NCBI RefSeq assembly: GCF_001939115.1
Contig: NZ_MQTZ01000056.1
Coordinates: 1 to 61,567 of the forward strand
DNA from: Leptolyngbya sp. 'hensonii'
Lineage (GTDB): Bacteria > Cyanobacteriota > Cyanobacteriia > GCF-001939115
Direction: 5' to 3'
DNA: 61,567 nucleotides
Position 1 is the stretch's first letter, and each line of letters begins with the position of its first letter. This document shows, one piece after another, positions 1 through 61,567 of the stretch. The position numbers and the translations under genes are program-made. The notes under the pieces were generated by a model. It was given only the letters and a program-made list of their open reading frames with translations. It was not told where the DNA came from and did no database searches.

Positions 1-2
1 TG

Positions 3-536
3 AAATATTTAGACGAATCCGGGTGTTGCTTGTGGAGTCCCGTCAGCTATAGCTACAGTCGCATTGGGGAGCAAAAGCGGCTCGAACAAACTCAACGTCG
101 CAATGGACGGATCAGCATTTTAGGGTTGTGGCAACCCAATTGTCACTTCGAGTATGCTTTGGCTCAAGGGGGATTCAAGAGTGCCAGTTATGTCCAAGTC
201 ATGGACTGGATTGCCGAGAAGGCATCTGTTACCCTGGCTCAAACGGGGCGATTAACGGTAGTTGTTCAAGATAATGGCTCTGCCCATACCAGTCGTCTGG
301 CTCAGCAACAATGGCTCAAGTGGCAAGCCCAAGGATTGTTCCTCTTCTGGTTGCCACCCTACTGTTCTGAGATGAATCGGATCGAGGAGCAGTGGCATCA
401 ACTCAAAACCCATGAAATTGCTGGGCGGATGTTTGAGCATGAAGTTGATTTAGCCGATGCGATCATCGAGGGAATGCAAGCTCGTAGTAGTAGGGGCAAT
501 TACTCCCTGGAACGTTTTATATTTAATTCCTCCTGA
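3..536 (+). CDS. IS630-family transposase, C-terminal part (cut by window edge)
   Basis: This is the C-terminal part of a DDE transposase of the IS630/Tc1-mariner type, which cuts and pastes its own element. The open frame runs in from the window edge. The catalytic residues can be placed: the first Asp in LDESG near base 12, the second Asp in VVQDNGSAHTS, and the Glu in the MNRIEEQW segment. The spacing and the PPYCSEMNRIE block are typical of the family. About 177 residues are visible, roughly the second half of a usual 330-370-residue transposase. A TTG inside the frame at position 30 is not the real start. No terminal inverted repeat could be placed downstream, so whether the element is intact is unknown. 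Confidence 0.85.
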   Translation, partial: KYLDESGCCLWSPVSYSYSRIGEQKRLEQTQRRNGRISILGLWQPNCHFEYALAQGGFKSASYVQVMDWIAEKASVTLAQTGRLTVVVQDNGSAHTSRLAQQQWLKWQAQGLFLFWLPPYCSEMNRIEEQWHQLKTHEIAGRMFEHEVDLADAIIEGMQARSSRGNYSLERFIFNSS

Positions 537-635
537 CTACTTACCAGTCAAGATTTAATGACTTATTCACTGGACCTGAATCCAGTCAAAATTTCTATCT
601 GCACAATGATTGAAACTTAAAGGGTGTTTTAAGTA

Positions 636-2072
636 ATGATGCTAACTTCTAGCTCATCTTCAATTCTAATTGTGGATGACAATCCCACCAATTTGGAAGT
701 TCTTTCAGAGGCTCTGTCCGATGCTGGTTTTCAGGTTTCAGTTGCCCTCGATGGGGAAAGTGCCATTGATCAGGCACAATATTATCAGCCAGAACTGGTT
801 CTGCTGGATGTTATGATGCCTGGGATCGATGGCTTTGAAACCTGCCAGAGACTGAAGGCGAATCCGACAACCCGTGATATTCCTGTCATCTTCATGACGG
901 CTCTGGCAGATACAGAACACAAGGTTCGGGGGTTAACCTCTGGAGCCATAGACTACATCACAAAACCATTTCAACAGGAAGAAGTCCTGGCGCGTGTTCG
1001 CTTGCAGCTTAATTTGCGCAATTTGAGCAAAACCCTGGAATTGCAGAATGTCAAGTTAAAACAGGAAATTGCTGAACGGGAAGCAGCTCAAACTGCACTA
1101 CAAACCTTGACAAAGGATCTAGAACGGCGCGTAGAAGAACGGACAGCAGAGCTGTCGCAAGCTTTACAGAATTTGCAAGTTGCTCAATCCCAGTTGGTTC
1201 ATGGAGAAAAACTAGCAACCCTGGGGCAGTTGGTTGCAGGGGTGGCTCACGAAATTAATAATCCAGTGAATTTTATCCATGGCAACATTGTTTTCGCTAC
1301 CGATTACATCCGGGGAGTCTTGGATTTATTGCAACTGTACCAGACGCAATTCCCTGACAAAACGCCGGAAATCCAGCAACTTTCTGAAACCCTTGATCTT
1401 GAATTCATTCAGTCAGATCTACCTAGCCTGCTAACCTCCATGAAAGTGGGAACCGATCGGATTCGGGAAATTGTTCGATCTCTGCGGACCTTTGCCCGTC
1501 ATGATGAGGCAGAGATCAAGCGTGTTGATTTGCATGACGGGATTGATAGTGCCCTAATGATTCTCAATAGCCGTCTTAAACCTCAGCAAAATTATCCCGC
1601 GATTCAGATTATTCGGGAGTATGGAGACCTACCCTCCGTCGAGTGCTATCCAGGGCAATTGAATCAGGTGTTCATGAATATCCTGAATAACGCGATCGAT
1701 GCCGTAGAAGAAGCCATGGTTTATCGAAGCGTCAGGATTCTGGGTAAAGAAGCCGATCTGACTCCGCCAACCATTCGTATCTGCACGGCCCTGACAGAAC
1801 ATGAGCATATTGCTATTCGCATTGCTGATAGTGGCTTGGGGATGCCTGAAGAAATAAAACGTAGAATTTTTGAGCCTTTCTTCACAACCAAACCGGCTGG
1901 CAAAGGCACGGGTCTGGGGCTGTCCATTAGTCACCAAATTGTGGCAGAGAAACATCAGGGTAATCTGGAATGTTACTCTATACCAGGGCAGGGGACGGAA
2001 TTTGTGATTCGAATTCCGATGTCTCAATCTATGGTTAGTGGCGTCGCTAATGTAGCCGTTAGCGCAGCTTGA
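636..2072 (+). CDS. Response regulator-histidine kinase hybrid (REC-coiled coil-HisKA-HATPase)
   Basis: Cytoplasmic two-component protein of 478 residues with no membrane segment. An N-terminal receiver domain (about residues 8-125, phospho-acceptor Asp58 in LLDVMMPG, Lys in TKPF) is followed by a coiled coil (about 130-190). The kinase core carries His205 in the GVAHEINNP motif, an N box ([13 protein letters not shown]), and G boxes ending in GTGLGLSIS. This layout is common in cyanobacteria, where the receiver probably accepts phosphate from another kinase and gates the kinase half. It starts at tandem ATG codons (636 and 639). No cognate output gene adjoins it, and the next gene is the porin. 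The signal it senses cannot be deduced. Confidence 0.9.
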
Positions 2073-2268
2073 CTGAAAGACCATAATGATATCACGCCAC
2101 TCAGGGTGGGAGTTTATCTGGTAGCAGCCAAAAATCTTAAAAAAATCAACGAGTGCATTGTTTCGAAGCACTAACTTGAACTTTACGCCAAGCACAACTC
2201 ACTGTATTTAGAGATAATACGTAAGATTGTTGTAATTTGCTACTTACTACACGGGGGCGAACACTATC

Positions 2269-4167
2269 ATGACTTATCATCAAAGGTCTGAAAAAAGGGA
2301 TGGGCGATCGGGCAGGAAACTACATCAAACTCTCCACCCGCATTCATTTCAACCTCTCTTTACATCTGGCCTTGTTAGTGTCATGACTCTGGCAGGGCTG
2401 AATGGGGTCCTCCTCAGCTCTGTCCATGCGGAACCCATCCAGTCAGGTGGTGCAGCCCGCCTGTCTTTTGCTCCTGTAGAAGTAGCTCAGAACAATGCCT
2501 TGTCTCCCAGCAATCAACCCCCAGGGCAACCGAGTTCTTCTGCGCTGGAGGTCGAGGAGAACCCGATGGCTCAAGTGACCTCTGTCTCCCAACTTTCAGA
2601 TGTACAACCAACAGATTGGGCCTTTCAAGCTCTGCAGTCCCTTGTGGAACGGTATGGCTGTGTTGTGGGCTATCCAGATGGTGCCTATCGGGGCAGTCGG
2701 GCCATGACGCGCTATGAGTTTGCCGCTGGCCTGAATGCCTGCATGGACCGGATCAATGAGCTGATTACTGCAGCAACAGCCAACCTGGTCACCAAAGAAG
2801 ATCTAGCTACAGTGCAGCGATTACAGGAAGAGTTCGCTGCTGAGCTTGCCACGCTGCGAGGCCGGGTAGATGCCCTGGAAGCCAGAACAGCAACGCTGGA
2901 ATCTCAACAATTCTCCACGACAACCAAGTTGAATGCGGAAGTTATTTTCCATCTGGCCGATACATTCGGGAGCGGGGCCGATCGGTTCAATGAGACGACA
3001 GTCAGTTATCGTGCCCGATTAGACTTCAACACCAGTTTTACCGGCAGAGACCGACTGAAAATCCGCCTGCAGGCAGCAAATTTTCAACTTTTTAGTGCTG
3101 GCAACCCAACCATTAACAACACAACTGGCGGATTTGGTGCTCCCCAGCGATTTGCCTCAACCTACCCCAATGCCTTTTCCGATGAGGCTCGCCTGTTGGC
3201 TTCCTTCGGGCCACAATTCCAAAATAACAATACTTTCCGCATTCACTTCTTGGGGTATGATTTCCCGGTGAGCGATCGACTCAATCTGCGAGTTCATGCG
3301 GGAGAAACAGACCCGACCTTGCTGGGGGCTGACCCAATTTCCCCTTTTAGTGACTTTACAACCGGTGCCGTTTCTAATTTTGCCAACTCCAATCCCCTGT
3401 ATTACCCGATGGGGAACCAAGCCGGGTTTGGATTGGACTACCGGGTAACTGATTGGCTAACCTTAGCGGCTGGCTATACGGGCCAGAATACTGCCGGGGG
3501 GGCTGGAGCTCCCAATGTTCCCCAGCCAACCTCAGGCTTCTTCAATGGGGGCTACACAGCCTTCAGCCAGCTCACTGTTTATACTGATAACCTGACCCTG
3601 GGTCTGGTGTATTTGAACAGCTATACCCCCCAATTGGGCATTGATACCCTGGCGGGCAGTAATGCGGCTAAGGTGAGCACGGGAGGAACCTTCGGGGTTG
3701 CCAGTGACGATCGGGTCTCAGCCAACCACTATGGCCTGAATGTGAACTACCGGGTCAGCAAAGGCTTCCAGATTGGAGGCTGGTTTGGCTACTCTACTGC
3801 TCGCGTCCTGGGAGCGAGTACCGAGGGCGTTGCCACAGGCCGGGGGGGAGATGTGGAAGTTTTGAACTTTGCCCTCACCCTGGCGTTTCCAGATCTGGGC
3901 GGGAAAGGGAATCTGGGGGGCATCGTTTTTGGTGTTCAGCCGAAAGTGACAAGTACGAGTAATGCAACGGTGGCAGCCGCGATCGGCCTGCCTGGAGGGC
4001 AGCGGTCCGATCGAGACACGGGCTTTCATGTGGAGGCGTTTTATACCATTCGCTTGAATGACAATGTCGCCATTACTCCTGGCGTTTTCTGGCTGACGGC
4101 TCCTAACCATGATGAACGGAACCCTGATGCGGTTGTGGGTGTGATTAGAACCAGTTTCACGTTTTGA
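2269..4167 (+). CDS. SLH-domain OprB/SomA-type outer-membrane porin (iron uptake porin family)
   Basis: Outer-membrane channel of 632 residues of the cyanobacterial SomA/OprB group. A long signal region with a hydrophobic stretch ends near VHAEP (about residue 60). An S-layer-homology domain follows (about 108-170, with DWAFQAL, GCVVGYPDG and AMTRYEFAAG), which binds peptidoglycan. A short coiled coil (about 185-225) leads into the OprB beta-barrel, which ends in the C-terminal aromatic residue (SFTF) typical of barrels folded by BamA. Homologues let inorganic ions and small solutes through, and some are annotated as iron uptake porins; the actual substrate is not visible here. The gene stands alone, about 200 bp downstream of the kinase gene, and is followed by a hairpin. 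Confidence 0.93.
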   Translation: MTYHQRSEKRDGRSGRKLHQTLHPHSFQPLFTSGLVSVMTLAGLNGVLLSSVHAEPIQSGGAARLSFAPVEVAQNNALSPSNQPPGQPSSSALEVEENPMAQVTSVSQLSDVQPTDWAFQALQSLVERYGCVVGYPDGAYRGSRAMTRYEFAAGLNACMDRINELITAATANLVTKEDLATVQRLQEEFAAELATLRGRVDALEARTATLESQQFSTTTKLNAEVIFHLADTFGSGADRFNETTVSYRARLDFNTSFTGRDRLKIRLQAANFQLFSAGNPTINNTTGGFGAPQRFASTYPNAFSDEARLLASFGPQFQNNNTFRIHFLGYDFPVSDRLNLRVHAGETDPTLLGADPISPFSDFTTGAVSNFANSNPLYYPMGNQAGFGLDYRVTDWLTLAAGYTGQNTAGGAGAPNVPQPTSGFFNGGYTAFSQLTVYTDNLTLGLVYLNSYTPQLGIDTLAGSNAAKVSTGGTFGVASDDRVSANHYGLNVNYRVSKGFQIGGWFGYSTARVLGASTEGVATGRGGDVEVLNFALTLAFPDLGGKGNLGGIVFGVQPKVTSTSNATVAAAIGLPGGQRSDRDTGFHVEAFYTIRLNDNVAITPGVFWLTAPNHDERNPDAVVGVIRTSFTF

Positions 4168-4168
4168 A

Positions 4169-4210
4169 CAGGTGGGTCTGCCAGCAATCTTTCCTGTTCA
4201 GACCCACTTG
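4169..4210 (+). terminator. Hairpin just after the porin gene
   Basis: Arms 4169-4180 and 4199-4210 pair over 12 positions (CAGGTGGGTCTG against CAGACCCACTTG, one G-U), with an 18-nt loop, two bases after the porin stop codon. There is no U-run, so it may stabilise the 3' end rather than terminate transcription by itself. Confidence 0.45.
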
Positions 4211-4292
4211 CTTGGGTTACGCAATGCTCTCTTGAAACTTGATTCAGAAAACCTCTGAAGCAGATTCCATTTTGAATTGAGAATTTAGAGTC

Positions 4293-6536
4293 GTGAAGAT
4301 TCTCCTTGTAGAAGACGATCGAGGTCTGGCTGAGCTCTTGCATCAGAAACTGACGCGAGAACGGTATCAGGTCGAACTTGCTTTTGACGGGCAGGCGGGC
4401 TGGGAGTTGGCAGAAGCCTTTCAGTATGATCTGATTCTGCTGGATTGGGTTCTGCCTAACTTGGATGGCGTGAGTTTCTGTAAGCAGTTGCGGGAGCAAC
4501 AGCGCTTGTCATCTGCTCCTCTCAATCAATTGACACCTGTGATCTTGATGACAGCCCGTGATGAGAGTAGCAGCAAAGTTTTGGGTTTGAATGCTGGCGC
4601 AGATGACTACCTGGTGAAGCCGATCGACTTCAATGAACTGCTGGCTCGCATGCGAGTCCTCCTGCGACGACGCAGCAGTAGTGGGTCCTCTTTGCTCAGA
4701 TGGGAAAGCCTGTGCCTGGATTTGAATAGCTCTACGGTCACTTGTAACGAGCAACTCTTGACCCTGACTCCCAAAGAGTATGAATTGCTGCAGTTTTTTT
4801 TGTTGAATCCCCAACGGATATTCAGTCAGAGCGCCTTAATTGAACATCTCTGGACCCTGGATGAACTGCCAACTGAAAGCACAGTGAGAGCCCATATCAA
4901 AGGGTTACGGCAGAAACTGAAGAAGCATGGGGCTGGAGATTTAATTGAGACTATCTATGGCCTGGGCTATCGCCTTAAACAAAATCAGACTGCTACTGCC
5001 CCACAGGAAGAAGTAGACCAGAAACCAGCCTCCTCGGCTCCAGATTCAACGTCTCCGCTGCCTATGGCCGGAACCCCTGCCGTTGAACTGGAACTCCAAG
5101 ATATTTGGGCTGCACATCAGCAAAACTATCTCAATCTCCTCTCAGAGATTGAGCAGGCCGTCATGGCTATTGTGGCTGAAACCCTGACCGACGATAAGCG
5201 GCTTGAGGCGAGTCGGCAAGCCCATACGCTGGTGGGTTCCCTGGGCGCTTTTGGCCTGGAACAAGCCTCTCGATTGGCAAAGCAAATTGAGCAGAAACTG
5301 AATCAATCGGCTCCGATCGATGGGGTTTACTTGCACCAACTCTTGTTTGAACTCCGTCGAGCCTTACCGCCAGACTCTCAGAGAGATGTAGAATTAAACC
5401 CATCGGTATTGCCAGAACAATCTGTTCTACGGTTGCCCCCCCAGCCCTCTCTGCTTCTACCCCCAGAACCGGAGACATTACCAGAGCCCCAATACTCCCA
5501 GCCAGACAGTGAGCTGCAAAACTCGGAAGCCCAGCCCCAACAATTATTCTTAACAGTATCTCCCTCTTCTCGACAAATTCTGCAGCAAGAGGTCAGGTTA
5601 CTGCTGGTGGATGACGATCCTGAAATTCTGGGTCTCCTCGACAAAATCCTTCTCCCCTGGGGGTTTCAGGTCATATTACCCGATCAGGCTCAGGGACTCT
5701 GGCAATCCCTGGAAGAAACCCTCCCTGATCTCCTGCTGTTGAATGCCGAACCCTCCAATCTGTGTAGTTCCCTGATGGGGTCCGAAAACTCGATAGTAGG
5801 GGCGTCCCTACCAGGATTTGCCCTCTGTCAGGCTGTGCGCAATCATGCTACCTGGTGTGAGTTACCTATTCTATTTCTATCAACTCAGACTCATTCAGAG
5901 CGGGTTCAGCAGATTTTTGCCGCTGGAGCTGACGACTATATCCAGAAACCGATCGTGGAAGCGGAACTGGTAACCCGTGTGGTAAGTCGTCTAGAGTGGC
6001 GGCAGATGTTGCGACAGTTGACCGAAACGGATGAGTTGACTGGGTTGAGCAATCGGCGTCGATCCACCTATGATCTGACTCGCCTTCTGCAAGTCGCAAA
6101 ACGACAAAACCATTCCCTGGGGGTGGTGCTGTTAGATTTAGACTATCTGCAACCCATTATTGACCAGCACGGCATGGATGCGGGTAATCAAGTTCTGATT
6201 TACCTGGGCCAGCTTTTAAAGCAAATGCTTCGAAGCGAAGATGTGATTGGATATTGGGATAGCGGCGCGTTTATGCTGGGCCTGTATGGTATCACCGCCC
6301 TCGATACGGAGAAACGAATCGCTGCTCTACTACAGCTTCTCCAACAACAACCCTTTGTTGGACAAACTGAAACGCCGTTTTACGTTACCGCCAGTGCTGG
6401 CATCGCTCAATATCCTGAGGACGGGCAAAATGTACAGAAACTTTATGAGGTTGCCCATACAGCGCTTTATCAGGCTAAAAGCCGGGGACAGAATCAGGTT
6501 GCTACGATCATCAAAGGACTGGCGGACGTTTGCTAA
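4293..6536 (+). CDS. Multidomain response regulator: REC-wHTH-Hpt-REC-degenerate GGDEF
   Basis: Large 747-residue regulator. In order: receiver 1 (about 1-122, Asp51 in LLDWVLP, Lys in VKPID); OmpR/PhoB-type winged helix (about 138-229, ending ETIYGLGYRL) that should bind DNA; an Hpt-like module with His311 in AHTLVGSLGAFG; receiver 2 (about 433-562), where the phospho-acceptor position reads LLLLNAEP so Asp is replaced by Asn484; and a GGDEF-like domain (about 575-740) in which the active-site motif is WDSGAF (655-660). Receiver 2 is therefore probably not phosphorylated and the last domain probably makes no cyclic-di-GMP. The start is GTG at 4293. A histidine kinase and a single-domain regulator follow immediately, which suggests one phosphorelay. 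Confidence 0.88.
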   Translation: MKILLVEDDRGLAELLHQKLTRERYQVELAFDGQAGWELAEAFQYDLILLDWVLPNLDGVSFCKQLREQQRLSSAPLNQLTPVILMTARDESSSKVLGLNAGADDYLVKPIDFNELLARMRVLLRRRSSSGSSLLRWESLCLDLNSSTVTCNEQLLTLTPKEYELLQFFLLNPQRIFSQSALIEHLWTLDELPTESTVRAHIKGLRQKLKKHGAGDLIETIYGLGYRLKQNQTATAPQEEVDQKPASSAPDSTSPLPMAGTPAVELELQDIWAAHQQNYLNLLSEIEQAVMAIVAETLTDDKRLEASRQAHTLVGSLGAFGLEQASRLAKQIEQKLNQSAPIDGVYLHQLLFELRRALPPDSQRDVELNPSVLPEQSVLRLPPQPSLLLPPEPETLPEPQYSQPDSELQNSEAQPQQLFLTVSPSSRQILQQEVRLLLVDDDPEILGLLDKILLPWGFQVILPDQAQGLWQSLEETLPDLLLLNAEPSNLCSSLMGSENSIVGASLPGFALCQAVRNHATWCELPILFLSTQTHSERVQQIFAAGADDYIQKPIVEAELVTRVVSRLEWRQMLRQLTETDELTGLSNRRRSTYDLTRLLQVAKRQNHSLGVVLLDLDYLQPIIDQHGMDAGNQVLIYLGQLLKQMLRSEDVIGYWDSGAFMLGLYGITALDTEKRIAALLQLLQQQPFVGQTETPFYVTASAGIAQYPEDGQNVQKLYEVAHTALYQAKSRGQNQVATIIKGLADVC

Positions 6537-6564
6537 CAAACCCCTTCTAAGTCGAAAAACGACA

Positions 6565-7638
6565 TTGGGATGGGGACTATTTCTATCGCTGATGTTTCAG
6601 TTGTTCACTATTGGGGCTCTGGTGATTGTACTCACCTACTGTACGATCGGGCTTCAAGGCAGGGCCAACAGCACGATTCTGCTATATCTGGGAATGCTAA
6701 GCTTGGCGATCACGTCTGGCCTTCTGACGTTTCCCAGGATGCTTCATCCCCTGACCTCTCCTGAACAGACCTCCCAAAGGCCCGCTGATCCTGAATGGAC
6801 GTTTGAGATCAACCGCCCGAACCGGTCAGATGAGATGCAAATCCAAGAAGAATTTATTTCTATTGTCAGCCATGAACTGCGAACTCCCCTGACAGCTATT
6901 CAGGGAGCTTTGGAATTACTGGACAGTGGTCTGGTAGACCCCAGCTCAAATCGGGGACAGCAGGTGATTAAAATTGCCGTTAAGGGAGCGGACCGACTGT
7001 CGCGCCTGGTCAATGACATGCTGGATCTGGATGGACTGGACTCTGGCAGACTCCGATTGGACAAGCAGATCTGTAATACCCTGGAAATAGCTACAACAGC
7101 TGTGGAGCAGATGCAGACCATAGCAGCGGCGCAGGCTGTACAGTTAACCGTAGCAGTGGCGGGGATTCCGATCGAGGCCGATCACGATCGCCTGCTTCAG
7201 GTTCTGACCAATCTGCTTAGTAATGCAATCAAGTTCTCCCCCCCCGACAGCGAGGTGTGGGTTACTGCCACTCTCCTGAATTCAACAGAGAGTCAGCGCA
7301 TCAGGAAATCTGGCTCTGCCTCCCCGGCTTCTGCTCACGTTCTGTTCTCCGTCAAGGACAAGGGACGGGGGATTCCGGCAGATAAACTGGAAACCATTTT
7401 TGAGCGCTTTAACCAGGTTGATGCCTCTAACTCTCGTCAGAAGGGAGGGACTGGTCTGGGGTTGGCTATCTGTCGCAGCATTGTCCAACAACATGGGGGC
7501 AGGATCTGGGCAGAAAGTATTCTGGGAGAAGGAAGCACGTTTTATTGGATGCTGCCGCAATTCCAGCCCAGATCCTCGCTTCTTCCAGGACCGCCCTCTC
7601 AAGAGGGCCTTGAACAGCCAGCAGTTAGAGGGCAGTAG
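6565..7638 (+). CDS. Membrane sensor histidine kinase (HisKA-HATPase)
   Basis: Histidine kinase with two N-terminal transmembrane segments (starting LGWGLFLSLMF and ILLYLGMLSLA), almost no periplasmic part, then a HisKA domain (FISIVSHELRTPLTAI), N box (LTNLLSNAIKFS) and G boxes ending TGLGLAI. The start is uncertain. The frame stays open far back into the preceding gene, but a 290-bp overlap is unlikely. TTG at 6565, 28 bp after that gene's stop, or ATG at 6592 are the best candidates; both keep TM1. No clear ribosome-binding site decides. It lies between two response regulator genes and probably phosphorylates one or both. The ligand is unknown. Confidence 0.82.
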   Translation: MGWGLFLSLMFQLFTIGALVIVLTYCTIGLQGRANSTILLYLGMLSLAITSGLLTFPRMLHPLTSPEQTSQRPADPEWTFEINRPNRSDEMQIQEEFISIVSHELRTPLTAIQGALELLDSGLVDPSSNRGQQVIKIAVKGADRLSRLVNDMLDLDGLDSGRLRLDKQICNTLEIATTAVEQMQTIAAAQAVQLTVAVAGIPIEADHDRLLQVLTNLLSNAIKFSPPDSEVWVTATLLNSTESQRIRKSGSASPASAHVLFSVKDKGRGIPADKLETIFERFNQVDASNSRQKGGTGLGLAICRSIVQQHGGRIWAESILGEGSTFYWMLPQFQPRSSLLPGPPSQEGLEQPAVRGQ

Positions 7639-7721
7639 CGAGGTTGAATGCTAACTACTGGCTCCTTCAGTAACCTTCAGACTGATGCCTTGAAATTAAC
7701 CCGCCTTAAAAGTGCAAGACA

Positions 7722-8099
7722 GTGATGATTAGATTGATCCTGGTGATTGACGATGATCAGGGGATTCGTGACATTATTCGATTTGCCCTGGAACCAGTTG
7801 GTTGGCAGGTCAAAACAGCTCCCTCTGGCCATGAAGGGCTCATTCAGGCTCAAGCTCAACCACCCGATGCCATCTTGCTGGATGTGACCATGCCTGATTT
7901 GGATGGATATACGGTCGCCCACCGTCTGCGATCGCAGGCCACCACCCAAAACATTCCCATTATTTTGCTCACTGCTAGGGTCCAGGGCCATACTCCCCAG
8001 CAACTAGCCGAGTTGAAGGTTGCGGGGGTGATTACCAAGCCTTTCCGGGTCAGGGAGCTGGCTGATAAAGTCAAAAAGCTACTTCAATGGACCGATTAG
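7722..8099 (+). CDS. Single-domain response regulator (CheY-like)
   Basis: Stand-alone receiver domain of about 125 residues. The acidic pair is in LVIDDDQG, the phospho-acceptor Asp in AILLDVTMPDLDG, the conserved Thr in LLTAR, and the Lys in ITKPFRV. There is no output domain, so it should act by protein contact or as a phosphate shuttle. It starts at GTG 7722 or ATG 7725. It lies 83 bp after the histidine kinase gene in the same direction, which makes the two a likely cognate pair together with the multidomain regulator upstream. Confidence 0.88.
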   Translation: MMIRLILVIDDDQGIRDIIRFALEPVGWQVKTAPSGHEGLIQAQAQPPDAILLDVTMPDLDGYTVAHRLRSQATTQNIPIILLTARVQGHTPQQLAELKVAGVITKPFRVRELADKVKKLLQWTD

Positions 8100-8158
8100 G
8101 GCGATCCAGGCTCTATGATACAAGTTATGTGATCTGGTACTTCCAGAAGTCTATTCGC

Positions 8159-8164
8159 TATAAT
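8159..8164 (+). promoter_or_regulatory. -10 element of the ssrA promoter
   Basis: A perfect TATAAT lies 15 bp before the mature 5' end of tmRNA, placing initiation near 8171 and leaving a short leader for RNase P to remove. The -35 region (about 8136-8141) does not match TTGACA well. Confidence 0.6.
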
Positions 8165-8178
8165 TAAGATCCACACAA

Positions 8179-8563
8179 GGGGCTGTAACGGTTTCGACGT
8201 GTTGGCGAACGCTGCTTCGTGATTCAGGCCGAGAGTGAGTCTCCTCTCGAAAATCAAAGGCTCAAAAAAAAGTAGATGCGAACAACATCGTTCCTTTTGC
8301 TCGTAAGGCCGTAGCTGTTGCCTAAAAAACCTTTCCAAGGTTAGAGAGCGTTCACAGGTTGACTCCGTTAAGGCTTGTGGACAAACCCCAACGGATGCTT
8401 CAGTCGTTAGCCTCTGGTCTACTGCTGACTAAGACTTTACTAGAGAATCCCATCGTCCGGGATAAGGGACGGTTCCCGCCTTGAGGATCAGATAGGCTAA
8501 GCCTGTGAATGAGCGAAAGGTCAATACCCAATGCGGACACGGGTTCGACTCCCGTCAGCTCCA
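8179..8563 (+). ncRNA. ssrA: Transfer-messenger RNA (tmRNA)
   Basis: One-piece tmRNA of about 385 nt that rescues stalled ribosomes and adds a degradation tag. The 5' end GGGGCTGTAACGGTTTCGAC and the 3' end with a TTCGACTCCCGTCAGCTCC arm and encoded CCA form the tRNA-like acceptor (GGGGCTG pairs with CAGCTCC). The tag reading frame starts with the resume codon GCG at 8278 and reads ANNIVPFARKAVAVA, then TAA at 8323-8325, a recognisable variant of the cyanobacterial tag ending in small residues for ClpXP recognition. The segment between tag and 3' end would hold the pseudoknots, which were not folded here. Confidence 0.97.
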
Positions 8564-8650
8564 TTTTCAAAATAGAACAAGCAGAGATAGAACAATTTTC
8601 TTCTAAAGTAAGACCAATTCAAAACTTGAATTTTGAACTTGGGTAGGCCT

Positions 8651-11600
8651 ATGCAACTTCTCCGGCGAATTACCCTCCTTTACCAGGAAGGCCGCTCCGA
8701 TAAGGTCTATGAAGTCGATCTTTGTCAGGTCGCCCCCGATCGCTATGTCGTCAACTTTCGGTATGGGCGACGGGGCTCCACCCTGCGAGAAGGGGTCGAA
8801 ACTGCCGATCCCTTATCCCTGGCGGCAGCCGAGCGCGCTTTTGATAAGCTGGTGGCCTCTAAGGTCAAAAAGGGTTACCAACATGTCTCTGCTGGCCTGG
8901 AACCTGCTCCACCCCCCTCCCCACTGCCGCCTGCAGAAGTTCCCGCCGATCCCGATGCTCGCCGTCAGCGGATTCTGACCCGTCTTGCTGCGGCCACAGA
9001 AGACAAACGATGGCCCCTGAGCCGGGTGATCTGGCGAGCAGGGGAACTGCAAATCACCGCTGCTGCTCCCCTGCTCCTGCGGTTATTGGGCCAGGGAGAT
9101 GCCCTGCAAGACTACTGCCTTGTCTGGGCCTTAGGACGCTGTGGCGATCGCACCGTGATTCCCACCCTGGAACGTCTGTTGGAGGCCCGTCATATTCCCG
9201 ACATGGTGCGGCGTATTGCCCTGGAGGCCCTATTCAAACTGGCCAACGAAGAGCAGCGTACCCGACTGCAGTCCTTCGTTATTTCCAAACTACCGCCAGA
9301 ACTGCAAGCTGTTGAGACCCCATCCTTTCTACAAACTCTGGATGCCTACCTGAACCAATCCAACAAGGCCAACTGGGAGGTTCTCTATACCCTCTATTGT
9401 CTTGATTTCCCCCCGGTGCGATCGGTCCTATTATCCCGGCTTCAAACCCTTCCCCTGCTGCCGGGCTATTTCCGGCCCCTGCGCCATCTCTTCAAAGCCG
9501 CTGAGTACCGCCAGGATGGGGAAGTCTACGGTCTTCTTGCCTATCGCTTCGAGCAGGAGGACGCCTACTATCGCGATGACAGCTACTATATCCGGCTACC
9601 GGATAATACCTACCTGCAGCGCTACGAGTACACCTACGATTCCGTCAACCACCGCTACGCTCGGAAAGACACCCAGCAGATTAAAGCAGAACAAAGTAGC
9701 CCCACTTCCCGACTGGCCTATAGTCAGAAGACCCGTGAGTATCTGCTCCGCCGAACCTGGCGCACTTTGAGGCGATTGGGGGAACTAGGGGATGCGATCG
9801 GCTACACTACCCTGGCGACGGGTGTTTTACTGGCGCTTTCAGATACCGATGCGGAACCGGTCAGACAGACGGTTCGCACCCAGTATGACTGGCAATCTCG
9901 CCAGAATATTCCCATCGCCTCTGCGGATTGGGATGCCTTTGCCGGATTCATCACCTTTAACCATATTTTGTATGAGCACAGTCCCCGCTATCGGCTAAAA
10001 CCAGGCGGTCGAGCCTGGTCCTGTAAATCACCCTACAAACCCGGTCATCCAGTTCCCCCAGAACGGGAAGAAGCCTTTCCAAACTTGTGGGAACAGCACC
10101 CCGCCCCTCTGGTGCAGCTCCTGCTAGAAAGTCACTGTCGGCCTGTACATGAGTTTGCCGTCAAGGCCCTACGATCGTGTCGTTCCTACTGTGCTGAGCT
10201 AACCCTGGAAATCATTAACCAGTTGCTCAACCGTTCCTATGAGGCCACAGCCCGGTTGGGGTTTGAGTTAGCTGCCGATCGCTATGATCCAACCCAGCCA
10301 GATCCGGAACTGCTGCTGGCGATAGCATCCTGTATCCTGCCAGAAGCCCGTGCTACTGCCCATCAGTGGATTGAGCAAAATCGCCAGGGTCTCCTGGAAA
10401 ACAGTGCCTTGATCGCAGCTTTGATTACCAATCCCCAGGGTGATACCCGTCAGTTTGCACGTCAACTTTTGAGTGCAGCCCCCATTCGAGATTGGATTGC
10501 CGAAGCAACGGTTGGCCGCTCGATCGCGAGGCTCCTGACCCTGGCTCCTGAACAGGTAGCCGTGGCGCGAGATGCTGGTGAGACCCTGCTTTTGAGATTC
10601 GCACCCCAACTGCGAACGATCGGCCTGGGCATTGTCCGGGATCTTCTGCTCCATCCCCTGCCCGAAGTTCAGGAACTGGGAGCCCGAATTTTGCTCAACC
10701 ACCAGACTCCTGCAGCAGACCTCCCTTCCGGCCTGATCGATGCCCTGATTCAGTCTCCTCACGAATCCATTCGGGGCCTGGGAGTTCAGTTACTTGGGCA
10801 ACTCCCCGATCAGATTCTGATCAGCCAGGAGCAACTCCTCCTGACGTTTCTGATCCACGAACAGCCAGAAATCCGCAGTGGGATTCGTCCAGTGCTGAGT
10901 CGCCTGGGAAGCACCTATCCAGAATTTGGCCTGAACCTGGTAACGTTGGCGATAGATCTGTTGACCCGCCCCGAACCCCATGCGGGTGTTCATCAGGATG
11001 TATTGACTCTGCTCCAGGAAGATCTAACTGGTTGGATGGCTACGGCCACTGAGGCCATGGTGCGGACCTTGTTAGGGGCGGAATCTGCAATTGCCCAGGA
11101 ACTGGCTGGGACCCTTCTAGCGGTCAAGGGGAGCACCTGGGCTGAAACCTGGAGTACCCCAGAAATTGTCCAACTGACCCATCAGGAGGTTCTGGCAGTG
11201 CGAGCCGCAGCACGGGAAATGCTGATGCATCTCCTGCCCCGCCTGCGCCAGGATCCTCTGGAGATGGCCGCTGCATTGCGGGTGCTGGAATCCAAATGGG
11301 AAGACTCGCGAGAATTTGGCTTTCGGTTGTTTGGCACTTTTTTCCAGGCTGAGGATTTTACACCCACCATTCTGATCAGTCTTTGCGATAGCACCCTGCC
11401 TGAGGTGCGGAAATTTGGCCGAGATCTGGTCAGTCGTTGTTTTCGGTCAGCCGATGGCCCGGAGTATCTGCTGAAATTCAGTGAACATCCATCGACGGAT
11501 ATGCAACTGTTTGCTACGAATTATCTGGAGAGCTATGCAGTAGATCATCCGGAATACCTGGAGGCCCTACAACCTTACTTTATTCGTACCCTCTCGCAGG

Positions 11601-11848
11601 TCAACCGGGGTCGGGTAGCCAAGCAACGCATCTTCAATTTTCTGGAGCGGGAGGCTCTCAAGAACCGCTTCTCCGCTGAGATCGTTGCAGCCATTTTGAA
11701 TCGGCAATCTGGAACGATCGCCATTACAGATCGGGCCAGGGCGATCGAACTGATGGTCAAAATCCACCGGGCCTACCCTGAAATTCCTCTGGCCATCCGG
11801 GTTCAACCCTTATCGACCAGAAACCAGTCGTCCAGAATAGAACCGTGA
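8651..11848 (+). CDS. WGR-domain protein with long HEAT/armadillo-like repeat region
   Basis: Protein of about 1065 residues. The N-terminal 80 residues fit a WGR domain (ITLLYQEGRSDKVYEVDL, then YVVNFRYGRRG, then AFDKLVASKVKKGY), with Tyr where the name-giving Trp usually sits. WGR domains occur in DNA-repair proteins such as PARPs and in bacterial proteins of unknown role. A Pro-rich linker leads to alpha-helical repeats of HEAT type (for example LLLRLLGQGDALQDYCLVWALGRCGD and repeated LG..LL..P..EVRE.. units), which extend almost to the C-terminus and would form a protein-binding solenoid. ATG 8651 is preferred over the in-frame TTG at 8633. It has no signal peptide and no obvious partner gene. 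The function is not known. Confidence 0.75.
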   Translation: MQLLRRITLLYQEGRSDKVYEVDLCQVAPDRYVVNFRYGRRGSTLREGVETADPLSLAAAERAFDKLVASKVKKGYQHVSAGLEPAPPPSPLPPAEVPADPDARRQRILTRLAAATEDKRWPLSRVIWRAGELQITAAAPLLLRLLGQGDALQDYCLVWALGRCGDRTVIPTLERLLEARHIPDMVRRIALEALFKLANEEQRTRLQSFVISKLPPELQAVETPSFLQTLDAYLNQSNKANWEVLYTLYCLDFPPVRSVLLSRLQTLPLLPGYFRPLRHLFKAAEYRQDGEVYGLLAYRFEQEDAYYRDDSYYIRLPDNTYLQRYEYTYDSVNHRYARKDTQQIKAEQSSPTSRLAYSQKTREYLLRRTWRTLRRLGELGDAIGYTTLATGVLLALSDTDAEPVRQTVRTQYDWQSRQNIPIASADWDAFAGFITFNHILYEHSPRYRLKPGGRAWSCKSPYKPGHPVPPEREEAFPNLWEQHPAPLVQLLLESHCRPVHEFAVKALRSCRSYCAELTLEIINQLLNRSYEATARLGFELAADRYDPTQPDPELLLAIASCILPEARATAHQWIEQNRQGLLENSALIAALITNPQGDTRQFARQLLSAAPIRDWIAEATVGRSIARLLTLAPEQVAVARDAGETLLLRFAPQLRTIGLGIVRDLLLHPLPEVQELGARILLNHQTPAADLPSGLIDALIQSPHESIRGLGVQLLGQLPDQILISQEQLLLTFLIHEQPEIRSGIRPVLSRLGSTYPEFGLNLVTLAIDLLTRPEPHAGVHQDVLTLLQEDLTGWMATATEAMVRTLLGAESAIAQELAGTLLAVKGSTWAETWSTPEIVQLTHQEVLAVRAAAREMLMHLLPRLRQDPLEMAAALRVLESKWEDSREFGFRLFGTFFQAEDFTPTILISLCDSTLPEVRKFGRDLVSRCFRSADGPEYLLKFSEHPSTDMQLFATNYLESYAVDHPEYLEALQPYFIRTLSQVNRGRVAKQRIFNFLEREALKNRFSAEIVAAILNRQSGTIAITDRARAIELMVKIHRAYPEIPLAIRVQPLSTRNQSSRIEP

Positions 11849-11971
11849 TTCCTCTCCCCCAAAATTGCTCAAGACTGCCCCTGATCCCGGCTAATGATGG
11901 GTCATGCCCCTCTTGCAGAGCCTCGCATCCCTTGTCAGGATGGTTTCAGTGACGATTTTCAGGAACTTCAT

Positions 11972-12008
11972 CCCTCGGACCTCTGGTCTGGGGGGTTTTA
12001 TTTGTTTT
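11972..12008 (+). terminator. Rho-independent terminator after the WGR/HEAT gene
   Basis: A 10-bp stem (11972-11981 with 11985-11994, two G-U pairs) with a 3-nt loop is followed by a broken T-run (TTTTATTTGTTTT). It lies 124 bp after the stop codon. Between the stop and the MITE at 12066 no other gene is supported. Confidence 0.65.
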
Positions 12009-12065
12009 GTACCGTCCCTCAGGGCTTGTCATCGACGCCTGCTCGACTGGAAGTTTTGCACCTTA

Positions 12066-12200
12066 GGATCGTGGATTTAATAACTCCGAAATTTTCAGCC
12101 CTCACCCCCAACCCCCAACCCCTCCCCCTCTCCCAGCGGGAGAGGGGGCAGGGGGGTGAGGGCAATCAGGAGTTTATCGGTGTTATTTAATTCTCATTCC
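12066..12200. repeat. MITE-like hairpin element, family A copy 1
   Basis: A 135-bp element with imperfect terminal inverted repeats: left GGATCGTGGATTTAATAAC, right (reverse complement) GGAATGAGAATTAAATAAC. It encloses a C-rich palindrome (CCCTCACCCCC...CCTCTCCCAGCGGGAGAGG...GGGTGAGGG). The element is flanked by TTA on both sides (12063-12065 and 12201-12203), a probable 3-bp target duplication. The right-hand TTA is the stop codon (TAA, minus strand) of the diguanylate cyclase gene. A second copy lies at 21524-21644. It encodes nothing convincing and was probably moved by a transposase supplied elsewhere. Confidence 0.7.
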
Positions 12201-13091
12201 TTAGGGAGCAGGAAAAGAATTCCAGGGGTGAATAATCTGGTTTTTCCCCTGTTGTTTAGCCAGGTAAAGGCGTTGATCGGCTTCATCTAACAGGCTACCA
12301 GACGATCGCAGGGGGGAGGGAATCGTGCTGGCGATACCCATACTCAAAGTCACTTGGGGCGCAATACAAGATTGACTATGGGGAATCTGGAGCCGAGCGA
12401 TCGCAACCTGCATTTGCTCGGCCACCTGAATAGCTCCCTGGGCATCTGTTTGGGGTAGGATAGCAACAAATTCCTCACCGCCATAGCGGGCAACCAGATC
12501 AGAGGGGCGTTTGAGGGTCGTGTGAAGGGCTTGGGCAATTTGCCTAAGGCAATCGTCTCCAGCCAAATGACCATAGGCATCGTTGTACTGTTTAAAGCAG
12601 TCAATGTCGCAGAGGATCACCGATAAGGGGGTCTGATCCCGTGTCATCTGCCGCCATTGATAGTCGAAATAGACATCAAACCGACGGCGATTTGGAATCT
12701 GAGTTAAGCCATCCAGGTCGGCCAGACGCAAGGTTTCATTTAGCTTGAGTTGCCATTGAGCATCCACTACATCTCCATGTTCCATGATGGTCTGGACAAT
12801 TATTTCCAGATCATCCCGTTCCCTGGAAATTATTTCCAGGAGGGTCTGAAGCATAACCTCTGCTCGTTTTCGTTCGACTATCTCAGCACTCAGTTGGATA
12901 TTTGTAGCGTGCAATTGTGCTTCGATAAAGTCCCCATGTTCTGCTGTTGTGGATAGGGCCAGATGTAAATCGTAGTTCTGCTGCCTCAAACGCTCATTTT
13001 CACGCTGTAAACGGTCAATTTCAACTCTTAAGTGGGTCTCTGAAGGCTCAAGCCTTTCCTGACCATATCGTTCTCCTTGATTTGAAAGCAT
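12201..13091 (-). CDS. Diguanylate cyclase with N-terminal coiled coil
   Basis: Soluble 296-residue protein that should make cyclic-di-GMP from two GTP. Residues about 20-125 are heptad-rich coiled coil (EIDRLQRENERLRQQN and more), giving dimerisation. The GGDEF domain occupies about 125-290 with DGLTQIPNRRRFD, the metal/substrate block LCDIDCFKQYNDAYGHLAGDD, an intact GGEEF active site and an RPSD inhibitory I-site exactly five residues before it. The enzyme should therefore be active and product-inhibited. The gene is monocistronic and divergent from the VWA lipoprotein gene. Its TAA stop coincides with the target duplication of a MITE-like element, so its natural terminator may have been displaced. 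Confidence 0.92.
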   Translation of the reverse strand: MLSNQGERYGQERLEPSETHLRVEIDRLQRENERLRQQNYDLHLALSTTAEHGDFIEAQLHATNIQLSAEIVERKRAEVMLQTLLEIISRERDDLEIIVQTIMEHGDVVDAQWQLKLNETLRLADLDGLTQIPNRRRFDVYFDYQWRQMTRDQTPLSVILCDIDCFKQYNDAYGHLAGDDCLRQIAQALHTTLKRPSDLVARYGGEEFVAILPQTDAQGAIQVAEQMQVAIARLQIPHSQSCIAPQVTLSMGIASTIPSPLRSSGSLLDEADQRLYLAKQQGKNQIIHPWNSFPAP

Positions 13092-13327
13092 GAACTCCGC
13101 CCCAGTTGCAATTGGAATGGCTCAAAGGACCCATTGTGGCTCTGATCAAAGATACCCTTCATCTTGATCATAAAGTTAGTTCTGGATGAAAGCTTGCAGG
13201 GTAACATACCCTGTCATGCTGGTGTATTTCATGATCACGTTTCAGTTTCAGTAACTTAGCTTCCTGAAGCTGAATTCTGACGGTAGAACGAAAGTATTCA
13301 GTCTTCCCTATTGTTCCCCTCCAATCT

Positions 13328-14992
13328 ATGAGTTATCCCAAGCGTCCGGCTATTCAAACGATCGTCCTGTTGGGTTATGCCCTCCTCCTGGGAACCCTGG
13401 TGGCCTGCAATGCGGATCAGGCTAGCAAAACTGGCCGCTCCAATTCTGCTCCTTCTGCACCGCCTGTTGGCGTGCCTTCTCCAGCCGCCCAGACCCTCCC
13501 TGGAACCACTACGACCCAGGAGTTGAAGCAGAATCTGGCAGCAAAGCCTCTGGCTGATCAAACCCAAGACCAATTACCGGAAAGAACGTCAGGAGAACAA
13601 TACAGCACCATTCAGGATAACCCCTTCCAGCGCGCCAGCACGAACCCCCTCTCCACTTTCTCCATTGATGTAGACGCGGCTTCCTACAGCAATGTGCGTC
13701 GCTTCATCAACGAAGGACAGTTGCCCCCCAAAGATGCTGTCCGGATTGAGGAGATGATCAACTATTTCACCTATGACTATCCCCAGCCCCAGGGCGATCG
13801 TCCCTTCACGGTCACGACCGAAGTAGGCACAGCCCCCTGGAATCGGAATCACCGGTTGGTTCTGGTCGGTTTGCAGGGAAAAAGAATGGCCCTAGAGAGT
13901 TTACCCCCCAGTAACCTGGTGTTCTTGATCGATGTTTCCGGCTCGATGGATGCTCCCAACCGGCTGCCCCTAGTGAAGTCTGGACTGCGCCTACTGGTAA
14001 ACGAACTACGCGCCAGCGATCGGGTGACGATCGTCGTCTACGCTGGTAACGCCGGAGTCGTCCTCCCGCCCACCCCCGGCAACCAGAAAGAGGCGATTCT
14101 GGCAGCCCTCGATCGATTGCAGGCAGGGGGTTCCACGGCAGGGGGTGAAGGAATTCAACTGGCTTACAAGCTGGCCAAAGAGAACTTCCTCAAGACGGGG
14201 AATAACCGGGTAATCCTGGCCACCGATGGGGATTTCAATGTGGGAATTTCCAGTGATGCCGAGCTCGTGAACCTGATCGAACAGAAGCGCAATGAGGGCG
14301 TTTATCTGACCGTGCTGGGCTTTGGCATGGGCAACCTGCAGGATGCCAAGCTGGAACAACTGGCCGACAAAGGTAACGGCAACTATGCCTACATTGATAG
14401 CTTGCTGGAAGCCCGTAAAGTCTTCGTTAAAGAGCTGGGATCCACCCTGTTCACGATCGCCAAAGATGTTAAGATTCAGGTCGAGTTCAACCCCGCCAAA
14501 GTCCAGGCCTACCGCCTAATTGGCTACGAAAATCGCATCCTTGCCAGCCAGGACTTCAGTGACGACAAGAAAGATGCTGGCGAGATGGGGGCTGGCCATT
14601 CCGTCACTGCCCTATATGAAATTTTGCCAGCAGGTATCAAGAGCGATGTGCCTTTGGCCAAAGAGGCTGCTGTTCAAGACAAGCCCTCCGTGCAGTTCAA
14701 AGACAACGAGATCATGGTTGTGAAATTGCGCTACAAGCCACCCCAACAAACCACTTCCCAATTCCTCAGCCAGCTCCTGTTAGACCAGGGCACCCCTCCC
14801 AATCCCTCACCTAACTTGCGCTTCTCGGCAGCCGTTGCTGCCTTTGGGATGATCCTGCGGGATTCCCCTTACAAAGGGACCGCCACCCTAGACAATGTGC
14901 TGCAACTGGCGCAACAATCCCAGGGCACCGACCTGGATGGTTACCGAGCCGAGTTTATCCGCCTAGTGGAAAAAAGCAAAACCCTCCTATGA
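13328..14992 (+). CDS. YfbK-type VWA-domain lipoprotein
   Basis: Protein of 554 residues. The N-terminus has a hydrophobic segment ending in LGTLVAC, a lipobox with Cys27, so it should be a membrane-anchored lipoprotein. A Pro/Ala/Thr-rich linker is followed by the conserved YfbK N-terminal block ([18 protein letters not shown]) and a von Willebrand factor A domain. The VWA domain has a complete MIDAS metal site: DVSGSM (Asp202, Ser204, Ser206), the Thr in GGSTAGG, and the Asp in ATDGDFNVG. The C-terminal part matches the DUF3520-like tail of YfbK proteins. The stop overlaps the start of the Ser/Thr kinase gene (ATGA), so the two are translationally coupled and probably work together. The ligand is unknown. 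Confidence 0.9.
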
Positions 14993-16182
14993 CAACTCCA
15001 GACTTTTCCCGGCAGGGGTATCAAATCCAGCGAGAACTCGGCCACAACCGTAGCAGCGGCAGAGTTACCTACCTGGCCACCCAGTTAGCCACTGCTCAGA
15101 CCGTTGTCATCAAACAGTTCCAGTTTGCTCGAACGGGGGTTACCTGGTCCGACTATGCTGCCCATGAGCGCGAAATCCAGGTCTTGCAGCAGCTTGACCA
15201 TCCCAGCATCCCGAAATACCTGAATGCCTTCGAAACCGACGATGGCTTCTGCCTGGTCCAGGAATACAAAAACGCCCCCTCCCTGGCAGAACCCCGTCAG
15301 TTCACCCTCCCAGAAGCCGAGCAGATTGCGATCGCCATCCTGCAGGTGCTGGTCTATCTACAACAGCAGCATCCCCCCCTGATCCACCGAGATCTAAAAC
15401 CAGAAAACATTCTGGTCGATGAGCACCTCAGGGTTTCCCTGGTTGATTTTGGATTGGCCCGTTCCAGTGCAGATGACCTCTCAGCCAGCACCACCGTCAA
15501 AGGCACTCTCGGTTTCATGCCTCCCGAACAGTTATTCAATCGGCCCCTGACAACAGCCTCCGATCTCTATGGCCTGGGAGCGACCCTGATCTGCCTTCTG
15601 AGCGGCACCCCATCCGCCACGATCGGCTCCTTGCTTGATGACGCCTACCGCCTGAACTTTAAGTCGGTGCTCCCAAACCTGCCGATCGGCTGGACTCGCT
15701 GGCTGGAAACATTGACCGCTCCCAACCCCCAACAGCGATACCCAGATGCCGCCACCGCTCTCCAGGCACTGCAGGGCATTGATCAGATCAGACCCGCCAA
15801 ACGTCCCCCGCTGGCTCTGGCCCTGGGCAGTACCTTTGTGGGCCTGGGTCTGGTTACGATCGCGACCGGCGGGTTGATCGGCTGGCTGACAATGCGCCCA
15901 CCAACCCTGACTCCGATCGGACCCGGATCAGCCGTGCAAGAGTTGAAAACTACAGGCCACTGTGCAGGCTGTAACTTACAGGGAGCAGACCTGAGAGGGC
16001 TGGACCTGCGCAGTGCCGACCTCACTAACGCCGATCTACAGGGGGCTGACCTTCGGGGTGCAGATTTGCGTGGGGCTTACCTGAAAAATGCCAACCTGAC
16101 GGGTGCCAGGCTGGAAACTGCCAATCTCTCCAGTACTGACCTGCGCGGGGCCACCCTCCCCGATGGTTCTGTCCATCCGTAA
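14989..16182 (+). CDS. Membrane Ser/Thr protein kinase with extracytoplasmic pentapeptide repeats
   Basis: Hanks-type kinase of 397 residues. The kinase domain spans about 10-262: ATP-loop region [10 protein letters not shown], Lys42 in VVIKQF, catalytic HRDLKPEN (Asp135), metal-binding DFG (Asp153), and GTLGFMPPE. All key residues are present, so it should be active. One transmembrane helix (about 275-301) is followed by a C-terminal domain that begins with [17 protein letters not shown] and continues as about eleven A(D/N)LxX pentapeptide repeats, a right-handed beta helix outside the membrane. The start codon overlaps the stop of the VWA lipoprotein gene. The arrangement suggests an extracytoplasmic VWA lipoprotein and a transmembrane kinase acting as one sensor unit. 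Substrates are unknown. Confidence 0.92.
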
Positions 16183-16185
16183 GGG

Positions 16186-16833
16186 TTACGATCGCCGCAC
16201 CAGATTAATTGCAAACTCTCGACCCATCCCCTGAAACATCGCCATGTGAATCCACAACATAGCCAGGGGTTCCAGTAACCGGGCGATCGTCAATCCTCCA
16301 GCATCGATCGCCTCAAATCCGATTGCCTCTGCCAGTCCCATGACCTGTTCCTTGGCGGACAGATCATCGCCACAGATGAATGCCGTAGCCCGTTGCGATC
16401 CGAAAGTCAGATTCTCGAGGACATTCGCGCCAATGTTGTTGAACGCCTTGACGACCCTGGCCCCTGGTGCCCACTTCGCAATCTCCTCAGCGGCAGAGGT
16501 GCTGTGCCCGATCGTCAGCCCCTGAGATAGTCCTGCCATCCCCATTGCAATCGGGTTTGTACAATCCACCAGAATCTTACCGGTCAGATCTCCAGCGGCA
16601 GCGATCGCATCCTGAGTTGCCTCCCAGGGCGTCGTCAGGATCACAATTTCGGCCTGCTCTGCGGCCTCTCGAACTGTGGCAGCCTGGACTTTCCCGCCTG
16701 TTGCAGCGATCAATTCCTGGACTTTTGAACTCTGGGGATCCCGCACGCCAAAAATAACGGTATAGCCCTTCTGAGCCAGGATCTTGCCCAGTGTCCCCCC
16801 CACGCTACCAGAACCGATAATGCCAATACTCAT
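16186..16833 (-). CDS. NADPH-dependent F420 reductase-like dehydrogenase
   Basis: NAD(P)-binding oxidoreductase of 215 residues. The Rossmann dinucleotide motif is at the very N-terminus (IGIIGSGSVGGTLG), followed by VIFGVRDP, VILTTPWEA, LVDCTNP and a FNNIG block. This is the layout of the F420:NADP reductase/NADPH-dependent F420 reductase family, whose cyanobacterial members probably reduce other substrates. ATG 16833 is chosen because the Rossmann strand begins there; an upstream in-frame extension to 16887 adds 18 unlikely residues. It converges with the kinase gene, only three bases separating the stop codons. Confidence 0.88.
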   Translation of the reverse strand: MSIGIIGSGSVGGTLGKILAQKGYTVIFGVRDPQSSKVQELIAATGGKVQAATVREAAEQAEIVILTTPWEATQDAIAAAGDLTGKILVDCTNPIAMGMAGLSQGLTIGHSTSAAEEIAKWAPGARVVKAFNNIGANVLENLTFGSQRATAFICGDDLSAKEQVMGLAEAIGFEAIDAGGLTIARLLEPLAMLWIHMAMFQGMGREFAINLVRRS

Positions 16834-16999
16834 GGTTGTTTGCTCTCCCACCTGCTTACTCTTCCATGATGAAATTGGCTCTCTCATTTGTCCAATGGAT
16901 TATTAATATAGAAGATATTCGTTGTATCAATCTTGCATTGAATTCCCACTTCTGGGCAAACTCTGAATAGTCTTCTGAACTTACCCCTCATCCTTACTT

Positions 17000-17398
17000 A
17001 TGCAACTTAACCGTAACTTAGCCTTGGCCCTACTTCCTATCGCCGGAATCATGCTTGCCTCTCCTCCAGCAAACTCCTCCCAGGAAGTGCTGCTGGCCCA
17101 AAAGATACACAATTACTGCCGCCCTGGTGAAAGCATGTTCCTGGCACTGGAAACTAAAAGCTTTCTGATTAACATCTGTGGTGGAGATAATCCCTATTCT
17201 TATGTCGGTGTAGAGAAGCGGAATCGGAAGAACAATATCCGTCTGGCCTTGAGTGACTATGATGCCCAGGGAACTTACTTTGAGGCCCGTAATGGCGAAT
17301 ATACCTACATCCTGGCTGAGACCCCCAAGGGTAAGTTTCTAACGGTCTCTAAGGGAACCCGTGAGATCCTGCGGGAGCCTGTGCTGAGAGGTTGGTAA
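17000..17398 (+). CDS. Secreted hypothetical protein, cyanobacterial family
   Basis: Small 132-residue protein with a signal peptide (LALALLPIAGIMLASPPANS) and a mature part of about 105 residues. It holds two cysteines (in NYCRPGES and NICGGD) that could form a disulfide in the periplasm, and a beta-rich pattern (SYVGVEKR, IRLALSDYDA, GEYTYILAE, GKFLTVSKG). Similar short exported proteins are widespread in cyanobacteria, but I know of no assigned function. It converges with the hybrid kinase gene. Confidence 0.75.
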   Translation: MQLNRNLALALLPIAGIMLASPPANSSQEVLLAQKIHNYCRPGESMFLALETKSFLINICGGDNPYSYVGVEKRNRKNNIRLALSDYDAQGTYFEARNGEYTYILAETPKGKFLTVSKGTREILREPVLRGW

Positions 17399-17420
17399 GT
17401 AAGTAGACCTGGGAGCTTTT

Positions 17421-20400
17421 CTAGCGGTTCAGCAACTGATGCATCAGGATTTCCAGTTGTTTGAGAGCTAAGGGTTTAGCCAGATATTCTGTCGCCCCTG
17501 CCTCCAGACATTTTTCCCGATCGCCCACCATGGCTAAGGCGGTCAGGGCAATGACCGGAATATCAGCCACCGTTGGGTCTGATCGAATCTGGCGAATGGC
17601 CTCTAGCCCATCGACTCCTGGTATTTGGATGTCCATCAGCACCAGATCCGGATGTTGAGTCCGAGTCAGGTCGATCGCCTGCTGTCCATCTATCGCCAGG
17701 ATGAACCGGTAATTTCGGCCTTCCAGGTAGCTGGAAATCGTCTCCACATTGGCCTCATTGTCTTCAGCTAGCAAAATCAGAGGGGAACGCCCAGATGGGC
17801 TCGGAACGGCCCCTGGCAGAGACTGAGATGGCGTGGCTATAGCAGGCACATGGACGGGGAGATTGGCTTCATTTAAGGGGCAGGTTCGATCTGGAATCCG
17901 GACCGTAAAGCAACTACCCTGCCCCAATTCGCTCCGAACGGTGACGGCTCCTCCATGCAATTCTGCAATTCGTCGTACCAGGGATAGGCCCAGTCCGGTC
18001 CCACTATACTGACGGTTCAGGCTACTATCAATTTGCATAAAGGGCTGAAACAGTTTATTGAGGTCCTCAGCAGCAATGCCAATCCCTGTGTCTGTGACAG
18101 AAAACAGGACCCAGGAATTCGATGTTGGCATGTTCGCCAACGACTCCATCTGATAACTCGCCTGGCGACTCACTTCCAGCGTTACCGATCCACCTTCCGG
18201 CGTAAACTTGATCGCGTTGTTGAGTAAGTTAATCAGCACCTGGCGGAGCCGACGATCGTCAGCTTGAATCTGGCCAATGTCTTGTGGAATCTGGCTGCTG
18301 AGTTGAATCTTCTTTTGGATGGCCATCTGTCGCACGAAGGTCATACTTGTGTCACAGAGGTTGCGGATGAACACCTCACCCATTTCCACTTCGAGCTTGC
18401 CAGACTCAATTTTAGATAGATCAAGGATGTCGTTAATCAGCTCCAGAAGATGCTTGCCGCTGCGTTCAATGGTCGCGATCGCCCTCATCTGGCGATCGTT
18501 GATCGAACCAAACACCCCATCCTGTAAGCCTTCTGACATCCCCAAAATGGCGTTTAGAGGGGTGCGCAGTTCATGACTCATGGTAGCCAGAAATTCATCC
18601 TTCAGGCGCGTGGCATAGGCCAGGTGCTCATTAGTCTGGCGTAACTGCGCTTCGACCTGTTTGCGATCAGTGATATCCGTCAGGGTGCCGATGTAACCCA
18701 CCTGGATCCCCTCAGCGTCTGTTTCAGGCAGAACTTGGTTATAGGTCCAAATAATTCTCCCGTCAGTGTGAACATGTCTACACTCGATCTGATAGCCTTC
18801 CCCCAATCCGATGCCATGCTCAAACTTGTTGGCCCAATCCTGCAAAATCTGGGCCTGATCTTCTGGATGCAGGGTCTGGAAACAGCCTGTGCCCAGGGCA
18901 GACTCTGGAGGTCTCCCCATCATTTCCGACCAGCGATTGTTGACATAGGTACAATGCCCCGCCGCATCCAGTTGGAAGATGGCAACAGGGGAGGCTTCAG
19001 CCAGCGTTGCATAGCGGCGTTCACTCTCCCGCAAAGCGGCTTCTGCCTGCTTCTGATGGGTAATGTCATAGTTGATGCCAATCATCCGCAACGGGTTGCC
19101 CTGCTCATCCCGTTGCACCAGACCCGCTGCTTTCAGGAAATGGATGCTGCCATTTGGATGAACAACCCGAAATTCCAGGTCAAAGTCTTTTTCTCCCTGA
19201 ACGGCCTGTTCCAAGGCGGTTTCTACCCCTGGAACATCCTCAGGATAGATACTGTTGAGCCAGAACTCGCAGGTCCTCTCAGGCTCAAAGGGGGGCACCC
19301 CGTACAGTTCGTGCATACGATCGTCCCAGATCCGCACGTTATTCACGATGTCCCATTCCCAGGTTCCGATCGCCCCAGATCGAAGGGCCAGGGCAAGCCG
19401 ATCAGAAAGGTTCCGCAATCGCTCCTCGGCCAGCTTACGCTCAGTAATATCGGTTTCAGACCCAACCATGCGGGTCGGATTGCCTGCGCTATCCCACAGT
19501 GCCTGGGCCCGATCCAAGATCCACATGTAGGAGCCATCCTGACGTTTCACCCGGTATTCTTCTCGAAAAAAGGGAGTCTTGCGGGCAAAATGGTTCGCAA
19601 TGGCCTGCATCACTCGATCGCGATCGTCAGGATGAATCTGATTGGGCCATTCTTCCAGGGAGTGAGTCATCCCATCAGCCGAGAAGCCCCGCATCTCCTT
19701 CCATCGGCTTGAGAAGAACACCTGATTGTTCTGCACATCCCAGTCCCAGATTCCATCATTACTCCCCCGCAGGGCCAGTTGCCAGCGTTCCTCACTTTCT
19801 TGTAACGCAGCAGTACGTTGTTCAACCCTAGCTTCCAACTCTTGATTCAACCTGTACAGGGCAGCTTCTGCCCGTTTGCGCGTAGTAATGTCCTCAATCA
19901 CACCAATAAAATATTCTGGTGCCCCCCAAGGATTTCTGACGAGCGAGCCGGTCAGGTTAATCCAGACAATCGATCGATCCTTACGGATATATCGTTTTTC
20001 GATCGCATAGGTCTGGATTTTACCCGCTAGTAGTTTTTGACTCTGCTTCAAGTCGTTGACCAGATCATCCGGGTGGGTGATTTCCTGAAATGTCAGACCC
20101 TGAAGTTCCGCTGCAGTATAGCCCACGATATCGCAGAACCGCCGGTTGAACCGGATGAACTGTCCATTGGGGGCGACATGGGTAATCCCGACTGCAGCTT
20201 GCTCAAAGGTGCTGCGAAATCGTTCTTCGCTCTCCCGGAGTACGGCTTCGGTGCGCTGACGTTCGGCCAGTTCTACTTGGGCCTGCTCAAAAGCACTGGC
20301 CTGCTGAATGGCGATCGCAATCTGCACAGCCAGTTGTTCTAGAAAATCCGGTTCCTCCGGTCGCCAGTGGCGAGCAGCCGCACAATGCTGCGCAACCAGC

Positions 20401-21209
20401 AGACCCCACAATTGCGCCTTGACCAGAATGGGGACCACTAGAATGGCCTTGACTTCAAACTGTTCCAGGAGGTTGATATGACAATTCGTTAAATCAGCCT
20501 GATAAATGTCGTCAACAATCTGTTTCCGGCCCTGTTGATAAGCTGTAGCCCCACCCCGCTCCTGGAAGTAAGTATCCTCAATGTGAGATCCCAATGCTAC
20601 GGCCCAACCTGGCAAGACAGACTCAGCCACAACGGACCCACTCATATCCGCATGGAATTGATAGACCAGGACTCGATCGGTCTGGAGGAACTGGCGGACC
20701 TCGATGGCCGTGGTATGTAGAATCTCATCCAGATGAAGGGATTGGCGAATCCGCAGGGCGATCGCCCCAATGAGCCGCTGTTGCTCCTGGCTATATTCAA
20801 CCTGACGCGCCAGTTGCATCCGCTCGATCGCGCGGTGAATCGTTTGCTGCAGCAGTTCAGGGGTTAGTTTATCTTTGACCAGGTAATCCTGAGCCCCACT
20901 CTTCATGGCATCGATTACCGTATCCGGATCACTTTGCGCGGTCAAAATAATAACGGCAGATTGAGTACTATTACGATACTTTCTCAACTCTTGCAAAAAC
21001 TCTAATCCATTTTGATCGGGCAACAGCAAATCCAGCAGAATCAGGTCTGGCACTTCCTGCTGGCACCAAGCTGCTGCCGCTATTGCAGTTTCAAACTCCA
21101 CAATCTGGTAGGTGTACAGGCTATCCCACCTTAAGAACCGACGATAGAGTATTCGAGCGTCTGCACAATCTTCAATTAGTAATAGGGTCAAGGCGTTGCG
21201 ATCGCTCAT
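17421..21209 (-). CDS. Hybrid histidine kinase with candidate cyanobacteriochrome GAF: REC-GAF-PASx4-HisKA-HATPase-REC
   Basis: Soluble 1262-residue sensor. In order: receiver (about 8-130, Asp60); GAF (about 145-305); four PAS domains (about 322-445, 468-592, 600-722, 725-852); HisKA with His879 in ATMSHELRTPLNA; HATPase ending SGTGLGLSL; and a C-terminal receiver (about 1143-1260, Asp1193). The GAF carries a Cys243-His244 pair in TNCHINLL followed by VKAILVVPI, which aligns with the bilin-attachment Cys-His of phytochromes and cyanobacteriochromes, and has the QGR and DIYQ blocks usual in that group. It may therefore be a light sensor. This is inferred from motifs and is not certain, because related GAF domains can lack chromophore. 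The gene is monocistronic. Confidence 0.9.
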   Translation of the reverse strand: MSDRNALTLLLIEDCADARILYRRFLRWDSLYTYQIVEFETAIAAAAWCQQEVPDLILLDLLLPDQNGLEFLQELRKYRNSTQSAVIILTAQSDPDTVIDAMKSGAQDYLVKDKLTPELLQQTIHRAIERMQLARQVEYSQEQQRLIGAIALRIRQSLHLDEILHTTAIEVRQFLQTDRVLVYQFHADMSGSVVAESVLPGWAVALGSHIEDTYFQERGGATAYQQGRKQIVDDIYQADLTNCHINLLEQFEVKAILVVPILVKAQLWGLLVAQHCAAARHWRPEEPDFLEQLAVQIAIAIQQASAFEQAQVELAERQRTEAVLRESEERFRSTFEQAAVGITHVAPNGQFIRFNRRFCDIVGYTAAELQGLTFQEITHPDDLVNDLKQSQKLLAGKIQTYAIEKRYIRKDRSIVWINLTGSLVRNPWGAPEYFIGVIEDITTRKRAEAALYRLNQELEARVEQRTAALQESEERWQLALRGSNDGIWDWDVQNNQVFFSSRWKEMRGFSADGMTHSLEEWPNQIHPDDRDRVMQAIANHFARKTPFFREEYRVKRQDGSYMWILDRAQALWDSAGNPTRMVGSETDITERKLAEERLRNLSDRLALALRSGAIGTWEWDIVNNVRIWDDRMHELYGVPPFEPERTCEFWLNSIYPEDVPGVETALEQAVQGEKDFDLEFRVVHPNGSIHFLKAAGLVQRDEQGNPLRMIGINYDITHQKQAEAALRESERRYATLAEASPVAIFQLDAAGHCTYVNNRWSEMMGRPPESALGTGCFQTLHPEDQAQILQDWANKFEHGIGLGEGYQIECRHVHTDGRIIWTYNQVLPETDAEGIQVGYIGTLTDITDRKQVEAQLRQTNEHLAYATRLKDEFLATMSHELRTPLNAILGMSEGLQDGVFGSINDRQMRAIATIERSGKHLLELINDILDLSKIESGKLEVEMGEVFIRNLCDTSMTFVRQMAIQKKIQLSSQIPQDIGQIQADDRRLRQVLINLLNNAIKFTPEGGSVTLEVSRQASYQMESLANMPTSNSWVLFSVTDTGIGIAAEDLNKLFQPFMQIDSSLNRQYSGTGLGLSLVRRIAELHGGAVTVRSELGQGSCFTVRIPDRTCPLNEANLPVHVPAIATPSQSLPGAVPSPSGRSPLILLAEDNEANVETISSYLEGRNYRFILAIDGQQAIDLTRTQHPDLVLMDIQIPGVDGLEAIRQIRSDPTVADIPVIALTALAMVGDREKCLEAGATEYLAKPLALKQLEILMHQLLNR

Positions 21210-21861
21210 AGGACACTCACTTTTTCCAGCAGCATAGAACCAGGAGTATCGTGAGGGAGTAACACCATAGCGGGAAACTGGTCACTCAATTTACAGAATT
21301 GGTAGACTCCCTACGGAACTCAACACAGCCTTTCTGAATAGTGGGTTTCGCCCAGATGTATCCACACTCAACAACTCCTTTCTGGCTTCTGCCCCTCCTA
21401 CTGACAACCTTCTTTATGGCCAAGATAACCCAGCCAGAAATAAAAAACGCAGAGAGAAATACGGATATCATGGCCAGAAGCTTTGAAAGAAAAATAGATA
21501 CAATTGCTTAGATTTACCCCTTAGGATTGTGGATTAAATAACCTGGATTTCTTTAGCCCCAACCCCCAACCCCTCCCCCTCTCCCAAATTTGGGAGAGGG
21601 GGAGGGGCAATCAGGAGTTTGACACTTTATTTAATTCTCATTCCTTAACTATTATCTTTGAAGTCAACTGGCTAGTTTCCAGGAGTGTAGCGAAAGTTTA
21701 TAACGATGGTTTCAGAGTAAATTGCATTTTCATTAAGTCGAGGGTGGGGACCATTCCCACCGTAGGGGGCAACCCTCCTGGTGCTTCTTTGTACCTCATC
21801 TACCCGGAAATCGCTATACTTTTCCTCGTAGGTATCCGACCTGGAAGATGGAGAGGACCGC
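21210..21861. other. Intergenic region between two divergent kinase genes
   Basis: These 652 bp separate two divergently read histidine kinase genes and should hold both promoters. The central part is the MITE-like element at 21524-21644. A 61-codon minus-strand frame (21286-21471, starting MISVFLSAFFISG) has one hydrophobic stretch but no other support. Nothing else is recognised. Confidence 0.6.
21524..21644. repeat. MITE-like hairpin element, family A copy 2
   Basis: A 121-bp element matching the copy at 12066-12200. Left end GGATTGTGGATTAAATAA, right end (reverse complement) GGAATGAGAATTAAATAA, central palindrome CTCTCCCAAATTTGGGAGAG, and the shared inner segment GGCAATCAGGAGTTT. It is flanked by TTA on both sides (21521-21523 and 21645-21647). 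The transcript of either strand would fold into a long hairpin. Confidence 0.7.
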
Positions 21862-23856
21862 GTGGCAGAGATGGCTAAACACCCAGAGCAATGCACCCTG
21901 GCAGTCTTATCCGCTCTGAGTTACCGGGCTGGAGAACTGAATCACTACCTCCAGGAAATTGCTGTGAGCATGAGCGAACTCACAGGCGTGGATTGGTCTG
22001 TCGTTACGTTTTGCCAGGATGGCTCAGAACGGCTTCTGGCAAGTTCCATCGATCTGGGGGAGTCTATCCATCAGGTTTATCAGTTACACGGGACCCTGAC
22101 AGGGACCGTGGTTCAAACGGGGAACTGCTTGGTGGTGGAAGATGCGACGGTTTGCCGGGAATACGGAAAGGCACCCGATGGCTACCGGGCTTACCTGGGG
22201 GTGCCCCTGCGTACTCCTGAGGGAAAAATCATTGGTACAATCTGCTCCTTCCACCAACACCCCCGTCAATTTACGGCTGAAGAAGTTCAGTTGGCCGAAA
22301 TTTTTGCCGAACGGGCTGCAACCGCGATCGATAACTATCAGCTTTACCAGCAACAACAGTACATTAACGAACAGTTGCAGGCCGAGGTCCGGGAGCGTCA
22401 GGAAGCAGAACAATCCCTGCGGGAGAGTGAGGCCCGATTTCGGGCTCTGATCGAACAATCTGTGGATGCGGTGTTTGTGCTGGATCCGAGCGGTAGATTT
22501 CTAGATGCAAATCCCCGTGCTCTGGAAAATCTGGGCTATAGCTGGGAAGAACTGCTAACCCTCTCGGCACCCGATGTCCAGAAACGGCTTCCTCCTGGTG
22601 GATTTGCGGCTGCCTGGGAGCAGATGGCTGCTGGCCAGATTGTAGTGGTGGATGGTCTTCACCAGCGGAAAGACGGTAGCACTTTTCCGGTTGAAGTTCG
22701 GGGTGGCGCAGTGCTGTGGGGAAGACGACAGGTGGCTCTGGCGATCGCCCGTGATATTACGGAACGGAAAGAAGCGGAAGTTAAACTGCGCCAGAGTGAA
22801 GAGCAACTGCGCCAGATTGCGGAAAACCTGGAACAGGTGTTTTGGATGTATTCCCAAGCGGGCGAGCCCATTTATATCAGTCCTGCCTTTGAGAAAGTCT
22901 GGGGGTATCCGATCGAGGCCTGGTATACCGATCCAAAATTATGGTGGAAAGTGATCCATCCTGAAGATCGGGAGCGCGTCTATAATGCCTACTACCATCG
23001 TTGTGAAGACCGCTTCGATGAGGAGTACCGGATCATTCGCCCAGATGCTTCAGTGCGCATCATTCGGGATCAGGCCTTTCCGATTCGAGACGAGAACGGA
23101 AAGATTTATCGCATTGCGGGCATTGCAGAAGATATTACAGGCCGCAGGCAGAAAGAACAGGACATGGTGAAGGCGATCGCCTCTCTAGCAGAAGTCGGCG
23201 AACTGGCAGCCATGATTGTGCATGAGATCCGCAATCCCCTGACCACAATTCTGATGGGCCTGAACGCCTTTAACCGCCTGGACTTGCCAGACCCGATGCG
23301 GGAACGGTTGGCCCTCTCCCTGGATGAGGCCGAGCGGTTGCGGAATTTGCTCAGCGAAATTCTACTCTATGCCAGACCCCAGACCCTCCAGCGATCGGCC
23401 CTGGAGCTGAATCAATTCATTGCGGAAATCCTGGAGCCAATTCGAACGATGCCCACTGCCCTGAACCGTCGGATTGAATTTATCCCCTCGCCCCAGCCAG
23501 TTTCCATTCTGGGGGATAAGGATAAGCTGAAGCAGGTGTTTATCAACCTGGTTGACAATGCCTGTGATGCGGTAGCAGAGGGAGAACCGATCACTTGGAC
23601 GATCGTGCCGGATCTACCGAATCAACAGGTCATCCTGCAGGTTCATAATGGTGGCCCCCCTATCCCTCCAGAGATACTTCCCAAGTTAACAAAACCGTTT
23701 TACACCACCAAGCCTACGGGAACTGGATTGGGGCTGGCGATCGTGAAACGTATCGTGCAGGCCCATGATGGGGAGTTGATCCTAGCTTCCTCCGCTGCTG
23801 CAGGCACAACAGTGAGTGTGAGGATACCAATGAGCGAATCTGATGGCCAACTTTGA
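21862..23856 (+). CDS. GAF-PAS-PAS histidine kinase
   Basis: Soluble 664-residue kinase. A GAF domain (about 12-165, with a FYxxHP-like ICSFHQHPRQF block and no bilin Cys-His pair), two PAS domains (about 185-303 and 308-430), then HisKA with His454 in MIVHEIRNPLTT, N box (VFINLVDNACDAV) and G boxes ending TGTGLGLAIV. The HisKA/HATPase type is the NtrB-like group. GTG 21862 is chosen because a GGAGAGG ribosome-binding site lies five bases upstream; ATG 21871 is the alternative. The exported-protein gene follows after 18 bp, so the two probably share a transcript. There is no receiver domain or adjacent regulator, and the partner is unknown. Confidence 0.9.
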   Translation: MAEMAKHPEQCTLAVLSALSYRAGELNHYLQEIAVSMSELTGVDWSVVTFCQDGSERLLASSIDLGESIHQVYQLHGTLTGTVVQTGNCLVVEDATVCREYGKAPDGYRAYLGVPLRTPEGKIIGTICSFHQHPRQFTAEEVQLAEIFAERAATAIDNYQLYQQQQYINEQLQAEVRERQEAEQSLRESEARFRALIEQSVDAVFVLDPSGRFLDANPRALENLGYSWEELLTLSAPDVQKRLPPGGFAAAWEQMAAGQIVVVDGLHQRKDGSTFPVEVRGGAVLWGRRQVALAIARDITERKEAEVKLRQSEEQLRQIAENLEQVFWMYSQAGEPIYISPAFEKVWGYPIEAWYTDPKLWWKVIHPEDRERVYNAYYHRCEDRFDEEYRIIRPDASVRIIRDQAFPIRDENGKIYRIAGIAEDITGRRQKEQDMVKAIASLAEVGELAAMIVHEIRNPLTTILMGLNAFNRLDLPDPMRERLALSLDEAERLRNLLSEILLYARPQTLQRSALELNQFIAEILEPIRTMPTALNRRIEFIPSPQPVSILGDKDKLKQVFINLVDNACDAVAEGEPITWTIVPDLPNQQVILQVHNGGPPIPPEILPKLTKPFYTTKPTGTGLGLAIVKRIVQAHDGELILASSAAAGTTVSVRIPMSESDGQL

Positions 23857-23874
23857 ATCTAGGAGATTGACCTG

Positions 23875-25098
23875 ATGTACGGTGTTCAAGTGCTCCGTCA
23901 CCTTGCGATCGTTGGCCTGCTCGGATGGGGTCATCTTCCCCTGTCTGCCCCCTCCCCTTCCCCCTCTAGCACCGTGAGTCAAGTCAACCCCATAACTCCG
24001 ATCGTCCGCACCAGAGCTGACCTGAAACGCTTTGATCAGCAGCGGGTGAGATTGTTGGGACGGTATGAACGCTTCCAACCGCCCCGATCGACCCGGCCCA
24101 GTTCATCCTCCCGTCCCGAGATTGAACCCATGACTGGAATTGCGGATTTCAAGCCAGTCAGCCGACCCTATGGACCTGCTCAAATTGTGCTGCAGGATGG
24201 TTGGCGCGTCTTTATCTTCCCGCTGTGGAATAAGCAATCCCTGCGTTCTCCCGATGAACTGGAAGATTACGATGCCAAAAATGTCGAAGTCATTGGCATC
24301 GTGCAATGGGAACAGGGCAATCATCCTGCTCTGGCCCAATCTGCCCGACTGATGGGGTCCACCATCAGCCTGGAGCAACTCCAACTGAATCTACAGGAAA
24401 GTAAGCTCTACGATCCGAGGTCGATCGTGCGGGTGCTGCAGGTTATCCCCCAGACGCCCGTGATTGCCCTGAAATCCTGGCAATTTGTCCAGCAGCGGGA
24501 TCAACCCGGCCCCTCTGAACGGTGGCAAGTGGCGCGGGACTATAGACTGGAGATGACAGGAGCCCTGCCTACCTTTGAAGCTGGCTGGCAGCAGAAGTTT
24601 CCTGATCTGGCCAGTGACCCTTACACCCTGACCCTATTTCGCGGAATTCCCAGACCTGCGACCCCAGCGCCTAAACCTGGCCCGCGTGGGGAACAATCTG
24701 CATTTTCGACCGGGGCAGAACCCAATCATGTGATCGGATTCCATCTCCAGTACTCTGCCATCCAGACAGGGATGCTGCGCCCTGGTGGGCTCCCCTCCAC
24801 CTTACTGCCCACCCTGAAAACGGTGGCGAGAGCGTGCTTGGGGGCCACAGAGCCTGAGGTGCAAGCGCTGGATCAGCTCCTGCCTGGGGTAGTGCAACCG
24901 GCGATCGAGGGCAAGACAGACGTGACCGTGGAACAGCCTGGTCCCCCCGTGCCACCCCCCTTAAAACCCCTATCCATTTCTGTGGTTGCCCAAATGGATG
25001 CATCCTATCATCTGAAGATCAGCCTCTGGCGTCAGGATACCGTGGAATCCCGGCGGATATACTGCGACCTCGAACCTCGCAATACGCGCACTCCATAG
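23875..25098 (+). CDS. Hypothetical exported protein in a probable operon with the GAF-PAS kinase
   Basis: Protein of 407 residues that I do not recognise. A hydrophobic N-terminus (LRHLAIVGLLGWGHLPLSA) looks like a signal peptide or anchor, followed by a Ser/Pro-rich stretch. Residues about 45-165 contain a beta-rich segment (RVRLLGRYERF, GPAQIVLQDGWRVFIFPLW, VEVIGIVQWEQG) that resembles an OB-like fold with a stress-type tyrosine/glycine pattern, but this is only an impression. The C-terminal half is rich in Pro and Trp, with no known motif. It starts 18 bp after the kinase stop. Confidence 0.65.
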   Translation: MYGVQVLRHLAIVGLLGWGHLPLSAPSPSPSSTVSQVNPITPIVRTRADLKRFDQQRVRLLGRYERFQPPRSTRPSSSSRPEIEPMTGIADFKPVSRPYGPAQIVLQDGWRVFIFPLWNKQSLRSPDELEDYDAKNVEVIGIVQWEQGNHPALAQSARLMGSTISLEQLQLNLQESKLYDPRSIVRVLQVIPQTPVIALKSWQFVQQRDQPGPSERWQVARDYRLEMTGALPTFEAGWQQKFPDLASDPYTLTLFRGIPRPATPAPKPGPRGEQSAFSTGAEPNHVIGFHLQYSAIQTGMLRPGGLPSTLLPTLKTVARACLGATEPEVQALDQLLPGVVQPAIEGKTDVTVEQPGPPVPPPLKPLSISVVAQMDASYHLKISLWRQDTVESRRIYCDLEPRNTRTP

Positions 25099-25181
25099 GA
25101 CCTCAGAATCTGGAACCAACACCTGATCGAGTCAGTTCATTGCGATCTCCGGCTGCATGAAGAAGTCGAAGATCGCAAGAC

Positions 25182-26525
25182 TCAGAGTCTGGTTGTAGCA
25201 TAGAGTCTCTGTAAGGTATCCCTGATGCTTTTCCCATAATGAGGATCAACAGACCACCGCCCTGCGAGAGACTCTAAATCGGAAGCCACTCCCCGCTTAA
25301 CCAGGGAAAATCGAGGATCGACGATCGGGGGTTTATTCACAGGTTCAGTGCTGGCATAAGCTTTCAAATGTTGGATGTGCGCTTTAATGCCAGTTCCCAT
25401 GTCGAAGAAAGAGGCAAACTGAACCCCACTGCCTATGGTTCCGAGACTGCAGAAATTGTTTTGATTGGGCCTGACATCACCACCAAATTTCAAATACCGG
25501 GTTTCCAGGCACATCTGACAGAAAGCGATATCGTGGTTAACGCCTTCCAGAGCAGCTTCCTCAATGTACATTTCAGCAATTCCCAGGAATTTAGTGATAT
25601 AGTCGCCACCATTGGCGTCTTTGAGAAAGCTGGTGAGTTCAAAGGCAGAAGCCCGGCCCTGTCCCATAATTTGGGTTGGCAAGCTCAGCCGCTGATGGGA
25701 GCTGAGAATGGTGGTTTTGGTGTTGCTATTCCAGCGGACAGAAATCCCGTAAGACTGCAGGTCGATCGCTTTGATATAAACTACGCCACCGTAGCCCACC
25801 CGCACAATGGCAGGGGATTCAGACAAATCGATCCCTAAATTATCAGCCAGATCAATCGGAACATAGGAATTACTGTTCACTAGAATCCCCCGATCTTCGT
25901 AAATCCGGCCATTCAGCTCAATATCCGTTGTAGGATTTTTGGCGGATAAAGGTCCCCCGTTTCTGCTTCTGACATCCAATTCGAAGGCAATCAGGGCATC
26001 TGCTATGCCTTCGGCAAAAATAACTCGACTGCTGTTTAAAGTGTGGATATCAATACCGTTGTCTATAAAGCCGATTTTTAATAGCAGGGAAGGAATTCTG
26101 ACCTGGCGACAAAAGCTGAGACCATTGAGAGGCGTGTAAGGTGGAACATCTGGCTTCACTCCCTGATCCGCAATTCCCAGGGGACCGACTCGATTTAAGT
26201 AAGTCTCCAGAAAGGTTTGGGCGTCTTTCTGGCGTTCCAGATTCAGATGGGGATGAAAAACCTCAGCCCCCTTACTCCCATCCTGAATTTCCAGGGCCAC
26301 ATCACCGGGCAGAGCTCGGTAGTTAATCCAGTCGATCGTGGAGCGAACATCCAAAACATCAGGCACAATAAAGTAATCCTGGATCTCGATCAGGCCGCGC
26401 AGCTTCAACTCTCGAATCACCAGATCACGAGTATGAATGATCTCCTGGGCTGGGGATGTTCCTCGAATGGTCGCTGAGGCAAGCTCTCCAGTACAATAAC
26501 CCGCTGATATAAAGATTCTTCCCAT
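25182..26525 (-). CDS. Amidase_3-fold/glucosaminidase-like cell-wall protein with lost zinc ligands (possibly TftA-like)
   Basis: Protein of 447 residues. The N-terminal 190 residues follow the cyanobacterial N-acetylmuramoyl-L-alanine amidase pattern (MGRIFISAG, then IDWIN, GDVALEI, PSLLLKIGF), but metal and catalytic residues have changed. The expected AGH reads AGY, the expected EIH reads EIQ, and the expected Glu of the (L/M)EVGF block is Lys; the middle Glu (AQE) remains. A central beta segment (about 210-275, GRIYEDRGILVNSNSYVPI) resembles copper-amine-oxidase-N-like wall-binding units. The C-terminus resembles the glucosaminidase fold (AEMYIEEAALEGVNHDIAFCQMCLETRYLKFGG), with its Glu present. 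The architecture recalls hormogonium tapered-terminus protein TftA; that name is from memory and tentative. No signal peptide is evident. Confidence 0.7.
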   Translation of the reverse strand: MGRIFISAGYCTGELASATIRGTSPAQEIIHTRDLVIRELKLRGLIEIQDYFIVPDVLDVRSTIDWINYRALPGDVALEIQDGSKGAEVFHPHLNLERQKDAQTFLETYLNRVGPLGIADQGVKPDVPPYTPLNGLSFCRQVRIPSLLLKIGFIDNGIDIHTLNSSRVIFAEGIADALIAFELDVRSRNGGPLSAKNPTTDIELNGRIYEDRGILVNSNSYVPIDLADNLGIDLSESPAIVRVGYGGVVYIKAIDLQSYGISVRWNSNTKTTILSSHQRLSLPTQIMGQGRASAFELTSFLKDANGGDYITKFLGIAEMYIEEAALEGVNHDIAFCQMCLETRYLKFGGDVRPNQNNFCSLGTIGSGVQFASFFDMGTGIKAHIQHLKAYASTEPVNKPPIVDPRFSLVKRGVASDLESLAGRWSVDPHYGKSIRDTLQRLYATTRL

Positions 26526-26787
26526 TCTCATATACCCTCACGAACCCTGGAAAAGCCTGCTTCAGATTAGGCTTCCGCCAGAAATGAGCTTACTTTATGC
26601 TTTGGTTAACCTGGGAAAGGTCAGCAAAAGTCACCTTTTTAAATTAAGAAAATAGGGATAGGGGGTATATTGAGAAGAAATATAGCTAGAAAATATACTG
26701 AGAAAAAGGTTCAGTACTTGAGGAAGATACTAGTATTTACCGCAGACCAAACCAGGTACAGCGTTAATTTCCTAAGGCGTGCAGGCG

Positions 26788-29700
26788 ATGGACGTTGAAC
26801 GGGCTATAAATCTCGTCGAAGAAATTTTGCACAGACCGTTAACTGAGTTTGAGCAATTTATTTTACGGGGCGTCTGGGCAGGAGAAACTTACAAAAACAT
26901 CATTGCCAAAGCCAGGAAACCTAACGGGGAACCCTACAGTGAAGGGCATGCCCGGACTGAGAGTGGTGAACTCTGGAGGCAGCTCACGGAGGCCCTAGGA
27001 GAGCAGGTCAAGAAAAACACGCTTAAGCGCGTGCTGGAACGTTATGAGCAACAACCTGGCCTGATCAGTATAGCGCCTGTTTCTCCGATCGGACCTTATC
27101 TCAATTTGCAGGATGCTCCAGATATTCCTGTTTTCTATGGTCGAACAGAAGAACTAACGACGCTGAAAACCTGGCTGCTTCAGGACAAGTGCCGGTTGGT
27201 TGCGCTTCTAGGCATGGGGGGTATTGGTAAGACAACATTGGCTGTCAAACTGGTAGAGTCTCTGGAGAACCAGTTTGAAGTTGTACTCTGGCGATCGCTC
27301 CTGAATGCCACCCCCCTGGAAGAAATTCTGACGGATTGGATTAAGGTTTTATCAGGCCAGCAAGAAACTCAGTTCCCTGAAAATCTGGAGGCCGCCCTGG
27401 CCCGCCTGCGTCATTATCTACAAAGCCGACGCTGCCTTCTAATTCTGGATAATGTAGAGACAATCTTCAGCAGTGGCCGATTTACGGGTCAATATCGCCC
27501 CTCCTACGAAGCCTATGGCAAGCTATTTGAGCAAATTGGTGGAACGGCGCATCAGAGTTGCCTCCTGATCACCAGCCGTGAAAAACCCAAAGAAATTGCC
27601 CGTTTGGAGTCCAAAACTCGTCCAGTGCGATCGCTGGCCCTGAAAGGGCTCACCCTAATTGAAGGGCAACAGATCTTTGCTGAAATTGGAGATTTTGTCG
27701 CTTCTGAGGCGGACTGGATCGAGTTAATGCAGCGCTACAACGGCAACCCTCTGGGCTTAGAAGTGGCTGCAAAATTTATTGCGGAGTTCTGTGCTGGAAA
27801 AATTCCGCAATTTTTGCAACAGGGAAAGTTGGTTCTGCCGGACCTGCTGGAGCTTCTGGATGCTAATTTTGAACGACTCTCTGACGAAGAACAGGAAATT
27901 GTTTACTGGCTTGCTATCAATCGCGAGCCCGTTGCGATCGCAGACCTGCAAACCGATATATTTAATCCCTTCACCAGAGACCAAATTTCCCAGTCTCTGC
28001 AATCCCTCCAGCGTCGTTGGACCTTAGAACCAGTGGGCGATCGCCTGACGCTGCAACCCGTACTGATGGAATATGTGACGAACCGTTTAAATACTCAGGT
28101 GGTTGAAGAAATTTGTTCTGGAAAAGTCAAGTTACTCAACCGTCATCCCTTACTAAAGGCGATTACGAAAGAATACATTCGGGAATCTCAACGTCGCCTG
28201 ATTGTGCAACCTGTGGTTGAAATGGCCATATCCCGTCTGGGGAATCAGACTCGCCTGGAAAGCCAACTCAGGCAGATGCTTTTTAGTCTGCGCACGGGAA
28301 CTAATGCCCTCCCAGGATATGCAGCGGGTAATATTCTCAATTTGTTATGTTTCCTGCAGACGGATTTGCGAGGATATGACTTTTCCCATCTGGCCATCTG
28401 GCAAGCCTATTTACAGGATGCGACCCTGCACCATGTGAATTTTACCCAGGCCCATTTTGCTAAATCTGTCTTTACTCAAACCTTTGGCAGTGTCCTATCG
28501 GTTGCCTTCAGTCCGGATGGTGCAATGATGGCGACTGCCAATGCCAATGGCCACATCAATCTTTGGTGTGTTGAAGATGGGCAGCATTTGTTGACCTGTC
28601 GGGGCCACAAAAGCTGGATTCGCAGAATTGCCTTCAGCCCCGATGGTACTCGCATCGGCAGTTCCAGCGATGATCAGACGATCAAGATCTGGGATGTCCA
28701 GAGTGGGGCCTGTTTATTGACGATCGATGGTCAGGGTTATATTCCCCGCTCTGTGAACTTCAGCCCGGATGGTCGGATGCTGGCCAGTGGTGGAGATGAT
28801 CAGATCGTTCGCCTTTGGGATGCTCAGAGCGGTCATTGCTTACAGGAATTCAAAGGCCATGGGAATTGGGTGATTGCCGTTGTATTTCGGCCTGATGGGA
28901 AACGGCTGGCCAGTACCAGTGTGGATCAAACCATCCGGATTTGGGACATTGAAAGGGGTGAGTGTCTGCATGTTCTGACCGGACATTATGGCTGGATTGT
29001 GCCCGCAGCGTTCAGTCCTGATGGGCAGCGATTAGTGTCAGGTGCTTTTGATCAACAGGTCAAAATTTGGGATGTGGAAAGTGGCACATGTCTCCAAACC
29101 TTGTCCGGCCATTCCGGCTGGATCTGGACAGTTGGATTTAGTCTGGATGGCCGACGTATTGCTAGTGCAGGGATTGATCAAACCTTGCGGATTTGGGATG
29201 CGGAAAGTGGAGTCTGTTTGCATGCTTTGAGAGAGCATACCCAGCAGATTTGGGGGGTTGCCTTTCATCCCGATGGCCAGAGACTGGCAACCGCCAGTGA
29301 TGATCAAACGATTCGCTTATGGGATATTAATGACGGTCGTTGTCTAGCCGTGATTCGAGGCTATGGCAACTGGGTCCGCTCTGTCGCCTTCAGTCCTGAC
29401 AGCCAATCCCTGATCAGTGCGCACAAAGATAATACTGTGCGCATCTGGGAGATTCAAACGCAGAAATGTGCGCGGGTTCTCCAGGGTCATGCCCATTCCG
29501 TGCTGGCTGTGGCCTATGCCCCCGACGGGAGTAAACTGGCCAGTGCCGGAGAGGACCGCACCATCCGCATCTGGCACGTCCCCCATTACAGTTGTCAGCA
29601 TGTGCTGGGAGGGCATGAGGCGGAAGTCTGGGCGCTGGCCTTTAATAGCTATGGCGATCGTCTGGTCAGCGGCAGTTTTGACAGAACCGTGAGAATTTGG

Positions 29701-30453
29701 GATGCCCATAGTGGCAACTGTCTGCAGGTTTTGCAAGGGCACCAGGATCGCATCGGATCCGTGGCCATGAATCCTGCCGGTTCCCTGGCTGCCAGTGGCA
29801 GTGAGGACCACACGACTCGGATCTGGGATGTGGCCAACGGAACCTGTTTGCACATCCTGGGGGATCATAGCAATCGGGTCAGAGCTGTAGCTTTCAGCCC
29901 TGACAGCCAGTTCCTGGCCAGTGGGAGTTTAGATGGCACCATCAAGCTCTGGGATGTTTTTACAGGGCAATGTATCAAAACCCTGATCGGGCATGAGAGC
30001 TGGATTTTGACCGTGGCCTTCAGTCCCGATGGGGAATACATCGTCAGCAGCGGTTGTGATCAATTGGTAAAGCTGTGGTCTCTCCAGGATGATGTCTGTA
30101 TTAAGACCCTGCGTGGGCATAAAAATTGGGTCTGGTCGGTTACCTACAGCCCGGATGGTCACATGATTGCCAGTGCCGGTGAGGACGAAATGATCAAACT
30201 CTGGCACAGTCGCACAGGAGAGAATCTGGCAACGTTTCAGACGGAACGGCCCTACGAGGGCATGGTGATTACGGGGGCAACCGGGTTGACGGAAACTCAG
30301 AAGATCACCCTGCAAAATTTGGGTGCGATCGACCATCCAACCCCTGCCCTACCTGAAATCTCCCGCCTCAAACTGGATTCTGCTTACCCAACTTCCCAGC
30401 CTGACTCGTTATTATCTGATTCGTTCTCTGATTACCGAGACTCATCGAATTAA
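26788..30453 (+). CDS. STAND NTPase: vMAP-type N-terminal HTH, NB-ARC, 14 WD40 repeats
   Basis: Protein of 1221 residues. Residues about 1-85 form the helix-turn-helix domain seen in vWA-MoxR-associated cyanobacterial proteins (INLVEEILHRPLTEFEQFILRGVW). An NB-ARC ATPase follows (Walker A GMGGIGKTT, Walker B CLLILDNVE) with its helical domains to about residue 420, then a winged-helix/linker region with a short pentapeptide-like stretch (LRGYDFSHL). Fourteen WD40 repeats (about 565-1165), each ending in GH...(I/L)W, suit two seven-bladed propellers. STAND proteins are closed by ADP and open on ligand binding; some are antiviral or signalling switches. ATG 26788 is preferred over GTG 26779 because of its spacing to AAGG. 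No effector domain is visible. Confidence 0.92.
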   Translation: MDVERAINLVEEILHRPLTEFEQFILRGVWAGETYKNIIAKARKPNGEPYSEGHARTESGELWRQLTEALGEQVKKNTLKRVLERYEQQPGLISIAPVSPIGPYLNLQDAPDIPVFYGRTEELTTLKTWLLQDKCRLVALLGMGGIGKTTLAVKLVESLENQFEVVLWRSLLNATPLEEILTDWIKVLSGQQETQFPENLEAALARLRHYLQSRRCLLILDNVETIFSSGRFTGQYRPSYEAYGKLFEQIGGTAHQSCLLITSREKPKEIARLESKTRPVRSLALKGLTLIEGQQIFAEIGDFVASEADWIELMQRYNGNPLGLEVAAKFIAEFCAGKIPQFLQQGKLVLPDLLELLDANFERLSDEEQEIVYWLAINREPVAIADLQTDIFNPFTRDQISQSLQSLQRRWTLEPVGDRLTLQPVLMEYVTNRLNTQVVEEICSGKVKLLNRHPLLKAITKEYIRESQRRLIVQPVVEMAISRLGNQTRLESQLRQMLFSLRTGTNALPGYAAGNILNLLCFLQTDLRGYDFSHLAIWQAYLQDATLHHVNFTQAHFAKSVFTQTFGSVLSVAFSPDGAMMATANANGHINLWCVEDGQHLLTCRGHKSWIRRIAFSPDGTRIGSSSDDQTIKIWDVQSGACLLTIDGQGYIPRSVNFSPDGRMLASGGDDQIVRLWDAQSGHCLQEFKGHGNWVIAVVFRPDGKRLASTSVDQTIRIWDIERGECLHVLTGHYGWIVPAAFSPDGQRLVSGAFDQQVKIWDVESGTCLQTLSGHSGWIWTVGFSLDGRRIASAGIDQTLRIWDAESGVCLHALREHTQQIWGVAFHPDGQRLATASDDQTIRLWDINDGRCLAVIRGYGNWVRSVAFSPDSQSLISAHKDNTVRIWEIQTQKCARVLQGHAHSVLAVAYAPDGSKLASAGEDRTIRIWHVPHYSCQHVLGGHEAEVWALAFNSYGDRLVSGSFDRTVRIWDAHSGNCLQVLQGHQDRIGSVAMNPAGSLAASGSEDHTTRIWDVANGTCLHILGDHSNRVRAVAFSPDSQFLASGSLDGTIKLWDVFTGQCIKTLIGHESWILTVAFSPDGEYIVSSGCDQLVKLWSLQDDVCIKTLRGHKNWVWSVTYSPDGHMIASAGEDEMIKLWHSRTGENLATFQTERPYEGMVITGATGLTETQKITLQNLGAIDHPTPALPEISRLKLDSAYPTSQPDSLLSDSFSDYRDSSN

Positions 30454-30862
30454 AGCATCTCTCCCTCCAGCCTCCCGTGCATACCAAACTTTTCGCAGGA
30501 GGTATTGATGAAGGAAGTAGGAAGGCAGGGTTCCTTTAATCCTCTGTTGCAAAATTTAGTGTTCATAATCATAGAACGCCGGTACAGTAATTAATATTTC
30601 TGCTAGATAAAATTTTCTGAGCCTTTGCATTCTATAAAGTGGAAATATTGGTATTTTTGTACTATATTTCCACTTAGGCTACCTTGCATACCCAACCAGG
30701 ATTAAGGGTGGGTTAAGCGCTCTTGCGCTCATTTCTGGACTTACCCCGGCCCTGTGGCCCCCTCCTGGGAGGGGATTTAATCACGGTAGTTGATTCAACC
30801 TGTCCTGACTCGATCTTGCACCAGATTCTATACCCATTCCCAATCCATGAGGGCAGTTTTCT
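30454..30862. other. Intergenic region without a supported gene
   Basis: These 409 bp lie between the STAND gene and the carotenoid-oxygenase-like gene. They hold an inverted repeat at 30637-30675 and a short GC-rich hairpin (30759-30765 with 30768-30774). An AGGAGG-like sequence near 30498 is followed by only a short frame. No tRNA, IS or convincing small gene was seen. Confidence 0.55.
30637..30675. repeat. Perfect 12-bp inverted repeat
   Basis: AAGTGGAAATAT (30637-30648) and its exact reverse complement (30664-30675) are separated by 15 bp of AT-rich sequence. There is no U-run, so it could be an operator or a weak transcript-end hairpin. Confidence 0.6.
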
Positions 30863-33205
30863 ATGGTCTTTGCACCCATGTCAACCCTTAAATCGTTTAT
30901 TCCGAAGTCACTGGCTGAGATTCGCGTCAAGGATAAGGAGAAGTACAGGGCTGCTGCTGAAAAGCGGCGACGGGAACATGATGATTTGTGCTTAAATGTG
31001 CAAATCTGTGTCTGGACAGCAGATGAACCATTGCTGCATGAGTGGCAAAATAGGGTTCCCCAAGATTGGCAGGAAACGATTACCTTACCCGAGGGTTGGT
31101 TATTTTGCTTGCGCCTACAGTCAGAAGCTGCGGACCAATCGGCGCTGCTGGAGTCTCTGCCAGATAGTTTGCGCGATCGCCTGCCTCAAGACTTGCAATT
31201 ACCCACTGATTTGCAAGGGTATGTCTTCAATATTGCGCCCTTGCCCCCTTCCAGCGAAGCCTTTCCGGCAGATGACCGGATTGTGTTGAATGGGGATGGC
31301 ATGATTTATCGTCTCGGGTTTGAAGCAGGACAGGCCATCTTAAAAACCCGAATCACCAAGACCGTCTGCTACTACGCCGATCAATTGATGCAGCGAATTC
31401 CCAAATCCTGGCCAAACCGCCTGTTCCGCTGGTGGACCAGTTTTCGGGATGGGGGCATTGTGCGAACCAGTTTACCAATGGGGTCCCGGAACCAGTTGAA
31501 CACTGCTTTTCTGGCTGTTCGGGACCATTTGCTGGTTACCTTTGATGGAGGCCGCCCCCACGAGGTCGATCCGGATTCTCTGGAAATCCTCTCCCCGATC
31601 GGCACAATTCACCAATGGAAGCCGCTACTCCTGTTCATGAAGAATGTGCCCCGGTTATTCCGGTATATCTTTCAGCCCTATTCCACAGCAGCCCATCCCG
31701 TTTTTGACTTAAGTCCATCTGCCTCTGGAGAGTCCCAATCCAGCCCGGACCCAGCAGATTTTTATATTGCCAACTTTTCTGCTGGTCTTGGCCTAATTAA
31801 TGCGGTGACCAAGCTCAGGAGATGGTTCAGACAACGGGGCATCTATCTGGGGAGTTGGGGCAGCTATACCCATTTAGTGCGGTGCCGGTTCAATCATGAA
31901 ATTGAGCATTGGAAGCTTTTAGTTGAGGAACGCAGTCGATTTTCTGAGCAGCCCCGATGCCATCCGGTGGTTTTGGAACAGGCAGCCCACCAGATGGCCA
32001 TCTCAAGGAATTACATCATTCTCCCGGATGTTTCCTTCAAGATGGAACTCTCTGAGGTCTTTGCACCGTTTGTCTATCTGATTCGCAAACTGTTCAAGAA
32101 TTTTCCCCGTCTGGTTCCACCCCAGCCCTATACCACCCTCTACATCATCGATCGGCGGAAATTGGGTCAGGGAGGATCGGCAGATGAGCCCAAAGCCATC
32201 ACCGTGAAAAAGGCTGTCATTCCTTACGAACTGGCCCATTTCGCGATCGATTATGATGACACCGATGACCAGATTACCCTCCATGTCGGCCATACCGATG
32301 GTTGGGATGTGACGGAATGGATTCGTCAAGGCGATCGGCGCTGGGATGATCACAGCCCCATGCCCCGGGATCTGTGGGGGATGCAAACCAGCACGACTGA
32401 TCTGGGATCCCTGGGCCGCTATGTCATTGACGCTCAGACCGGAAATATTGTCAAGTCTGCCATTTTGAGTGACGCAGATAGGAACACCTGGTCCATCTCA
32501 GTGTGCTCCCATCATGAACTCTGCCGCGATCGCCCCTCCGTCTCTGAGGAAAAAGTCAAAACCATCTACTGGATGTCCTGGGGATTCACCCGGCAACTGA
32601 TTCCGCAACGGATCTACAACGCCTACGATGAGTTGCGGGAAAATCGCCTGGTTGCTTTTGATGACCTGCCCCAGGCAGACCAGCCCATGTCCCTGTTGCG
32701 GGTAGACACCCAGGCCATGGAGATTACGGATTACTTCCAGTTTCGTCTGGGCTGTTTCGCCCGATCGCCCCAATTTGTACCCAGTGCCCTCCCGCCTGCA
32801 GCGGGGCAAGACCCCACCACCCACGGCTATATCGTCTGTGTCGTCCTGGACGATGACATCAAAGACCTGGCAGATCCGGTTACCCAGGAGCCAAAACCCA
32901 ACGATGAGTTCTGGGTCTTCCATGCGGATGATTTCAAAAACAAACCCATTTATCGGCTGGAGCATCCAGAGGTAACGATGGAACAAACCATTCACTCCAC
33001 CTGGATACAGTCGATTCAGCCCTCGAATGCAGTGGACCGACAGGCCCGCCGTCGCCAAACTTTAGCAGAGGATTACGATGATGTGTTGAGCGGAAAGTGG
33101 AAAACCAAGCAGTTGTTCCAGGGCCAGGGGACTGTCAACGTCTATGATCTCTTTGTCCAGCAAACCCCAGAGCGAGATCTGCCTGATCAGATCCAATTAC
33201 GCTGA
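30863..33205 (+). CDS. Divergent carotenoid cleavage oxygenase-like (RPE65 family) protein
   Basis: Protein of 780 residues, longer than the usual 480-550 of the family. Family marks are present: FDGGRPHEVDPDSLE resembles the L.E.G.PH.LDP.TL block, and four His residues fit the iron ligands, namely H278 (STAAHPVFDL), H376 (HQMAISRNYIILPD), H459 (YELAHFAIDYDD) and H711 (TIHSTWI). The segment EFWVFHADDFKNKPIYRLEHP matches the penultimate block. Such enzymes cleave carotenoids or related polyenes with Fe(II) and O2. The extra length is in the N-terminus (charged, DKEKYRAAAEKRRREHDD) and in internal loops. The match is by motif only and is divergent, so substrate and activity are open. It overlaps the convergent ABC ATPase gene by 9 bp. 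Confidence 0.72.
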   Translation: MVFAPMSTLKSFIPKSLAEIRVKDKEKYRAAAEKRRREHDDLCLNVQICVWTADEPLLHEWQNRVPQDWQETITLPEGWLFCLRLQSEAADQSALLESLPDSLRDRLPQDLQLPTDLQGYVFNIAPLPPSSEAFPADDRIVLNGDGMIYRLGFEAGQAILKTRITKTVCYYADQLMQRIPKSWPNRLFRWWTSFRDGGIVRTSLPMGSRNQLNTAFLAVRDHLLVTFDGGRPHEVDPDSLEILSPIGTIHQWKPLLLFMKNVPRLFRYIFQPYSTAAHPVFDLSPSASGESQSSPDPADFYIANFSAGLGLINAVTKLRRWFRQRGIYLGSWGSYTHLVRCRFNHEIEHWKLLVEERSRFSEQPRCHPVVLEQAAHQMAISRNYIILPDVSFKMELSEVFAPFVYLIRKLFKNFPRLVPPQPYTTLYIIDRRKLGQGGSADEPKAITVKKAVIPYELAHFAIDYDDTDDQITLHVGHTDGWDVTEWIRQGDRRWDDHSPMPRDLWGMQTSTTDLGSLGRYVIDAQTGNIVKSAILSDADRNTWSISVCSHHELCRDRPSVSEEKVKTIYWMSWGFTRQLIPQRIYNAYDELRENRLVAFDDLPQADQPMSLLRVDTQAMEITDYFQFRLGCFARSPQFVPSALPPAAGQDPTTHGYIVCVVLDDDIKDLADPVTQEPKPNDEFWVFHADDFKNKPIYRLEHPEVTMEQTIHSTWIQSIQPSNAVDRQARRRQTLAEDYDDVLSGKWKTKQLFQGQGTVNVYDLFVQQTPERDLPDQIQLR

Positions 33206-33976
33206 GTCTGCCACTGGCCCGTGGTCCAGGAGGCAATAGGGGCGACTGTAGCTGAGGGGCATTTCCAGACCATGGTTATGGAGCCATTGGGGATCGCTCA
33301 TGACTGCTTCCAGGTGACCATCATAGACAACCTGTCCCTGGCTCAGGACGATCGCCCGACTGCAAAGTTCGAGGGCCATATCCAGATCGTGGGTGGCGAT
33401 CAACTGAGTTTGGGGCAGGGTTTGCAGGAGCTGAATCAGTTGCCGACGGGAGCGGGGATCAAGCTGGGCCGTGGGTTCATCAAACACAAGAATCTGAGGT
33501 TGCATCGCCAGCACCCCCGCGATCGCCACCCGTTTCTTTTCCCCACCCGATAAGTTACTGGGATTGCGGTGGCCATACTGCTCCAGGTCTAACCCAACGG
33601 CCCACAGGGCAGCCTGAACCCTTTGGGACAATTCCACTCCCCGCAGTCCCTGATTGGTTGGACCAAAGCCAATGTCTTCCCAAACAGTGGGCATAAAAAT
33701 CTGATCATCTGGATTCTGGAACACCACCCCAACGAAGTTGCGAATCTGCTTCAGGTATCTGGGTTCGATCGGCCAATCTCCCACCCGAATACTGCCACGT
33801 TGAGGGATAAGAATGCCATTGACATGCAGCAGCAAGGTTGATTTTCCAGAGCCATTGGCCCCCACCAGTGCGACTCGCTCTGTAGCCTGAATTGCCAGGT
33901 CAATGCCTCTCAGAGCTTCGGTTCCATCGGGATAGATATAGCTGAGTTTTTCGATCGCGATCGGATTGTGATGCAT
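33197..33976 (-). CDS. ECF transporter ATP-binding protein (CbiO/NikO family)
   Basis: ABC ATPase of 259 residues that powers uptake of Ni2+ or Co2+ as part of an energy-coupling-factor complex. Walker A is GANGSGKST, the Q loop VVFQNPDDQIF, the signature LSGGEKKRVAIAG, Walker B ILVFDEPT, and the H loop LIATHDLD. Everything is intact. It is the last gene of a four-gene minus-strand cluster (permease, PDGLE/CbiN-like, CbiQ-like, ATPase), 9 bp after the T-component gene. It is notable because the equivalent gene in the second ECF locus of this window (56.9-58.7 kb) is disrupted, so this ATPase may serve both. Confidence 0.93.
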   Translation of the reverse strand: MHHNPIAIEKLSYIYPDGTEALRGIDLAIQATERVALVGANGSGKSTLLLHVNGILIPQRGSIRVGDWPIEPRYLKQIRNFVGVVFQNPDDQIFMPTVWEDIGFGPTNQGLRGVELSQRVQAALWAVGLDLEQYGHRNPSNLSGGEKKRVAIAGVLAMQPQILVFDEPTAQLDPRSRRQLIQLLQTLPQTQLIATHDLDMALELCSRAIVLSQGQVVYDGHLEAVMSDPQWLHNHGLEMPLSYSRPYCLLDHGPVADSA

Positions 33977-33985
33977 GGAGCCATT

Positions 33986-34774
33986 TCATGAAGACATCAG
34001 GGGCAGATAAAGGCTTTGCCCGATCAAAACCACCATACTGGTTAGTGAGAATGCCGTAATGTCATACCGGTTTTCGGCAGGACTATTTGGAGCAAAAGGC
34101 ACTCCGGTATACCCGCGTGAGAGCATGGCCTGGTGAACTCGTTCCCCCCGGTCATAGGTTCGAATGAATAAAATGCCAATCATATTACCGATCAGCAAGC
34201 GATGGTGATACCCCTGCCCAGCCATTAAATTGCGGGCCAGCGCGGCCCGGCGCATTGCTGTAAATTCATCCACCAGCACAGCCAGATACCGATACATCGA
34301 GGCCAGGATTGCAACCAGTAAGGGGGGGGTCCGAAGCGCCACCATGGCCTGCAAAAGGGATGAAACAGAGGTTGTCAGGGTCAGGATATTGAGCGTCCAT
34401 AAACTCAAAACAGTTTTGCAGGAGACACTCCCCAGAATAGTCAGTCCCAGGGTGGTGATCGTCAGGGGTCCCCAACTCCAGAGAACGTCTCCGCCGCCTC
34501 GAAACAGGGTTCCCAGTAAAATAGTACTAATAAAGGAAAACTCTATTGCCATGCGTCTTAAGAGCACGGACAGGGTAATGCGACTAAACAGGACTAATCC
34601 CAGCAGCGGCAGCGCGTAGAAGGCCCAGGTCCACCAATGGCCGTAGGGGGTCAGGACGATGGCAAAGAGCATCTGCAGAGTACAGAGAATGCGGCCACGG
34701 GGAGTAACGCGGTGCCAGGGGGTTTGATGGTGGCTATCAATATCCAGATGAAGCACACCGATGTGCAAAAGCAT
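33986..34774 (-). CDS. ECF transporter transmembrane (T) component, CbiQ family
   Basis: Integral membrane coupling protein of 262 residues. It has several hydrophobic helices (LCTLQMLFAIVLTPYG, FYALPLLGLVLF, LTITTLGLTILGS, LLVAILASMYRYLAVLV) and the coupling-helix signatures of T components (RAALARNLMAGQGY and HQAMLSRGYTG), through which the ATPases drive the permease. ATG 34774 (MLLHIGVLHLD) is chosen because cyanobacterial CbiQ proteins begin this way; an upstream frame to 34840 adds 22 unlikely residues. Neighbours are the ATPase and the CbiN-like gene. Confidence 0.88.
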   Translation of the reverse strand: MLLHIGVLHLDIDSHHQTPWHRVTPRGRILCTLQMLFAIVLTPYGHWWTWAFYALPLLGLVLFSRITLSVLLRRMAIEFSFISTILLGTLFRGGGDVLWSWGPLTITTLGLTILGSVSCKTVLSLWTLNILTLTTSVSSLLQAMVALRTPPLLVAILASMYRYLAVLVDEFTAMRRAALARNLMAGQGYHHRLLIGNMIGILFIRTYDRGERVHQAMLSRGYTGVPFAPNSPAENRYDITAFSLTSMVVLIGQSLYLPLMSS

Positions 34775-34935
34775 TCTTAGCGTTCCTGGCGGGTAAGGGA
34801 TATCAGAAGGGCCTGCATCTGGTTTTACCTTAGTTTGCACTGATCTGCCACCAAGGCAAATCGTCAGGTGAAGAATTTTTGCAGATGGCTGGAAAAGCCT
34901 GCTTCAGAAGCTTCGTTTCGATGTTGAGCACCAAG

Positions 34936-35307
34936 CTAAAGGTCATCGGAGGAGTCGGTGTTGTCCCCAGCGGATTCAGGTTCAGAAGAGCGCGTCCGAA
35001 CAGTCAGTTTTCCCACCCCCCAGGCCAGGCCGAAGGTAGCCAGAGTCCCGATCAATCCAGCGATCGGGGTGGCAACCTGCTCGGGCACATTGCGTAAGGC
35101 ATATTCATCAAACACCTGATAAAAGGGAAGTTTTTTGGCTGGCGTCTCTTCCACCGCTTTGTCAGCAAACTGCAAGTCTTCTGAGACCCGATCCAGACCA
35201 TCTGGATCTTTACTGGCAAAGGGCGACAGAAAAACGGCAATTACCAAGGCAATTCCCAACCCTGTCAGAATAAAAACCCGATTTTGAGTTGAAGAGGGAT
35301 AATTCAT
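34936..35307 (-). CDS. PDGLE-domain CbiN/NikN-like small membrane protein
   Basis: Small protein of 123 residues with two transmembrane helices (VFILTGLGIALVIAVFLSPFA and PIAGLIGTLATFGLAWGVG) flanking a short extracytoplasmic loop. It begins with the DPDGL motif that defines the PDGLE family. In nickel/cobalt ECF systems this subunit assists the M permease in metal loading. It lies 20 bp downstream of the permease gene. The acidic C-terminal tail (ESAGDNTDSSDDL) is cytoplasmic and probably not conserved. Confidence 0.85.
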   Translation of the reverse strand: MNYPSSTQNRVFILTGLGIALVIAVFLSPFASKDPDGLDRVSEDLQFADKAVEETPAKKLPFYQVFDEYALRNVPEQVATPIAGLIGTLATFGLAWGVGKLTVRTRSSEPESAGDNTDSSDDL

Positions 35308-35327
35308 AGGTTCACGATCGCTTCATT

Positions 35328-36083
35328 TCAACGGGAAGACATGGGACGAGGCGACGGAGCGACGGCTCGTCGCGGGGGCAGGTAAATCAAGTCAGGCCGA
35401 CTGCGCCAGATGAATGAAATCGTAATAACGGTGATCAGAGCCTCGCCCAACCCAATCAGGAGATGCCAGCCCACCATCGCAGTCAAGGCAACATTCAGCG
35501 GAGTTGTCCCTGATAGAGCCAGTTCTACAGCACAGACAGCAGCAGCCACCACCACACTGACCCAGGCAGCGATCGCCGACCCAACGACCACGCCCGCAAT
35601 CCGATTTCGCCCCAGAATGTGACGAATCAGGCTGTAGAGATAGTAGCCGCCAAAAGTTCCAATCAGGCCCATATTAAAAATATTGGCCCCCAGGACAGTC
35701 AGTCCTCCGTCATGAAATACCGTTGCCTGGACAATGAACACGACAGTCATCACCAGAGATCCGGCCCACGGCCCCAGCAACACCCCGGCTAGAGTTCCCC
35801 CCAGCAGGTGACCCGAAGTTCCCCCTGGAATGGGAAAGTTAATCATCTGGGCCGCAAAGATAAAAGCGGCACAAACCCCCATTAAAGGGACCATGCGATC
35901 CTGGTATTCGGCTTCTACTCGTTTCAATGCCATGCCGATCAGGCCAATGGCAATCACCCAGGTCACCAGCAAAACAGGCCCGTTGTTAATAAACCCATCT
36001 GGAATGTGCAAAGCCAGATGGGAGGGGTAAATGCGGTTCATCCAGAACCAACTCGCAACTGTAAGAGACTGAATCTCAATCAT
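35328..36083 (-). CDS. ECF transporter substrate-binding permease, CbiM/NikM family (nickel-type N-terminus)
   Basis: Membrane protein of 251 residues that binds the metal ion. The mature N-terminus should be the His of LAL-HIPDGF. In this family the N-terminal His-containing loop coordinates Ni2+ or Co2+, and HIPDGF is more usual in NikM-type proteins than the HIMEGF seen in the other copy here. Further marks are NFPIPGGTSGHLLGG, QATVFHDGGLTVLGANIFNMG and six or seven helices. The residues before HIPDGF may act as a leader; ATG 36041 is an alternative start. No cobalamin riboswitch was found upstream (36084-36306), which supports nickel or unregulated uptake, though that is inference. Confidence 0.88.
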   Translation of the reverse strand: MIEIQSLTVASWFWMNRIYPSHLALHIPDGFINNGPVLLVTWVIAIGLIGMALKRVEAEYQDRMVPLMGVCAAFIFAAQMINFPIPGGTSGHLLGGTLAGVLLGPWAGSLVMTVVFIVQATVFHDGGLTVLGANIFNMGLIGTFGGYYLYSLIRHILGRNRIAGVVVGSAIAAWVSVVVAAAVCAVELALSGTTPLNVALTAMVGWHLLIGLGEALITVITISFIWRSRPDLIYLPPRRAVAPSPRPMSSR

Positions 36084-36306
36084 GGGTAGCTCACTGACCT
36101 CAGAAGATACTTGATTTCCAGGAGATTAAACGGCTCAAAGCCTGAGTAAATCTGATCCCCTTACAGAATGCAACCTTTTACATCAGAAAAAAACAATCCT
36201 CCTGAGGGGGATAGGTCAGGATTGAAGTATCAATTTCACGTCTGAAAGCTCTAGACTGATAACCCTGACTGCGCTATCATGAAAGACCGTGAGTTTTGAA
36301 ACCCCT

Positions 36307-36672
36307 ATGCTGCATGCCCAGGAAATTATCCGCGCGATCGAAGCGGAGCAGATGAAAACAAATTTGCCGGATATCTACATCGGAGATACGGTAAAAGTCG
36401 GCGTTATTATTCAAGAAGGCGGTAAGGAGCGGACCCAGCCCTACGAGGGTGTAGTCATTGCTAGACGAAATTCTGGCAGCAATATGACGATTACCGTCCG
36501 ACGGGTTTTTCAAGGGGTTGGCGTTGAGCGGGTCTTCCTGATTCACTCCCCCCGGATTGAAAGTATTAAGATATTGCGTCGGGGGCGGGTCCGTCGCGCC
36601 AAGCTTTTCTACCTGCGCGATCGGGTCGGCAAGGCCACTCGCGTCAAGCAGCGGTTCGATCGCAGCCTGTAG
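36307..36672 (+). CDS. rplS: 50S ribosomal protein L19
   Basis: Ribosomal protein of about 121 residues that sits at the 30S-50S interface. Family blocks are clear: [26 protein letters not shown], the [11 protein letters not shown] strand, [16 protein letters not shown], and the basic end [23 protein letters not shown] 36307 ([15 protein letters not shown]) matches the usual start; an in-frame GTG at 36289 would add six residues. In many cyanobacteria rplS is followed by trnW and then secE-nusG. Here trnW follows, but secE does not. Confidence 0.97.
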
Positions 36673-36732
36673 TCTTTCCTGTCCCTTCAAGCACAAACCA
36701 CTTGCGGCCAAATACGCTGCCGAATGTAGCAC

Positions 36733-36792
36733 TAAATATTACATTAAGTGTTACATTTGATGTTATACTAATTGTTATCCTAAGTGTTAGAT
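36733..36792. repeat. Five tandem degenerate 12-bp repeats upstream of trnW
   Basis: Five head-to-tail 12-mers: TAAATATTACAT, TAAGTGTTACAT, TTGATGTTATAC, TAATTGTTATCC, TAAGTGTTAGAT (consensus TAAnTGTTAyAT). The array ends 32 bp before tRNA-Trp. The 12-bp spacing differs from the 10-bp spacing of HLR1 boxes. It may be a simple-repeat expansion or a set of protein sites near the tRNA promoter. Confidence 0.7.
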
Positions 36793-36824
36793 TGAAGGGA
36801 AGTCCTGAAATCTTTTCAGGCCAT

Positions 36825-36897
36825 GCGCCTTTAGTTCAGCTGGTAGAACGCAGGTCTCCAAAACCTGATGTCGAGGGTTCGAATCCTTCAGGGCGCG
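36825..36897 (+). tRNA. trnW: tRNA-Trp (CCA anticodon)
   Basis: A 73-nt cloverleaf. The acceptor GCGCCTT pairs with AGGGCGC (one G-U), the anticodon stem-loop is CAGGT-CTCCAAA-ACCTG with anticodon CCA, the T arm is GAGGG-TTCGAAT-CCTTC, and the discriminator is G. The 3' CCA is not encoded. The gene lies 152 bp after rplS. Confidence 0.95.
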
Positions 36898-36913
36898 TTG
36901 AGGTCAAACAAAT

Positions 36914-37070
36914 GGCTTTGCTGAATGCAAATATGAATTACCCTCATCCCCAACCCTTCTCCCGCAGGAGAAGGGAGCTAAAACTCTTGTTCCCTCTCCT
37001 TTGGGAGAGGGCTAGGGAGAGGGCTGCATAAGGCTCAAGCACGAAAATCATACTTCTATTCAGCAACGCC
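36914..37070. repeat. MITE-like element, family B, next to trnW
   Basis: A 157-bp element with terminal inverted repeats: left GGCTTTGCTGAATGCAAATA, right (reverse complement) GGCGTTGCTGAATAGAAGTA. Both sides carry AAACAAAT (36906-36913 and 37071-37078), a probable 8-bp target duplication. The inside holds a C-rich palindrome (CCCTCATCCCC...CTCTCC) like that of family A, but the ends differ. It begins 9 bases after tRNA-Trp. The remaining sequence to 37305 holds no supported gene. Confidence 0.72.
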
Positions 37071-37305
37071 AAACAAATTAGTTGAAGCATTCAGGGAGTC
37101 GCAACATTGAGGATCGCATCCTAGATCTGATGCTTCGCTGGGATAAGCGGAGGGTATAAGCGGTTGAGATGCCCACACCTCCCGTCCCAGAATCTATCTG
37201 TCGAATATTGCACCTGAATAGCTGAACCATCAACGCAACGGTCTAGCTGGAAATCGAAGGATTGGCCGGGTGCCATCGAAGATTTTCAGGCTGCAATTGA
37301 GCTCC

Positions 37306-38601
37306 TCAAGCCGTGTGCAGGCGTTTACCCGAACGCCCTCCGGTCGAGTTTTTTTTGCTGTGGGCAGGCTTGGACTGGGTTTGGGGTCTGGGCCGACTGC
37401 GATCGTGATGAGACTCCGGACTGGCTTGCTTCCGTTCCGCCGCAGCCGTTCCAGCCTTCACCGCAGCAATAGGCTCATATCCAGCAATCACCTCCTTGGG
37501 CAAACTGCGATTGAGCAAGCGTTCAATGCTTTTCAAAAGGGGATACTCATCGACACAGACCAGGGAAACGGCCTGTCCTTCATTGCCAGCACGACCCGTG
37601 CGACCAATCCGATGCACGTAATCTTCGGGGACATCGGGCAGATCAAAGTTGACCACATAGGGAAGTTGATCAATGTCTAACCCACGAGAAGCCACATCCG
37701 TGGCCACCAAAACCCGTACTTTCCCCTGCTTAAAATCATTCAGAGCTCGGGTACGGGCTGCCTGACTTTTGTTGCCATGAATCGCAGTAGTTTTCAGCCC
37801 ATCTTTGGTCAGTTGCTCAGCCAGACGGTTGGCCCCATGTTTTGTGCGGGTGAAGACCAGTACCTGTCGCCAGTTGTAGAAGCCAATCATGTAAGACAGC
37901 AGATCTCGCTTACGATCGCGATCGACCGGATGAATGACCTGGGTGACCTGCTCAGCCGCAGTGTTGCGTGGCGCAACTTCAATCAGGGTGGGAGACTGGA
38001 GCAGGGTGTTCGCCAACTGCTGGATCTCTTTGGAGAAGGTGGCAGAAAACAGCAGGGTCTGCCGGGAGGTGGGCAGTATGGCCAGAATTTTGCGAATGGC
38101 GTGAATAAAGCCCATGTCCAACATGCGATCGCATTCATCCAGCACCAGAATCTCAACCTGAGAAAGGTCGAGGGTCTTCTGGTTCAGATGGTCGAGGAGG
38201 CGACCCGGTGTGGCCACCAGAATATCGACACCCTGCCGCAACGCCTGAATTTGGGGGCCGATGCTAACCCCTCCATAGACAACTGCCGATCGCAAGGGGA
38301 GATATTTACCATAGATGTTAACGCTATCGTTAACTTGAGCAGCCAGTTCACGGGTGGGGGTAAGAATTAGGGCTCGGGGTGTGCGATGCCGTCTGTCTGG
38401 CTGGATGGTGCTGAGGCGCTGCAACAGAGGCAGGGTAAACCCAGCGGTCTTGCCTGTTCCAGTTTGGGCACTGGCCAGAACATCTTGCCCACGCAGGATA
38501 GCAGGAATGGCCTGCAGTTGAATTGGGGTGGGCTCGCTGTAGCCTTGCTCAGCGACAGCACGAAGCAGGTTGGTCGTAAGACCGAGATTACGAAATGCCA
38601 T
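37306..38601 (-). CDS. DEAD-box ATP-dependent RNA helicase (RhlE-like)
   Basis: RNA helicase of 431 residues that unwinds RNA duplexes, probably in ribosome assembly or cold/redox adaptation. All motifs are present in order: Q motif ([14 protein letters not shown]...PTPIQ), I ([10 protein letters not shown]), Ia (PTRELAAQ), Ib (TPGRLL), II as DECD rather than DEAD, III (SATF), IV (LVFTRTK), V ([11 protein letters not shown]) and VI ([10 protein letters not shown]). The C-terminus is a basic, low-complexity tail (about 380-431) of the kind that binds RNA. It is monocistronic, its 3' end facing the MITE region downstream of trnW. Confidence 0.94.
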
Positions 38602-38886
38602 GGATGCAATTGCTCCCAGTGGTGCCCCTATCCCAAATGAACTGATGGGACCAGTCTAAGAGCAGTAAGGTTATGGTTTAGTTGAATGGCTCAGATAAGC
38701 AAATTCCAACAGGCCAGTGACAGACCGGAGTGTACTGGCGGATGTTCATCTTAACAGAAATCACGACAAAGCATCTGGAAGCCGATCGTGCCCCTCCGGA
38801 TCCCCCCACCCTCTCAGGCTATTCACAAAACCCAGTAGAATTCAGGGCGAGCCCCTACCGAATAGATCTGGGAGAACGATTGGGTG

Positions 38887-39708
38887 ATGTCATTAGTAGA
38901 TATTGGTGTAAACCTGACCCATGCCGCTTTTGATATCGATCGCCCACAGGTTCTGGAACGGGCGATCGCAGCCGGTGTCCAAACGCTGATCCTGACAGGC
39001 ACCACTGTCGAGGGGAGCCGGGAGGCCCAAGCCCTGGCCAGTCAGTATCCGGGGCAGTTGTATGCGACCGCAGGAGTTCATCCCCATGATGTGCGGCATT
39101 GTGATGAGCAGACTATTCCCCATTTGCGATCGCTGATGACCCATCCCGCAGTGGTGGCGATCGGAGAATGTGGCCTGGACTTTAATCGGGATTATTCTCC
39201 CCGACCTGAGCAGGAACAATGGTTCGAAGCTCAATTGCAATTGGCCTGCGAACTCCAACTCCCCCTATTCCTGCATGAGCGAGAGGCCCATGTCCGATTC
39301 ATGGAGATACTCAAACCCTATCGAGACCAGTTAACCGCCGCCGTTGTGCACTGTTTTACAGGCAATGCCGATGAGCTGAGGACATATCTGGATTGGGATT
39401 TGCACATTGGGATTACTGGCTGGATCTGTGATGAGCGCCGGGGGCGGCATCTCCAGGAACTGGTACGATTAATTCCGCCCAATCGATTGATGCTGGAAAC
39501 GGATGCGCCCTACCTCACCCCCAGAACCTTGCGACCCAAACCCAAGGGAGGACGCAACGAACCGGCCTTCCTGACCCATGTGGTGCAAACAGTCGCCCAG
39601 GCGATCGGTAAGCCAGTTGAAACAGTGGCTCAGGCCACAACTGAAAGTGCGTTTCAGTTTTTCAACCTGCATGTTCCAATTCCTGCCCCACCCCCCACGT
39701 CGCTTTAA
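38887..39708 (+). CDS. tatD: TatD family metal-dependent nuclease
   Basis: TIM-barrel hydrolase of 273 residues, a 3'-5' exonuclease in studied homologues. The N-terminus DIGVNLTH is of the E. coli TatD subtype (Asn in place of the second His of DxHxH). Further metal and active-site blocks follow: [36 protein letters not shown], and ETDAPYL. ATG 38887 is used; a GTG directly before it (38884) is possible. The gene is read alone, divergent from the helicase. Confidence 0.92.
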
Positions 39709-39842
39709 GATTTTCCGTAAAAATACGGGAGCTTAATCAAAATACAGTCCCCTCTTCAAGACAAGATCATGGAATCTTAAAATTTTGGTGGGATGCTGCG
39801 AGATGGCTAATCAATCTTGACGGAATCTACCTCAGCAATTTC

Positions 39843-42800
39843 ATGGAAAACGCAATACCAAACGTCATTCTCGAAGGATTTGCATCGCTTCCTGCAGATA
39901 CCTTTGCTCCCGGCCCCGCTGCAGGGCAGGGCATCTCTGCCAATGGTCGGACAGGCCCTTTCCCCGGCCAGCCCGTCCAGGGTTTCAGCGGTGTTCAGTT
40001 TGCTGATGACCAGTCTTTCTGGTTCATGCCAGACAATGGCTTTGGTGCCAAGGGCAACAGTGCCGACTTTCTGCTGCGGATCTATAAAGTTGATCCCAGT
40101 TTCCGGGGCGCAGAAACGAATGGCAACGGCACGGCTAATGTCAATTTCCAGAGCTTCATCCAATTTTCCGATCCCGATCAGAAAATCCCCTTCTCCATTG
40201 TTAACGGGGCCACCTCCGATCGGCTGCTGACCGGCGCAGACTTTGATATCGAGTCCTTCACCATTGCCAAGGACGGCACCATCTGGGTCGGTGAGGAATT
40301 TGGTCCCTACTTGCTGCACTTCGATGCCACCGGCAAATTGCTGGAAGCACCGATTCCCACCCCCAACATCAATCCGCTCAATACCCTAAATGGCCAGCCT
40401 CCCCTCGTCATCGGCCATCGAGGAGCCAGCGGCGAACTGCCAGAACACACCCTGGAAGCTTACAAGCTGGCCATTCTGCGTGGCGCTGACTTCATCGAAC
40501 CAGATCTGGTTTCCACTAAGGATGGGGTTCTGATCGCCCGTCATGAGCCGATTTTGGGTGGAACAACTGATGTTGCCAGTCGTCCGGAGTTTGCCAATCG
40601 CAGACGGGATGGGGTGATTGATGGTGTTCTCTATCAAAATGAATTCTTCGCCTCTGACTTCACCCTGGCAGAAATCAAGACTCTGCGGGCCGTGATGCCC
40701 CAGGGCTACCGCACCGATGCCTTTGATGGGGTCTTCCAGATTCCGACCTTGGATGAAGTCATCGACCTAGTTCAGCAGGTCGAAAAGGACACGGGCCGAA
40801 AGATTGGCATCTACCCCGAAACCAAGCACCCCACCTATCACGATCAACTGGGCCTGTCCCTGGAAGAGAAGCTGATTGATACCCTGGTGCAGCAAGGTTT
40901 CACTGACCCCAGCCGCATCTTCATTCAATCCTTTGAGGTGAGCAACCTGAAGGAACTGAACAGCGTGCTGATGCCCAAGGCCGGAATTGACCTGCCCCTG
41001 GTGCAGTTGCTGGATGCCTATGATGTGGACTACAACACCGGTAAGCTGCTGTACCAGGATGTTAATGCCCGTCCCTACGATTTCACGGTCAAGGGCGACA
41101 CCCGCACCTATGCCGATTTGCAAACCCCTGCAGGGCTGGCAGAAATCGCCACCTACGCGGATGGGATTGGCCCCTGGAAGCGGATGATCGTTTCTGTCAA
41201 GAATGTAGACAACAACAATGATGGTCAGCCGGATGACCTGAATGGAGACGGCACGATCAACGATGCCGATCGGGTCACGCTGGCTCCCAGCAGCCTGATT
41301 CCCAATGCCCATGACGCAGGGTTATTCGTCCATGCGTACACCTTCCGCAACGAGAGCCAGTTCCTGGCTTCTGACTACAAGGGCAATCCAGAACTGGAGT
41401 TCCGCCAGTTCATCGGTCTGGGGGTGGATGGTTACTTTACCGACTTCCCCGGTACCGGGGACCTGGTGCGGGATCAGATTACCAGCCCCTTCGTGCGCTC
41501 TCCCCAGAATCCCGAAGTCCTGAGCACACCAGACTTCAATACCCTGTCGGGGAATGCACCGCTTGTCATCGGCCATCGTGGTGCTAGCGGTTCTCGTCCC
41601 GAGCACACCCTGGCGGCCTACAAGAAGGCGATCGCCGATGGCGCTGACTTTATCGAGCCTGACCTGGTTGTGACTAAGGATGGGGTGTTGATTGCCCGTC
41701 ATGAACCCCTGCTTGCAGTTGCGGTGTTGAATTCCGATGGCACGATCAGGCTGGATGCTAATGGCAAGCCGGTGATCAACACCAACGACACCAGCACGGA
41801 TGTCTATTTGCGGGATAAGTTCGCGGATCGGCTCACGATTAAAACCCTGGATGGGGTGAAAGTGGCTGGTTGGTTTGCTGAGGACTTCACCCTGGCAGAA
41901 GTTAAGGAACTGAATGCGATCGAGCGAATTCCGGCCATTCGAGGCACGACCTTCAACAACGATGGTCTGAAGGTTCCCACCCTGGAAGAGGTGATCAACC
42001 TGGTGAAACAGGTGGAAGCCGAAACTGGGCGCAAGATTGGCATCTATCCGGAAACCAAGCACCCCACCTACTTCCTGCAACAGGGTTACAACACCAGCCA
42101 GCTCTTGGTGGATACTTTAGTGCAGACAGGCTTCACCGATCCGAACCGGGTGTTCATCCAGTCCTTTGAGGTGGGCAACCTGAAGACCCTGAACGATACG
42201 ATCATGCCTGCCGCTGGGATTGACATTCCCCTGATTCAATTGTTTGGCGGTTCTGGCAGACCCTATGACTTCGTTGTGAGTGGCGACAGCCGCACCTATA
42301 CCGATCTGTCCACTCCGGCTGGATTGGCAGAGATTGCTACCTATGCAGCGGGTATCGGTCCCAACAAACAGCGGATTGTGCCCCTGTCTACGGTAGACAA
42401 CAACAAAGATGGCCAGCCGGATGACCTGAATGGGGATGGTCAGATCAGTGATGGCGATCGCATCACCGGCACGCCAACGACCCTGATCGCCGATGCCCAC
42501 AAGGCTGGACTCCTGGTGCACCTGTACACCCTGCGGGACGACAGTTTCTTCCTACCTGCCAGCTACAATGGCGACCCCGCCAACGAATTCAAGCAATTCA
42601 TTGATCTGGGTGTGGATGGCTTCTTCACTGACTTCCCTGGAACTGGACGGTCTGTGGTGGTCAACGATTACTTGGCTGGCACGGGTTACGCCAACCCCAA
42701 CACCAATCTCAATTCCCCCTATCTGCCCGATCCGAACCGGCCCTACTACGGCAACCAGATCGTGGCGAACCTGAATCGTTCTCAGGGTTTCGAGGGCATG

Positions 42801-44234
42801 GCCATCAGTCCCGATAAGCAGACCCTGTACCCCCTCCTGGAAGGGACGGTGGTGGGAGATCCGGCTAACTCTCTACGCATCTACCAATTCGATGTCAAGA
42901 GTCAGCAATATGAAGGACTAGTTGGCTACTACCATCTGGAAAGCCCCACCCACGCGATCGGAGACTTCACGGTCATCAACGCCCACGAATATCTCGTGAT
43001 TGAACGGGATAACAACCAGGGTGCTGGTGCGGCCTTCAAGAAGATCTTCAAGGTGGATTTTTCTAAACAAGATGCCAATGGGTTTGTCTACAAGGAAGAG
43101 GTGGCCAACCTGCTCAACATTAAAGACCCCAATGATCTGAATAAAGATGGCAGCAACACTTACACCATGCCCTTCCAGACGATCGAAGATGTCCTGGTGA
43201 TTGATGCTGACACGATTCTGGTGGCGAATGACAACAACTACCCTTTCTCGGTGGGTCGTCCGCCTGCGATCGACAACAATGAGATGGTGCTTCTGAAGCT
43301 GGAGAAACCCCTTGATGTGGACCCTCGCGTGGGTCTGGCCGGATTGAATCGCCCGATTCAGGATGGCCAGGGGGGCAACAAACTGTTCCAGGTTTCCCAG
43401 GGTGCGGACATCACCATCGTGGACAACTTTGGGGGGATTGGCACGGGCGATCGTCCCAGCAAGCAGGAATTGCTGGAATTGGATGTGCTCAAGTTTCAGG
43501 GACCCGGCCTGACAGCCCGCAATATGCTCCTGACCCAGAAGGGCGAGGACCTGTTGATTTCCTTTGAAGGGGTCAAGGGTTCGGAAGTCTTCCTGACAAA
43601 ATTTGCCCTGGAGGATCTGGACATCCTCTCTAAGAATGGTTCCAGACCTGCACTGGGCAACATTCTGTTTGATGGTCAAATTCTCTTTAAGGACAGCTTT
43701 GATGTCTTTGACGCGAATTCCAACCAAACCTCCCTGTTTAATCGCAATACCGTGACCTTCCTGAACGACCTGGATAACAAAGTCGTGGGCTTTGATGGCT
43801 CAGACGATGTGATCAATGCCCAGGGGGGTGACGATATCATTGATGGGCGAGGCGGCAATGACCTGATCCGGGGTGGAGCCGGAGATGATGGACTCATCGG
43901 TGGATCTGGCCACGACATTCTGCTGGGCGGTTCTGGCAATGATCTGCTGTATGGGGATCAGGGCAAAGACACCTTGCAGGGGGATGCAGGCAAAGATGGC
44001 TTTATCCTCGTGCGTGGTACGGGTACAGACACGATCGTGGACTTCGAGAATGGGGTTGACTTCTTAGGCTTGTATGATGGGCTAACTTTTGGTCAACTCA
44101 AGGTTACTCAAGGGACAGGTCATCAGAGTCAAGATACCCTGATCAGCCTTGCCAAGGGCAATCAACTGGTGGCAGTTCTGACTGGGATTCAGGCCAGCAC
44201 TATTACCAGTGCAGACTTTACGATCGTTGGTTAA
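39843..44234 (+). CDS. Giant secreted GDPD protein: two glycerophosphodiesterase domains inside a split phytase-like domain, RTX tail
   Basis: Protein of 1463 residues. Residues about 5-175 match the first part of a phytase-like esterase domain ([42 protein letters not shown]). Two glycerophosphodiester phosphodiesterase domains follow (about 187-510 and 573-895), each with the catalytic pair in GHRGASG..PEHT and the metal block [19 protein letters not shown]. The second part of the phytase-like domain resumes at about 940-1160 ([31 protein letters not shown]). Residues about 1315-1390 are RTX calcium-binding repeats ([22 protein letters not shown]), so it is probably exported by a type I system without a signal peptide. 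It may release phosphate from phosphodiesters. Confidence 0.9.
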
Positions 44235-44286
44235 TTTCGATTGGCAATGGATGCCATCTGAAATTACAGCTATCCCCTAACCGATT

Positions 44287-44318
44287 GGGAATAGGGGGTG
44301 TTCACACCCCCTATTCCC
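44287..44318. terminator. Perfect 14-bp hairpin between convergent genes
   Basis: GGGAATAGGGGGTG (44287-44300), loop TTCA, and its exact complement (44305-44318). It lies 52 bp after the GDPD gene and covers the stop codon of the opposite hybrid kinase gene. There is no U-run on either side, so it may act as an RNA 3'-end stabiliser or a weak bidirectional terminator. Confidence 0.55.
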
Positions 44319-47300
44319 GATCCAAGGCATTGTCATCCCTATTTTGATCGACCTGGATCAATTGCAGGATTTGGGCAAATTCGAAAGCGTTTGCCAGTTG
44401 TTCCAAACCGATCGCCAATTCAACATACGTTGATGGAATCTGCTGAATACATTGTTTAACTGCTTTCTGATCGCAGATCATGGCCACTTGCTGAAGTTCA
44501 AGCAGCCAGTTTTGAGGCATTTGGGCTAACTCCGTAGCAGCGAGTTCCCAGTTAATAGACTGGGGGTCAGAGCCGTCTTGATGGCCATCCGCATAGGTAT
44601 ATCGCAATCCCAGATACTCTCTCATTTTGCTGAACAGGATTTCTTCCTGGAAAGGCTTGCTGATATAGTCATTGCATCCTGCTGCAAGGGCCATGGCCCG
44701 ATCGTCTGTCGAAGCATAAGCGGTCAAGGCAATAATCACGGTGCGATGGCCTGCGATCGTCGCACGAATTTTCTCAGTCACTTGATATCCATTTAACTCT
44801 GGCATTCGAATATCCATCCAGATGAGATGGGGGTCCCATTCTTGCCAGAGCCAAAGTGCCTCTTCCCCATTGGTTGCTTCCTGCACGGTCAGACCCAACT
44901 TCTGGAGAATGGTGACCAGCAGAAGGCGATTTTCAGGTTGGTCATCCACGACTAAAATCCGATAATCGGGCTGATTGGGGGCCAGTCCAGTGATAGGATT
45001 GATCCCTGCTGACAACTGTCCGGTTCCCGTAGCCAACATAATGGGAATCGTCACCTGAAATGTGCTGCCCTGGCCGAGGGTGCTATTGACCGTAATCTCT
45101 CCGCCCATCAACTGCACTAGCTTACGGCTAATGGTCAATCCAAGCCCTGTTCCTTCTAAAGATTTTTTCCCGGCCTGAGCTTGTGCAAAGGTGTCAAAGA
45201 TAATGTCCAGATCTTGAGGCGCAATGCCCACCCCGGTATCTGTCACTTGAAACTGTAACTGCTGGCGAGTTCCCGGCAAAGCACTGGCAACAGCATCACC
45301 AGGTGCCAGCCCCACAGATAATTGCACCAGGCCCTCCTGGGTAAACTTGATCGCATTTCCCAGCAAATTGATTAGCACCTGACGGAGTTTCTGGACATCC
45401 GCGATGATGTATTGAGGGGTTTCTATGAGCAGGTCTAACTTCAACTGCAACCCCTTATCCTGCACACGCTGGCCAAACATGCTGTGAATGGATTGGAGCA
45501 ACGCCAGCAGATCAAACTCCTGTTCCTCTAAAGTCATTTGGCCAGCCTCAATTTTGGATAGGTCCAGCACCTCATTGATTAACCGAAGGAGATGTTCACC
45601 ACTGTTATGGATTAGCTGCACATATTGCTGATGATCCAGGCTTAAGGTTGCCTCCCAGTTCATCAGTTGCGTAAAGCCCAGAATGGCATTGAGGGGAGTT
45701 CGAAGTTCATGGCTCATATTGGTCAGGAAGGTGCTTTTCGCAAGATTGGCCGCTTCAGCCGCTTCCTTCGCCTGCTGGAGATCGAGTTCGGCCTGCTTGC
45801 GATCGGTAATGTCTCTGGCTGCTGCATAGATGAGATTGCCAACTGGGCAGGAACGCCATTCGATCCAGCGGTAAGATCCATCGCGGCACCGATAGCGGTT
45901 GACAAAATTGAGGATCTCCTTCTGTGCAGCCAGTTCAGAGAGTACCTTGAGGGTGTCATCGAAATCATCGGGATGGACATAGTCGAGAAATCTGCTGCCT
46001 TCCAGATCCTGCAATTGGTAGCCCAGGGTCTTTTGCCACTGACTATTGAGATGACGGAAATACCCATCGGTATCCGCAATACACAATAGATCAAGGGCTA
46101 CAGAAAAGAAACGTTCCAGCTCTTCCGTCTTGGCTCTGAGGGCTTCCTCGGCCTGTTTGCGATCGGTCACATCCTGGGCAAAAGACAAGATGGAGACCAG
46201 ATGACCGGCTTCATCAAACACGGCAGAACTATACCATTGGCAGGCAATCACTCGACCGGCTTTGGTGTAATTGAGATTCTCCATGGTGACACTGGTCACA
46301 CTCCCCTGAATCAAAGGGCTTAATCCGGCATTCACTCGATCGACATCCGCTTCATACACAATTTGCAGATCTTTCCAGGGGCGATTAATCACCTCTGCTG
46401 CAGTCCAACCAAAGATCTGCTCGGCCTGTTTAGACCAGCGCCGGACACGGGTATCCCGATCCCATTCCACAATCGCTAGGGGCGAGTTTTCAAAATGAAT
46501 ATTAATTTTCTGCAGAGCCTGTCTTAAGGATTGTTCCTGCTCCTGCAGAAGAGCTTCATTCTGTTTGCGGTCCGTAATATCCTGAATAACCCCATGCCAT
46601 GCCGTCCTCCCATGACTGCGACGCTCTGGTTGCGAGTTAGCCTGCAACCATTTGAGTTTGCCCGAGGGCGTAATTACTCGCCATTCATAATGAAAGGCTT
46701 CTAAGGTCTGGATAGACTGGCTTAAAGCAACATAGTAGCCCTCCCGATCCTCAGGATGGTACTGGTCAAAAAGCAGATGGGCATCCTTGATGATTGCTTC
46801 TGCAGATACTTCCAGAATTTGCTCACAGGCCGGGCTAATGTATTCAAATGAGGGAGAGCCATCCACGTCTCGCGCCACCGTATAGACAATGGAAGAGGAT
46901 TGACGACTAAACTGGCTGAGCCATTCTTCCATCTTCCGCAGTTGGGCCTCGGCCTGTTTGCGATCGGAAATATCCCGCACAATCAGCAGTGCTTCTTCCC
47001 CATTCAACGCCACCACCCGCACCTCTTCGGCGGCTATCCGACCATTTTTGGGAAACTGCAACTCGATCACCTGGAGGGTATTGGTCTTGAGTGCCCGGTC
47101 AATGGCTTGTAGTTCCAGCTCCAGAGCTTCCGCAGGCAACACCTCTGAAATATTGACTTGGGGTGGAACATACTTATCCATCTGGTCCAGAGGCAGGAAA
47201 GAGTACCGACAGGTGCCATCCCGCTGAACTTGCAGCAATAAATCGGGCACCGCTTGCAGAATGGCTCGATTTTTGGCCTCGCTGGCTTGGAGGGCGGCCT

Positions 47301-48984
47301 CAGCCTGCTTGCGATCGGTAATATCTTTGGCCACTGTCAGAACACAGGGTTGCCCATCCAGTTCTATCAGTTCGATCGACAGGAGGGCAGTGCCTTCCCG
47401 CCCCGAACGGGTGCGGTATTTAAACTCAAACTGCTCCACTTTACCCTGGGTTTGTAACAGTTCTTCTAGAGCAATTTCCTGGGCTGGATCAACACCAATC
47501 TTCAATTCACGGGTCAAATGACCCACGACTTCTTCCCGGGTCCAATCACTGAACTTTAAAAAGCTGTCATTCACCTCCAGGTAGCGGGCCTCTGCTCCCA
47601 AGCCTGTCAGGGCGATCGGGTCTGGACTGGCCCGAAACACTTTGGTGAATTTCTCCTCCGACTCCTGCAGGGCAATTTTAATTTGATTGAAGGCTTGCTG
47701 AAGCTGCTCTGCCGTGGAATTAAAGGCTTGGGAGAGCATCGACAGTTCCAATATCCCACTGTCATTCTCAACGGTTTGCTGCCAGTTTCCCCGGGCTAAT
47801 GCCTGGCTGGCTCGACTCAGACGCTGAATCGGACGAGCAATCCATTGGGCTGTGAACCACCCCATCCCCGTTGCAATCAGGAAGGCCAGACCACACAACG
47901 CCAGCGTTGTCCGGGTGTTGGTATCAATCTGAGCCGTGAAGTCAGATTCAGGGGCCACAATGACAATCAGCCAGTCCAGGCCATACTGATCCCGATAGGG
48001 GGTCACCCGAACAAACTGACGCTGGCGTTCGCCCATCAGGATCAATTGTTGCGGAGTTTGCAATGTCCGAAAATCACCAAAGCGATCGTGCAACTGTCGG
48101 GAGATCGCCCGAATTTGGGCGTTATGGCTGTTAGTAGTCGCCAGTCGTTTCAGGGGAGCCAAGGGCTGCTGGATATAGGGGCTTTCCAGGGTGGAGCTTG
48201 CCACCATGTTTCCGGAACGTTCCAGGATGAATGCTTGTCCGCCGGATGAAATCTGAAGCTGCTTCAGAAACAGGCTGATACTCGCTAAGGGAACATCGGC
48301 AGAGAACATCCCCTGCAACTGACCGGCAGAGTTATACACAGGGGCTACAGCCAGCATGCCCACGGTTAACGAAACCCGATAAACCACAATGGGAGTCCAG
48401 GTTTGTTTTGCAGCAGCTCGGGCCGACTGATACCAGGGAAACTGACGAAACTGATCGTTTGGGAATAGATAGAGCAGGCTTTTGGGGTTTCCCTGTTGGT
48501 CTGTCAGGTAGTGTAACCGGTGCTCCTGTCCCTGGTCCGTCGTAAATTGAATTCGAGTTCCGATCGGCAGATCAACACTCAGCCACTTGCGAATCTGCTC
48601 CAGCAAATCCTCACTGAGGAGACGAGCATAACCAGTTACATCTCCCTGTTCACTCCAATAAGCAATGGAGGAAACGGTAGGGTACAAGGTGGTTTGTTGC
48701 CAGAATTTCTTCTGTAATGCCTTTGGATTCCGAACGTTTAGCGTTCCCTGTTCAGCTTCTAAGCGGTTGGTTGCAATAATCTGGTGAGGGGTATGAAGAT
48801 GGGCAGTCAAAAGATTGCAGATTTGCTCCGATTTTGCTGCCATCAGGCGATCGGCCAGTTCACTGATAGCCTGTTGCCCGTTGCGCCAGGCCAAATATCC
48901 GGTTAACCCGACAAAACCAACAATCTGAATCACAAAGGGCGCAACCAAGACCCAACGGAGTGAGGGCTGTTTCAGCCATTTCAT
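44311..48984 (-). CDS. Membrane hybrid histidine kinase: dCache-HAMP-PASx5-HisKA-HATPase-REC
   Basis: Protein of 1557 residues. TM1 (about 10-32, VLVAPFVIQIVGFVGLTGYLA) and TM2 (about 365-385) enclose a large extracytoplasmic double-Cache-like sensor (IAYWSEQGDVTGY, PWYQSARAAAKQTWTPI, FSADVPLASISLFL). A HAMP helix follows, then five PAS domains (about 445-1040, each ending in a D(I/V)(S/T)DRKQ linker), HisKA (FLTNMSHELRTPLNA), HATPase ending EGTGLGLTI, and a receiver (phospho-acceptor in LIWMDIRMPELNG). ATG 48984 has AAGGGG seven bases upstream, which decides against the TTG at 49008. dCache domains usually bind small organic ligands; the ligand is unknown. A short helical tail ends the protein. 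Confidence 0.92.
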   Translation of the reverse strand: MKWLKQPSLRWVLVAPFVIQIVGFVGLTGYLAWRNGQQAISELADRLMAAKSEQICNLLTAHLHTPHQIIATNRLEAEQGTLNVRNPKALQKKFWQQTTLYPTVSSIAYWSEQGDVTGYARLLSEDLLEQIRKWLSVDLPIGTRIQFTTDQGQEHRLHYLTDQQGNPKSLLYLFPNDQFRQFPWYQSARAAAKQTWTPIVVYRVSLTVGMLAVAPVYNSAGQLQGMFSADVPLASISLFLKQLQISSGGQAFILERSGNMVASSTLESPYIQQPLAPLKRLATTNSHNAQIRAISRQLHDRFGDFRTLQTPQQLILMGERQRQFVRVTPYRDQYGLDWLIVIVAPESDFTAQIDTNTRTTLALCGLAFLIATGMGWFTAQWIARPIQRLSRASQALARGNWQQTVENDSGILELSMLSQAFNSTAEQLQQAFNQIKIALQESEEKFTKVFRASPDPIALTGLGAEARYLEVNDSFLKFSDWTREEVVGHLTRELKIGVDPAQEIALEELLQTQGKVEQFEFKYRTRSGREGTALLSIELIELDGQPCVLTVAKDITDRKQAEAALQASEAKNRAILQAVPDLLLQVQRDGTCRYSFLPLDQMDKYVPPQVNISEVLPAEALELELQAIDRALKTNTLQVIELQFPKNGRIAAEEVRVVALNGEEALLIVRDISDRKQAEAQLRKMEEWLSQFSRQSSSIVYTVARDVDGSPSFEYISPACEQILEVSAEAIIKDAHLLFDQYHPEDREGYYVALSQSIQTLEAFHYEWRVITPSGKLKWLQANSQPERRSHGRTAWHGVIQDITDRKQNEALLQEQEQSLRQALQKINIHFENSPLAIVEWDRDTRVRRWSKQAEQIFGWTAAEVINRPWKDLQIVYEADVDRVNAGLSPLIQGSVTSVTMENLNYTKAGRVIACQWYSSAVFDEAGHLVSILSFAQDVTDRKQAEEALRAKTEELERFFSVALDLLCIADTDGYFRHLNSQWQKTLGYQLQDLEGSRFLDYVHPDDFDDTLKVLSELAAQKEILNFVNRYRCRDGSYRWIEWRSCPVGNLIYAAARDITDRKQAELDLQQAKEAAEAANLAKSTFLTNMSHELRTPLNAILGFTQLMNWEATLSLDHQQYVQLIHNSGEHLLRLINEVLDLSKIEAGQMTLEEQEFDLLALLQSIHSMFGQRVQDKGLQLKLDLLIETPQYIIADVQKLRQVLINLLGNAIKFTQEGLVQLSVGLAPGDAVASALPGTRQQLQFQVTDTGVGIAPQDLDIIFDTFAQAQAGKKSLEGTGLGLTISRKLVQLMGGEITVNSTLGQGSTFQVTIPIMLATGTGQLSAGINPITGLAPNQPDYRILVVDDQPENRLLLVTILQKLGLTVQEATNGEEALWLWQEWDPHLIWMDIRMPELNGYQVTEKIRATIAGHRTVIIALTAYASTDDRAMALAAGCNDYISKPFQEEILFSKMREYLGLRYTYADGHQDGSDPQSINWELAATELAQMPQNWLLELQQVAMICDQKAVKQCIQQIPSTYVELAIGLEQLANAFEFAQILQLIQVDQNRDDNALDRE

Positions 48985-49242
48985 ACAAATCCCCTTATAA
49001 GGAGGCAATATCTCAGTGTTTGGTTCAAAGCAATAGCAAGTGTTCTTTAGTGTACCCGCCCTGCTTCAAGCCTGTCTGGAAAACTGCCTTGCCAAGGACC
49101 AACTCAGTAGAATGGCCAGAATAATTTCAGTAAAATTCCCATCGAATAAATTTAAGAAATTTTTTACGATCCTCAAAGATGTAACTATTGCTACCATTGC
49201 CTGGTGCTTTTTGTTACGCCTCGCTGGTCTGTTAGGTGAACT

Positions 49243-50364
49243 ATGAAATCTCCCGATTCCCTCCCACCATACCTCATCCCTTGCTCCCAGCCAGCTTCGA
49301 CAGAAAAGGCATCATCCTATATCCAGGCTATGGAGCAGTTGATTGAGGTGATCCAGGCCCTTTCCCTCGCTCGGACTTTAGAGGAAATTACGACGATCGT
49401 TCGTCGGGCAGCCCGGGAATTGAGTGGAGCCGATGGAGCCAGCTTTGTCCTGCGGGAAGGAGATCAGTGTTTTTACGTAGACGAAGATGCGATCGCCCCC
49501 CTCTGGAAAGGGCAACGATTTCCCCTCAGTATTTGTATTGGGGGGCACACCATGCGCGATCGCAAGCCGATTGTGATTAGGGATATCTATGGTGATGAAC
49601 GGATTCCCTTTTCAGCCTACCAACTGACCTTTATCAGAAGTCTGGCCATGGTGCCGATTCGGACCAGTAACCCCATGGGCGCGATCGGCATCTACTGGGC
49701 TACCCCGTATCAGGCCACCCTGGAACAGGTCAAACTCCTGCAAGCCCTGGCTGACACCACGGCAGTGGCCCTGGAGAATGTGCAGATTTACAGTGAACTG
49801 GAACGCCGGGTGCGCGATCGGACAGCCGCCCTGGAACAGGAAATTCAGGAGCGGCAGAAAATTGAGGCAGAAGTCAGGCAGCTTTCCCTGACGGATGAGT
49901 TAACTGGGTTGCATAATCGACGCGGTTTTTTCCTGTTGGCCAATCAACAGCTAAAACTGGCCCATCGACTACAGACCCCCTGCTGCCTCCTGTTTGTGGA
50001 TCTGGACGGATTGAAACAGATCAACGACACCCAGGGCCATGAAATGGGTGATCGGGTGATTACGGATGCCGCAACCCTGCTCAGGCAAACTTTTCGGGAT
50101 TCTGACATTCTGGCCCGGTTGGGTGGGGATGAGTTTGTCGTCTTTGTTCCCGGCTGCTCAGAGGATACCCTGGGCATTACCCGTCGCCTGGAAGCGCATA
50201 TTGACGATTTCAATCGATCTCAGAACCGGTGTTATTCAGTTGCAATGAGCATTGGGATTCAACATTGTGTCTTAGATGAGACCATTTCCCTGGAGCAACT
50301 GGTCGCTCAAACCGATGCCTTGATGTATCAGCAAAAGCGGTCTAAACGACAGCCTTCAATTTAA
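49243..50364 (+). CDS. GAF-domain diguanylate cyclase
   Basis: Soluble 373-residue protein. A GAF domain (about 30-185, with no bilin-type Cys-His) and a short coiled coil lead to a GGDEF domain (about 205-370). Active-site blocks are complete: DELTGLHNRRGFF, FVDLDGLKQINDTQGHEMGD, and RLGGDEF, with an RDSD inhibitory I-site five residues before GGDEF. It should make cyclic-di-GMP under control of a cytoplasmic signal. It is divergent from the large hybrid kinase gene, with about 230 bp between them, so the two might be co-regulated. Confidence 0.92.
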   Translation: MKSPDSLPPYLIPCSQPASTEKASSYIQAMEQLIEVIQALSLARTLEEITTIVRRAARELSGADGASFVLREGDQCFYVDEDAIAPLWKGQRFPLSICIGGHTMRDRKPIVIRDIYGDERIPFSAYQLTFIRSLAMVPIRTSNPMGAIGIYWATPYQATLEQVKLLQALADTTAVALENVQIYSELERRVRDRTAALEQEIQERQKIEAEVRQLSLTDELTGLHNRRGFFLLANQQLKLAHRLQTPCCLLFVDLDGLKQINDTQGHEMGDRVITDAATLLRQTFRDSDILARLGGDEFVVFVPGCSEDTLGITRRLEAHIDDFNRSQNRCYSVAMSIGIQHCVLDETISLEQLVAQTDALMYQQKRSKRQPSI

Positions 50365-50448
50365 GTCGATAGGGCTGACAGCGCCTCCCCCCTTCTGAAA
50401 ATCGCTATAGTATGACAGCAGGTTTTGTTGCGTTGTGGAGGGATGGCC

Positions 50449-51030
50449 ATGGCGGAAGCCCCCGAAAACTCAATTCATCCCCACAGCCGATCGGAATGGC
50501 GAGAATGGCTGATGGCCAATCACACCCGCACCCAGGGCATCTGGCTGATCAGCTATAAGAAGGCCACTGGCAAACCTCGGTTTGAGTACAATGATGCCGT
50601 TGAAGAGGCCCTCTGCTTTGGCTGGATTGACAGCAAGCCCAATAAATTGGATGCAGCGCGATCGTTGCTCTGGTTCGCCCCCCGAAAGCCAGGCACCGGA
50701 TGGTCAAAGCTCAACAAAGAGCGGGTGGAGCGGATGATCGCCACTGGACAGATGACCCCAGCGGGACTGGCTAAGGTTGAGGCCGCCAGGCAGGATGGCT
50801 CCTGGAATGCCCTGGATGCGATCGAGGCATTGGAAATCCCCCCCGATCTGGATGCGGCGCTGGCCGCATACTCTTCCGCCCGCCTGCATTTTGAGGCCTT
50901 TCCCCGTTCCGTCAAGCGGGGCATCCTGGAATGGATCGCCACGGCCAAGAGACCTGAGACCCGGGCCAAACGGATCGAAGAAACGGCCCAATTGGCTGAG
51001 CAAAACCTCCGGGCCAATCAGTGGCGTTAG
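50449..51030 (+). CDS. YdeI/OmpD-associated family protein
   Basis: Soluble protein of 193 residues. Recognised by SRSEWREWLMANHTRTQGIWLISYKK, then YNDAVEEALCFGWIDSKPNKLD and a C-terminal helical block (FPRSVKRGILEWIATAKRPETRAKRIEETAQLA). Members are linked to stress or peptide resistance in a few bacteria, but the biochemical role is unknown. ATG 50449 is chosen because GGAGGG at 50437-50442 is six bases upstream; ATG 50443 and upstream TTG codons are in frame. It converges with the DUF364 gene. Confidence 0.88.
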   Translation: MAEAPENSIHPHSRSEWREWLMANHTRTQGIWLISYKKATGKPRFEYNDAVEEALCFGWIDSKPNKLDAARSLLWFAPRKPGTGWSKLNKERVERMIATGQMTPAGLAKVEAARQDGSWNALDAIEALEIPPDLDAALAAYSSARLHFEAFPRSVKRGILEWIATAKRPETRAKRIEETAQLAEQNLRANQWR

Positions 51031-51082
51031 CCTCGCTGTCGCCTGTTGTGTTAGGGGCGGATGACGCAGGAACTTCACTGCG

Positions 51083-51838
51083 TCAGGATAGGGACAGTAC
51101 ATGATATTGCACCCCCGTCTCAAAAATTCGGGTGCCGCCGCCTTCTGCGATCGTCTGGCGTAAGGCGACCGGATCGGTAACCGCCACCCCTGCCAGATAG
51201 TCAATGCCCATCTCAGCTAGTATGGGTAACCAGGGCACTGTTGGCCCCATCAACACCAAACGGGCCTGTTGCGAAAGTTCCACCAGGCGGGGAAAGGTTT
51301 TGTTGACGATCGAGGTGGCCGTGAGAAAGACCCAATCCGCCGATGGCAAGAGATATTCACAGGCGGTATCGGGTAAGTCTTGGGCGATCGGTTGGCGCTC
51401 CAGTACAGTCAGGTCAATGTCCTGTTCATAGGCGGTCAATCCGGGATAGCGCCCTACCACCACCACCCGTTGCCCTCGGATCAGCGGTAAAAAATGTTCA
51501 AATACCGCCAAGTTGGCTGGCCCGGTGGGGGAGAGGGGCTGGGCCATTTGGATCAGGGGGGAGGCAGCATTGATCACAGCATTAATCGCTGCCATGCCGA
51601 TCGTAGCTTCGTAGTTTTCCCAGGAGCGTACCCAGGGCGTCAGATCTGAGATCGATCGCTGCATCAGCGTTCCGGACCAGGGCAGGATACGGGTGGGCTG
51701 GCCAGGACTCATGCACAACCCCATCCCCTCAGCCTGACAGCAGGTCCAGGTCAGCCCGATCAGAATCTCCCGCACGATCGCCTGACTCTGGCTGGCCTCC
51801 AGTAACAGATCATAGATTTTTCGGGGATGGACTGGCAT
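51083..51838 (-). CDS. DUF364 (putative heavy-metal chelation) protein
   Basis: Soluble protein of 251 residues of the DUF364/DUF4213 family. The N-terminal DUF4213-like part (to about residue 80, ending WENYEATIGMAAINAVINA) leads into a Rossmann-like domain with VVVVGRYPGL, EYLLPSADWVFLTATSIVNKTFPRLVELS and VLMGPTVPWLP. Some members are thought to bind or handle metal ions, which would suit the metal-related genes nearby, but no reaction is established. No signal peptide is visible. Confidence 0.8.
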   Translation of the reverse strand: MPVHPRKIYDLLLEASQSQAIVREILIGLTWTCCQAEGMGLCMSPGQPTRILPWSGTLMQRSISDLTPWVRSWENYEATIGMAAINAVINAASPLIQMAQPLSPTGPANLAVFEHFLPLIRGQRVVVVGRYPGLTAYEQDIDLTVLERQPIAQDLPDTACEYLLPSADWVFLTATSIVNKTFPRLVELSQQARLVLMGPTVPWLPILAEMGIDYLAGVAVTDPVALRQTIAEGGGTRIFETGVQYHVLSLS

Positions 51839-51971
51839 GGCTCAACCTCTCCTCTGCGGGACTGCATACTGCGCTTTGAATTGGTAAACCTTTGACGATC
51901 GGTCTTTTGACGCTTCCCCCTGTTCTATTCGATAGTGCAACCATAATCAAAGCCGCTATATCACTCTACCA

Positions 51972-52898
51972 ATGAACTCCAAGATTCAAACCACAGCAAC
52001 TGTGGGCCTGCTGTCGATTCTGGCCGGACTCTCAGGCTCGATCGTCCCTACCGCTGTAGCCGCCGAGACGCAGCCCGTCACCCTTCGGTTTCTGGCCAAA
52101 GTGGGCAAGCAACCAGTCTCCTGCGGCGCAACCTATCGGCTCGGTAAACCAGCAACCCATCAGACCCTGACTGATTTTCGCTTTTACATCTCAGAGGTAG
52201 CCCTGATTGATGCCAGGGGCAAAACGGTCCCGGTTGCACTGGAGCAGGATAGCAAGTGGCAATACCAGACCGTCGCCCTGCTGGACTTCGAGAACAAAAC
52301 TGGAGCCTGTGCCAATGGCACCCCTGAACTGCGCGATCGCATCATCGGCACCGTCCCCACCGGGACTTACACCGGCCTGAAGTTCACCCTGGGCGTTCCT
52401 GCCAGCCTGAACCATGCGGATACAGCCCTCGCCCCATCTCCCCTCAATCTGACCAGTCTCTGGTGGAACTGGCAATCCGGCTATAAGTTCCTTCGGATTG
52501 ATCTGAAAAGTGCCGATCCCATGCCCATGATGAAGCATCATCCCCAAAAGCCAGAAGCTAAAGGGGCAGGACAGGGCGAAGCCGGGATCGCAGGCTTTCC
52601 CATTCATCTGGGCAGCACGGGATGCCACGGTGGGAGCACCAGCGAGAAACCGATGGGCTGCAGTAATCCCAATCGGGCCAGCGTCCGATTGACCGGCTTT
52701 AATCCCGAAAAAAATGTGGTAGTTCTTGATCTGGCTGAACTGGTGAGCAAGTCCCCTCTGAACCACAACCAACCCAAAACCAGTCCCGGTTGCATGTCTG
52801 ATCCTGCCGATCGGGATTGTATTGGCATTATGGCTAGTCTGGGCTTGCCTTTTATGGGTAAACCTGCAAGCCCGCAAACGATCTTTCGGATTGAGTAG
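51972..52898 (+). CDS. MbnP-like protein (metallo-mystery pair, four-Cys motif)
   Basis: Exported protein of 308 residues with a signal peptide ending near VAAE (residue 32). It fits the family called 'metallo-mystery pair system four-Cys motif protein' (MbnP-like). Six cysteines are at 51, 113, 218, 230, 274 and 283, with a CHGGST...GCSNPN cluster. The block LWWNWQSGYKF (164-173) contains three Trp. In the methanobactin system MbnH is reported to oxidise a Trp of MbnP to kynurenine to build a copper site. The partner gene follows after 26 bp. A Met/His-rich loop (MPMMKHHP) could also bind copper. The metal is inferred, not shown. Confidence 0.85.
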   Translation: MNSKIQTTATVGLLSILAGLSGSIVPTAVAAETQPVTLRFLAKVGKQPVSCGATYRLGKPATHQTLTDFRFYISEVALIDARGKTVPVALEQDSKWQYQTVALLDFENKTGACANGTPELRDRIIGTVPTGTYTGLKFTLGVPASLNHADTALAPSPLNLTSLWWNWQSGYKFLRIDLKSADPMPMMKHHPQKPEAKGAGQGEAGIAGFPIHLGSTGCHGGSTSEKPMGCSNPNRASVRLTGFNPEKNVVVLDLAELVSKSPLNHNQPKTSPGCMSDPADRDCIGIMASLGLPFMGKPASPQTIFRIE

Positions 52899-52924
52899 AA
52901 CCATTGCAGCATTACCGTCGCATC

Positions 52925-54064
52925 ATGCGAGCGATCGTCCTGGCCATCATCTTTCTCCTCTCCCTTGCCCTGAGTCAAATGCTGGCTGCTTCGCCGCCCA
53001 AAGAGGCTTACCACTGGGCCATACCTGCCGGTTTGCCTCGGCCAGTGGTGCCTGCGGATAACCCGATGACAGCTCCGAAAGTGGAATTGGGCCGACACCT
53101 GTTTTACGAAAAGCGGCTTTCGGTCACCGGTGATTATTCCTGTGCATCCTGCCATGAGCAGAAACGGGCCTTTACCGATGGCAGGCTAGTGGGGATTGGG
53201 GCCACCGGAGAACCCCATCCCCGCAATTCCATGAGTCTGACCAATGTCGCCTACAATTCGGTCCTGACCTGGGCTAATCCCCTTATGGTGCGGCTGGAAA
53301 CCCAGGCCCTCGTCCCCCTGTTTGGGGAACACCCGATCGAACTGGGGCTGGTGGGTCGCGAAGCCGAGATCCTTACCTTTTTGCGTCAAGATCCTGCCTA
53401 CCGGCAGCGCTTTAGCGCTGCTTTTGGGGCCGGTGATGATGCCATTACCCTCAGTAATTTGACGAAGGCTCTGGCCGCTTTTGAGCGCAGTCTGATTTCG
53501 TTTAACTCCCCCTACGATCGCTATCGATTTGGAGGCGATCGTACCGCTATTTCGGCAGCAGCAAAACGGGGGGAAACCCTTTTCCAGAGCGAACGTCTGG
53601 AGTGTTTCCACTGTCACAGTGGATTTAACTTTTCAGATTCTGTCAGGCATGAACGATCGGCCTTTACAGAAGTTGCTTTTCACAACAATGGCCTCTACAA
53701 CATTGACGGTAAGGGGGCCTACCCACCCAACAATACTGGCGTTTACGCCCTTACCCAGGAGCCCACTGATATGGGTCGGTTTAAAACCCCCACTCTACGC
53801 AATATTGCCCTGACTGCACCCTACATGCATGATGGCAGTGTCGCCACCCTGGGGGCGGCGATCGAGCATTATCGGGTCGGGGGAAGAACCCTCACCAGGG
53901 GACAGTATGCTGGAGTCGGCAGCCACAATCCCTTCAAGAGTCCATTTGTTGCCGGATTTAGCCTAACTGAAGCCGAAAAACAGGATTTACTGGCTTTTTT
54001 GCACAGCTTGACCGATGCCGCATTCATTCAGAATCCTGCCTTGAGTGATCCTAATCCACCTTAA
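52925..54064 (+). CDS. MbnH-like di-heme enzyme (metallo-mystery pair)
   Basis: Periplasmic protein of 379 residues of the di-heme cytochrome-c peroxidase/MauG superfamily, MbnH branch. An N-terminal signal segment (IVLAIIFLLSLALSQMLA) is followed by two c-type heme motifs, CASCH and CFHCH. Other marks are LGRHLFYEKRLSVTGDYSC, PRNSMSLTNVAYN, and RFKTPTLRNIALTAPYMHDGS. It should use high-valent heme iron to modify its partner rather than only remove peroxide. ATG 52925 is preferred over TTG 52904. It forms an operon with the MbnP-like gene and ends at a bidirectional terminator. Confidence 0.9.
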   Translation: MRAIVLAIIFLLSLALSQMLAASPPKEAYHWAIPAGLPRPVVPADNPMTAPKVELGRHLFYEKRLSVTGDYSCASCHEQKRAFTDGRLVGIGATGEPHPRNSMSLTNVAYNSVLTWANPLMVRLETQALVPLFGEHPIELGLVGREAEILTFLRQDPAYRQRFSAAFGAGDDAITLSNLTKALAAFERSLISFNSPYDRYRFGGDRTAISAAAKRGETLFQSERLECFHCHSGFNFSDSVRHERSAFTEVAFHNNGLYNIDGKGAYPPNNTGVYALTQEPTDMGRFKTPTLRNIALTAPYMHDGSVATLGAAIEHYRVGGRTLTRGQYAGVGSHNPFKSPFVAGFSLTEAEKQDLLAFLHSLTDAAFIQNPALSDPNPP

Positions 54065-54096
54065 AAGCCCCGGAAGCTCTACTCGCCGGGACTTTT
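54063..54096. terminator. Bidirectional terminator between convergent genes
   Basis: AAAAGCCCCGG (54063-54073) and CCGGGACTTTT (54086-54096) pair with one mismatch around a 12-nt loop. Each strand ends in TTTT. It serves the MbnH-like gene and the opposite 80-residue gene. Confidence 0.72.
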
Positions 54097-54134
54097 ACAA
54101 ACTACCAGATCAGGAATGACCCTGATGGGACGGT

Positions 54135-54377
54135 CTACAGGAGACGGCTGAAAATCATTGCCCACAGAACGCCACCGGCACCAGCAGCAATCAGCAAGTT
54201 CGTAAAGAATCGACCCACTTCCGTATTCAGTCCTAAAGCCTTATCTTCTTGGCCAGCAGTAAAGAAAAGGGACCAGGCCTGGTTCCCTGTCATCACATCA
54301 GAATTACTGTTGAAATCTGGGCGAAACACAACGGGACCGAGCAAATCTTTGCGAGGAAAATCAAAATCAGTTTTCAT
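54135..54377 (-). CDS. Small membrane protein next to an HLIP gene
   Basis: Protein of 80 residues that I do not recognise. The N-terminal part is soluble and acidic/aromatic (FDFPRKDLLGPVVFRPDFNSNSD), the middle is FFTAGQEDKALGLNTEVGRFFTN, and one transmembrane helix (LLIAAGAGGVLWAMIFSRL) ends it. It lacks the ExxNGRxAMxGF chlorophyll-binding motif of HLIPs. It lies about 120 bp downstream of the HLIP gene in the same direction, so it may be co-expressed and thylakoid-located; that is inference. Confidence 0.7.
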   Translation of the reverse strand: MKTDFDFPRKDLLGPVVFRPDFNSNSDVMTGNQAWSLFFTAGQEDKALGLNTEVGRFFTNLLIAAGAGGVLWAMIFSRLL

Positions 54378-54498
54378 GGTTAGTCCTCCAATTAACTAAT
54401 GGTACAAACTGCAAATCACAAACTTGAGAAGCTAGCTCAAACCTGAATAAGGCCCTGGAACGAAACCTACTGTGGAAAAGACGTGCCTAGAGTAATCC

Positions 54499-54714
54499 TT
54501 AGAGATGGCTCAACCAGCCCACTACCCCATGACGACTGAGCACCTCTAACGCCAGTAAAGACACAAAGCCAATCATGGCTAGCCGCCCATTCAATCTCTC
54601 AGCATAAGGAGTGAAACCTGCTTGAGCACTGCTGTCTACATATACTTTGGGCTCAACTGCGTAAACGTTAGCCCGCCCGCCCTCTTCAATTACCTGTCCA
54701 CGAATTGTCGTCAT
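54499..54714 (-). CDS. High-light-inducible protein (HLIP, one-helix chlorophyll-binding protein)
   Basis: Small thylakoid protein of about 71 residues. The C-terminal half holds the single helix with the chlorophyll-binding signature [30 protein letters not shown] (Glu, Asn and Arg of ExxNGRxAMIGF present). HLIPs bind chlorophyll and carotenoid, protect photosystem II and aid chlorophyll-protein assembly. ATG 54714 is chosen because GGGAG precedes it by nine bases, whereas ATG 54723 is only one base from that site. Three HLR1-type hexamers lie 20 bp upstream, the expected RpaB control. Confidence 0.92.
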
Positions 54715-54734
54715 CGCTGTCATCTCCCTGAACT

Positions 54735-54762
54735 AATGTAAATAAATGTAACCTAATGTAAA
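54735..54762 (-). promoter_or_regulatory. Triple HLR1 (RpaB-binding) array upstream of the HLIP gene
   Basis: Read on the minus strand, three TTACA units occur at exact 10-bp spacing: TTTACATTAGGTTACATT and then TTTACATT. Both neighbouring pairs match the HLR1 consensus (G/T)TTACAwwnn(G/T)TTACAww bound by the high-light regulator RpaB. The array ends about 20 bp before the start codon, so a bound regulator would overlap the core promoter and probably repress in low light. Confidence 0.75.
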
Positions 54763-54882
54763 TAAAAATTGCAATACTCTTGACAGAAAACCCCTGGCGT
54801 GAAAACCGAACCTTTCAAGGGGTGTCGCCAAAGTTTGCCCGTCCTGGGGACAATCATCTGACAGGGGGGCGCGGGGAGTGCT

Positions 54883-55011
54883 ATGCTGGCTAAGCGATCG
54901 GTTCTGGGGAAGGTCATCCCCCAGAAGTAATGGGGAAAGAGCAGTGCAAATCTGCCGCTGTCCCGCAACTGTGATGAGAGAAGTTTCTCTCTAAGTCAGA
55001 ATGCCCGCCGC
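54883..55011 (+). promoter_or_regulatory. Cobalamin (B12) riboswitch upstream of cbiM
   Basis: Conserved blocks of the cobalamin aptamer are in order: a paired element TTCTGGGG...CCCCAGAA (about 54902-54926), GGGGAAAGAGCAGTGCAAA (54932-54950), the B12-box region GCCGCTGTCCCGCAACTGT (54954-54972), and AAGTCAGAATGCCCGCC near 55009. The box reads GCAACTG where GCCACTG is usual. A small hairpin (GTCTG 55037-55041 with CAGAC 55049-55053) carries a GAGG in its loop shortly before the cbiM start, which suggests control of translation. High adenosylcobalamin should shut off cobalt uptake. Confidence 0.9.
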
Positions 55012-55057
55012 TGTCGCCGTCGGATTGAGTCAACCAGTCTGCGAGGTACAGACGGAC

Positions 55058-55813
55058 ATGAAAATTAGTCAATTTTTACGCCTTGCCCTGATGGCAGGGC
55101 TAAGTTTCTATTTAGTGGTGGGTTCTCCCGCGCCCGCCCAAGCCATGCACATCATGGAAGGGTTTCTACCTGTAAGCTGGGCCATGTTCTGGTGGGGGTT
55201 GTTCCTGCCCTTTTTTCTCTGGGGGCTACGATCGCTGACTCGCATTACCCGTCAGCATCCCGAAACAAAGCTGTTGCTGTCCCTGGCTGGAGCCTTTACC
55301 TTTGTGCTCTCGGCCTTGAAGATTCCATCCGTGACTGGAAGTTGCTCCCATCCCACGGGAACGGGCCTGGGATCGGTTCTGTTTGGTCCCGCAGTCATGT
55401 CCGTTTTGGGTGCCCTGGTGTTATTGTTTCAGGCCCTGCTCCTGGCCCATGGTGGCTTGACGACCCTGGGAGCTAATGCCTTTTCCATGGCCGTTGTCGG
55501 TCCTTTGGTGGCCTATGGCGTCTACCATCTGGTGATGAAATCCAGTGGCAGACAGACCCTGGCCATTTTCCTGGCTGCCACCCTGGCTGACCTGCTGACC
55601 TATATCACCACCTCGATTCAGTTGGCCCTGGCCTTTCCGGCTGCCAATGGGGGAGTGGTGGCCGCATTTGCCAAATTCGCCGGGATTTTTGCCGTGACCC
55701 AGATGCCCCTGGCAATTAGCGAAGGTCTACTCACGGTCCTGGTATGGAACTGGCTGCAATCCTACAGCCCGGAAGAACTGAAGCTACTCAATTTGATCAA
55801 ACAGGAGTCCTGA
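55058..55813 (+). CDS. cbiM: Cobalt ECF transporter substrate-binding permease CbiM
   Basis: Membrane protein of 251 residues. A signal peptide ([21 protein letters not shown]) precedes MHIMEGFLP, the N-terminal metal-binding segment typical of cobalt-type CbiM. Further marks are [18 protein letters not shown] and [18 protein letters not shown]. Six or seven transmembrane helices. ATG 55058 is the real start, since the upstream in-frame stretch from 55001 is riboswitch sequence. It is the first gene of a B12-riboswitch-controlled cbiMNQO operon; the next gene follows after 4 bp. Confidence 0.95.
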
Positions 55814-55817
55814 ACTG

Positions 55818-56138
55818 ATGAAGCAAGGCCATCAAGGTTGGAATAGCGGGCTGATGATTGCGGGTGTCGTGGTCTTGGCGATCGCCCCCCTGATTTTCGT
55901 CCGGGGCGCAGAATTTGAAGGTGCAGATAGCAAAGCAGCAGCAGTAATTCAGGACATTAATCCAGAGTATCAGCCCTGGTTTAAGCCCGTTTTTGAGCCT
56001 GCCAGTGGCGAAATTGCCTCCCTGCTGTTTGCGTTGCAGGCAGGGCTGGGAGCTGGAGTGATGGGCTATGTTATTGGGTTATATCGCGGTCGGCAGGAGC
56101 AGGCACAGGTGCAATCCCGGCAGCAGCTAGAAGAATAG
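55818..56138 (+). CDS. cbiN: Cobalt transport protein CbiN
   Basis: Small 106-residue membrane protein with two helices (LMIAGVVVLAIAPLIFV and SLLFALQAGLGAGVMGYVIGLY) around an extracytoplasmic loop containing FEGADSKAAAVIQDINPEYQPWFKPVFEPASGE, the typical CbiN loop. In studied systems it helps CbiM load Co2+. It lies 4 bp after cbiM and 3 bp before cbiQ. Confidence 0.93.
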   Translation: MKQGHQGWNSGLMIAGVVVLAIAPLIFVRGAEFEGADSKAAAVIQDINPEYQPWFKPVFEPASGEIASLLFALQAGLGAGVMGYVIGLYRGRQEQAQVQSRQQLEE

Positions 56139-56141
56139 CCC

Positions 56142-56936
56142 ATGCATCATCACCTGGATGCCTATGCATACACCAATCGGCTCGGACAACTTCCGCCCAT
56201 TCAGAAGCTCTCCTTTGTTCTGGTGGTGTTGCTAATGGCTTTGATGGCTCACCCTCCTACCCAGGGTGCGATCCTTCTCTGGATGGCCCTGTGGACGATC
56301 GGATATGCGGGGATTCCGGTCAGGGTCTATTGCCATGTTTTTGGCATGGCTGCCTTCTTTTTGGGCCTGAGTATTCCGGCACTGGTCTTGGAAATGGTCT
56401 CTGTTCAGGATTTTGCAACGGTGCAAGGAAATTCCCTGGGAGGGGTCGTTCTGGCCCACTGGTATGTCTTTGTCAGTCACTCCGGTCTGATCCAGGCCGG
56501 TGAAATTAGCCTGCGATCGCTGGCCAGTGTGGCCTGTTTATTGTTGATTCTATTCACAGTTCCTTTTTCAGAACTCTTGACTGTTTTGCGCCATTGTCGA
56601 GTTCCAACTGTATTGCTGGATTTGTTGCTTTTAATGTATCGCTTTTTGTTCTTATTTCTGGATGTTGCCACCCAGTTACAGTTAGCCCAGCAGGCCAGAG
56701 GCGGGTATCGTACCCGGAAACGCTGGATGGAGAGTGTGGCTTTGCTGGCCGGACAATTACTGGTGCGATCGCTGCAACGGTATCAACAGTTCTCTTTGGG
56801 ATTAGCTGCCCGAGGGTTCAATGGCGACTTGCAGGTGTATTCAACCCAGTCCTACACTTACTCCACCCGCTACGCCCTGGAATCTGTCCTGGGCTGTGTC
56901 GGGCTTGTGATTTTAGATCGGAGATTCTTCCCTTAA
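56142..56936 (+). CDS. cbiQ: Cobalt ECF transporter T component CbiQ
   Basis: Integral membrane protein of 264 residues. It has about five to six helices (LSFVLVVLLMALMA, VFGMAAFFLGLSIPALVLEM, LASVACLLLILFTV, LLDLLLLMYRFLFLFLDVA) and the two Ala-Arg-Gly coupling motifs (AQQARGGY and GLAARGFNG) that touch the ATPases. The frame is intact. It depends on an ATPase whose own gene, next in the operon, is disrupted by an IS. Confidence 0.93.
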   Translation: MHHHLDAYAYTNRLGQLPPIQKLSFVLVVLLMALMAHPPTQGAILLWMALWTIGYAGIPVRVYCHVFGMAAFFLGLSIPALVLEMVSVQDFATVQGNSLGGVVLAHWYVFVSHSGLIQAGEISLRSLASVACLLLILFTVPFSELLTVLRHCRVPTVLLDLLLLMYRFLFLFLDVATQLQLAQQARGGYRTRKRWMESVALLAGQLLVRSLQRYQQFSLGLAARGFNGDLQVYSTQSYTYSTRYALESVLGCVGLVILDRRFFP

Positions 56937-56957
56937 CCCCTCACGTTCCCACCCCAC

Positions 56958-57274
56958 ATGGCTGCTCCGCTGCTGGAATTCCATCAGGTTTCCTACACTT
57001 ACCCCGGTGCCCGTCATCCTGCGATCGCTGAATTAACCCTGGCCATTCCAGCAGGGCGAAAGACAGCCATTCTGGGGCACAATGGCTGTGGCAAATCGAC
57101 CCTGTTATTTCTGGCGGATGGGCTATATCGGCGCAGTGGGGGGGTGATTACCTGGAAAGGGGAGTCTTTGCAATACACCTCCCGTGCCCTGAACCTGTGG
57201 CGACAACGGATTGGATTGGCCTTTCAAGACCCGGAACAACAACTGGTCGCTGCAACGGTGGCCGAAGATATTTC
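56958..57274 (+). pseudogene. cbiO: cbiO 5' fragment, interrupted by IS1-family element
   Basis: First 105-106 codons of a cobalt ECF ATPase: YTYPGARHPAI, Walker A (LGHNGCGKST), and Q loop (GLAFQDPEQQLVAATVAEDIS). The frame then runs eleven codons into the IS and stops. Removing the IS and one copy of GATATTTC restores a continuous frame (AEDIS-YGLCNLQLP) into the 3' fragment at 58186. The break falls between Walker A and the signature motif, so neither half can hydrolyse ATP alone. It lies 21 bp after cbiQ. Confidence 0.93.
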
Positions 57275-57338
57275 GGTAGTGCGTCAAACTGATGTGGGTC
57301 TGGTAGAGTAAGGAATCAACGATTCACCTACTCAAGCT

Positions 57339-57710
57339 ATGGAATGTAAGCTCTGCGGTCATTCTAAGACTCACAAGCATGGCAAGATGCCGAATGGGCA
57401 TCAACGCTACTTTTGCCTGGGGTGCCAACAAACCTTCTCAGAGAGTTTTGACACCCTCTACTACTACCGTCACGTCAGTCCAGAGCAAATTCAACAAGTC
57501 CTGCAAGCTCACAGTGAGGGCACCAGTTTACGAGGGATTAGTCGGATTAGCGGGTTAGCTTATAACACGGTAGTGAGTATTATTCGACGAGCGAGTAGCA
57601 AAGCTCAACTCATCCACAATCAGGAGGTGGCTCAAGTTGAAACCGAGGAGGTGAGTGCTGATGAGATGTGGTCCTTTGTGCAAAAAAACAGAAGCAATGT
57701 CTGCCCCTAG
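57339..57710 (+). CDS. IS1-family InsA protein
   Basis: Protein of 123 residues made when no frameshift occurs. It has an N-terminal zinc-finger (MECKLCGHSKTHKHGKMPNGHQRYFCLGCQQTF, with four Cys) and a helix-turn-helix (GTSLRGISRISGLAYNTVVSIIRRA), so it should bind the IS ends and repress. It ends 21 bp after the slippery site. Confidence 0.88.
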   Translation: MECKLCGHSKTHKHGKMPNGHQRYFCLGCQQTFSESFDTLYYYRHVSPEQIQQVLQAHSEGTSLRGISRISGLAYNTVVSIIRRASSKAQLIHNQEVAQVETEEVSADEMWSFVQKNRSNVCP

Positions 57711-58168
57711 AATTAGACCTGGGAGACTGTTGGGTGGGGTTGAGTTTAGCCAATAGCAGTGGGCTGATCTTGGCGGCCCGTGTGGGAAAGCATACGGATG
57801 AGTTGATTGAAGAACTGATGGTCACAACGGAAGGAAAAACGGAGTGCAAACAGTGGAATAGCGATGATTGGGGAGGGTATGAACGAGTCCTTCCACCAGA
57901 AATTCATCATCACATTGGTAAGGATAAAACCCAACGATTAGAGAGAACCAATGGTATTATCCGGCAACAAACAGGACGGTGGCATCGACGGCAAAACAAG
58001 TTTGGCAAGGTGTGGGAGCAAACGAAGGTGACTACACGATTGGTTGTCAGTTATTTCAATTGGATTTGGCGGCATAGCCGATTCAAAACCACAGCATCTC
58101 AACGAGCAAACTTGGCAGCAGAGCCTTGGACTTGGCAAGACTTCGCAACTTATCCAACAATTATTTGA
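57339..58168 (+). CDS. IS1-family transposase InsAB', by -1 programmed frameshift
   Basis: Full transposase of about 276 residues made by slipping back one base at the heptamer AAAAAAC (57683-57689), the same signal used in IS1. After it the frame reads Q-K-Q-C-L-P-L-E and continues through DLGDCWVGLSLANSSGLILAARVGKHTDELIEELM to the stop at 58168. Catalytic residues fit a DDE pattern: Asp in SADEMWSF, Asp in SDDWGGYERVL, and Glu in RLERTNGIIRQQTGRWHRRQNKFGK. The second frame alone (open from 57668) has no plausible start, which supports the frameshift. Confidence 0.88.
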
Positions 58169-58185
58169 TGCACAACCGATATTTC

Positions 58186-58714
58186 CTACGGCCTGTGCAA
58201 TTTGCAATTGCCTGCAGCGGAAATTGCCCGTCGCCTGGACCAGACCCTGGCGGATTTTGCCCTGGAAGATCTGGCCCATCAGCCCCTGCATCACCTCAGC
58301 TTGGGGCAAAAACGCCGGGTGGCTCTGGCGGGGGTGATGGCCTTACAGCCTGAGTTGCTGTTGCTGGATGAACCCACCGCCTATCTGGATGGATTGCAAA
58401 CGGGCAAACTGCTACAAGAACTGGACCGCATTCATGGGCAGGGCACCACGATCGTGATGGCAACCCACGATCTGGACCTGGCCTATGGCTGGGCCGATTG
58501 GATCCTGGTGCTGCACGCAGGGCAGCTCATCCTGTCGGATTGTCCCCAGGCTGTTTTCACCGATAGGGTTCTGTTAGAGGAATTACAACTGGGAATGCCC
58601 CTGCTGCTACAGGTCTGGTACAGCCTGCCAGAGCATCTGCGGCAATCGCAACTGGCTCCACCGACAACGATCGCAGAGTTACGGGCGCGCTATCCATCGT
58701 CAGCGGATGGATAG
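58186..58714 (+). pseudogene. cbiO: cbiO 3' fragment
   Basis: Remaining 175 or so codons of the cobalt ECF ATPase: signature LSLGQKRRVALAG, Walker B ELLLLDEPTAYLDG, and H loop VMATHDLDLAYGWAD. No stop codons or frameshifts have built up. A TTG at 58202 could allow internal initiation, but the product would lack Walker A. Together the fragments give an ATPase of about 281 residues, a normal length. The 262 bp downstream to 58976 hold no recognised gene. Confidence 0.92.
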
Positions 58715-58976
58715 CTGGCTTAGCCGCTGATGTCTTATTGCTCCTCTGTAACAATTGTGGTGAGGGTTGAGAAAATTAGCGATACTTGAGATAAGGCGTA
58801 TCCATACAAATCATCACGATAGAGATTTGAATTGAGCCCTGGTGAGCGATCGTCAGTTGTTTTATTCATCATTCCAGTTGCCTTTTTAAGCCCTTTAATT
58901 CACTAAAACTTGCAATCAACTTGCGATTGCCATCCCTCATACGAAACAGATGAGTTTGAGAGGTGGAAGATAGACC

Positions 58977-60623
58977 ATGTGGATTGGAAATTACCTGATT
59001 CAAAGGCTTTACGATCAGGGTGTCCGTCATGTGTTTGGGGTTCCGGGCGATTTTGTTTTGGGGTTTGATAAACTCCTCGAAGAAAGTTCTTTGATCGAAT
59101 TCGTGAATACCTGTGATGAGCAGGGGGCAGGATTTGCAGCAGATGCTTATGCCCGTTTGCAAGGGTTGGGAGCAGTCTGTATCACTTACTGTGTGGGTGG
59201 ATTGAAGGTGGCCAATACAACGGCTCAAGCCTATGCAGAAAAGTCTCCCGTTATCGTCATCAGTGGCTCTCCAGGGATGGATGAGCGGGTTAAGAATCCG
59301 CTGCTGCACCACAAAGTGCGAGAGTTTGATACCCAATTTAAGGTGTTTCAGCAATTGACGGTGGCCTCGACGGTAATCGATCGCCCGGACACGGCCTTTC
59401 AGGAAATCGATCGGGTCATTGCTGCGGCCCTCCGCTATAAACAACCCGTTTACATTGAATTGCCTCGCAACCTCGTGCATCAGCCAGGACACCCTAACTA
59501 CCAGTGGGCTGTCAGTCCAGAGCCAAGCGATGAGAATGCTCTCAAAGAAGCCCTGGAAGAAGCCCTCACCCTGATTAACCAAGCCCACCGCCCCGTGATT
59601 CTGGCTGGGGTGGAACTGCATCGCTTTGGGCTGCAAGATAGCCTGATGCAACTGGTCGAAAAAACCAATATTCCGGTTGCCGTTACCCTACTCAGTAAGT
59701 CGGTGTTTAATGAACAGCATCCCTGCTACCTGGGCATTTATGCCGGAGCGATGGGCCATCCAGATATCCAGCATTATGTGGAAACCAGTGACTGCCTGAT
59801 TTTACTGGGGGCTTTCATGACGGACCTGGATCTGGGTGGATTTACAGCCCATCTCGATCCCAAACGATCGATCAAAGTCACGAATGAGAAAACCTTAATT
59901 CAATACCACACCTATGAGGACATTCGCCTGCAGGACTTTATGCAGGGGTTAATTGCTGCCCCGATCCGTCCTCGCCCCCTGGATTTGCCCCAGCGAGTTC
60001 AACCGTCCCTGGCGGTGTTCCCGCTCCCGGAACAAAAGATAACCCTGCAACGACTGTTTGACCGGTTGAATCGGTTTATTGATGACAATACGATCGTCAT
60101 CGCTGACCCCGGAGATGCCCTGTTTGCAGGGGTGGATCTGCTGATGCACCATCATACGGAGTTCCTCTCCCCGGCCTATTATGCTTCCCTGGGGTTTGCC
60201 GTTCCAGCCAGTTTGGGCACCCAGTTGGCGAAACCGAACCTCCGGCCTCTGGTTTTGGTGGGGGATGGGGCGTTTCAGATGACCGGGATGGAACTGTCCA
60301 CCATTGCCCGGTATCACCTGAATCCGATCGTGATTGTGATTAATAACCAGGGCTACGCAACGGAACGTCCGATGCAGGATGGCAAGTTTAATGACATCTT
60401 GAACTGGAAGTATAGCCGCCTGCCAGAACTCCTGGGAACTGGGGTAGGATTTGAAGTCACCACCGAAGTGGAGTTGGAGGAAGCCTTACTGTTCAGTCGG
60501 ATGAATCAGGACAGCTTTTGCATTCTGGATGTGCAGATTGATGCTACAGATGTATCCATGGCCCTCAAGCAACTCACGGGTGCTTTGGGGGCAAAAGTTA
60601 GATCATCTCAATCGACCAGTTGA
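58977..60623 (+). CDS. Thiamine-diphosphate 2-oxo-acid decarboxylase (pyruvate/indolepyruvate decarboxylase family)
   Basis: Enzyme of 548 residues. It has the three-domain layout of pyruvate and indolepyruvate decarboxylases: N-terminal Pyr domain (GVRHVFGVPGDFVLGF, catalytic Glu in CDEQGAGFAADAYAR, His-His in LLHHKVREFDTQ), a middle domain, and a C-terminal PP domain with the ThDP signature GDGAFQMTG...IVINNQGY. The His-His pair separates this group from acetolactate synthases. The product is an aldehyde plus CO2; pyruvate, phenylpyruvate or indolepyruvate are possible substrates and the sequence does not decide. It overlaps the 3' end of the opposite gene by 21 bp. Confidence 0.9.
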   Translation: MWIGNYLIQRLYDQGVRHVFGVPGDFVLGFDKLLEESSLIEFVNTCDEQGAGFAADAYARLQGLGAVCITYCVGGLKVANTTAQAYAEKSPVIVISGSPGMDERVKNPLLHHKVREFDTQFKVFQQLTVASTVIDRPDTAFQEIDRVIAAALRYKQPVYIELPRNLVHQPGHPNYQWAVSPEPSDENALKEALEEALTLINQAHRPVILAGVELHRFGLQDSLMQLVEKTNIPVAVTLLSKSVFNEQHPCYLGIYAGAMGHPDIQHYVETSDCLILLGAFMTDLDLGGFTAHLDPKRSIKVTNEKTLIQYHTYEDIRLQDFMQGLIAAPIRPRPLDLPQRVQPSLAVFPLPEQKITLQRLFDRLNRFIDDNTIVIADPGDALFAGVDLLMHHHTEFLSPAYYASLGFAVPASLGTQLAKPNLRPLVLVGDGAFQMTGMELSTIARYHLNPIVIVINNQGYATERPMQDGKFNDILNWKYSRLPELLGTGVGFEVTTEVELEEALLFSRMNQDSFCILDVQIDATDVSMALKQLTGALGAKVRSSQSTS

Positions 60624-61298
60624 GGAACGAGGTTGATGTGGCTTTTTCTGATTCAAGAAAATCAACACCAGCAGAGATAGAAGGTTAAGTGCAATCTTTA
60701 CCTCTGGATCTTCGGGTGACCATGAAAAAGATGTATAGAAACCCCACAGAGAACCAAGATGAACGTTAACCTCAGCACCAAACCGAGGAGAGAGAATCAA
60801 CCCCAAAATTACTTGTGCTCCTGATACAAAAGTGTAACTAATGCCATTGGATACACTAATTTGCAAGACCTGGCAGAACTGGATCACCTGGGACAGGAAA
60901 TACCCTCTGAGCTGTCCCTGCCACAGCCATATCCCAGCTAGCACGCTCAGGCAATATAGAGTCAGAAAAAAGGCAATCACTGGGAAGTAACTGCCCAGTA
61001 CGCTTGGCTGGAGTGCCACGCTTTCGAGAATAGAGACTATACCTAGCACACCACCCAAGGTTTCCAAGACTGCGATGGCTGTGATGAATTTGCCAGAGGA
61101 ATCAGTAGCTTTGGGCTGGGTAGTTTTCGGTGTGGGTACAGCCAATTGCTTTTTGGCTGAGGCTTTTGTTTCTGGTAGAGTTGGCTGTACAGGCTTAACA
61201 TCAACCTGATCAATTATCTGATGATTGGACAAAGTTATATCTGAAGCACTGGCGCTCAATTCTACATCTTTTATCCAGGCAAATCGCTGCGAGTGCAT
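60603..61298 (-). CDS. Hypothetical multi-pass membrane protein
   Basis: Protein of about 231 residues that I do not recognise. The first 80 or so residues are soluble, rich in Thr, Pro and Lys (VKPVQPTLPETKASAKKQ). Four hydrophobic segments follow (AIAVLETLGGVLGIVSILE; YFPVIAFFLTLYCLSVLAGIWLW; a long one around VIQFCQVLQISV...VSGAQVILGLIL; ALNLLSLLVLIFLN). ATG 61298 (MHSQRF) is chosen; ATG 61334 would overlap the transposase gene and its first residues would derive from the insertion element. Close contact with an IS end suggests the upstream region, and perhaps the N-terminus, has been altered. Confidence 0.65.
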   Translation of the reverse strand: MHSQRFAWIKDVELSASASDITLSNHQIIDQVDVKPVQPTLPETKASAKKQLAVPTPKTTQPKATDSSGKFITAIAVLETLGGVLGIVSILESVALQPSVLGSYFPVIAFFLTLYCLSVLAGIWLWQGQLRGYFLSQVIQFCQVLQISVSNGISYTFVSGAQVILGLILSPRFGAEVNVHLGSLWGFYTSFSWSPEDPEVKIALNLLSLLVLIFLNQKKPHQPRSSTGRLR

Positions 61299-61314
61299 CC
61301 CAGTTTTGTAAGAC

Positions 61315-61567
61315 TCATTTTGAGAATTGACCATTCAGGTAAGCACAGCGCTGCTTGAGTACTTGTGGTACGTTGTTCTTTTCCCACTGTGCTCCCGATA
61401 TCTTGATGCGCTGCCCGATTTGTTTGACCGTCGATTCAATCGCACCAGAACCAATGGAGATGCCTTCGGCTTGATAATAGCCGTAGTTGACAATCCGCTG
61501 TCGATGCTTACTGAGGTAGCCAATGAAAGTCGCAACCCGCTCGTGTTTCCAATCGTCAAACTGGGCG
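61315..61567 (-). CDS. ISKra4-family transposase, C-terminal part (cut by window edge)
   Basis: The last 83 codons of a transposase run in from the window end on the minus strand. The block YGYYQAEGISIGSGAIEST (Glu expected to be the third catalytic residue) followed by KQIGQRIKISGAQW and VLKQRCAYLNGQF is the C-terminal signature of ISKra4-type transposases. The reading frame is open throughout. The stop codon lies 16 bp before the start of the membrane-protein gene, so the IS end must lie in or beside that gene. Confidence 0.85.
   Translation of the reverse strand, partial: AQFDDWKHERVATFIGYLSKHRQRIVNYGYYQAEGISIGSGAIESTVKQIGQRIKISGAQWEKNNVPQVLKQRCAYLNGQFSK

Follow-up and report, generated by a model that had tools for sequence, protein, structure and literature searches.

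The 135-bp element that follows a diguanylate cyclase gene in the window (the whole stretch of 61,567 nucleotides analysed here, which is contig C56 in a cyanobacterial genome of 5.94 Mb) is, at a rough probability of 85%, a non-autonomous miniature transposon with ISAzo13-family ends, which targets CTWAG, lands harmlessly at gene 3' ends and shows a distribution left by survivorship. The following features describe this insertion, its surroundings and a second copy in the window.

12066-12200, plus strand: copy 1 of the family A MITE, 135 bp, with five 100% identical copies in the genome
12063-12065, unstranded: left copy of the target duplication, TTA, the same 3-mer on both flanks
12201-12203, minus strand: right copy of the target duplication, TTA, which is the TAA stop of the GGDEF gene
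12066-12083, plus strand: left terminal inverted repeat GGATCGTGGATTTAATAA, sharing 17 of 18 bases with the ISAzo13-family IS ends GGATCGTGGATTAAATAA
12183-12200, minus strand: right terminal inverted repeat, reading inward GGAATGAGAATTAAATAA, the same end being present in 67 of 390 Cyanobacteriia genomes
12201-13091, minus strand: diguanylate cyclase (GGDEF) gene, 296 aa, whose stop is the target (PF00990 GGDEF, E 3.7e-53)
8633-11848, plus strand: convergent neighbour gene, HEAT-repeat protein
11970-11996, plus strand: terminator-like stem with a T-rich tail, outside the element and 3' of the convergent gene
21524-21644, plus strand: copy 2 of the MITE, 121 bp, lying between divergent genes
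21521-21523, unstranded: left TTA duplication of copy 2
21645-21647, unstranded: right TTA duplication of copy 2

An earlier note on this DNA had described copy 1 as a MITE-like element bounded by TTA on both sides, with the right-hand TTA serving as stop codon of the cyclase gene. The boundaries proved right, and the complement of 12201-12203 is indeed the minus-strand TAA of that gene. The identification as a MITE held as well: the element is short and devoid of a transposase gene (the ORF list contains no open reading frame of at least 100 aa across the 135 bp), carries 18-bp terminal inverted repeats (GGATCGTGGATTTAATAA and GGAATGAGAATTAAATAA agree at 13 of 18 positions), is flanked by a 3-bp duplication and has many copies dispersed over the genome. 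Each MITE end, taken as 18-22 bp, occurs exactly twice in the window and not once in 100 shuffles.

The stop at 12201-12203 looks natural, the GGDEF gene being neither truncated nor extended by the insertion as far as the sequence tells, because its C-terminus ends about where those of relatives do: 12 residues follow the conserved K/RNQI here, compared with 4 and 14 in two related GGDEF proteins. In three cyanobacterial relatives (L095-L097) a gene that encodes a protein of ~200 aa (containing NYGLSADFLGDYF) closely trails the GGDEF gene; it is missing beside the GGDEF gene of the window, where the MITE and the convergent gene are found instead. A search of viral contigs with this convergent neighbour gene gave no match. 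Elsewhere, the window holds a cobalamin riboswitch (54882-55026) and a tmRNA gene (8179-8566).

Copies in the genome and their relation to ISAzo13

Searching the genome with the element returned 40 scored matches, most of them near full length and five 100% identical over the whole element. The genome-wide collection of copies that the earlier note had proposed was then obtained by pairing both ends, yielding at least 71 non-redundant elements of this end type with lengths of 56-388 bp. An exact 3-bp direct repeat flanks 53 of these 71, and it reads TAA or TTA in 52 cases and TAT/ATA in one, so that a 3-bp TWA repeat is exact in most relatives and TTA stands as the target duplication. Since 22 copies are exactly 135 bp long and average 97.6% identity, the MITE has spread recently.

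The longer elements of this genome (282-388 bp), inspected for what might be left of a transposase, contain inserted hairpin repeats and no recognisable gene, and a search of phage records gave no match. A lone left end followed by a 1-kb stretch on contig C45 (L073) was considered as a candidate IS and rejected; it is a MITE fragment beside a CRISPR-like array. At this contig end (L073:1846-2876), the broken copy lies ~350 bp before the array, whose repeat is ~36 nt long (GTTTTCAACTATTCCAATTTGACCCAATTGGTAGGG). Three further copies, at L014 (C11:104122), L041 (C3:127962) and L010 (C77:2437), apparently interrupt genes far from their 3' ends and are probable recent gene disruptions.

The ends of the MITE are not confined to this genome. 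A MITE end with a TNA flank, allowing at most one mismatch, was found in 67 of the 390 Cyanobacteriia genomes, the reversed-pattern control giving 0, and many other cyanobacterial genomes contain pairs of ends that are separated by 76-178 bp and flanked by TWA duplications. The interiors vary, as in Kovacikia minuta, which has another hairpin between the same ends.

A plasmid search identified a complete IS of 1298 bp in plasmid2 of Calothrix sp. NIES-4101 (L310:3005-4302, 1-based locus coordinates). Its 18-bp ends GGATCGTGGATTAAATAA are perfect, TTA flanks it on either side, and its two reading frames match DDE_Tnp_ISAZ013 and the NCBIfam ISAzo13 transposase. Five more complete ISAzo13 elements with such ends, 1297-1391 bp long, are present in other genomes (L330, L338, L339, L341, L342). 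Their duplications read TTA/TTA in L338 and L342, as in L310, and TAA/TAA in L341, while those of L330 and L339 are imperfect (TAA/TTA). Besides, 52 of the 67 genomes that contain the end sequence have an ISAzo13 gene, versus 86 of the 323 that lack the end (odds ratio 9.6, p 8e-15 with no correction for kinship). At the level of sequence, the ends of the MITE thus match those of complete ISAzo13-family ISs of other cyanobacteria, and we infer that an ISAzo13-family transposase mobilised it. A MITE end type of 67 of 390 Cyanobacteriia genomes thereby receives a transposase family with a name. The assembly of the present genome, however, yielded no ISAzo13 gene that is intact. Since the only ISAzo13 gene found here, a single copy with different outer end bases, is internally deleted and lacks part of the catalytic domain, the MITE seems orphaned, unless an intact ISAzo13 copy lies in an assembly gap.

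A 3-bp TNA/TWA duplication is also typical of IS1031-type IS5 elements and of Harbinger, and this similarity is what might place the elements in an IS5/PIF-Harbinger type system. The transposase genes speak against it: a DDE_Tnp_4 gene was not found in this genome, and most of the DDE_Tnp_1/DDE_Tnp_4 loci examined are without these ends, their readable paired ends being different (GAGGCTGTT..., AGACCTCTTGC...). A few loci have one such end nearby yet no partner end; a scan of DDE_Tnp_1 and DDE_Tnp_4 flanks in this genome and 15-21 end-rich genomes yielded no candidate with both ends. ISAzo13 elements, in contrast, bear the MITE ends on both sides, which makes an IS5/Harbinger origin very improbable and leaves the ISAzo13 family as the preferred parentage.

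In several of these elements (L310:3620-3720, L338, L339 and L342), an A-run immediately after SMDTKK (e.g. ACC AAA AAA AAG) divides the ISAzo13 transposase between two frames, and many further ISAzo13 matches start at profile position 96-97. The recurrence of the A-run split across independent elements suggests programmed frameshifting.

Target motif, stop codons and gene 3' ends

The context of the duplication is palindromic, with C before it in 84 of 106 cases and G after it in 84 of 106, and the target is therefore C-TWA-G. Counted on both strands, CTAAG/CTTAG make up 60 of 106 five-mers in this genome and 62 of 110 in other genomes. Both junctions rebuild CTWAG, because the first base of the element is G and its last base C. 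In line with what is expected if every junction recreates the target, tandem elements lie head to tail with one shared TWA (CCTWAGG) on contigs C20, C27, C28, C29 and C30 (loci L030, L051, L053, L054 and L056).

This geometry also accounts for the fate of stop codons. One strand of C-TWA-G contains TAA and the opposite strand TAG, and there are only two registers in which a stop can share bases with a TWA target: either the duplicated bases are TAA itself, or the stop consists of their TA and the base that follows it, A or G. The first register keeps TAA, and the second gives TA plus the element's G, that is TAG. All 21 stops overlapped by insertions are still stops, TAA or TAG, with a change from TAA to TAG through the element's G in two of them. 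Stop preservation is thus a geometric consequence and therefore, by itself, no proof of selection for preservation; with both registers restored, landing on a stop codon or in the 3' flank beside it is harmless.

The earlier note had suspected a target rule favouring stop codons or AT-rich 3' ends. To place the insertions relative to genes, we called genes with a codon model of our own making that had been trained on the loci analysed and which in the window called 43 genes (88% coding) and the correct end of the GGDEF gene. Our search returned no relatives of this genome closer than the same class, and empty sites are reconstructions, made by removing the element plus one duplication from each locus. 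Insertions were compared with all nearby TWA sites, weighted by the observed five-mer preference. Among insertions with an exact duplication outside genes, 14 of 50 in this genome overlapped a stop versus 5.9 expected, and in other cyanobacteria the overlap was 11 of 53 versus 3.8, the distribution analyses having been refined stepwise on the same data. The final classification comprised 101 insertions, 49 from this genome and 52 from other cyanobacteria, with motif-matched non-coding sites as expectation. Stop codons were overlapped by 21 of the 101 versus 8.1 expected (2.6x, p 1e-4). Positions +3 to +30 downstream of the stop received 12 versus 5.3 (2.3x), and +31 to +100 received 15 versus 12.3. 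Other intergenic sites (32 versus 41.9) and the region 51-150 upstream of a start (11 versus 15.8) fell below expectation, as did positions 1-50 upstream of a start (4 versus 11.7, p 0.009). Coding sites were depleted, with 6 insertions versus 64.2 expected when taken over all sites. For stop codons, the ratio was 1.7 in this genome (10/5.9; 10 of 49) and 3.5 in the others (11/3.1; 11 of 52), and exact stop-codon matches in this genome alone gave p values from 0.0004 to 0.013 in other set-ups.

Taken as a gradient, gene bodies and promoters are depleted and gene 3' ends enriched, the stop codons forming one part of the 3' end. The suspected rule thus stands as far as enrichment at 3' ends is concerned, whereas a special rule for stop codons does not: the 2.6x at stops faces 2.3x immediately downstream, and the density at stop codons does not differ from that of the next 3-30 bases (p = 0.86). 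Stop codons are reached through the motif and the tolerance at gene 3' ends, and no evidence of a special rule emerged. For copy 2, the earlier note was right about the TTA flanks, yet not in using it as an illustration of a stop-codon rule. This copy sits 223-311 bp from both flanking genes, which are divergent (17421-21209 on the minus strand, and a plus-strand gene starting near 21862), and there is no stop codon there.

It might be argued that transposition is actively directed to stop codons or to zones of transcription termination beyond CTWAG, for instance by supercoiling, by the structure of the DNA or by a factor bound at terminators. The excess on stops and in the next 30 bases, its decay downstream and the repetition of the pattern in independent genomes would fit such targeting, and active targeting of 3' ends would give a distribution similar to that of survivorship. 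However, stop codons are no denser in insertions than the adjoining 3' flank, the depletion of coding and promoter sites is what purging alone predicts, and 14 other copies genome-wide lie, like copy 2, between divergent genes. We therefore regard active targeting as unlikely and prefer survivorship; we infer that the concentration at 3' ends reflects the survival of harmless insertions, with selection as its cause.

According to this preferred scenario, the element would have been cut and joined into C-TWA-G, with duplication of TWA, by a transposase of the ISAzo13 type that the assembly now lacks or contains only in broken form, and every junction would have remade CTWAG from the element's G and C ends. 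Most insertions that hit genes or the sequence immediately upstream would have been lost, those surviving would have concentrated at gene 3' ends, about one fifth of them on stop codons, and the insertion after the GGDEF gene would represent one such neutral event. The family thus offers a quantitative case of a small transposon that accumulates at gene ends without damage, the motif and the terminal bases together preserving the stops.

The GC-rich core and the mRNA 3' end

Between its ends, copy 1 carries a GC-rich core composed of the following parts.

12099-12162, unstranded: GC-rich core, a perfect intrastrand triplex motif of 11 triads that can be read on either strand
12099-12109: arm CCCTCACCCCC
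12124-12134: arm CCCCCTCTCCC, followed by the loop AGC
12138-12148: arm GGGAGAGGGGG, followed by CAG
12152-12162: arm GGGGGTGAGGG

Triads (G*GC, A*AT and T*AT) were predicted from a pyrimidine arm, a purine arm and a third strand running antiparallel. By this criterion, all 11 possible triads are predicted for the core of copy 1, whichever strand is read, none of 200 shuffles reaching 10, while copy 2 retains only part of the motif. Across the genome, the core pattern CCCTCTCCC-N(2-8)-GGGAGAGGG occurs at 94 places, window positions 12099-12162 included. Among the places listed, roughly half lie in these MITE ends (3- or 6-nt loops) and half in other repeats (5-nt loops). A second repeat family with a similar GC-rich motif and other ends (about GGGWRCATGTCACYTTTGC) is found at L007:1270-1430, L045:1630-1790 and L083:2800-2960. 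The GC-rich motif seems to be carried by at least two unrelated mobile-like repeats.

The earlier note had further proposed that the cyclase transcript runs into the element's hairpin and that the element may act as a terminator. The first part agrees with the predicted fold, which is strong on both strands (z -5.1 and -6.4); on the transcript strand, a hairpin of -67.7 kcal/mol (z -5.1) directly follows the GGDEF stop. It is this very stable structure that makes it conceivable that the element is kept as a transcription terminator or protective 3' end of the GGDEF mRNA. Hairpins may matter more in the absence of Rho, which, to our knowledge, cyanobacteria lack. The second part of the proposal fared worse, as a T-run after the stem of copy 1 is absent on both strands and a scan for terminator-like sites found them only around 11970-11998 and none inside the element. 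These would serve the convergent gene, which has at 11970-11996 a terminator-like stem of its own. Moreover, E. coli PIT/triplex motifs of the same layout were reported to have no promoter or terminator activity (PMC4666352), and copies of the element are also common between divergent genes. A terminator role would thus be possible but goes unsupported, and we consider retention for a function at the mRNA end quite unlikely, even if so stable a hairpin may affect the 3' end of the GGDEF mRNA; a neutral insertion is the reading we retain.

With this core, an intrastrand-triplex motif that is widespread in bacteria is found within a mobile element, which offers one answer to how the motif spreads. 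A bolder version, which we deem improbable, would have ISAzo13 transposition drawn to 3' ends (from the stop to ~+30) beyond CTWAG, the TWA duplication and the G/C ends having evolved for harmless landing and the elements spreading triplex motifs to gene ends.

Comparison with known elements

MITEs and ISAzo13 elements as such are already known. Prokaryotic MITEs have been reviewed (PMC10969869), and cyanobacterial examples include Nezha and the MITEs of Anabaena sp. 90 (PMC3542288). A full-text literature search for the end sequences returned no paper, and no mention of a stop-codon preference was found in the accessible parts of the MITE literature (PMC10969869, PMC3542288). Likewise, we found no description of the end family, its ISAzo13 parentage, the stop-keeping geometry or a triplex motif inside a MITE in the searchable literature, an absence that is no proof.

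As judged from the accessible parts of these sources, the present elements resemble prokaryotic MITEs, including Nezha and those of Anabaena sp. 90 (PMC10969869, PMC3542288), in being short, non-coding and multi-copy, with inverted repeats, a short duplication and a mostly intergenic location, the likeness to Nezha being one of general MITE features. QMITE2 of Coxiella burnetii is likewise a MITE at a gene 3' end, yet one of its insertions adds 33 residues to the reading frame (PMC5896051), whereas the stop codon is kept here. The core shares with the TM_ECO, BoxC and PIT triplex motifs the order of pyrimidine arm, 3-nt loop, purine arm, 3-nt loop and antiparallel third strand; it differs in lying inside transposon ends, in being palindromic and in being readable on both strands, whereas for the E. 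coli motifs the study reported no link to mobile elements (PMC4666352). With ISAzo13-family ISs such as the Calothrix copy (PF07592, NF033519), finally, the MITE has in common the identical or near-identical 18-bp ends, the G/C terminal bases and the TWA duplication, but while those elements measure ~1.3 kb and encode a transposase that is often split at the A-run, the MITE contains no gene and, in its place, a GC-rich core.
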